A stretch of DNA of 27,853 bases. It comes from a virus. The notes beneath the pieces were generated by a model. It saw nothing but the letters and a program-made list of their open reading frames with translations. It was not told the origin of the DNA and did no database searches. Shown here piece after piece: positions 1 through 27,853 of the stretch; the stretch's first letter is position 1, and each line of letters starts with the position of its first letter. A program made the position numbers and the translations under genes. The stretch covers positions 1 through 27,853 of the IMG/VR virus record IMGVR_UViG_3300030118_003401, one strand, 5' to 3'.

Positions 1-1139
1 TTATTTCCGTCATTAAAAAATACTGCACCTGCACTATTTTCAAATGTTTCTCCAAAGCCATATTCTCTTGCCCAGGCTGGATTAAACCAACCTACAGACA
101 CATCTCCATGGCCATCATTATCAAAGTCTCCTATTGCGGCCGTTGTTGCCCACAATCTTTTACTATGATCTAATCCAACTGTATAAGGTTCTGGTATTAA
201 AGGAAAATTTTGATTTGTTATAAAGTTTCCTGTACCGTCATTTATTAGCATTGTAAAAGGCACTTGTTTATGATCCCAAGTGTATCTATTTACAGGGAGA
301 AAAATATCAATATCTCCGTCGCCCTCACTATCTCCTATAGCAATATCGTGTGACCATATAGGACCAATGTCTGTATTAAAAAAGAAGTCATGTGGTAAAT
401 TTGTATGGCTTACGTCAACTAATTTACCATTATTACTTAAAATAAGTTTACTTACAGAAAAGAAATCGTCTATTCCATCTCCATTAAAATCTGCAACTGC
501 AGGATTTCTAAAAGTACCACTCCAACCACAATCTCTAAAAGGATCTCCCTGTGTTTCTTGTGTAGAGAATTGTAAATTTGCACCTCTACCATATAAACAA
601 GGAGCACCGCCCTCAAAAATATCTTGTCTTAGTTCAAAATGACCTGTACCATCATTTATCCATGCCATAAGTGTAGATTCAGGTACATAGTCTTCGTCTC
701 CTCCATACCACATCCATAAATAAAAGTCCCAATGCCCATCTCCGTTAAGATCTGCTTGTCTAACCATGCCATCAGATACAAATGCAGTTGGAGTATTACC
801 AGAAGTACCACAATCATCAATTGTACAACCATTATGTTGTCCATATATTGTAGTTTGCAAAAACCCATAATCTGCTATTTTATATTTTTCTGTAGGTTCA
901 GGTAATCCAGTTGTTGTAAAAGGTGTCATTGTGTGTACAACTTTTATTTCATCACTATAACCATCAATGTCAACACTTGTAACAATTTCCCAATCATCAA
1001 ATGGAATACGTTTATCAGTGTTTGTCGTTGTTCCTCCACTTGTAGGTGGTGTAGGTGTTTCGTTAGAAGAACCGCCTCCACTACTAGCACAGGCAGTCAT
1101 TAAAAATATAATTAAGATACTAGCAATATTCTTTAACAT
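1..1139 (-). CDS. FG-GAP/VCBS-type repeat lipoprotein (partial, C-terminus off the window)
   Basis: This frame is open from the ATG at 1139 to the window edge, giving 379 residues with no stop. The N-terminus is a lipoprotein signal: a charged MLKN start, a hydrophobic stretch and a lipobox MTAC with Cys17. A Gly/Ser/Thr/Pro-rich linker (about residues 18-40) follows. Four Asp-rich loops of the DxNxDGxxD kind lie near residues 130-138, 217-225, 270-278 and 338-346. These are typical of FG-GAP/VCBS beta-propeller blades that bind calcium. The mature protein would be exported and lipid-anchored, then fold as a propeller. Its start overlaps the end of the upstream SWIM gene by 20 bases, so the two are probably co-transcribed from the promoter at 1480-1507. 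The role is unknown; surface adhesion or superinfection exclusion are possible. The fold class is fairly sure, the function is not. Confidence 0.85.
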   Translation of the reverse strand, partial: MLKNIASILIIFLMTACASSGGGSSNETPTPPTSGGTTTNTDKRIPFDDWEIVTSVDIDGYSDEIKVVHTMTPFTTTGLPEPTEKYKIADYGFLQTTIYGQHNGCTIDDCGTSGNTPTAFVSDGMVRQADLNGDGHWDFYLWMWYGGDEDYVPESTLMAWINDGTGHFELRQDIFEGGAPCLYGRGANLQFSTQETQGDPFRDCGWSGTFRNPAVADFNGDGIDDFFSVSKLILSNNGKLVDVSHTNLPHDFFFNTDIGPIWSHDIAIGDSEGDGDIDIFLPVNRYTWDHKQVPFTMLINDGTGNFITNQNFPLIPEPYTVGLDHSKRLWATTAAIGDFDNDGHGDVSVGWFNPAWAREYGFGETFENSAGAVFFNDGN

Positions 1140-1449
1140 GTTTACAAGTCCCCCTAAAAGTATATCCAGGACAAGTACAAGTACCCTTTTCTGTATCTAT
1201 ATGATAAATGTTTCCTTTAGAACCTGTAACCTGTATAATATGACTTTCCAATTCCTCAGGTCGTTCTCCTATCTTTTTAAACTTACGTCTTGCTTTGCTA
1301 AATTGAGTACTAGGCACATTTAAAACTTGTACCTCTGAATCTATATTTGGTTGATATGCTATAAGTTTACCTGCAGAGTTTATATGGTAAATTCCATTGT
1401 TTACCTTGTACTTACCCCAATCAGTAACCTCTTGTAATATCTCTATCAT
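1120..1449 (-). CDS. SWIM-type zinc-finger small protein
   Basis: The protein has 109 residues and ends in a SWIM-like zinc motif, CxCx8CxH, with Cys91, Cys93, Cys102 and His104 as the likely ligands. SWIM domains are known to bind nucleic acid or proteins. A basic patch (residues 50-60, rich in K/R) also fits DNA or RNA binding. The start has a good ribosome site (TAAGGAG) and lies below a clear sigma70-like promoter. The leader is identical over 27 bases, ending at the ATG, to that of the MoxR gene at 3381. It is the first gene of a two-gene unit with the FG-GAP lipoprotein. A regulatory role early in infection is an inference; no partner can be read from the sequence. Confidence 0.8.
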   Translation of the reverse strand: MIEILQEVTDWGKYKVNNGIYHINSAGKLIAYQPNIDSEVQVLNVPSTQFSKARRKFKKIGERPEELESHIIQVTGSKGNIYHIDTEKGTCTCPGYTFRGTCKHVKEYC

Positions 1450-1479
1450 AATTTACTCCTTACCTTAAATTATTACTAT

Positions 1480-1507
1480 ATTATAGCAAATTATATGTAA
1501 AAGTCAA
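1480..1507 (-). promoter_or_regulatory. Sigma70-like early promoter for the SWIM gene
   Basis: On the minus strand, a -35 box TTGACT (1507-1502) and a -10 box TATAAT (1485-1480) are separated by 16 bp. TG stands one base upstream of the -10 box, so it is also an extended -10. The ATG follows about 30 bases downstream of the -10. Confidence 0.85.
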
Positions 1508-1516
1508 GCATTTTTA

Positions 1517-1524
1517 TATAAATA
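1517..1524 (+). promoter_or_regulatory. T4-type late promoter octamer TATAAATA
   Basis: This is a perfect match to the T4 late promoter box, on the plus strand, upstream of the only plus-strand gene in this part of the window. Transcription would start near 1530, leaving a leader of about 71 bases that holds an AAATTTGCAAATTT palindrome (1553-1566) and an AGGAG ribosome site. It lies just outside the divergent early promoter of the SWIM gene. Confidence 0.8.
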
Positions 1525-1600
1525 CGGGTACATCACAAACAATCCCACACAGAAATTTGCAAATTTTTATGTATATACACATAAACAACAGGAGAAATTT

Positions 1601-2173
1601 ATGTATTATTCAGAATCAATGATTCAGATGGTTGAGGATCTACATCATCAGGCATCTGCAATGGAGAAAGAAGTAAAGCATATGATGGAACTTGAAGGTC
1701 GTGCATTAGGTATAGAATTAGACAAAAGAAAAAGTGCTAGAGATTTATACAACGAACTTATGGAACATCAAAATGCTAAAGCAGAGCAAGAAGCAATGAC
1801 ATGGGCATACGTTCCATGCCAAATGGCAGAAGAAGATCCTAATTGCTATCCAGCAGATAGTTTTGATCATGCTTATGATGACCATGCTGAAGTTCATGTT
1901 GAAGAGGAAGCCTGTGTACATGTAGAAGAGCATGTAATTGAAAGCGAAGCACCTGCAGATATGCCGGTAGAAGAACATGTTGAAGAGCATGTTGAACCAG
2001 CACCTGTAGAAGAGCATATGGAACCTGCTCCAGTAATGGAAGAGGCACCAGTGGAAGAACATGTAGAACCTGCACCAGCAGAAGAGCATGTTGAAGCACC
2101 AGCAGTTCAAGAACCAGGTTTTGACGCAAGTGCAGAAGCACCTGCAGAAGACCCTAATCAACCAGCAGGTTAA
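1601..2173 (+). CDS. Acidic EEHVEPAP-repeat protein, late gene
   Basis: The protein has 190 residues in two parts. Residues 1-70 look alpha-helical and charged. From about residue 95 it is low-complexity, built from imperfect copies of (V)EEHVEPAP with Glu, His, Pro, Val and Ala and almost no basic residues. I know no family for it. The start has an AGGAG ribosome site, and a perfect TATAAATA box lies 76 bases upstream, so it is probably expressed late. It is one of only two plus-strand genes in the window and converges on the MoxR gene. Alternating Glu/His could bind metal, and a Pro/Ala-rich acidic tail could be a flexible linker on a virion protein; both are guesses. The minus-strand frames across this gene are shadows of the repeat. 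Confidence 0.85.
   Translation: MYYSESMIQMVEDLHHQASAMEKEVKHMMELEGRALGIELDKRKSARDLYNELMEHQNAKAEQEAMTWAYVPCQMAEEDPNCYPADSFDHAYDDHAEVHVEEEACVHVEEHVIESEAPADMPVEEHVEEHVEPAPVEEHMEPAPVMEEAPVEEHVEPAPAEEHVEAPAVQEPGFDASAEAPAEDPNQPAG
1976..2110 (+). repeat. In-gene repeats coding for EEHVEPAP-like units
   Basis: Degenerate copies of a short unit, roughly GAAGAGCATGTTGAACCAGC with spaced GCACC/CCTGCA tails, recur in frame through the second half of the acidic gene. Copies differ mostly at third positions. The pattern suggests expansion by slippage or recombination, followed by drift under selection for the peptide. Confidence 0.75.
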
Positions 2174-2185
2174 TTAGTCAAAAAA

Positions 2186-2206
2186 AAGGCCCCGTTGAGG
2201 GGCCTT
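2186..2206 (-). terminator. Intrinsic terminator after the MoxR gene
   Basis: A perfect 8-bp stem (AAGGCCCC/GGGGCCTT) with a 5-base loop is followed on the minus strand by a run of eight T (plus-strand A run 2180-2187, partly in the stem). This is a strong Rho-independent terminator for minus-strand transcripts arriving from the MoxR gene, before they run antisense into the acidic-repeat gene. On the plus strand the trailing sequence is not T-rich, so it would stop plus transcripts less well. Confidence 0.9.
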
Positions 2207-2208
2207 CT

Positions 2209-2261
2209 AAAATCCGTGTGCCTTAGGTAGGGAGTAACATAGGTAGGCGCACAAGGATTTT
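2209..2261. repeat. Imperfect inverted repeat between convergent genes
   Basis: AAAATCCGTGTGCC (2209-2222) pairs imperfectly with GGCGCACAAGGATTTT (2246-2261) around a loop of about 23 bases that itself repeats TAGGTA. It lies next to the MoxR terminator. It may be a second, plus-strand terminator for the acidic-repeat gene (short T run at the end) or an RNA 3'-end stabiliser. Confidence 0.5.
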
Positions 2262-2268
2262 AAACCGT

Positions 2269-3381
2269 TTACACGATATATTTAATGTACCTTTTACTGA
2301 AAGTCTCCCTTAACTCTTCAGTAAGATCAGTTCTTACATTAAACTTGATTTGATAGTCCTTCATAATTGTTCTAAACAAGAACACAACCATTTCAGGTTC
2401 AAAGTTATCAAAACTAAACTTTACAATATTGTTAAGTCCTTTTTTCAACTCATCTGAGAAGACACCGTCATTTTGTTCGTATCTCTCATTAAGTTCATAT
2501 GCAAGTCCTACTACTAGTGAGTATTTTGCACTGATTTCTGAACTTACTTTATTATCCAGTTTTTTAACTTTACCATCTAATACCTGATCAGGATTAGGCA
2601 AATGTTGTGCAACTTTTCTATGCTCAACAAATTTAATTGCCATACCCTCTCCAATAGCACCTGCAATCTCGGCTTTTTGCTCAAAATTACTAGCAGTATC
2701 GAACCCATCTGCTCCTAGCATTTCACTAACAAAAGTCCAACTTCTTGGTGTAGCGAATGCTTGGGAACTAGATTTTGCATCAAAGTCAAACAAGTCACCT
2801 TTACTGTAAGTTAAGTAACCTACAACATCAGGGTGTACATTGTTATTAACCGCCCATTGTTGCCAATCATCAAAATTGACGTCCATGTTGATGTGACGGA
2901 ATCTGTTTGCCAACGGTGCCGGCATACGGAAAGTTACACCTCTGTCTGTTTCACGGTTACCTGCCGCAACAATTCTTACATTATCAGGTAAAACATATTG
3001 TCCTACTTTCCTGTTAAGAACTAATTGGTAAGCCGCCGCCTGTACACTAGGAGGTGCTGAATTCAACTCATCTAGGAAAAGTACCACAGTATCAAATTCA
3101 CTTGCGAATTCCATACTAGGTAGGTCACTTGGAGGGGACCATTCCATTAAGTTGTTTTCTGGATTTCTAAAAGGATATCCTCTTAGATCAGTTGGTTCAA
3201 GAAGTGCTAAACGCATGTCTATCATAGTAGCATTACCTATTTCGCCACTATTAACAATTTGTTCAACAAGTTCTGATTTGCCTATTCCTGGTGCTCCCCA
3301 GATAAAAATAGGCCTGTTTACTTGAAGTGCCCTCTTAATGATAGGCTTTACTTCAGTTGCTCTAGTTTTTAAAGTTTCCAT
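2269..3381 (-). CDS. MoxR-type AAA+ ATPase
   Basis: The protein has 370 residues. Walker A is GAPGIGKSE (residues 29-37), Walker B is VVLFLDELN (99-107, with Asp104/Glu105), sensor-1 is the Asn of AAGNRETD (about 142), and arginine-finger candidates are Arg160/Arg162 in LANRFRH. This order and spacing fit the MoxR branch of AAA+ ATPases, known to act as chaperone-like remodelling enzymes, often with a von Willebrand A partner. No such partner is in the window. It is transcribed alone from its own early promoter, which has phased A-tracts behind it, and ends at a strong terminator, so it is an isolated, highly expressed unit. The substrate in the phage is unknown. The family call is firm. Confidence 0.93.
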   Translation of the reverse strand: METLKTRATEVKPIIKRALQVNRPIFIWGAPGIGKSELVEQIVNSGEIGNATMIDMRLALLEPTDLRGYPFRNPENNLMEWSPPSDLPSMEFASEFDTVVLFLDELNSAPPSVQAAAYQLVLNRKVGQYVLPDNVRIVAAGNRETDRGVTFRMPAPLANRFRHINMDVNFDDWQQWAVNNNVHPDVVGYLTYSKGDLFDFDAKSSSQAFATPRSWTFVSEMLGADGFDTASNFEQKAEIAGAIGEGMAIKFVEHRKVAQHLPNPDQVLDGKVKKLDNKVSSEISAKYSLVVGLAYELNERYEQNDGVFSDELKKGLNNIVKFSFDNFEPEMVVFLFRTIMKDYQIKFNVRTDLTEELRETFSKRYIKYIV

Positions 3382-3411
3382 AATTTACTCCTTACCTTAA
3401 ATTATGTATAT

Positions 3412-3439
3412 ATAATAGCACAAAAATAGGTCTTGTCAA
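3412..3439 (-). promoter_or_regulatory. Sigma70-like early promoter for the MoxR gene
   Basis: -35 TTGACA (3439-3434, consensus) and -10 TATTAT (3417-3412) are 16 bp apart, with TG one base before the -10 (extended -10). Directly upstream of the -35 on the minus strand are three A-tracts (3443-3469). Confidence 0.88.
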
Positions 3440-3442
3440 CAC

Positions 3443-3469
3443 TTTTTTTAACTTTTTTTTAACTTTTTT
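3443..3469 (-). promoter_or_regulatory. Phased A-tracts (UP-element-like) behind the MoxR promoter
   Basis: On the minus strand, runs of 6, 8 and 7 A separated by GTT lie immediately upstream of the -35 box, with a repeat of about one helical turn. Such A-tracts are known to bend DNA and to bind the alpha-subunit C-terminal domain of RNA polymerase. They end at the stop codon of the neighbouring upstream gene. Confidence 0.6.
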
Positions 3470-3905
3470 ACTGAATTATGTCGATAAACGATTCTATATC
3501 GTTTCCATTGAGTTTATACCAACTAGCATCTTCGCGATTATAGAGAACCATTTTTTTCTTAGTAAAATAGTAAGGCCATTGCATTTGATTATCTAAAACA
3601 AGATACATTCTGGGTGTAGGCATAATAGAATGATTGAATTCAAAGTATTCAAAATTACGTTTAAGTAATTCATTACCTAAATGTGTAAGTCTTAAACCTT
3701 CTGGCTGTCCTCTGCGAACTCTAAAATTTTGGAATATTTTATATCCTAACTTGTCTTTGGGTATAGATTTAAATACTTCATAATGTTTGCTATTTTTGGG
3801 AATGCCTGGTATTCTAGATGAATTTTTAAGTAACCCTTCTTTAATAATTTTGTAAATTGTGTCTATTACTTTATATTGTAACGGTTGTTCACTTTTTGAG
3901 TTCAT
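3468..3905 (-). CDS. Unknown protein, 145 aa
   Basis: I do not recognise this protein. It begins MNSKSEQPLQ and is basic in its first half, with aromatic residues (Tyr, Phe, Trp) in the second half. The frame is open further up to 3956, but the ATG at 3905 overlaps the previous gene's end by only 17 bases and gives the usual compact packing, so I prefer it. The preceding gene has a late-type promoter, so both are likely late. No membrane segment or signal is visible. Confidence 0.7.
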   Translation of the reverse strand: MNSKSEQPLQYKVIDTIYKIIKEGLLKNSSRIPGIPKNSKHYEVFKSIPKDKLGYKIFQNFRVRRGQPEGLRLTHLGNELLKRNFEYFEFNHSIMPTPRMYLVLDNQMQWPYYFTKKKMVLYNREDASWYKLNGNDIESFIDIIQ

Positions 3906-4191
3906 CTTCAGAGACTTCAGGTCCTTTGACCATTTGACAAACTTTAAAATCATCACAAGAGAAAATATTATTAAGTCTTTCTGCTAGATTAAAGGCATGT
4001 CCAGGATTACTAAATGAAACTTTTTTATATTTTGGACCAGGATAACTAACTAAAGTGTGTAACGTTCTTAAATTAATAGGTGTGTCTTTATAGAATACAC
4101 TATAAATCGCACTTGCCTCTAGCACTTGTTCTGCCTTGTAAGTTTGTTTATTAATTGCTTCTAGCAATATTGTTGGTTTAGGTCTGCTCAT
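3889..4191 (-). CDS. Unknown protein, 100 aa, late-type promoter
   Basis: The protein has 100 residues, with a mixed alpha/beta look and a charged C-terminus (EDELKK). I recognise no family. The start is well supported: GTAGGAG lies just upstream of the ATG, and a GATAAATA late octamer at 4220-4213 predicts a leader of about 16 bases. It overlaps the next gene by 17 bases, so translation is probably coupled. Confidence 0.75.
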   Translation of the reverse strand: MSRPKPTILLEAINKQTYKAEQVLEASAIYSVFYKDTPINLRTLHTLVSYPGPKYKKVSFSNPGHAFNLAERLNNIFSCDDFKVCQMVKGPEVSEDELKK

Positions 4192-4212
4192 GTGTATAGT
4201 CTCCTACACACT

Positions 4213-4220
4213 TATTTATC
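4213..4220 (-). promoter_or_regulatory. T4-type late promoter octamer GATAAATA
   Basis: NATAAATA on the minus strand, 21 bases before the ATG at 4191, with the ribosome site between them. It follows the glutaredoxin gene and restarts transcription for the two unknown genes below. Confidence 0.7.
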
Positions 4221-4249
4221 TTATTTTGCAGTTAAAACTGTTGTTAATA

Positions 4250-4483
4250 TTACTTATCTTGCTTATCTACTAGAGTTTTAAACTCAGTGAAACCGCCTAT
4301 TGAAGTGCCGTCAACAACGATTTGAGGGAATGTTCTTGCAGTAGGAAATTTTTCCATTAATTCCTCTCTTGTAAAATCTTCAAAAAGCATTTTATAAGTA
4401 TAATCAAATCCTTTTTGTTCACATACAGCCTTAGCCATATCACAGTAAGGACATTCAGGTTTGCTCCAAATTTCTACTTTCAT
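4250..4483 (-). CDS. grx: Glutaredoxin
   Basis: The protein has 77 residues with the dithiol active site CPYC at 11-14, the cis-proline segment RTFPQI (about 50-55) and the glutathione-binding GTSIGGFTE near the end. Length and order match classical glutaredoxins. The family reduces disulfides with glutathione; in T4-like phages it is thought to feed ribonucleotide reductase, though no reductase gene lies in this window. The ATG has no Shine-Dalgarno sequence. An AATAAATA octamer ends five bases before it, so the late transcript may begin at the A of the ATG. It could also be translated from the long upstream operon. Identification is firm. Confidence 0.95.
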   Translation of the reverse strand: MKVEIWSKPECPYCDMAKAVCEQKGFDYTYKMLFEDFTREELMEKFPTARTFPQIVVDGTSIGGFTEFKTLVDKQDK

Positions 4484-4487
4484 ATTA

Positions 4488-4760
4488 TTATTTATTATAT
4501 TCTATTAATAGTTTTACATTAATTAGATCTGTTTCTAATTCAAAAGAGAGATAACAATTTTGTTTTTCATACCAATTATCTCTACTGTAATCCATATCTT
4601 TATGAGGTCTAAAATGCCAACCCCATTTGCCTTCGCATAATTTATGAATTTGTGGTATTAAACTTCCAGATAATCCGTATGTTCTAGTTTTAATTTGATG
4701 TTTAAATATGTGATTATAACCGTAACCGTCTGGTAGTTCTAATTCGCTATACTTGGTCAC
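4488..4760 (-). CDS. Unknown protein, 90 aa, aromatic-rich
   Basis: The 90 residues include a notable GKWGWHFRPHKDMDYSRDNW stretch (about 49-68), dense in Trp, His and Asp, and a beta-like C-terminus. The WGWHF...D...WYE...SFE pattern resembles small conserved proteins I have seen in phages, but I can assign no function. It overlaps its upstream neighbour by 14 bases and ends five bases before glutaredoxin. It belongs to the long early-type operon. Confidence 0.75.
   Translation of the reverse strand: MTKYSELELPDGYGYNHIFKHQIKTRTYGLSGSLIPQIHKLCEGKWGWHFRPHKDMDYSRDNWYEKQNCYLSFELETDLINVKLLIEYNK
4489..4496 (-). promoter_or_regulatory. Late octamer AATAAATA, five bases before the glutaredoxin ATG
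   Basis: NATAAATA on the minus strand, overlapping the stop codon of the upstream gene. T4 late boxes span about -13 to -6, so +1 falls on the A of the ATG at 4483. No Shine-Dalgarno sequence is present. Confidence 0.55.
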
Positions 4761-5274
4761 TCTGCTTTCTTAATTCTTTATTTAAAAGTTTAAGTGCTTG
4801 TCTGCATTCTATTTCAGTTTTATAAGGTCCTTCAAAACCATAATTTACAATAGTAGAATACTTAGGCCCATTTGCATGTTTCCAGCCTTTATCAAACTTA
4901 ATGCAATACCAACCTGCCGCATAATAAATGTCGCTATCTGATGTTTTACTAAACAGAGGTACGTCTGGATTGTAATCTGGGTGTCCAAAGTCTATAGGGT
5001 GTGGATTAGGATAATCAACTTTATGCCCTTTAATATAAAATTCTTCTATGAAGTTTTCAGGCATTTCTATTTGCTCACTAAACAAGTTTACATTACCAAA
5101 ATAATCAGTAACTTCTTGTTCATCGTTTAGAGCAACAAATTCTTTACCTGTTATATAAAAATAATGTTCTTGTATATCCTTATTTAAAATACCTAATTTC
5201 CTTGGACCTTGTCTTACAAGCCAAGCAACGTCTGATATTTGTTGTAATTGTGCTTTATTTTTTAATTTAGTCAT
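4747..5274 (-). CDS. Unknown protein, 175 aa
   Basis: The protein has 175 residues and no signal or membrane segment. A Pro/Asp-rich middle (NPHPIDFGHPDYNPDVP, about residues 80-96) and an aromatic-rich second half are visible. The C-terminus is basic and helical. It overlaps the gene on each side by 8-14 bases, a clear sign of a co-translated operon. I recognise no family. Confidence 0.75.
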   Translation of the reverse strand: MTKLKNKAQLQQISDVAWLVRQGPRKLGILNKDIQEHYFYITGKEFVALNDEQEVTDYFGNVNLFSEQIEMPENFIEEFYIKGHKVDYPNPHPIDFGHPDYNPDVPLFSKTSDSDIYYAAGWYCIKFDKGWKHANGPKYSTIVNYGFEGPYKTEIECRQALKLLNKELRKQSDQV

Positions 5275-5503
5275 GTGTTATCTCCTGTGTTCCGTAGTCC
5301 TGATCAACAGCAACTACTGTTCCGTCTATAGAATATAATTGTTTAATAGGCTGTCCTTTTATATCTTTAAAATGTTCAGGACAGACATCTGTTCTCATCG
5401 CTCTATAAACACGATTGCCACCATCTGGACTAGTATAAATCCAAAATGGATTAGAAGGCCAATCGTCTGTTAATCTTTTAACTGCTCTATCTAACTTGTC
5501 CAT
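5267..5503 (-). CDS. Unknown small protein, 78 aa
   Basis: A 78-residue protein with a central beta-rich part and one Cys. It begins inside the end of the 5' nuclease gene (17-base overlap) and its stop overlaps the start of the next gene. The tight overlap and normal codon use support it as real. Function unknown. Confidence 0.7.
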   Translation of the reverse strand: MDKLDRAVKRLTDDWPSNPFWIYTSPDGGNRVYRAMRTDVCPEHFKDIKGQPIKQLYSIDGTVVAVDQDYGTQEITHD

Positions 5504-6479
5504 TTAAAAACTCAGCATAGGCAGTTGCGTCTTCGCTCATTCTTTGTAAGTTCCATTTGGAACAGAACTTCATAAAATGAATTCCAACTTGTGTAGCAGG
5601 TTCCTTGTTTACGGCATTAGCAACTATCTGTCTTGCTTCTGCTTTTATCTCATCAGGTTGTGCTGTCAAATCTATTAATATTTTATTTCTTTCAAAATCG
5701 TCTTTTACTCTGTGTTCTTGTTCTTCATGATCTACCCAACGTTGTAGCATAAAGTTATTATAATTAAAGCCACCAGTATTTCTATCATTATATGCTTCTA
5801 GTATTCCTGTTTTGTTTTTTGTGCCCTTGCTTCTTGCACCTGGATAGGCACTAAAAATATTATCTGAACTGTCTCCTCTGACACATTTTTCAAACAAAAC
5901 AAATTCAGGATCTATTGCTTTTTTAGGCTCGTTTGTTTTCTTGTCTATAACAGTCTCTCCTGTTTTAGCATTTTTAAAACCATCTAAACTTACTATTTGA
6001 TCAGTAGTGCCATTATATTGTATTACATTATCGTCTAATAATTGATAAAAATCACTGTCTGTGCTTATAATTACATGTTTATCTTCTGGGTGTTGTTGTA
6101 TCCATGTAGCAATTAAATCATCTGCTTCTGCATTAGACTGTTGTATGACACTACAATTTGTTTTAGCATTAAAAAACTGTATCATATCATCGTATGCTTC
6201 GAAAAATAGTTCATCATCTTCCATTTGCTTGGGTGTACGTTGGTCCATTGTGACTTTTCTGTTTGCTTTATAAGGCTTATAAAAGTCTTTTCTCCAACTT
6301 CTGCCCTCTAAACACATTACTACATGATCTCCGTCGAACTCACGCCATACTTTTTTAATACTATTAAACATAATATGCATAGCCATACCAACTCGCATAT
6401 CTATATCTCTACCACCCCCAACATGTTTTGCTCTCATAAACATATTAAGGCTATCTACTAAAATATAAGTCTTACTCAT
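5487..6479 (-). CDS. rnh: T4 RNase H/FEN-type 5'-3' nuclease
   Basis: The protein has 330 residues, close to T4 RNase H. Acidic metal-ligand motifs appear in family order: LVDSLNMF near the N-terminus, AEADDLIATW (about 117-126), STDSDFYQLL (about 139-148) and RGDSSDNI (about 201-208). These match the FEN/5'-nuclease superfamily. In T4 this enzyme removes RNA primers and flaps from lagging-strand fragments. It sits in the operon that also carries FolE and QueE. No helix-hairpin-helix can be judged by eye. A Pol I-type 5' nuclease is the same superfamily, so the function holds either way. Confidence 0.9.
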   Translation of the reverse strand: MSKTYILVDSLNMFMRAKHVGGGRDIDMRVGMAMHIMFNSIKKVWREFDGDHVVMCLEGRSWRKDFYKPYKANRKVTMDQRTPKQMEDDELFFEAYDDMIQFFNAKTNCSVIQQSNAEADDLIATWIQQHPEDKHVIISTDSDFYQLLDDNVIQYNGTTDQIVSLDGFKNAKTGETVIDKKTNEPKKAIDPEFVLFEKCVRGDSSDNIFSAYPGARSKGTKNKTGILEAYNDRNTGGFNYNNFMLQRWVDHEEQEHRVKDDFERNKILIDLTAQPDEIKAEARQIVANAVNKEPATQVGIHFMKFCSKWNLQRMSEDATAYAEFLNGQVR

Positions 6480-6485
6480 AGTCTA

Positions 6486-6743
6486 TTATAATTCCTTCGT
6501 ATTAATGCCCAAGTCTTCATTTATTATAGCATCAAAAGGCGATTCTTTCAAGTCTTTTTCACGTTTTTCTTCAAAGTTTCTTTTCAAATCGTATGTTAAA
6601 TACTTAGAATAATTTTCTAAAACATAACCGATCTCTTGTGAACTCATATCTTCTATGACTTCTTTAATAACAAAGTCTAACTTTGCAGATAATTCTGCAA
6701 GTTTAATCTTCGCTGTCGTTTCCAGATTGTTTGATGACGACAT
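6486..6743 (-). CDS. Unknown helical protein, 85 aa
   Basis: The 85 residues are rich in Glu, Lys and Leu and look entirely helical, perhaps a coiled coil. The start at 6743 lies 41 bases inside the upstream gene and has an AAGGA ribosome site. The nearest other ATG would remove more than a third of the protein. Function unknown. Confidence 0.65.
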   Translation of the reverse strand: MSSSNNLETTAKIKLAELSAKLDFVIKEVIEDMSSQEIGYVLENYSKYLTYDLKRNFEEKREKDLKESPFDAIINEDLGINTKEL

Positions 6744-7221
6744 CTTGTCCTTCCATTTGCATTTCTTCTTGTAAACCGTAATCTTGGTCTGCCATTTCTT
6801 GTACTAAAACAGTTCTGCAAACATCATTAAACCATTTGTTTACTACTGCTTCATCACTTTCACCTGTGTAACCATTACTATGTAAAAACTTAACAAAGTG
6901 ATCGTTCCAATCAAGTTCCATATATCCTGCTTTTGCATTTTCAGGATTTACATCTAATTTAAGAACATTTACATAAGGCTGTTCTTTTAATTCCGCAACT
7001 TTTTTATCAAACTCATATTGTCCAATTTTTCCATTTTTAAGTTGGACTTCTAATTTTGCAAGTTCTTTATCGCTGTCAGAATCAGCATTTAGTTCTGCTA
7101 AAATTTCCTCAAGTTCATCTCCTTCATAATAATATTCTGCTTCTGCTATTGCACGAGTCTTACCACTAAGACCCCAACTGGCAGGCATCATACTAAATGG
7201 AAGTTTAGTTTTCTTTGCCAT
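6703..7221 (-). CDS. Unknown acidic protein, 172 aa
   Basis: A soluble, acidic 172-residue protein with a long charged helical middle (about residues 35-80) and a Glu/Gln-rich C-terminus. The N-terminal MAKKTKLPFSMMPASWGLSG looks like a conserved start. It lies one base from the stop of the membrane-anchored gene upstream. It looks like a conserved T4-like marine phage protein, but I can give no role; the acidic helical make-up would suit a structural or chaperone protein. Confidence 0.75.
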   Translation of the reverse strand: MAKKTKLPFSMMPASWGLSGKTRAIAEAEYYYEGDELEEILAELNADSDSDKELAKLEVQLKNGKIGQYEFDKKVAELKEQPYVNVLKLDVNPENAKAGYMELDWNDHFVKFLHSNGYTGESDEAVVNKWFNDVCRTVLVQEMADQDYGLQEEMQMEGQDVVIKQSGNDSED

Positions 7222-7222
7222 A

Positions 7223-7840
7223 TTAACCTCTTACATCCTCTGTTGCTATTGGTGTTTCAAGAACTTCAACAACTTTTATTTTTTGTATCCATTGTATTGT
7301 ACATTGTCTTTCAAATTTGTCAAAGTCTTCTGCTTGTTCTAAAAGTTCTTTTTTAATTTTACTGTTTGTAAAATCAGGATTAGACCAATTTTTTAATGGT
7401 GTTCTTCTTACTCCCACTTGATGGCCTATCTTTAATCTTCCATCTACACCTACCCATTCAAATGTATCATTTTCAGCAATTAAACAATCTAATACTATTG
7501 TATAATTATTACCTCCTGTTGATATTTCTATAGAATTACCATTTAAATATTTCTCTTTTATAGCAATTTTTTTAAGTGTAATAGTTAATTCTCTATCTAC
7601 TGTAAGTTTATCTGCAGAATCTTCAGGTATATCAGATTCATAAACTGGCAAACCATCATGTGTATATCCTACAATACCATCGTTTGCCATATCAATATTT
7701 GCTTTTTGCTTTGCATAATTTTCTTTATGATCATCTGCAAATGCTACAACATTCAATAATGCTATGCCTAAAATAAAAACACTTAGCATCGCCCATGGAG
7801 AAAAAAATATTTTTTCTCTTAATGTAATTTTCTTTTTCAT
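7223..7840 (-). CDS. Membrane-anchored or secreted unknown protein, 205 aa
   Basis: A basic start (MKKKITLREK) is followed by a hydrophobic segment at about residues 15-34 ending in AFADDHK, which could be a signal peptide cleaved after AFA or a single membrane anchor. The rest (about 170 residues) is soluble and beta-like. It has a GGAGAATAT ribosome site and follows queE by nine bases. The product probably faces the periplasm. No family recognised. Confidence 0.75.
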   Translation of the reverse strand: MKKKITLREKIFFSPWAMLSVFILGIALLNVVAFADDHKENYAKQKANIDMANDGIVGYTHDGLPVYESDIPEDSADKLTVDRELTITLKKIAIKEKYLNGNSIEISTGGNNYTIVLDCLIAENDTFEWVGVDGRLKIGHQVGVRRTPLKNWSNPDFTNSKIKKELLEQAEDFDKFERQCTIQWIQKIKVVEVLETPIATEDVRG

Positions 7841-7849
7841 ATATTCTCC

Positions 7850-8737
7850 TTATTTTCCGATTGCATTGCCGTATATATGTACATGTACTCTACTTGTATA
7901 GTAGTAGCCACGTCTAATGGCTTCGTCGGCAATCGAGGCCTCAGTTTGTACAAGTCCCTCAAATGTTCCACCTACTCCCATAATCCATACAGGAAAGTTG
8001 CAACCGGCGTCACGGAACATTCTAGTATTTTCTTCAACCTCTCTCCAACTTTCGTCTGTGCCATTAACAACAAACTTTAGTTGTCCATGTGGACTAACTT
8101 CTGCGTATCTTCCTATAACTTCAGGCTTTATTGCTTTTTTAGATTGCTCACCAGCAGTTGCCCATAATTTAGGAGATAAACTCCAATACCATTCTCTAGT
8201 ACCATCATATGTAAACCATGCAATATAATCTGCTAGTTCTTGTGTAATAGGTCTAGTACCATTAGTTTCTATAGTCACATAGTTAGGCATATTTTCCCTT
8301 TTCTGGAACTCTTCTAATACTCCCATCATTGCTGGTTGTGTATTTTTAAGCATAGGCTCTCCGCCTGTAAATACCATGTGAGTTTCTTGTCCTGTATCTG
8401 GGTGTATAAACTTACCTCTAGGCAATAGAGCAGTAAGTTCATCACATGCTTCTTGCACAGTTTTATCTGTTATTAAATGGCTATATTTTTTTGCCCATGT
8501 ATATGAACTATCACAACCTTTATCAAAAACAGGTAAATCAAATACATTTGTAATATCTGTAATATCTAGTTTTTCATAAGGCAATTCATATGTGCTAGGA
8601 TCTGTAGGATCTTTTTGCCCAAAACCATTACATTGTAAATTACATAGGAAAAATCTCATCCAAAGACTAGGAATACCGACATATTTGCCTTCTCCTTGTG
8701 CTGAATAAAATGTTTCGCTATATTTAACCGTTGTCAT
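7850..8737 (-). CDS. queE: QueE-like 7-carboxy-7-deazaguanine synthase with a split Cys motif
   Basis: This is a radical SAM protein of 295 residues, longer than common QueE. It has the typical start YSETFYSAQGEGKYVGIPSLW, then Cys32 and Cys36 in LCNLQC. The third cluster cysteine appears to be Cys75 in GCDSSYTW, which matches the CDSxxTW end of the usual Cx3Cx2C motif. Thirty-eight residues therefore separate the second and third cysteines instead of two. TGGEPML (124-130) is the SAM-binding GGE motif. QueE turns 6-carboxytetrahydropterin into 7-carboxy-7-deazaguanine, step three toward preQ0. FolE lies just upstream and QueD-like and DpdA-like genes lie in the next operon, which supports this role. 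Its start overlaps the upstream gene by 14 bases. Confidence 0.92.
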   Translation of the reverse strand: MTTVKYSETFYSAQGEGKYVGIPSLWMRFFLCNLQCNGFGQKDPTDPSTYELPYEKLDITDITNVFDLPVFDKGCDSSYTWAKKYSHLITDKTVQEACDELTALLPRGKFIHPDTGQETHMVFTGGEPMLKNTQPAMMGVLEEFQKRENMPNYVTIETNGTRPITQELADYIAWFTYDGTREWYWSLSPKLWATAGEQSKKAIKPEVIGRYAEVSPHGQLKFVVNGTDESWREVEENTRMFRDAGCNFPVWIMGVGGTFEGLVQTEASIADEAIRRGYYYTSRVHVHIYGNAIGK

Positions 8738-9233
8738 CTTCTTTTAAAAATTTTAAAATTGTTTCTGCCTCTATATCAGGAACTGCATTACTAATAGCAC
8801 TATTTACAATACTATGTATATCACTTACTTCCTCTAAATGGTTATTTCCACTAACTTTGTCCTCATAAGATTCAATAGCAAGTGTTCTAAAACCAATTTC
8901 ATATAAATCATTTATATCAGTAATATTTATGTTTGTATTCCTTCCCATTTGCAATACTTTTAAAAAAATTGTATCTGCAATACTTGTGGTTGTTAAAGTA
9001 ATTTCTTGATTATCAACAGACTGATTAACAACAACCAATCTATCATGTATTCCTATTGTATCATGATCTGCAACTGCATCTAAACACTCAAAAATTTCCT
9101 CCACAGAGACAGGAAATCTTTTTTGTATTACATCTACTGGATTTCTGTCTAAAATAGAATCAGTAATATTTCTTACAGGAACCTTTAATGCTCCTATAAC
9201 AAGTGTACCATTTAGATTGCTAATATTACTCAT
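8724..9233 (-). CDS. Unknown protein between folE and queE, 169 aa
   Basis: A soluble, acidic 169-residue protein with no cysteine-rich site and no SGGxDS loop, so it is not QueC. It is tightly packed between folE (1-base overlap) and queE (14-base overlap), which suggests it is made together with the deazaguanine enzymes. A link to that pathway is an inference from position only. Confidence 0.7.
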   Translation of the reverse strand: MSNISNLNGTLVIGALKVPVRNITDSILDRNPVDVIQKRFPVSVEEIFECLDAVADHDTIGIHDRLVVVNQSVDNQEITLTTTSIADTIFLKVLQMGRNTNINITDINDLYEIGFRTLAIESYEDKVSGNNHLEEVSDIHSIVNSAISNAVPDIEAETILKFLKEDDNG

Positions 9234-9922
9234 TATTTGTTACATGAAAATTCTTGTTGTAATTTAATATTATCAAAAAATTCTTTTTTAGTTGAGGCAT
9301 CGTCCATAAATCTGCCTTCTAATACTGTGGTTTGTGTTAAACTGCTATGTGCCATAACACCTCTATTCTCAACGCAACCATGTGTTGCTTGTACATAAAC
9401 ACCTACGTCATTACTGCCTGTTGCTTTCATAATCTCTCTGGCAATATCAGTAGCAAGTTCTTCCTGTAGAGTACCTCTACTAGCACACCATTGTGCTATT
9501 CTAGTATATTTAGACAAACCAATAAGTTTTGCCCCTGCAATAATGCCAATATACGCAGTTCCTTTAACTGTCTGATGATGATGCGAACACATACTAGTAA
9601 GTTCGCTTCTTACTACAAGCATTCCTTTATATGCTTCTTCTGTATCATTAGGAAATGCAGTAGCCTTAGGCATTGGTTCATATCTACCTGCCATTAGTTC
9701 ATTAATATACATTTTAGCAAGACGTCTTCCTGTATCCATGCTGTTAGGATCGTTTTCAGTATCTATAACTAAGCCTTTAAGAACATCTTCAAACTTTACT
9801 GATAGTTCTTCAATAAGTGCTTCTTTGTCTCCAGGCTCGATAAATTCACTAATATTATCTCCTGCCCAAAACTTTGCACCTGCTTCTTGTAGTCTTGCTC
9901 TTATTTCATCACTTTTGGCCAT
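9233..9922 (-). CDS. folE: GTP cyclohydrolase I
   Basis: The protein has 229 residues. MCSHHHQTVKG (111-121) holds the zinc ligand Cys112 with His114/His115. GLSKYTRIAQWCASRGTLQE (135-154) is the conserved helix segment, and HGCVENRG (181-188) supplies the other Cys/His. All are in family order and length is normal. The enzyme converts GTP to dihydroneopterin triphosphate, the first step to both folate and 7-deazaguanines. Next to queE and away from any folate genes, it almost surely feeds deazaguanine synthesis. It follows the phosphoribosyltransferase by 12 bases in the same operon, with a GGAG ribosome site. Confidence 0.95.
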   Translation of the reverse strand: MAKSDEIRARLQEAGAKFWAGDNISEFIEPGDKEALIEELSVKFEDVLKGLVIDTENDPNSMDTGRRLAKMYINELMAGRYEPMPKATAFPNDTEEAYKGMLVVRSELTSMCSHHHQTVKGTAYIGIIAGAKLIGLSKYTRIAQWCASRGTLQEELATDIAREIMKATGSNDVGVYVQATHGCVENRGVMAHSSLTQTTVLEGRFMDDASTKKEFFDNIKLQQEFSCNK

Positions 9923-9934
9923 TTAAAAGGTCTC

Positions 9935-10423
9935 CTATTTCCACCATTCTTCATATGGAAAGACTATCCATCTTTCCTGATCTGGCAAAACAATGTTTGC
10001 CGTAAATTCTACTTCATTAAACTCACTGCTTTCTTTATCAAACAAAGTTGCAAATTTAATACCCTCATGTAAAGAAAACATATTGTTATTTTCTTTGCTA
10101 TCAAAATCTTTAATTACAGATAATATACCATGTAATGTCTTACCAGAATCATTAATATCATCTACAACTAAAATGTTTTTACTAGTATATTTAGACAAAA
10201 TGTGTTTAAGAGTCTCAGAATCCTCGATTTTTCCATCTCTTGTTTGCCATCTAAATGCTTCAAAAGGCACCTCAAAGTAGTGGCTTAACATAACACCAAA
10301 AGGATATGCTCCTCTACCAGGGCCTATAATTACATCAGGTTTATAACTTTCATGTGCCATTTCTCTGGCAATGATTCTGCAGTCAGAAACCAAGTCGTTG
10401 TATGAGTAATATAATTTATTCAT
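9935..10423 (-). CDS. Phosphoribosyltransferase (type I, purine-type)
   Basis: The 162-residue protein carries the PRPP-binding motif ILVVDDINDSGKTL (84-97) and a pyrophosphate-loop candidate IIGPGRGAYPFG (32-43), both standard for type I phosphoribosyltransferases. The size fits hypoxanthine/guanine/xanthine enzymes, which make nucleotides from free bases. It heads the folE-queE operon, so it may affect the guanine pool or even act on a deazaguanine; that is inference. The early promoter at 10430-10457 puts the predicted +1 on the A of the ATG, and no Shine-Dalgarno sequence is visible, so the mRNA may be leaderless. Confidence 0.88.
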   Translation of the reverse strand: MNKLYYSYNDLVSDCRIIAREMAHESYKPDVIIGPGRGAYPFGVMLSHYFEVPFEAFRWQTRDGKIEDSETLKHILSKYTSKNILVVDDINDSGKTLHGILSVIKDFDSKENNNMFSLHEGIKFATLFDKESSEFNEVEFTANIVLPDQERWIVFPYEEWWK

Positions 10424-10429
10424 AATAAC

Positions 10430-10457
10430 AGTATAACATCATTTTACTTGATGTCAA
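10430..10457 (-). promoter_or_regulatory. Sigma70-like early promoter, ATG at predicted +1
   Basis: -35 TTGACA (10457-10452) and extended -10 TGTTATACT (box 10435-10430) are 16 bp apart. Six bases separate the -10 from the ATG at 10423, so transcription should start at the A of the start codon. This drives the phosphoribosyltransferase-folE-queE operon. Confidence 0.85.
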
Positions 10458-10458
10458 T

Positions 10459-11415
10459 TTATTTCTTAGACTGATATGCAATTTCATCAGCAACAATTTC
10501 TTCTAATGTATTTTGTGGTTCCCAACCTAACATCTCAAATGCTTTTACTATATTTGCATCTGTTCTTTCAGCATCGCCATCTCTTTTAGGACCAACTTCT
10601 ACATTAATTTCTTTTCCTAATTGTTTTTCTACTTCTGCAATAACTTGCTTTATGCTACTTCCAGAGCCGCCACCAATATTAAATATATTACTATCGCCAC
10701 CGTCCATCAAATAATTTAAAGCAGATACATGTGCAGATGCAACATCAAAAATATGAGTGTAATCTCTTATACATGTACCATCTGGTGTTTCGTAATCATC
10801 TCCATTTATTGTAAATACTTCTTCATTAAGACCAGCATCTACAAGTATAGGCACTAGATGTTGCTTAGGATTAAGTGTATAACCCAATCCTTCGTAACTA
10901 CCTGCGGCATTAAAATATCTCAAACTAGCAAAATTAAACTCATAAGCATTTGCATAGTCCTTAAGAACATTCTCAAAAATTAACTTACTTCTACCATAAG
11001 GTGTTTTAGGATTTGGAATATCGCTTTCTGCATTTAGAATAGTTTCTGAATCTCCGTAAACAGAACTTGAACTACTAAAAATAAAATGCTTTACTCCTGC
11101 ATTAATAGAATGATTTAAAAGTGATATTGAGTTTGCCACATTGTTAGCATAAGTAGAGGCAGGATCTTGTATGCTTAAAGGCACACTATGATCAGCCGCT
11201 AGATGAATAACTGCATCTGGTTTTGTTAATTCTATTACGCCTTTTAATTGATGATTATCTATATCAAAAGGATATTGTGTGACACCTTCTTGCTGTCTTT
11301 TTACCCTGTCAATATTGATAACATTATAGCCTGAATCAACAAGTAATTTACAGGTTACACTACCTATAAATCCACTACCACCAGTAACTAAAATAGTTTT
11401 TTCTTCATTATTCAT
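10459..11415 (-). CDS. GalE-like NAD-dependent sugar-nucleotide epimerase
   Basis: The protein has 318 residues. The NAD-binding TGGSGFIG (11-18), the SSSSSVYG segment (114-121) and the catalytic YGRSK (Tyr140, Lys144) identify an extended short-chain dehydrogenase close to UDP-glucose 4-epimerase. GGGSGSSIKQVIAEVE near residue 250 is also GalE-like. It would interconvert UDP-hexoses (for example glucose/galactose). It overlaps the upstream glycosyltransferase by one base (TAATG), so the pair probably makes and transfers a sugar, either to a cell-surface polymer or to phage DNA or virion. Substrate not readable by eye. Confidence 0.9.
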   Translation of the reverse strand: MNNEEKTILVTGGSGFIGSVTCKLLVDSGYNVINIDRVKRQQEGVTQYPFDIDNHQLKGVIELTKPDAVIHLAADHSVPLSIQDPASTYANNVANSISLLNHSINAGVKHFIFSSSSSVYGDSETILNAESDIPNPKTPYGRSKLIFENVLKDYANAYEFNFASLRYFNAAGSYEGLGYTLNPKQHLVPILVDAGLNEEVFTINGDDYETPDGTCIRDYTHIFDVASAHVSALNYLMDGGDSNIFNIGGGSGSSIKQVIAEVEKQLGKEINVEVGPKRDGDAERTDANIVKAFEMLGWEPQNTLEEIVADEIAYQSKK

Positions 11416-12395
11416 TATTTCTCACTAAACCAGGAATCAAATACTTGTTCACTTTCACAAACATTGACTCCGTTAAAATTAAAGTTAGTAATTGCATCTA
11501 CAGTCATATCCACACTTTCTTCAAATCTGTCAAACAGTTTAAAGTTTGGATACAACTCTGGATACACTAACCTATTAGGAAGTACAGGTGTACAACCTAA
11601 ATACACGGCTTCAGCAACACCAAAGCCAAAGTTTTCTTGTAAAGCATAACTTACGATTGCTTTACTTTTACCAAGTAAAGAATAGTATTCTTCCTTGGAA
11701 AGATTTTGTTCCTGTGTTTTTACAAACTGTACAGGAACATCTACCTTTTCAGATACTTGTTTTGCTAATTCATCAAACAACCAAGGTTGCTTTTCATCAC
11801 AAAGTCTTCCATTAAAGATAACAATATTTTCTTTTTGTTGACCTTTGTGTGAATCGAGCCCTGTGTAGTCTACAGGCAAACCTGTAACAACTAACTTGTC
11901 AGGGCTCACGATACGTTTTTTAATTATATCTTGTTTGATAAATTCACTTGCACAAAAAATTGTGTCGCTTATATCGAATATAATATCCTCAAAATTCTTT
12001 GCCCAACGTTCCATATCGCGAACAAAATCTGTATCTGTAAAACTTCCTGCATGAATTATACCTGTAATCTTTACATCAACTTTGTTAAAGTATTTCATAT
12101 AGGCAATATTTTCAATACCAGGAAACCAAATGTCACTAAAGAAAAATCTGTCGCCATCTGCAATTTCTCCTCTTTCAAACATAGCAGATATTTCTGCCAT
12201 TTGTAAGGATTTAAATTTGCTTGTAAAGGCGGCATTTAAAAATTGACCTTCAGGTAATGGAGGTGTCTCATAAGTAGGCATAATTTTAACATACTCTAAA
12301 TTACTATCCTGTAGATATTTTTCAATATCTCTGTCCATATGAACAGTATATCTACCATCAATATGTTCTAAAGGTATGTAAATTATTTTACTCAT
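11415..12395 (-). CDS. GT-B glycosyltransferase (GT4-like)
   Basis: The protein has 326 residues. The C-terminal half has a GT-B look: FNGRLCDEKQPWLFDELAKQ (nucleotide-sugar domain start), then KSKAIVSYALQENFGFGVAEAVYLG, where ENFGFGVAEA is the Ex7E motif of retaining GT4-type enzymes. The N-terminal half is Rossmann-like, without membrane segments. It is coupled to the GalE-like epimerase by a TAATG overlap. The acceptor is unknown: host surface glycan, virion protein or modified DNA are all possible. Confidence 0.85.
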   Translation of the reverse strand: MSKIIYIPLEHIDGRYTVHMDRDIEKYLQDSNLEYVKIMPTYETPPLPEGQFLNAAFTSKFKSLQMAEISAMFERGEIADGDRFFFSDIWFPGIENIAYMKYFNKVDVKITGIIHAGSFTDTDFVRDMERWAKNFEDIIFDISDTIFCASEFIKQDIIKKRIVSPDKLVVTGLPVDYTGLDSHKGQQKENIVIFNGRLCDEKQPWLFDELAKQVSEKVDVPVQFVKTQEQNLSKEEYYSLLGKSKAIVSYALQENFGFGVAEAVYLGCTPVLPNRLVYPELYPNFKLFDRFEESVDMTVDAITNFNFNGVNVCESEQVFDSWFSEK

Positions 12396-12534
12396 TTTCT
12401 TTTTCGTCTCCTAAACCTTCTCCATAATCTACAACGTGAGTTATTTCATCGTCTAGACTTTGAGCATAATCATTATTTTTATCTGCCTCTGCTTTACTAA
12501 TTTTTTTAGGCTTCTTTTTCTCTTCCTCAGTCAT
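12388..12534 (-). CDS. Small charged protein, 48 aa
   Basis: A short frame of 48 codons begins at the ATG at 12534 (TAATG overlap with the gene above) and ends by overlapping the start of the glycosyltransferase gene by 8 bases. The product begins MTEEEKKKPKK and is highly charged and probably disordered. Overlaps at both ends support it as a real gene. Function unknown. Confidence 0.6.
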   Translation of the reverse strand: MTEEEKKKPKKISKAEADKNNDYAQSLDDEITHVVDYGEGLGDEKENE

Positions 12535-12710
12535 TACATTGAGTTCTTTTTATCTTGGATTTCAGAACGTCTAACTTTTGTTAGTTTACTGATTTCCATT
12601 AATGCCTTTCTTGCTCTTGTGGCACTTGCTTTTACACCATTATTTTCGAACTTATCTTGTTCCATAATGTATTCTTCCATTAGTGCCTTAAGTTTTAAAT
12701 GTGTTTCCAT
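12534..12710 (-). CDS. Small basic histone-H1-like protein, 58 aa
   Basis: The 58 residues have a helical start and a strongly basic second half (GVKASATRARKALMEISKLT, then KVRRSE). This arginine/lysine-spaced pattern resembles the small histone-like proteins of T4-like marine phages, so DNA binding is likely. An AAAGGAG ribosome site precedes the ATG at 12710. It overlaps the 48-aa gene by one to three bases (TAATG). Family match is by eye only. Confidence 0.65.
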   Translation of the reverse strand: METHLKLKALMEEYIMEQDKFENNGVKASATRARKALMEISKLTKVRRSEIQDKKNSM

Positions 12711-12722
12711 ATCTTTCTCCTT

Positions 12723-13097
12723 TTATGGTACTTTAATGTATTCCATTTCACAGCCATTTTCATTATCCTCGGCTACTGAAATCTTTACCCAACGACCTGG
12801 ATACCTGTCCTGTATCTGTGTCGCTAAATCATCTGCGATCATTTCGCATGACTTATTATTAAGTTGTATAACATCTTCATTATACAAACTTTCAAGCCAT
12901 CTTTTAAACTGTATAAACTCAATGTCTCTGTCATCATGAAACACTTCTATCCACACTTTAAAGTGAAATATGTGTCTGTGTTTATACCCTAAAAAACTTA
13001 CATCATACTCATCTCCTGTTGCAGTAGCAGGATTTGTATCTGCACCAGGATAAAAATGTATGCCTTCTTTACTAAATGTTACCCAAATACTTCTCAT
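12723..13097 (-). CDS. QueD-like (6-pyruvoyl tetrahydropterin synthase family) protein
   Basis: The protein has 124 residues, the usual QueD size. His14 (FSKEGIHFYPGA) and His40/His42 (YKHRHIFHF) match the three zinc ligands, IEFIQFKRWLESL matches the VDFxxLK helix, and VAEDNENGCEMEY matches the KETxxxGCxY end with Glu110. QueD makes 6-carboxytetrahydropterin, the substrate of QueE, and folE and queE are in the neighbouring operon. However, the catalytic Cys that normally lies four residues before the HGH is absent, and the Asp-His segment LDHHYLN is not preserved. Either catalysis uses other residues or the protein differs. The start is the ATG at 13097 with a GGAGG site and TAATG overlap, not the TTG nine bases earlier. 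Confidence 0.72.
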   Translation of the reverse strand: MRSIWVTFSKEGIHFYPGADTNPATATGDEYDVSFLGYKHRHIFHFKVWIEVFHDDRDIEFIQFKRWLESLYNEDVIQLNNKSCEMIADDLATQIQDRYPGRWVKISVAEDNENGCEMEYIKVP

Positions 13098-13282
13098 TAT
13101 GACCAACCTCCATCGATTGTTTCCATTATTTCATTCATATGACTTAGCATTTGTGTAATAGGTTCATCATAGTCGCCTATCTCATAATCAACACTATCTT
13201 GTTCTTTAAACATAGCCTTGACTATTTCTGCATTCTCGATTAAACTTTCGAGTTCTTGTTTCATTTCATCTGATATTGCCAT
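13097..13282 (-). CDS. Small acidic helical protein, 61 aa
   Basis: A 61-residue acidic protein beginning MAISDEMKQELES. The start at 13282 is well placed: AAGGAGG lies five bases before it and it forms a TAATG overlap with the membrane protein above. It joins the QueD-like gene by another TAATG. No known family. Confidence 0.72.
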   Translation of the reverse strand: MAISDEMKQELESLIENAEIVKAMFKEQDSVDYEIGDYDEPITQMLSHMNEIMETIDGGWS

Positions 13283-13689
13283 TATGCCTCCTTGTTTGGA
13301 TTCCAAATAGTTAGATTTTTTGTTTTAAGTCTATTAGCAACAATTTTATATCTGGACTGCTCTTCCTTCCATTCCTTTAGCCATTTATGGCCATCTCTTT
13401 CTGCATCTACAAAAATAGCATTTGTAAAAGCCAAAGGAATTAAGATTGCACAATGTATTATAATACTTGCTACTGTATTATATCCAAACCATCCAAGATA
13501 ATTTGCCGCCAAAAATCCAAAAAATACACTCCACATTACAAACAATACTAACATAAAATATGTTTGTAAACTTGGATCTGGTATATATTTTAACGGATTA
13601 TATCTAACGTCCATTACTCTTCTCCAGCCATTTACAAGACCTAATATTGCCCTCCTAAATAGGCTTGGCTTCTTCATTAAAGGTTCCAT
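13282..13689 (-). CDS. Two-span inner-membrane protein, 135 aa
   Basis: Two hydrophobic helices are visible, about residues 43-65 (YFMLVLFVMWSVFFGFLAA) and 72-93 (ASIIIHCAILIPLAFTNAIF). They are flanked by basic cytosolic ends, so both termini are probably inside. It lies in the deazaguanine/gp45 operon, joined to its downstream neighbour by TAATG. A lysis or membrane-remodelling role is possible; no family is clear. Confidence 0.75.
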   Translation of the reverse strand: MEPLMKKPSLFRRAILGLVNGWRRVMDVRYNPLKYIPDPSLQTYFMLVLFVMWSVFFGFLAANYLGWFGYNTVASIIIHCAILIPLAFTNAIFVDAERDGHKWLKEWKEEQSRYKIVANRLKTKNLTIWNPNKEA

Positions 13690-13698
13690 ATTTTTCTC

Positions 13699-13803
13699 CT
13701 ATTCAATGTGATTTCTTATGTATTCTTTTACTACATGCATACCATAAGATATCCAGGTAATAAAAAAAAGACTCCATAAAATTATTTCAATACCCTCAAT
13801 CAT
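13699..13803 (-). CDS. Tiny single-span membrane protein, 34 aa
   Basis: Thirty-four codons encode one hydrophobic helix (IEIILWSLFFITWISYGM) with a basic end. It sits three bases from the gene above and ten from the one below, filling an otherwise empty gap in the operon. Small hydrophobic phage proteins often act on the host membrane; this is inference. It is real if its codons prove conserved. Confidence 0.5.
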   Translation of the reverse strand: MIEGIEIILWSLFFITWISYGMHVVKEYIRNHIE

Positions 13804-13806
13804 TAA

Positions 13807-13986
13807 CTAACCTGTTTCAGTTAATCTGTCTAACTCCTCAATGTCATGCTCACCAATAATTTCGACATCAAAGTTTCCATCTGGTGTTCTATCAACAGTA
13901 AAAGACATATCATATCCTTTACTTTCTAAAGTATCTACTTTAGCACAAAATTCATTAAATTCGCTAGTAGTTAAAGTTGCTTTCAT
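13807..13986 (-). CDS. Small protein, 59 aa
   Basis: The 59-residue frame begins with an ATGA overlap on the 43-aa gene above and ends near the 34-aa membrane gene. It has a helical start and a beta-like middle (FTVDRTPDGNFDVEIIGEHD). AAGGAG lies upstream within the previous gene's end. Function unknown. Confidence 0.65.
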   Translation of the reverse strand: MKATLTTSEFNEFCAKVDTLESKGYDMSFTVDRTPDGNFDVEIIGEHDIEELDRLTETG

Positions 13987-14114
13987 TCTGACTCCTTGTC
14001 ATTATCATCTGCTTCTTGTTCAGTAACATTATCATTATTTTGCTTTTGCTTTTTTAATATTTCAGCAATAGCACTCTCGTAACTTAATGGTTGTTCTTTT
14101 TTATCTTCTGTCAT
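13983..14114 (-). CDS. Small charged protein, 43 aa
   Basis: The 43 residues are Lys/Glu/Asn-rich and likely disordered at the C-terminus. It overlaps the next gene as ATGA and the previous one as ATGA, which supports it as a translated link in the small-gene train. Function unknown. Confidence 0.6.
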   Translation of the reverse strand: MTEDKKEQPLSYESAIAEILKKQKQNNDNVTEQEADDNDKESE

Positions 14115-14272
14115 TTTTCTGGATCTTCTAAAATATCTTGTTTCTCGTCTATTACCTTTCTCATAACGTCATGCTCTGTAGTATCACACCAATTGCAAGG
14201 CTGTCCATATGGTATTTGTGTTTCTCCAACATCTTTACAAACATGTGTCCACCATTTACCATTCTGCTTCAT
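14111..14272 (-). CDS. Small Cys/His protein, possible zinc knuckle, 53 aa
   Basis: The 53 residues include His10-x-Cys12 and, later, CNWCD (Cys27, Cys30), with a further His34. This HxC...CxxC spacing could bind one zinc ion. It overlaps its neighbours at both ends (17 and 4 bases). It is close downstream of the DpdA-like gene, but no role can be assigned. Confidence 0.62.
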   Translation of the reverse strand: MKQNGKWWTHVCKDVGETQIPYGQPCNWCDTTEHDVMRKVIDEKQDILEDPEK

Positions 14273-14444
14273 CTATAAGTTCCTGTATCTCATCAGGTAT
14301 TTCTACACCTGTTCTTTTAAGAAATACAAATAACTTAATAAAAAATTCTTCCCAATCTTCTATATCAGTAAAGTCTCCATTAAACTCAACACTTGATATT
14401 ATATTATGTTCATCCGTTCCTGTCAACTTATATTTTACTGCCAT
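14256..14444 (-). CDS. Small protein, 62 aa
   Basis: A 62-residue acidic protein (MAVKYKLTGTDEHN start, then an EFNGDFTDIEDWEEFFIKLF helix). It overlaps the 53-aa gene and touches the 158-aa gene by one base (TAATG). No family recognised. Confidence 0.65.
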   Translation of the reverse strand: MAVKYKLTGTDEHNIISSVEFNGDFTDIEDWEEFFIKLFVFLKRTGVEIPDEIQELIDEAEW

Positions 14445-14920
14445 TATATTATCTCCGCCCTATTAGTATATTTTATGTAGGGCTCAAAATAACTTTTTCT
14501 AGTCATTTTTTCTATAGACTCTGAAAATATGCCATCATTAGAAAATGTTAAATACTTGTCGTTTACTTTGTAACAAGTATTTTCATTATATTCTGCTAAA
14601 TCAGGAATAATAAAACTTAAAATTGGAATAAAGTTATTACTGTTATTGCATTCCATATTAATAATATCTGGGCAATAATTAGGAGTAAATTCTAAAGATA
14701 TATATAAATCTTTTACTGCTAATAAATCTTTTAAAAGATCTGCCCATAAATTATATTGATTTCTATTACTTGGATTAAAATTTGTAAAATGAATATGATG
14801 TACTTTATTGTTTAATGCTCGTGCTAATATTTCTTCTTTAGGTTGCCAGCCATGTACAAACAAAGTTTCTTCACCTTTCATAATTGTGTTATCAACTTCG
14901 CGACCTAAACTAAAAATCAT
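14444..14920 (-). CDS. Unknown protein coupled to the DpdA-like gene, 158 aa
   Basis: The 158 residues overlap the end of the transglycosylase gene by four bases (ATGA), so the two are likely made together. Aromatic and His residues recur early (HGW, HHIHFTNFNP), followed by a strand-like DLYISLEFTPNYCPDI. I recognise no family. It could be a partner or modifying enzyme for the inserted base, but the only evidence is position. Confidence 0.7.
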   Translation of the reverse strand: MIFSLGREVDNTIMKGEETLFVHGWQPKEEILARALNNKVHHIHFTNFNPSNRNQYNLWADLLKDLLAVKDLYISLEFTPNYCPDIINMECNNSNNFIPILSFIIPDLAEYNENTCYKVNDKYLTFSNDGIFSESIEKMTRKSYFEPYIKYTNRAEII

Positions 14921-16449
14921 GCCTCAAAATCTCCTGACATAATTTCATGTGTCATTGCATTTACATCGTCATCTTGATCAAATTCTTCTTCTTCAAAAAA
15001 TGCTCCAAATCCTGCATTTGTTTTTGCACCAAAACTCATTTCATCTAATAGTTTAACATTTTCTTCTATTAGTTCATATGGATTAGGACAAGCAGGATCT
15101 AATACTTCCTGGCAAAAACTATCAAAGTACAATGCATTTGCAGGAACATAAGGACTAAATTCATTACTTTTACCAGACTTTTTATCATTTATATAATCTG
15201 TATAATGTATATTAGTTCTATATTTTTCTACATCTGCTAATCTGTTTGCTTCTTGTACCGCAGTTATATGATTATACACACTATGAGCCATATAATATAG
15301 ATATGTTTGTGTGTCCCAACTTGTAGATGTTGCACTCTTGGCCTTTCCATTTTTATCTAGATCTCCTTCTGCCATGGCACATATATCGCCTACTGTAAGT
15401 CTTTCCATTATAGGAGAATGTGCAAACGGCATAGGCAACTTAGAGCCTTTTAATTGTTGATTGTCTATTGCTCTGTCCATTAAGTAACTAAACTTTTTAG
15501 GATGAAAACTATTATGTGTATATGTGCTACCATATGCACTATTAACAAACGGACTGGCGGCATCCATACTTAAACATATATCTGGACTGTCATGCTTTCT
15601 TAACATTCTTTGTATGCTAGTTAAGTAACAGGCCCAATTAAGTTTACCTGTACCCAAGAAATGTATCCAACCTTTGCCTTCCAACAATCCATCTTCTCTG
15701 AGTTTAAGTATTCTTCTAAGGGCCATTCTCATATTACGTTTTTGTAAATCAGCAAATGCGTATCCTTCTAATGCAAGTTCGCTATTGCCATATGCTTCTT
15801 TACAAAATTTAGGGTCACTAAAATGTTTTACTTTTTCATACCACTCATCACAAGTAGGCTCATCAACTCCACTCATTACATTTAAGAACTTACACTTACC
15901 TGGTGTTCTGTTCTTCATGTAATAGTCCAAGTTATACAAACTAATTTGCATAGTTTGTTCAAAAGTTTCTAATCCTGTTTTTTTATTGAAAGGAGGGAAG
16001 GCCGCAAAAGGAGGAACATCTAATGTCATTGCCCAATCGCATTGTTCCTCTTCCCATTTAAGAATTTTATTTACAAGTTTTTCCCTTTCAGGATCATTTG
16101 GATTAATAGCATTTGCCCAATCCATTTTAATAACACCAGTTGCAATCTGGAAACCGCCTGAGTCTCCAAGTATAAGTGTTTTACTTCTATCTCTATCTGT
16201 AATCATAGGCTCGCCATCAAGTTTGTCTAAATCCAACTGAGCATGACCGGCAGAGTATAACCCCCAAGGATAGTAATAGTAAGTGTCTTTATCTTTTAGG
16301 AAATCCATACCTTCATGACCTAATTCAAGTCCTTCAGGTATTCTAGGTGCTCCTTCTTTTTGTAATTTTTCTAACTGCTTTACATAAAAACTACTAATAG
16401 CAGGTAAAAATATTGCATAGTCCCTTTGTGTTTTTCCTAAATCTTTCAT
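14917..16449 (-). CDS. dpdA: DpdA-like DNA 7-deazaguanine transglycosylase
   Basis: The protein has 510 residues of the tRNA-guanine transglycosylase (TGT) superfamily. GDSGGFQ (95-101) matches the TGT substrate-binding loop with Asp96. ALEGYAFAD (226-234) corresponds to the GGLaxGE segment. HFLGTG (263-268) is followed by ICLSMDAASPF (291-301), where Asp296 is the likely nucleophile. The usual TGT zinc set CxCxxC...H is not apparent. Bacterial and phage DpdA enzymes of this type exchange guanine in DNA for a 7-deazaguanine such as preQ0, and phages carry them with folE, queD and queE. All three relatives lie within 7 kb. It follows a small gene by four-base overlap and is in the operon headed by gp45. 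Confidence 0.85.
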   Translation of the reverse strand: MKDLGKTQRDYAIFLPAISSFYVKQLEKLQKEGAPRIPEGLELGHEGMDFLKDKDTYYYYPWGLYSAGHAQLDLDKLDGEPMITDRDRSKTLILGDSGGFQIATGVIKMDWANAINPNDPEREKLVNKILKWEEEQCDWAMTLDVPPFAAFPPFNKKTGLETFEQTMQISLYNLDYYMKNRTPGKCKFLNVMSGVDEPTCDEWYEKVKHFSDPKFCKEAYGNSELALEGYAFADLQKRNMRMALRRILKLREDGLLEGKGWIHFLGTGKLNWACYLTSIQRMLRKHDSPDICLSMDAASPFVNSAYGSTYTHNSFHPKKFSYLMDRAIDNQQLKGSKLPMPFAHSPIMERLTVGDICAMAEGDLDKNGKAKSATSTSWDTQTYLYYMAHSVYNHITAVQEANRLADVEKYRTNIHYTDYINDKKSGKSNEFSPYVPANALYFDSFCQEVLDPACPNPYELIEENVKLLDEMSFGAKTNAGFGAFFEEEEFDQDDDVNAMTHEIMSGDFEA

Positions 16450-16676
16450 GTTCCAAATCCTAATTGACCGTTTACATAGTCACTAATATTATTTTCTTCT
16501 GTACCAAAAACTTTTTCCTCATGTTTAAGTTGAGCCCAATTTTTTTCTCTACGTTCTTCGTCTGCCCAACCACTTTCTATATGTAGTCCTGCAGGTAATG
16601 GCATATTTTTCTTTTCAGTTTTATTTTCCATTTCACTATTTTTTAATAATTCTTCTTCAGAAATACAACCACACAT
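16446..16676 (-). CDS. Unknown small protein, 76 aa
   Basis: Seventy-six residues from the ATG at 16676, which begins one base after the stop of the DUF481-like gene. The frame is open further to 16748, but that would overlap the neighbour by 71 bases and simply reads its end in another frame. The protein is charged, with an MCGC start that could carry metal or a lipid, and LHIESGWADEERREKNW in the middle. It overlaps dpdA by four bases. Function unknown. Confidence 0.6.
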   Translation of the reverse strand: MCGCISEEELLKNSEMENKTEKKNMPLPAGLHIESGWADEERREKNWAQLKHEEKVFGTEENNISDYVNGQLGFGT

Positions 16677-16677
16677 T

Positions 16678-17361
16678 TTACCACTTAACTCCAACATTAA
16701 AACTAAACACATTAGTATCAATAGGATCTTCTGTATAAGTATTTGCAAGACTTAATACTAAGCCACTATCTAAATTATAATTTAAAGCCGTTTCATTTCT
16801 TATATAAACATCACTATCACTGCCTTCTTCATATAGAAACTTATTTGTAAAAGTAATTTTTTCAGCAACTTTGTAAAAAAACCATAAACTGTTTCTAATA
16901 ATTGCTTCATTTATAGAGTCTGTTTGTAATGTTGCAATAGAAAATTCGTTACTTGCTTTCATTCTGTCTGTTCTCAAAAGTTTGTAGCCATATCCAACAC
17001 CTAATACTTTTCTGTCACCGTCTGCTCTAAATTTATCATTATCATAACCTAGCACACCAAATACATATTGCTTTGGAGAAAATGTATAATTTGTTTTTGT
17101 ATTGAACACAAACTCATTTAAAATTTCTTCACTATCCTCTTTTTTATAAACATAGTCTGTCTCCAATGTTTGTTGCCACTTATCCTGTTCCCACTGATAG
17201 TCAAAACTACCATTTACAGTTACAGAATGGCTATTAATTAAAGTACCACCAAGTTTTGCACTTCCAGATGCATTTAATGGATTAGACAATATCATAAAAA
17301 ATAAGAATAGCAAACTACATATTGCTATCTTATAATATTTTTCTACCTTTTCGTCAGACAT
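16678..17361 (-). CDS. DUF481/YdiY-like outer-membrane beta-barrel protein
   Basis: The 227 residues begin with a signal peptide (basic start, hydrophobic ICSLLFLFFMILSNPL, likely cut after NASGSA). The rest is alternating beta-strand in the style of DUF481 proteins such as YdiY: GSFDYQW, NTKTNYTFSPKQYVFGVLGYDND, GVGYGYKLL, ETALNYNL, and a final NVGVKW with terminal Trp. It would insert into the host outer membrane. Its ATG directly abuts the stop of gp45 (TAAATG). DUF481 proteins are bacterial, and a phage copy beside the clamp is unexpected. Possible roles are receptor masking or envelope stability during infection. Confidence 0.82.
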   Translation of the reverse strand: MSDEKVEKYYKIAICSLLFLFFMILSNPLNASGSAKLGGTLINSHSVTVNGSFDYQWEQDKWQQTLETDYVYKKEDSEEILNEFVFNTKTNYTFSPKQYVFGVLGYDNDKFRADGDRKVLGVGYGYKLLRTDRMKASNEFSIATLQTDSINEAIIRNSLWFFYKVAEKITFTNKFLYEEGSDSDVYIRNETALNYNLDSGLVLSLANTYTEDPIDTNVFSFNVGVKW

Positions 17362-18108
17362 TTAACTCCTTGCTGGAAGTAGATAAGTATATTTTCCTAT
17401 ACCACTGTCTACAATAATTTGCAATAAACCTTGATCATTAATACTCATTACACAATTACCAGACTCACTTAATCTTAAAATTTTAAGAACTATATCTAAA
17501 GGCCATCTCCAATCTTTAGTAATACTTCCTTCTATATCATTGCTAATTAAAATTTTTGTTCTATCACTAACACCATCTCCAATATGGAAAAATAATTGTG
17601 TGCCATCTGTTTTAGGACTAAAGTTTGCCTCAAATCCTCCTAGTACACTATTAAAGTAACCTAAATCCTTTAAGTTCTTCTGTGTAGGCACTATGTTTAC
17701 ATCAAACTCTGCACCTTTAAATTTAATCGCTTTTAATTGCTGATTAATAACATCTGCTAACATAAATCTATAATGTGCGTCATTACCATCTTGTGCAGTA
17801 AATTTTATTTCTACAGGAACACTATCTCCATTCCTGTCTTGCATAACAACTTCTTGCTTTGCATTTTCGTCATCAAAACCAGGATATTGCAAGTATCCTT
17901 GCAGTACTCCCATTCTGCTTAATCCAATTGTAGAGTCCACAAAATCAGGAACTGCATTATGTGTCTCTCCTTTAAAAATTACAGTCTTATCTGCGTCAAC
18001 AGTTTCTATTTCTGTTTTGTCTAATGTGCCTGTAATTTTAACCATTTCAAAAATGCCTAAACTATGTGTGTGTTTTAGAACATCTTTAAATACATCTTTA
18101 ATAGCCAT
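17362..18108 (-). CDS. 45: T4 gp45-like DNA sliding clamp
   Basis: The protein has 248 residues, close to T4 gp45 (228). It has a beta-rich two-domain layout and a C-terminus (IVDSGIGKYTYLLPAR) of the gp45 kind. The gene is directly downstream of gp43 in orientation but has its own early promoter. The clamp encircles DNA, tethers the polymerase and, in T4, also activates late transcription together with gp33/gp55. The polymerase ends in a hydrophobic LQKFFEL tail suited to clamp binding. By-eye identification rests on size, pattern and position, so moderate to high confidence. Confidence 0.78.
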   Translation of the reverse strand: MAIKDVFKDVLKHTHSLGIFEMVKITGTLDKTEIETVDADKTVIFKGETHNAVPDFVDSTIGLSRMGVLQGYLQYPGFDDENAKQEVVMQDRNGDSVPVEIKFTAQDGNDAHYRFMLADVINQQLKAIKFKGAEFDVNIVPTQKNLKDLGYFNSVLGGFEANFSPKTDGTQLFFHIGDGVSDRTKILISNDIEGSITKDWRWPLDIVLKILRLSESGNCVMSINDQGLLQIIVDSGIGKYTYLLPARS

Positions 18109-18133
18109 ATTTTATCTCCAAGAATATAACAAT

Positions 18134-18161
18134 ATTATACATTATTATTTAGATAAGTCAA
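18134..18161 (-). promoter_or_regulatory. Sigma70-like early promoter for the gp45 operon
   Basis: -35 TTGACT (18161-18156) and -10 TATAAT (18139-18134), 16 bp apart, with a GGAG ribosome site before the gp45 ATG. It probably drives the long unit down to the epimerase gene, since no other promoter of this type was seen between 10460 and 18100. Confidence 0.82.
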
Positions 18162-18185
18162 CATATTTTTGCCAGTTTTTTTCGA

Positions 18186-20867
18186 TCATAATTCGAAAAA
18201 TTTTTGTAATGTTTCACTCTCCGTTGTTTTACTTAATTCAAATCCTAAAGGACCTAAAACGTTTTCTACTTTTTTATCAACAACACTTTCTTCCATTGCT
18301 TCTTCATCAAAAGGCAACTCTTTAAACCATTGTGGTAAATTTAGTTCATCTGTAGGATATGCAACACTTGTATAACCCATAGGATTATTTTTTAATTTAC
18401 AGACAACTACCTTCATACCATCAGTTATAGGCAGACTGTAATTATCACTGTTTGCTTGTCTCAAATTATTCCAATTTATACTTGCTCTAACATGTCCAGG
18501 AATCATATTACTTTGCCCTTCATTTTTTACAGCATCTAATTTATGTAACCTGTAATTTTCAGGGACTTTAGCCTTTTGCATTAGTTTTGCGGTGTACATT
18601 GTAACATTGTTAGCACGTTTAGGCATTCCTTTTTTCCAAGGATCTAAACTTTTAAAATAATCTTTAAAGTCTCTTATTTTTTGTATTGCATGATCTTCTC
18701 CCATACCTTTTAAAGAATCAATTAATACTTCCTCTAAAAAGTCTTGTATGAACTCAGGAGTATCAGAACGTTTAATCTCTAGACCCATTGCCTTTAGTTT
18801 ACCACCTTCAGGCTGATATCCTTCTATATCTAAACATAGTATTGCATATCTTTTCTTTGTTAAAAATAGTCCTGCTCTGCCAACAACTTCTCTTCCTGCT
18901 TTCATTACTTGCCCAGTTTCTAAAGGAACGTTAAAAGTATCTTTTAGATATTGTGGGAAAGTTTCACTTACATTTTCAGATATATGATCATATAATTTTA
19001 TTGCACTATCCATTTCCAGTTTTTCACCTTCAGGCAAGGCCGGTGTTGCTGTAAAGTAAACGGAGTCTGTATCTCCATAAATTATACAATCTCCTTCATG
19101 ATCATATTCTCCCATTAACATAAGATTTGTTTGAGCCCCCATGTGTCTTGTAATACTTCTGCCTGTAAGTGTTGTACTTTGTCCTATACGTTTATCATAA
19201 AATCTACAACCTGGATTTAGTATTGCACCATATAAACTATTAAGTTGAATCTTTTTAACTAACTGTCTCTTATCCCAAAATGCTATCTCTTCAGGAGCAG
19301 TTGCCTCTTTTTTCTTCTTTTGCATTTGTTGTCTTTCTGCATACCAACGTTCTAACAGTCCAGGCACAATACCCTGGAAGTCTGTTTTAAATATAGTACC
19401 ATTTGCACTTATGTTCCACGGTTGTCCACTATTAAAAACTAAATTGTAAACATCTGCACCTGTAACTTTATGTGTACTACCATCTTCCATGTCTAAGTCC
19501 ATCATATGATCTACATCTTTGTTTCTTACAAACTCAAACTCATCAGTACCAAACTTACCATGCCAAGCATCACTAAAGGATTTTTTCTCTAACTTCATTG
19601 CATTAGTGATTGTCTCTTCTGTATAATCTAAACGTAGTTGTCCTATAATTGTTTCAGGAGCCATATTTAATGCTCTAAACACACTAGGATACAGACTGTT
19701 TAAGTCCATACTGCCTACCCATTCATGGAAGCCTTTTTTAGGAGTTGCCACAAAGGCACCAGCCGCCTGATCTCTTTCAGATGCTTTAGGCCTGTCAGGA
19801 ACAACAAACTCTCTTCTGTGTGCTTCATTTATAATTGCTTGTTCTGTTGTTGCTACGGCTCCCATTGTTGCAGGCAATAGTATTGTATTTTCATGTGCAA
19901 TAATATTTGCAAGATCTATAAATTGTAGTTTTTTATCCATCTTTGCAAGTAGCATAACGTCTTGTATGTTGTATTCTAAAAACTTAACAAAGTCATAATT
20001 GTAAAGTCTATCTAGACTACCTTCATAAGGGACTTTTTTCTCCCCTATTTCCATTTCCCCTATATAGTCTAGCCTATAACTATGTCGTTCCTCATAATTG
20101 TATTTTCTATATAAGTTTAGGTAGTCTAGATGTACTCGACCTACTAGGTCATAACTGACAACTTCTCTGCCATATTGTTCAAACTTTCTTTCTTTAGGAA
20201 GTTTTTTCATAAGACATAGTCGTCTAGTTTCTGCTTTACCCATTACCCTGGTAATTCTGTTTACTATGTAAGGTATATCATAACCTTCACTATTCCAACC
20301 ACTTATAATATCAGCATCATCTATAAGAGTAAGAAAAGCATCTAACATTTCTTTTTCTGTTTTGTATAAAATAACTTCAGGCATATCCTTTGTCATTTCA
20401 TTTGCTTGTTCAAATGATATTCTTTTAGGAGGAACAGCAAGACATATCATTGTTTCCATCCAATCTAAATATATTCCTATTGCAGTAATAATAGAATAAG
20501 GATCTTGAGGACTACTATAACCTCTGCCAGGATCAAAGTCTGCCTCAATGTCTATAAATGCTGTTTGTAATTTAGGTGCTTGACAATTAGTGTAATTGTC
20601 TGCAAGTGTTTTATTAAGAGGCCTTATATCACTCTCATATAGACCGTTGTGTTTGTTAATACCAACATTCTTTTTAAAGTCTTTAATGTTAGTACAACGA
20701 ACTTCTGTAACAGGATCGCCATATATACTTTTGGTTTTGCCATTAGGATCTTTATAATAAAAATTATGTACAGGTTTAAGTTCTTTTACAACTCTTTCTC
20801 CATCCACACGTTCTACGACTGTAACAACGTCTTTCGATTGTTCGTAAAATGCGTCTACATAACTCAT
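18186..20867 (-). CDS. 43: T4-type family B DNA polymerase gp43
   Basis: The protein has 893 residues (T4 gp43 has 898). Exonuclease motifs are FIDIEAD (104-110, Asp106/Glu108), SGWNSEGYDIPY (about 200) and YNIQDVMLL (about 300). Polymerase motifs are DLNSLYPSV (about 395), KIQLNSLYGAI (about 545) and IIYGDTDSVYF (about 603). All catalytic acids are in place, so both synthesis and proofreading should work. The last residues (TLQKFFEL) form a hydrophobic tail fit for clamp binding. It is the replicative enzyme, made from an early promoter. A short hairpin in front of the ATG could let the enzyme control its own translation, as T4 gp43 does. Confidence 0.98.
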   Translation of the reverse strand: MSYVDAFYEQSKDVVTVVERVDGERVVKELKPVHNFYYKDPNGKTKSIYGDPVTEVRCTNIKDFKKNVGINKHNGLYESDIRPLNKTLADNYTNCQAPKLQTAFIDIEADFDPGRGYSSPQDPYSIITAIGIYLDWMETMICLAVPPKRISFEQANEMTKDMPEVILYKTEKEMLDAFLTLIDDADIISGWNSEGYDIPYIVNRITRVMGKAETRRLCLMKKLPKERKFEQYGREVVSYDLVGRVHLDYLNLYRKYNYEERHSYRLDYIGEMEIGEKKVPYEGSLDRLYNYDFVKFLEYNIQDVMLLAKMDKKLQFIDLANIIAHENTILLPATMGAVATTEQAIINEAHRREFVVPDRPKASERDQAAGAFVATPKKGFHEWVGSMDLNSLYPSVFRALNMAPETIIGQLRLDYTEETITNAMKLEKKSFSDAWHGKFGTDEFEFVRNKDVDHMMDLDMEDGSTHKVTGADVYNLVFNSGQPWNISANGTIFKTDFQGIVPGLLERWYAERQQMQKKKKEATAPEEIAFWDKRQLVKKIQLNSLYGAILNPGCRFYDKRIGQSTTLTGRSITRHMGAQTNLMLMGEYDHEGDCIIYGDTDSVYFTATPALPEGEKLEMDSAIKLYDHISENVSETFPQYLKDTFNVPLETGQVMKAGREVVGRAGLFLTKKRYAILCLDIEGYQPEGGKLKAMGLEIKRSDTPEFIQDFLEEVLIDSLKGMGEDHAIQKIRDFKDYFKSLDPWKKGMPKRANNVTMYTAKLMQKAKVPENYRLHKLDAVKNEGQSNMIPGHVRASINWNNLRQANSDNYSLPITDGMKVVVCKLKNNPMGYTSVAYPTDELNLPQWFKELPFDEEAMEESVVDKKVENVLGPLGFELSKTTESETLQKFFEL

Positions 20868-20880
20868 AGATAGGCTACCT
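20868..20880 (-). promoter_or_regulatory. Possible small hairpin at the gp43 ribosome site
   Basis: On the minus strand AGGTA-gcc-TATCT can fold to a 5-bp stem (one G-U) with a 3-base loop directly before the ATG, and the AGG Shine-Dalgarno is in the stem. T4 gp43 is known to bind a hairpin at its own ribosome site. The stem is short, so this is only a candidate. Confidence 0.3.
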
Positions 20881-20890
20881 GTAAAGTTTT

Positions 20891-20918
20891 ATTATATAAC
20901 TATTTTGTGATTTGTCAA
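20891..20918 (-). promoter_or_regulatory. Sigma70-like early promoter for gene 43
   Basis: -35 TTGACA (20918-20913, consensus) and -10 TATAAT (20896-20891, consensus) with a 16-bp spacer. The ATG of the polymerase is about 24 bases downstream. Confidence 0.9.
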
Positions 20919-20921
20919 CGA

Positions 20922-21185
20922 CTATAATGTCTTGCCAACAACTTCCAAAATTGTTTCCAACTCGTCGAAATTATCTCTTTCATCAGTAAATTTCGCCTTG
21001 TGAGCAACCTTTATGGCTTTCATTAGAATGCCAGGTTTTAACTCCATTTCTTCTGCTATTGCTTTGACAGTTTCTCTTAATCCTGTGTTAAGAGCGTCAA
21101 CTTCGTGTAATACTTGATCGCCTTCTTGCACTAATTTTTTTAGTCTGGCGATTTCTTCTTGATTGAATACTTTATTGAACGACAT
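20922..21185 (-). CDS. dsbA: DsbA-like double-stranded DNA-binding late-transcription protein
   Basis: The 87 residues resemble T4 DsbA (89 aa) in length and pattern: a helical ALNTGLRETVKAIAEEMELKPGILMKAIK matches the T4 segment with ...IKDIRIRAKDELGVDGKMFNRLL, and KFTDERDNFDELETILEVV resembles DNRDVFEAETEEVVELYD. T4 DsbA binds near late promoters and aids late transcription. It lies beside the polymerase, fits the late octamers found across the window, and has its own early promoter. By-eye match only. Confidence 0.72.
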   Translation of the reverse strand: MSFNKVFNQEEIARLKKLVQEGDQVLHEVDALNTGLRETVKAIAEEMELKPGILMKAIKVAHKAKFTDERDNFDELETILEVVGKTL

Positions 21186-21226
21186 ATTTATTCCTTTATA
21201 TACTTTTATTTAATTGATTAAATTAT

Positions 21227-21254
21227 AGTATAACAGGATTTCTGGCTATGTCAA
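21227..21254 (-). promoter_or_regulatory. Sigma70-like early promoter for dsbA
   Basis: -35 TTGACA (21254-21249) lies inside the last codons of the gene above; extended -10 TGTTATACT (box 21232-21227); 16-bp spacer. The ATG at 21185 has AAAGGA in front. Confidence 0.85.
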
Positions 21255-21452
21255 GATATTTACTTGTATTCCTAAAGGATTTGGGTTAGGTAATTCAGGA
21301 TTATAATTTTTTACTTCAATGCTAAACACACTTTTATAACCAGGAGGTTGTATAAAAGATAGTTCATTAAGTATGTTTCTATCTCTTACTCTGTTTCCTT
21401 GCTTATCAAAAACTACAAATTCGTTTGCTAGATAATGTACTTCTAAGATCAT
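21246..21452 (-). CDS. Unknown small protein, 68 aa
   Basis: The 68 residues look beta-rich, with a Pro-rich C-terminal part (NPELPNPNPLG). It overlaps the 102-aa gene as ATGA, and its final codons contain the -35 box of the dsbA promoter. Function unknown. Confidence 0.68.
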   Translation of the reverse strand: MILEVHYLANEFVVFDKQGNRVRDRNILNELSFIQPPGYKSVFSIEVKNYNPELPNPNPLGIQVNILT

Positions 21453-21757
21453 ACCTCAACAGAGGCTTCGAAAGTAAATTGGATATCGTCAAATTCTTCA
21501 AAAAGCATTTCAGATATCTTATCACCTTCGTCAGCATCTATCTCCTCGAGTAGAATAATTTCATATATCCACATAAGACCCTCTGAGTCCTCACTAGTAT
21601 ATGCAATTACTTCTATGCCTACTTTTGATTTTTCTTCATCGTAAGCAACTAATACCTTTGTAGGTACAACACTTTGTACAATGTCGTGATAAGTTATAAC
21701 GTCCTGATCGTCTAACTCGTCTCTACATAATATTCTTACAAAGTGTTTTATAAACAT
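21449..21757 (-). CDS. Unknown acidic protein, 102 aa
   Basis: The 102-residue acidic protein shows alternating strands and helices and no membrane segment. It follows the holin-like gene by two bases and overlaps the 68-aa gene by four, in a late-type unit. No family recognised. Confidence 0.7.
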   Translation of the reverse strand: MFIKHFVRILCRDELDDQDVITYHDIVQSVVPTKVLVAYDEEKSKVGIEVIAYTSEDSEGLMWIYEIILLEEIDADEGDKISEMLFEEFDDIQFTFEASVEV

Positions 21758-21759
21758 GA

Positions 21760-22062
21760 TTAATCTTTACTTTTATCTTTATCTGTTCCTGCGTACAAAC
21801 CAAACCAGGCCGCACCAGCACCAACAATAATACTTATCAAACCAGATTGTTCTAATGTTGGTTCTTCGAGTCCCATAAACCACATAGTGGAATAATAAAG
21901 TAAGAATACATAAACACTTAAAAATAAACGTGGAAAAATTCTCCATGCATCTACGGCTCTTGCCATATGTATCCAACTCTGATAAGGATTTTTACTACTG
22001 TCTACTGTTTTTGTATCAACCTCTAGGTCTATTTGTACAGTTCGTTTTTCAATGTCTGCCAT
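21760..22062 (-). CDS. Small membrane protein, holin-like
   Basis: The 100 residues have a charged N-terminal 45, then two hydrophobic spans: about 46-64 (LFLSVYVFLLYYSTMWFMG) and 73-92 (GLISIIVGAGAAWFGLYAG), then a charged tail (TDKDKSKD). This layout fits small holins or similar phage membrane proteins. An AAAGGAGAG site precedes the ATG, and a late octamer GATAAATA lies at 22102-22095, which fits late lysis timing. No lysin lies beside it, so holin is a candidate role only. Confidence 0.7.
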   Translation of the reverse strand: MADIEKRTVQIDLEVDTKTVDSSKNPYQSWIHMARAVDAWRIFPRLFLSVYVFLLYYSTMWFMGLEEPTLEQSGLISIIVGAGAAWFGLYAGTDKDKSKD

Positions 22063-22094
22063 TGCTACTCTCCTTTTAAAACTGTGTGTATTAC

Positions 22095-22110
22095 TATTTA
22101 TCTATAAATA
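22095..22110. promoter_or_regulatory. Back-to-back divergent late promoters
   Basis: TATTTATC (22095-22102) is GATAAATA on the minus strand and serves the holin-like gene. It directly abuts TATAAATA (22103-22110) on the plus strand, which serves the glycosyltransferase-like gene. No base separates the two octamers. Confidence 0.75.
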
Positions 22111-22115
22111 TTGAT

Positions 22116-23414
22116 ATGATTCAGATAGTAGTAGAACATATATCAGATAACACTTTTCTTACTATAAATGACATGGTGGATCATAAAATTTCAGAATATT
22201 CACGAGTACATGAAGATAATAATTGGAGGACAAGTAACCAATTATCCTGGAATAAAAAATTTTTAAATGGCAGACATTTTAAAGTAATTACTCTAGATGA
22301 ATATGATAGCAGTATTCCAGCACTATATCTAGTAAATTTAAATCATTGTGTTGATAGATTTAATCCTACATGGGTAAGATTATTAAGAGAGGATACTGTA
22401 AAATTTTTAAGAACTACAAATATACCTATAATACTATCTCAACCTATAGAGCATACTTACGATTTTATATCCCAATCACATGGAGAAAATAGACTATCAG
22501 AAAGTTTAAATTTTTTAGATCATTTATTATGTGAAAGAGGTTTACGAACAAACGATATATTAATACACGGAATATCAAAAATACATAGGAAATCATGGAC
22601 ATTTAATCAAAGAAGATTAACAGATGTATTTTCATATCACTTTTTAGATGAAGCAAAAAAATATAACGAATATGGAAATTCTATAAAATTTCAAGACCAT
22701 GTAGAAAATTTTGATAGTAAAGATAAAAAATTTATATGCTTAAATAGAGTACCTAGAGAAATTAGAACTTTATCATTTTTAAAAAATAGAAAATTTTTAG
22801 ACGATAGTTATTACACATTTTTAGGAGAAGAACCTCCATGGAGACAAATGTCTCAGCATGAATTGAATATAAGATTTGAAGAGTCTTGTAAATCTAATCC
22901 AGATTTAGAATCATTATTAAAGTACAAAAATGAAGTTATACACAAGATTCCGTTATCATTACCAGGAGATGATACACGAAATCAAAGAGAAAATACAAAT
23001 TTAAATCAATATAGAAAACATGTTTGGTATGAAGTTGTTATGGAAACACATGACTACTATTACCATAATATTCCTATGTCAATACTATCTGAAAAAATTA
23101 CATGGCCCATATTAAACCATTTACCTTTTTTAACAGTAGGGCATAGAATGAATGCTTCATTTTTAGAAAGATTAGGATTTCAAACATTTGATGATCTGTT
23201 TTTTAGTCCTGGAGAGTATAGGCATACTGGCACAGATATTCCTGAATTATTAAATTGTGTACATGATGCAATACAAAATTATAATACTAAATGTAATAAA
23301 GAAAATTTTATGGAACTAAAAGAAAGATTAGAATTTAATTATAATCATTTAGTGCGAACAGATTGGATGGAAAGAGAGATGATTGACTTGGTAAATCCGT
23401 GGGATATGTATTAA
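22116..23414 (+). CDS. Glycosyltransferase-like protein (plus strand, late)
   Basis: The product has 432 residues from the ATG at 22116. The frame extends to a GTG at 22086, but that lies upstream of the late promoter box, so I prefer the ATG. Near residue 340, VMETHDYYYHNIPMSILSEK then ITWPILNHLPFLTVG and RLGFQTFDDLF recalls the fucosyltransferase-like C-terminal pattern (SEKxxxPilnxxPfi...yLxxlGFxTF) seen in many phage proteins of unknown acceptor. It is one of two plus-strand genes. No Shine-Dalgarno sequence is seen, and the ATG lies at the predicted +1. Codon use is very AT-rich, perhaps more than its neighbours. It sits next to other surface-acting genes. Family assignment is tentative. 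Confidence 0.65.
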   Translation: MIQIVVEHISDNTFLTINDMVDHKISEYSRVHEDNNWRTSNQLSWNKKFLNGRHFKVITLDEYDSSIPALYLVNLNHCVDRFNPTWVRLLREDTVKFLRTTNIPIILSQPIEHTYDFISQSHGENRLSESLNFLDHLLCERGLRTNDILIHGISKIHRKSWTFNQRRLTDVFSYHFLDEAKKYNEYGNSIKFQDHVENFDSKDKKFICLNRVPREIRTLSFLKNRKFLDDSYYTFLGEEPPWRQMSQHELNIRFEESCKSNPDLESLLKYKNEVIHKIPLSLPGDDTRNQRENTNLNQYRKHVWYEVVMETHDYYYHNIPMSILSEKITWPILNHLPFLTVGHRMNASFLERLGFQTFDDLFFSPGEYRHTGTDIPELLNCVHDAIQNYNTKCNKENFMELKERLEFNYNHLVRTDWMEREMIDLVNPWDMY

Positions 23415-24223
23415 CTACTATATTTAAAGTTAAACATATTATCATTACTCATTTGTTTAGAAATAAGACTACCTATACGTTTACCTCGTAATTTATTAAA
23501 TTCTTGTACTTTTCTATTATCCTCTTGGCTTGTTAAAACTAGTTTGCTTTCTAGTTCTTCTGCGTATTCATTAGATATGGAAAACTCAGGGCATGTCCTT
23601 TTTAAATATTGATTATGCATAGTAATAGTAGGATGTTCATCTACAATATCAGTGTCTTCATAACTGTATCCTGAAAACAAAGATTGTTCATGTAAGTAAG
23701 TGTAAAAACCTTTTTTATCTATTTCAAATAAATTTTCCAAGGCATCTATATAAAATTCTAACTCTACATTGTCGTAATCTTGTCTTAGCCTATTTGTATC
23801 GAACCCTTTAAATAAATAAAATTTTATGCCTTTAGAAAGACAAACTTCTTTAATAGATTTTAAACATGCATAACTCTGCATTAAGCAATGAGCATTACTG
23901 TAGGATTCAGCAAAAAAATCTTTAGAAAATTTACCCTCTTGCCAAACATTACCATTACCTTGCCAACCCCAATTACCTAGTTTGCCTTCGTGTGGCAACC
24001 AAACATCATGCCTTACAAATGAAGAGGACATTAACATTACAGTATCTCCTTCTCCTAAGTTGAGAATAGTGTCTGCTTCATTAAAAATAATATGCATATA
24101 GCCATGACCAGAACCAGCATTTCCTAGATTATAGTATTCGTCGAAATGTGTGCCTGCCATATCGGCCCAGGTGGGATAAACGTATTCTGTAAGACTACAA
24201 CCTATAGTAATTAATCTACTCAT
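23411..24223 (-). CDS. SGNH/GDSL-like hydrolase
   Basis: The 270 residues start ITIGCSLTEY, where Ser10 in GCSLT matches the block-I nucleophile of SGNH hydrolases. GNAGSGHGYMH (33-43) gives the Gly/His block, SSSFVRHD (about 87-94) resembles block III, and VDEHPTITMHNQYL (about 195-208) contains the Asp-xx-His dyad with HPT. This family removes acyl or acetyl groups from sugars and lipids. It overlaps the end of the converging plus-strand glycosyltransferase-like gene by four bases. A role in trimming host or phage surface glycans is plausible. Confidence 0.72.
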   Translation of the reverse strand: MSRLITIGCSLTEYVYPTWADMAGTHFDEYYNLGNAGSGHGYMHIIFNEADTILNLGEGDTVMLMSSSFVRHDVWLPHEGKLGNWGWQGNGNVWQEGKFSKDFFAESYSNAHCLMQSYACLKSIKEVCLSKGIKFYLFKGFDTNRLRQDYDNVELEFYIDALENLFEIDKKGFYTYLHEQSLFSGYSYEDTDIVDEHPTITMHNQYLKRTCPEFSISNEYAEELESKLVLTSQEDNRKVQEFNKLRGKRIGSLISKQMSNDNMFNFKYSS

Positions 24224-24235
24224 GCAAGTATTTAG

Positions 24236-24895
24236 TTACTTGTCTTCTATAATTTTAATTCTATTGAGTATTGTTTCTTGACCGTTGTGATAACGACCTC
24301 TTTTTTGATCTTTAACATAGCCTTCAACTTGTATTGTTTTGCCTACCTCATGCATATTGCTAGAAAAAAACTTTACAATATGTTTATCGTCAACACTAGA
24401 AGTAATTAGATAACTCATTGTCCTAGGTATATATCTGCAAAATTCTACTTTTAAATTAAATTTACCACGTTTGTTAAGTGTACCAACAGGTTGGCTAGAT
24501 CTTGATAGAACATTTTCTCTGTCTGTCCAATTATCTTGCTCTATTTTATTGTAATATACTTTAGGTAAACTAGATGCAATACCTATTTTATCTTTTTCTA
24601 TATTTTCCCCTGTAACTAATTTAAGAACATTACGTTCAAAATCAGTTAGTTCTCGTTCTATTGCTTTAAAGGATAAGCCTTTAAGATAATCAATAATAGT
24701 GTGTGCCATTTCACGATCTTCTTCAGTTATTGATAAAAAGAACTTTTCTCTGTAGAAATGATCGTATAATAAATCACTATTGCTTTTTGCATTTTGATAC
24801 TTAAGATCAAACTTGACTTGGTCTTTTTTAATAAAACCTTTGTTTAATCTGTGTGCCGCCGCACTTGCTGATAATACTTCTATTGTTGGGAACAT
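24236..24895 (-). CDS. Unknown protein, 219 aa, early promoter
   Basis: The protein has 219 residues: a helical N-terminal half with KLVTGENIEKDKIGIASSLPKVYYN near the middle, and a strand-rich C-terminal third (VGKTIQVEGYVKDQKRGRYH then ILNRIKIIED) that looks like an OB-fold-type barrel. Nucleic-acid binding is possible. It has a strong early promoter and a TAAGGAG site whose leader resembles those of the SWIM and MoxR genes. No known family can be named. Confidence 0.75.
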   Translation of the reverse strand: MFPTIEVLSASAAAHRLNKGFIKKDQVKFDLKYQNAKSNSDLLYDHFYREKFFLSITEEDREMAHTIIDYLKGLSFKAIERELTDFERNVLKLVTGENIEKDKIGIASSLPKVYYNKIEQDNWTDRENVLSRSSQPVGTLNKRGKFNLKVEFCRYIPRTMSYLITSSVDDKHIVKFFSSNMHEVGKTIQVEGYVKDQKRGRYHNGQETILNRIKIIEDK

Positions 24896-24926
24896 TCTTC
24901 TCTTCTCCTTACCTAACTATACTTAT

Positions 24927-24954
24927 ATTATAGCAAAGTAAGAGTTTTTGTCAA
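24927..24954 (-). promoter_or_regulatory. Sigma70-like early promoter for the 219-aa gene
   Basis: -35 TTGACA (24954-24949) and extended -10 TGCTATAAT (box 24932-24927) 16 bp apart. The -10 region TTTGCTATAATATA is identical to that of the SWIM-gene promoter. Confidence 0.88.
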
Positions 24955-24959
24955 GTGTT

Positions 24960-25547
24960 TTAGTATATATAATTAAACAGTTCTATGTCTTTTTTATAAC
25001 GATTCCTAACTAATTCCACTGATTCGTCGTCGTAATAGTCTCTGTAATTTTTCCAATTACTTCTATTTTCTTGTTCTAGATAAGTCTTTTTAATCTCGTA
25101 ACCTAACGATTTAAAATATTTAAGTGTGGTAGAAAATTCTTCTAACTTTCCTATATGGTCTAAATAATCTATATTGCCATTTTTATCTGTAATAAAATCA
25201 TGTTGAGGTATAGAATGAAAATATTGAAAATCAGTCATTTCTTCAAAAGGCATTTTTAAAAATTCTTTAAAAGTACACAATGGAACTTGTTTTATAAAAT
25301 CTTTTTTAATTTGTGTTGTTTTAAAAAACTGATATGTGTAACTTGAAACTGCCCTTTTCCAAGGGTCTCTAAATATAGTAAAAAATTTTAAATCACTACT
25401 ATCAATTTCTTTATACAGTCTGTCTTTACTGTAATCTTGCTCTTTCATAATCTCAAATTTATTCCAAGGTATTTTATTTTCTTCTAACCATCTTAAAATA
25501 GAATGTGAGCCAGATTTGTTTATTCTAATATAACAATTATTATTCAT
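24960..25547 (-). CDS. Sulfotransferase-family protein
   Basis: The 195 residues carry NKSGSHSIL (10-18), matching the 5'-phosphosulfate loop of PAPS-dependent sulfotransferases, and FRDPWKRAVSSYTYQF (59-74), matching the 3'-phosphate loop (RxPxxRxxSxY). The length fits a compact Sulfotransfer_2-type enzyme, which moves sulfate from PAPS to a sugar or other hydroxyl. The ATG lacks a Shine-Dalgarno sequence and lies at the predicted +1 of an AATAAATA late box. Sulfation of a surface glycan made by neighbouring enzymes is the simplest idea. Confidence 0.82.
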   Translation of the reverse strand: MNNNCYIRINKSGSHSILRWLEENKIPWNKFEIMKEQDYSKDRLYKEIDSSDLKFFTIFRDPWKRAVSSYTYQFFKTTQIKKDFIKQVPLCTFKEFLKMPFEEMTDFQYFHSIPQHDFITDKNGNIDYLDHIGKLEEFSTTLKYFKSLGYEIKKTYLEQENRSNWKNYRDYYDDESVELVRNRYKKDIELFNYIY

Positions 25548-25552
25548 ATAAT

Positions 25553-25560
25553 TATTTATT
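25553..25560 (-). promoter_or_regulatory. Late octamer AATAAATA, five bases before the sulfotransferase ATG
   Basis: NATAAATA on the minus strand overlapping the stop codon of the gene above. Five bases separate it from the ATG at 25547, so +1 would be the A of the ATG. No ribosome site is present. Confidence 0.6.
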
Positions 25561-25894
25561 CAGGAAAAATTTTTGATAATATATCATCAGAACCTTTATT
25601 TAAAAATCCTTTTACGTTATTAAGATCTAATATAATTTCTATAATTTCAAGATGTCCGTCGTAACTGTAATCAACATCTTTTATAAGATCTAAAGGATCG
25701 TCTAGTGAAATGGTATCTGGGATATCAGATTTTGGTATTTCAAATACAAAATTGTCATCATAACAAAAAGAAATACTGTATATAAAGTCACAAGGCAAAG
25801 ACTTAGGAAAGAGATCTTTTATTAAACTTTGAAGATTCTCTCCTTCGTCTGTCCTTTTGCCCATGAGCACTATTTTGGTGCTCTTTCTAGTCAT
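25556..25894 (-). CDS. Unknown acidic protein, 112 aa
   Basis: The 112 residues are rich in Asp and Ile, especially IPDTISLDDPLDLIKDVDYS (about 59-78). It overlaps the gene above by one base (TAATG). It probably belongs to the late unit that begins at 26801. Function unknown. Confidence 0.72.
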   Translation of the reverse strand: MTRKSTKIVLMGKRTDEGENLQSLIKDLFPKSLPCDFIYSISFCYDDNFVFEIPKSDIPDTISLDDPLDLIKDVDYSYDGHLEIIEIILDLNNVKGFLNKGSDDILSKIFPE

Positions 25895-26469
25895 TATTTG
25901 GCTTTAGATTTTTTAGGCTTTAAACTAGGGTCTAGTTTGTATGCTTCTGCTTTTTTACTCTCTGCATCTTCCATTAATTGTTTAGCATCTTGTTCAATCA
26001 TTTCTGCTTGTACTAACAATCCTTCTGCCGCACTGGCGTCTCCCTGTACTTCTACTGGATTTGGAGTTTGCAAAGTTTCAGGATCAACATCAACATTTAA
26101 AGGTGGATTAGATCCTGTTTCTAATTTGTTAATTTCAGCATTAACTTCCTGTAGTGATATTTTTTGGCTAGGTGTAGGAGTCAAAAATACCATATCAACT
26201 GGAACTTTAATTAACTTTTTACTAAAATGTAAATCATTAAGCATATTTGTACCGTCAGTAAATTGACGTCTTGATAAAACTTCTGATACATTATTAGATT
26301 CTTGTGCTTCTAAACTAGCAACAACATTCATTAAATCGTCGTGTTTAGAATCTTCAAGTGATGCTGATTCAACAATTAAGCAGTTTTCTGGTTCATTAGG
26401 TACTTCCCTGAATACAACTACGCAAGGTTTTTCTCCATATGAACCTACATGTTTCATTATGTCTGCCAT
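25894..26469 (-). CDS. Unknown protein, 191 aa, probable late/virion-associated
   Basis: From the ATG at 26469 (GGAGAATA in front, two-base gap from the gene above) the product has 191 residues beginning MADIMKHVGSYGEKPCVVVF. The first 115 residues look globular; the rest is a charged helix with an Ala/Lys-rich end (SKKAEAYKLDPSLKPKKSKAK). The frame is open to 26553, but that part lies within the neighbour and is not needed. It resembles conserved proteins of T4-like marine phages. Virion or assembly role is inferred from the late promoter. Confidence 0.75.
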   Translation of the reverse strand: MADIMKHVGSYGEKPCVVVFREVPNEPENCLIVESASLEDSKHDDLMNVVASLEAQESNNVSEVLSRRQFTDGTNMLNDLHFSKKLIKVPVDMVFLTPTPSQKISLQEVNAEINKLETGSNPPLNVDVDPETLQTPNPVEVQGDASAAEGLLVQAEMIEQDAKQLMEDAESKKAEAYKLDPSLKPKKSKAK

Positions 26470-26470
26470 A

Positions 26471-26776
26471 TTATTCTCCGTCTTGTGACTCTGCAGGTGC
26501 TTCTGCTGGTGCTTCACCATCTGCTTCTTGAGCCTGAGCCTGTTGCTCTGCAACGTACCCTAAAAAATTACTTAGTTTGTCGTACACACCACCAACTTGT
26601 GATAGTTCGTTACCTCTAAAGGCACCTCTTTGTGTTGCTAAATCTACAATCTGTGCTAACAGTTGCAAATCATTCAAACCAATACTTTCAGGTACTTGTT
26701 GTCCTTCTTCAGCAGGAACCTCTGGAGCAATTTGCTCCTCGACTTCTGCTTCGTTTGAAATTTGTTCTTCAGCCAT
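26471..26776 (-). CDS. Unknown Glu/Ala/Gln-rich protein, 101 aa, late
   Basis: The 101 residues have low-complexity acidic ends (AEEQISNEAEVEEQIAPEVP; QAQEADGEAPAEAPAESQDGE) around a helical centre (LNDLQLLAQIVDLATQRGAF). A perfect late octamer and TAAGGAG site precede it, and it leads the late unit 26776-25556. The acidic Ala/Pro/Glu tail is similar in flavour to the plus-strand repeat protein at 1601. Function unknown. Confidence 0.78.
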   Translation of the reverse strand: MAEEQISNEAEVEEQIAPEVPAEEGQQVPESIGLNDLQLLAQIVDLATQRGAFRGNELSQVGGVYDKLSNFLGYVAEQQAQAQEADGEAPAEAPAESQDGE

Positions 26777-26793
26777 TATAACTCCTTAATTAA

Positions 26794-26801
26794 TATTTAT
26801 A
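26794..26801 (-). promoter_or_regulatory. T4-type late promoter octamer TATAAATA
   Basis: Perfect T4 late box on the minus strand, 17 bases before the ATG at 26776, with AAGGAG between. It gives a leader of about 12 bases. Confidence 0.82.
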
Positions 26802-26838
26802 TTTAACTTAATGGTAATTACACTTGTAGGAAAAATGG

Positions 26839-27132
26839 TTACTTTTCTTTTCCTATTTCTTTAATACCTTTATCTGTATTGTAAAAGTGTATAAAATTTT
26901 GCATGTCTATTGGACTTTCAAAATAAACATGATATGTTATATGTCCATATACATTATCACTTTGATAATATACTAAAAACTCAGGTACTTCCTTAATATA
27001 GTCCACTATATCTAATACAGAATCTTTAGGACACTCTACACGAACTTTGTGTCTTAACATAGTAATATACAATTCATTACCATGCAAATTTTCCCAATCA
27101 GAATCACTAAGGCAAGTTGTTCGATGTATCAT
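26839..27132 (-). CDS. Unknown protein, 97 aa
   Basis: The 97 residues contain alternating strands and helices (VRVECPKDSVLDIVDYIKEV; HITYHVYFESPIDMQNFIHF), like a small ferredoxin-like fold, but no family is clear. It overlaps the SDR-like gene above by 26 bases. Function unknown. Confidence 0.68.
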   Translation of the reverse strand: MIHRTTCLSDSDWENLHGNELYITMLRHKVRVECPKDSVLDIVDYIKEVPEFLVYYQSDNVYGHITYHVYFESPIDMQNFIHFYNTDKGIKEIGKEK

Positions 27133-27760
27133 ATAGTCCTTCAGGTGGATAAGAAATATAATATATTTCTCTTTCTTCTTTTATTATACCATATAACCAA
27201 CTCTGGTCTTTGGTTACCTCTGTTATAAGTGTTGCAATATATCTAGGCCAACCCACAACATCTTTTATGTGTGCTGGGCAAATACCATATGAATTTATGC
27301 CATTTGCTCTTTGATTTTGTATAATTTGGTAATCTAATGCTCGTTGCATTTTATATGTAAGTAAATTTTTAAATTCTGGATTTGTATCTTTTGCAATTTG
27401 ACTAGTAATGTGTGCTATCTCTCCTTTAAAATTATTTTCTATAAGCCAATCAAACACAAATACTTTAAAAAAATTAGTATCTAAATTATTTTGGTACCAT
27501 TCATTAAAAATTATTTTTTGTGTATCAACATTTTGATTATGTATAGGATGATTTAATTCGAAAGGTACACCAACATTTATATTAAAAACAACATAATCTG
27601 GAAAAGGTAAATTATCTTTTGCTTCTTCTATAAATTCGGCAGGGTTTGTATAATTTACATTTTCCCTGCCTAATTGTGTTACCTTATGTCCGTCCTCATG
27701 CCATTGATCTACCATATGCTGACTAAAGTCTGAACTTTTGCCAAATAACCAAATGTTCAT
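27107..27760 (-). CDS. SDR-like Rossmann protein, degenerate active site
   Basis: The 217 residues open WLFGKSSDFSQHMVDQWHEDGHKV, an SDR-type dinucleotide loop with the glycines reduced. VVFNINVG stands where NAG usually lies, ITSQIA at the catalytic Ser position, and TYKMQRALDYQ where YxxxK is expected, with Arg in place of Lys. The fold is likely a short-chain dehydrogenase, but the altered motifs make ordinary activity doubtful. It overlaps the gene fragment above as ATGA. Sugar-nucleotide binding is possible, given the surface genes nearby. Confidence 0.6.
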   Translation of the reverse strand: MNIWLFGKSSDFSQHMVDQWHEDGHKVTQLGRENVNYTNPAEFIEEAKDNLPFPDYVVFNINVGVPFELNHPIHNQNVDTQKIIFNEWYQNNLDTNFFKVFVFDWLIENNFKGEIAHITSQIAKDTNPEFKNLLTYKMQRALDYQIIQNQRANGINSYGICPAHIKDVVGWPRYIATLITEVTKDQSWLYGIIKEEREIYYISYPPEGLYDTSNNLP

Positions 27761-27853
27761 TCTTCGTCTTTTCTAGTATAAGGAATAGTTATTCCAAATG
27801 GTGCCTCAGGAGTTCTGTCTCCGTAACCACCATGCACAATAAACAATGTATCA
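27757..27853 (-). CDS. C-terminal fragment of an unknown gene (cut by the window edge)
   Basis: Thirty-one codons and a stop, open to the window edge, ending TIPYTRKDEE and overlapping the next gene as ATGA. It contains HGGYGDRTPEAPFG. Too short to assign. Confidence 0.65.
   Translation of the reverse strand, partial: DTLFIVHGGYGDRTPEAPFGITIPYTRKDEE

Follow-up and report, generated by a model that had tools for sequence, protein, structure and literature searches.

What base might a phage insert into its DNA when it encodes FolE, QueE and a DpdA-like transglycosylase without QueC? The question is raised by the DNA analyzed here, which we call the window: the complete 27,853-b IMG/VR record IMGVR_UViG_3300030118_003401, a phage fragment. 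Among annotated cultured phages, those most similar to it in the genes they carry and in gene order are the PA5oct-group jumbo phages of Pseudomonas. Positions 185,197-212,431 of a 250,519-b contig (G001/L014) are 93-96% identical to most of the window, and we used this near-relative as a stand-in for the remainder of the window's genome. The same gene set is carried by the cultured phages PA5oct, Paride, ACP17, BUCT-ZZ01 and Phosso. In the window, every gene from 16449 down to 7850 lies on the minus strand, forming a single co-directional block. A preliminary description of this DNA had divided the set into two operons and passed over the genes in the middle, namely those for a GT4 glycosyltransferase, GalE and a phosphoribosyltransferase, which fill the stretch between the two halves of the block and are part of the conserved neighbourhood. 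Promoter and terminator scans of the block gave results near the shuffled expectation, and PADLOC returned no match on it. The block comprises the following features:

14917..16449, minus strand: predicted DpdA-like DNA guanine transglycosylase of the TGT superfamily (510 aa), from an hhalign chain to Tgt and invariant Asp residues
14444..14920, minus strand: predicted gene for a recurrent accessory protein, present in 193 of 234 DpdA loci
12723..13097, minus strand: QueD paralog, from phrog_17812, a structure model, Foldseek and residue alignment
12534..12710, minus strand: short conserved ORF of 58 aa separating the QueD paralog from the glycosyltransferase, at 63-100% identity in relatives
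11415..12395, minus strand: GT4-type glycosyltransferase (GT-B fold), from a structure model, Foldseek, residues and linkage
10459..11415, minus strand: UDP-glucose 4-epimerase (GalE), from NCBIfam TIGR01179
9935..10423, minus strand: purine-type phosphoribosyltransferase, from Pfam Pribosyltran (5e-17)
9233..9922, minus strand: FolE, GTP cyclohydrolase I, from Pfam and NCBIfam
8724..9233, minus strand: predicted gene between folE and queE, overlapping queE, conserved in close relatives only
7850..8737, minus strand: QueE, 7-carboxy-7-deazaguanine synthase (radical SAM, CX3CX38C), from phrog_2076 and cysteine positions

FolE and QueE both occur in the cluster, as they do for phage 7-deazaguanine (Dpd) DNA modification. 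FolE matches the Pfam family GTP_cyclohydroI (2e-37) and an NCBIfam model (2e-41, under that model's strict cut-off). QueE matches the QueE-like PHROG phrog_2076 (1e-50) and, weakly, NCBIfam QueE (best 2e-9), with a Pfam radical SAM match only below cut-off; the cysteines C32-x3-C36-x38-C75 and a TGG motif are present. The two uncharacterized genes that the preliminary description had regarded as tightly coupled to the set fared differently. The gene at 14444-14920 overlaps the dpdA stop in the window, recurs in the DpdA loci at the frequency listed above, is also found in phage ACP17 next to another DpdA type, and encodes a protein with invariant T/L/F, D, N, G, W and Y positions; the gene at 8724-9233 does not extend beyond close relatives. 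The 58-aa ORF is kept in most close and distant relatives of the window.

The DpdA-like protein alone has no Pfam, PHROG or NCBIfam match, and a Pfam search with all members of its alignment returned nothing. Using hhalign, we found that a 139-sequence DpdA profile matches a family from phages ACP17, X1 and BUCT-ZZ01 at 96%, and that this family in turn matches E. coli Tgt at 90%, with both the DSGGFQ motif and the nucleophile Asp aligned. Compared directly with E. coli Tgt, the DpdA-like profile gives a weak match (20%), yet the same DSGGFQ motif is aligned. Comparison of the other DpdA-like families with 9g DpdA gave no informative match that would place them among the published subfamilies (DpdA1-4, bDpdA). 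Across 182 DpdA-like sequences, D96 (within DSGGFQ), D144 (LDVP) and D296 (SMDAASPF) are 100% conserved; D296 is the nucleophile, the residue whose loss would, according to the preliminary description, have spoken against the set. These alignments point, by way of an intermediate family, to a TGT-superfamily transglycosylase with its catalytic Asp, and for this protein, as for FolE and QueE, the preliminary description is borne out. TGT-superfamily enzymes act on tRNA in cells, and some GT4 enzymes, BshA and MshA among them, synthesize small glycosides, which would fit a target other than DNA, either remodelled tRNA or a free glycosylated deazaguanine metabolite. We consider such a target very improbable, given the distance of the DpdA-like protein from cellular Tgt noted above and given that the phage Tgt relatives known from such clusters act on DNA (PMC6884629).

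The protein encoded at 12723-13097 had been described as QueD-like. Its AlphaFold model (pLDDT 94.9) has E. coli QueD as its top Foldseek matches, and when its profile is aligned with that of the PTPS homologue PH0634, H14 and H40-x-H42 fall on zinc-type histidines and E110 on a conserved glutamate near the C-terminus; the protein therefore has the T-fold and the three zinc histidines of QueD. However, in a residue alignment of 227 paralog sequences, the position of the catalytic Cys of QueD is Leu in all 227, and the catalytic Asp-His dyad is missing. The family instead shows its own signature, HRHxF...HxxR..E...SCE...EDxE, in which H14, L36, H40, R41, H42, F44, R57, E60, S83-C84-E85, E110, D111 and E113 show little or no variation, while H54 is 96% conserved. 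R57 and the SCE motif are candidates for binding the carboxylate and the base of CDG. A real QueD accompanies the paralog in most of the complete phages (phiST, RHph_I1_18, ACP17, BUCT-ZZ01, PA5oct, Phosso, X1 and Bakedbeans), so simple replacement of QueD is excluded there. Both the residues and this co-occurrence led us to reject the gene as a canonical QueD. The long contigs that carry the gene set (14 in number, 138-344 kb, near-relative included) encode a real QueD in 9 cases. Canonical QueD was not found in the near-relative, so either the host or a portion of the genome that the contig lacks would have to provide its 6-carboxy-tetrahydropterin.

We then consider where the QueC step might be found. 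As the preliminary description had stated, QueC is absent from the window. Its suggestion that the gene lies elsewhere in the genome is disfavoured: a search of the 250-kb near-relative found none, and the 14 long contigs yielded four partial PP-loop matches but no full-length gene. QueC was likewise not seen in any fetched glycosyltransferase or paralog locus, and full-length canonical QueC was found in none of the 10 complete paralog genomes, 8 of which lack any QueC match. The match in phage X1 falls below cut-off, and its sequence reads as a NAD-synthetase-like PP-loop protein. The match in D479 is partial, to a QueC-like PP-loop protein that also occurs in KVP40 beside a separate strong QueC, which leaves D479 ambiguous. 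We did not find QueF in the near-relative, and the sub-threshold QueF candidate in Bakedbeans was rejected, as it is located inside the FolE gene. Thus neither QueC nor Gat-QueC, the phage-encoded enzymes that define the dPreQ0/dG+ subtype, was found in the window, the near-relative or the long relatives.

A host could in principle supply QueC, as the enzyme is present in most queuosine-making hosts and the near-relative seems host-dependent for QueD too; the phage would then insert preQ0 or a derivative as in known phages, with the paralog and the glycosyltransferase as accessories. We regard this as improbable, because loss of QueC tracks the QueD paralog, with the ambiguity of D479 kept in mind, whereas KVP40 and K566, both without the paralog, carry a strong QueC. 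In addition, most paralog phages encode their own FolE, QueD and QueE, so that the omission of QueC alone looks like a choice of pathway. Of the options raised in the preliminary description, the insertion of an earlier product than preQ0 is consequently favoured over a host-supplied QueC, and there is good support for its broader claim, namely that this is a 7-deazaguanine DNA-modification set of a phage that lacks QueC.

The glycosyltransferase at 11415-12395 bears on what this earlier product may become. Its model has a GT-B fold (pLDDT 91.9), and its nearest Foldseek matches are the GT4 enzymes GlgM, BshA and MshA. R197, K202 and E262 are invariant in 218 sequences and E254 is Glu or Asp, so the protein combines the GT-B fold with an intact EX7E site (E254-x7-E262) and the phosphate-binding Arg/Lys of GT4 enzymes; no NCBIfam sequence family matches these phage glycosyltransferases. 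Of 221 distinct loci with the QueD paralog (duplicates removed), 213 also contain the glycosyltransferase, at a median gap of 238 b. Many of the contigs counted are related, so the 213 are not independent events; grouped at 50% identity, the first 158 paralogs form 14 groups. Among the eight loci without the glycosyltransferase, six stop at a contig edge less than 900 b from the paralog; of the other two, L301 has a DpdA-like protein of a third type, and L304 stays an unexplained exception. In no locus examined do the two genes lie on opposite strands. An IMG/VR search with the glycosyltransferase family alone yielded at least 486 confirmed relatives, and the best 79 of these loci all contain deazaguanine genes, 78 of them with the QueD paralog; the search started from the QueD paralog agrees. 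We saw no recognizable DpdA in several loci with both the paralog and the glycosyltransferase (L094-L104).

The association recurs in unrelated phages and in bacterial integrative elements. PA5oct, Phosso, ACP17, X1 and BUCT-ZZ01 differ in gene order and have two DpdA types, with the pair still close together, and the linkage is independent for this reason. Among 85,000 bacterial and archaeal species genomes, we found 17 relatives of the glycosyltransferase, each adjoining dpdA, the paralog or folE. The Magnetospirillum genes run glycosyltransferase, paralog, dpdA, queD, with an integrase-like gene nearby. In Shimia and Sulfitobacter the reading frames of the glycosyltransferase and dpdA overlap, and the paralog is found at another site in each genome. 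The glycosyltransferases of PhiXhv-12 and Ep032, considered as members of the same set, were rejected, as they sit in an arrangement of their own, alongside Gat-QueC and a PIG-L deacetylase. The locking of the GT4 glycosyltransferase to the QueD paralog, missed by the preliminary description, is the strongest clue that the locus offers.

The pair is nonetheless separable: five complete phages (Ahp1, D479, phiST, RHph_I1_18 and Bakedbeans), all with the paralog and the third DpdA-like type, have no glycosyltransferase of the window family anywhere in their genomes. Both dDG and dCDG are reportedly phage bases, and a CDG decarboxylase, DpdL, is said to have been proposed. Together with the absence of QueC, this would suit a phage that inserts plain 7-deazaguanine or 7-carboxy-7-deazaguanine (dDG or dCDG), with the paralog as a CDG decarboxylase and the glycosyltransferase modifying something else, be it a different base, a protein or an envelope glycan. 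The five phages just named speak for that reading, but we consider it rather unlikely, as it leaves aside how nearly obligate the pairing of glycosyltransferase and paralog is in unrelated phages and in bacterial elements, as well as the overlap of the glycosyltransferase with dpdA even where the other cluster genes are not adjacent.

Taken together, we lean towards the view that the block encodes a post-replicative DNA hypermodification in which guanine is exchanged for a glycosylated 7-deazaguanine without a preQ0 stage. Our observations cover the gene content, the folds, predicted active sites that are intact, the lack of QueC and the close tie between glycosyltransferase and paralog; beyond QueE we infer each reaction, together with its substrates, its place in the order, the sugar, the attachment site and DNA as the target. 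In this proposed glycosylation pathway, FolE would start from GTP, 6-carboxy-tetrahydropterin would be supplied by a host QueD or by one whose gene lies outside the block, and QueE would produce 7-carboxy-7-deazaguanine (CDG). The QueD paralog, which we take to be perhaps the decarboxylase named DpdL, would act on CDG by converting or presenting it, possibly decarboxylating it to 7-deazaguanine. The DpdA-like enzyme would then swap the base into DNA, and the GT4 glycosyltransferase, which probably attaches a sugar to the deazaguanine base, would do so before or after base insertion. If the paralog only decarboxylates CDG, no C7 heteroatom would be left for O-glycosylation by the GT4 enzyme, and either the reaction of the paralog or the attachment site would have been misjudged; the sugar may in that case be attached to the carboxylate, to carbon or at some other position. 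The sugar donor would be drawn from the UDP-Glc/UDP-Gal pool balanced by GalE, its probable supplier, which scores 304.8 bits against a cut-off of 262.3 for NCBIfam TIGR01179 and is frequent but not universal in the loci. The phosphoribosyltransferase, with weak matches to orotate, hypoxanthine and xanthine phosphoribosyltransferase models, is likewise common but not universal (46 of 79 and 46 of 80 loci) and would recycle the released guanine, possibly by salvaging what DpdA sets free.

How far this proposal extends is a separate matter. We regard it as evenly balanced whether hundreds of jumbo and T4-like phages, plus alphaproteobacterial integrative elements, carry a sugar-linked 7-deazaguanine in their DNA, a new chemical class of hypermodification whose synthesis would bypass QueC and draw on a repurposed QueD fold and on a GT4 glycosyltransferase dedicated to DNA bases. 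Deazaguanine phage DNA itself is already known, and the novelty would possibly lie in the chemical class of the base. If true, the proposal would give a reason why so many phages halt the preQ0 pathway one step early, suggest what phrog_17812 and a large glycosyltransferase family without a name do, and predict that these phages strongly resist restriction enzymes and nucleases.

The locus can be placed among known systems as follows. Phage deazaguanine DNA is established for systems with QueC, Gat-QueC or QueF (Hutinet et al., 2019; PMC6884629). Systems of the 9g, CAjan and nt-1 type share with the window FolE, QueE and a TGT-superfamily DNA transglycosylase (PMC6884629), whereas the window lacks their QueC, Gat-QueC or QueF finishing step and adds a QueD paralog without the catalytic residues of QueD, a dedicated glycosyltransferase and GalE. 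A deazaguanine synthesis and incorporation system has also been noted in PA5oct, and no glycosyltransferase is linked to it in the available portion of that report (Iyer et al., 2021; PMC7824862); PA5oct has the same DpdA-like, glycosyltransferase, paralog, phosphoribosyltransferase and QueE genes as the window in the same neighbourhood. In the literature searched, which covered few subscription papers, we found no glycosylated deazaguanine or guanine analogue in DNA. Phages that reportedly carry dDG or dCDG and DpdL have in common with the window a QueC-less route from CDG, and phiST has a paralog of the same family, phrog_17812, but its DpdA-like protein is of another kind and it lacks a glycosyltransferase of the window family. 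The glucosylation of hydroxymethylcytosine in T4 offers a precedent in which a phage GT-B glycosyltransferase puts a sugar on a DNA base and confers nuclease resistance; the proposed system of the window differs from it in the base, in its GT4-like transferase family and in the installation of the base by a transglycosylase. Finally, the GT4 enzymes BshA, MshA and GlgM share the fold and the EX7E site of the window glycosyltransferase, and their acceptors are small molecules.

The GT4-type glycosyltransferase (GT) and the DNA guanine transglycosylase-like protein DpdA, in some cases with the QueD paralog between them, also lie on bacterial contigs:

GT-(QueD paralog)-DpdA: Magnetospirillum (L238-L241, L243), Shimia (L233), Sulfitobacter (L236) and Azospirillum (L230)

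Close to the GT and DpdA genes of L241 (Magnetospirillum) and L233 (Shimia) we found similar XerD-like integrases of about 190 aa as well as two-component genes, with an additional CoiA-nuclease-domain protein in L241. These bacterial loci are apparently integrative elements bearing the same modification set as the phages. The Shimia element also carries a further sugar-transfer candidate:

Second glycosyltransferase-like protein, likeness judged by eye: 5373-6716 in cyanophage BUCT-ZZ01 (L010) and 12257-13453 in the Shimia element (L233)

Because this protein looks, by eye, to be common to both, we suggest that some versions of the set may make a two-sugar decoration.

Contigs L094-L104, except L098, bear the paralog, GT and FolE, and most of them QueE too; no transglycosylase was detected in their fetched stretches with three DpdA families as queries. 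Perhaps they encode a further DpdA type, or their DpdA lies beyond the fetched stretch. In Vibrio phage Bakedbeans, a protein of 383 aa (L008:7215-8366) carries the paralog as its C-terminal portion, preceded by an additional N-terminal region.

Five more places in G001, the 250,519-b near-relative of the window, weakly match the QueE radical-SAM profile (170030-176473 and 236950-237255), four of them clustered. The window gene adjoining queE (7223-7840) shares only 45% identity with its G001 counterpart, against 93-99% for most neighbours, and has thus probably been replaced locally or is evolving fast.

A Gat-QueC arrangement is found in Xanthomonas phage PhiXhv-12:

L227:6735-10821: Gat-QueC, PIG-L de-N-acetylase, GT4-like glycosyltransferase and Gfo/Idh-type oxidoreductase, side by side

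QueE is encoded away from this group in the same genome, and PhiXhv-15/16 and Erwinia phage Ep032 have GT matches resembling that of PhiXhv-12. A protein made of GNAT acetyltransferase domains is encoded near the group. The GT/deacetylase/GNAT trio hints at an aminosugar on archaeosine; the trio resembles mycothiol synthesis.
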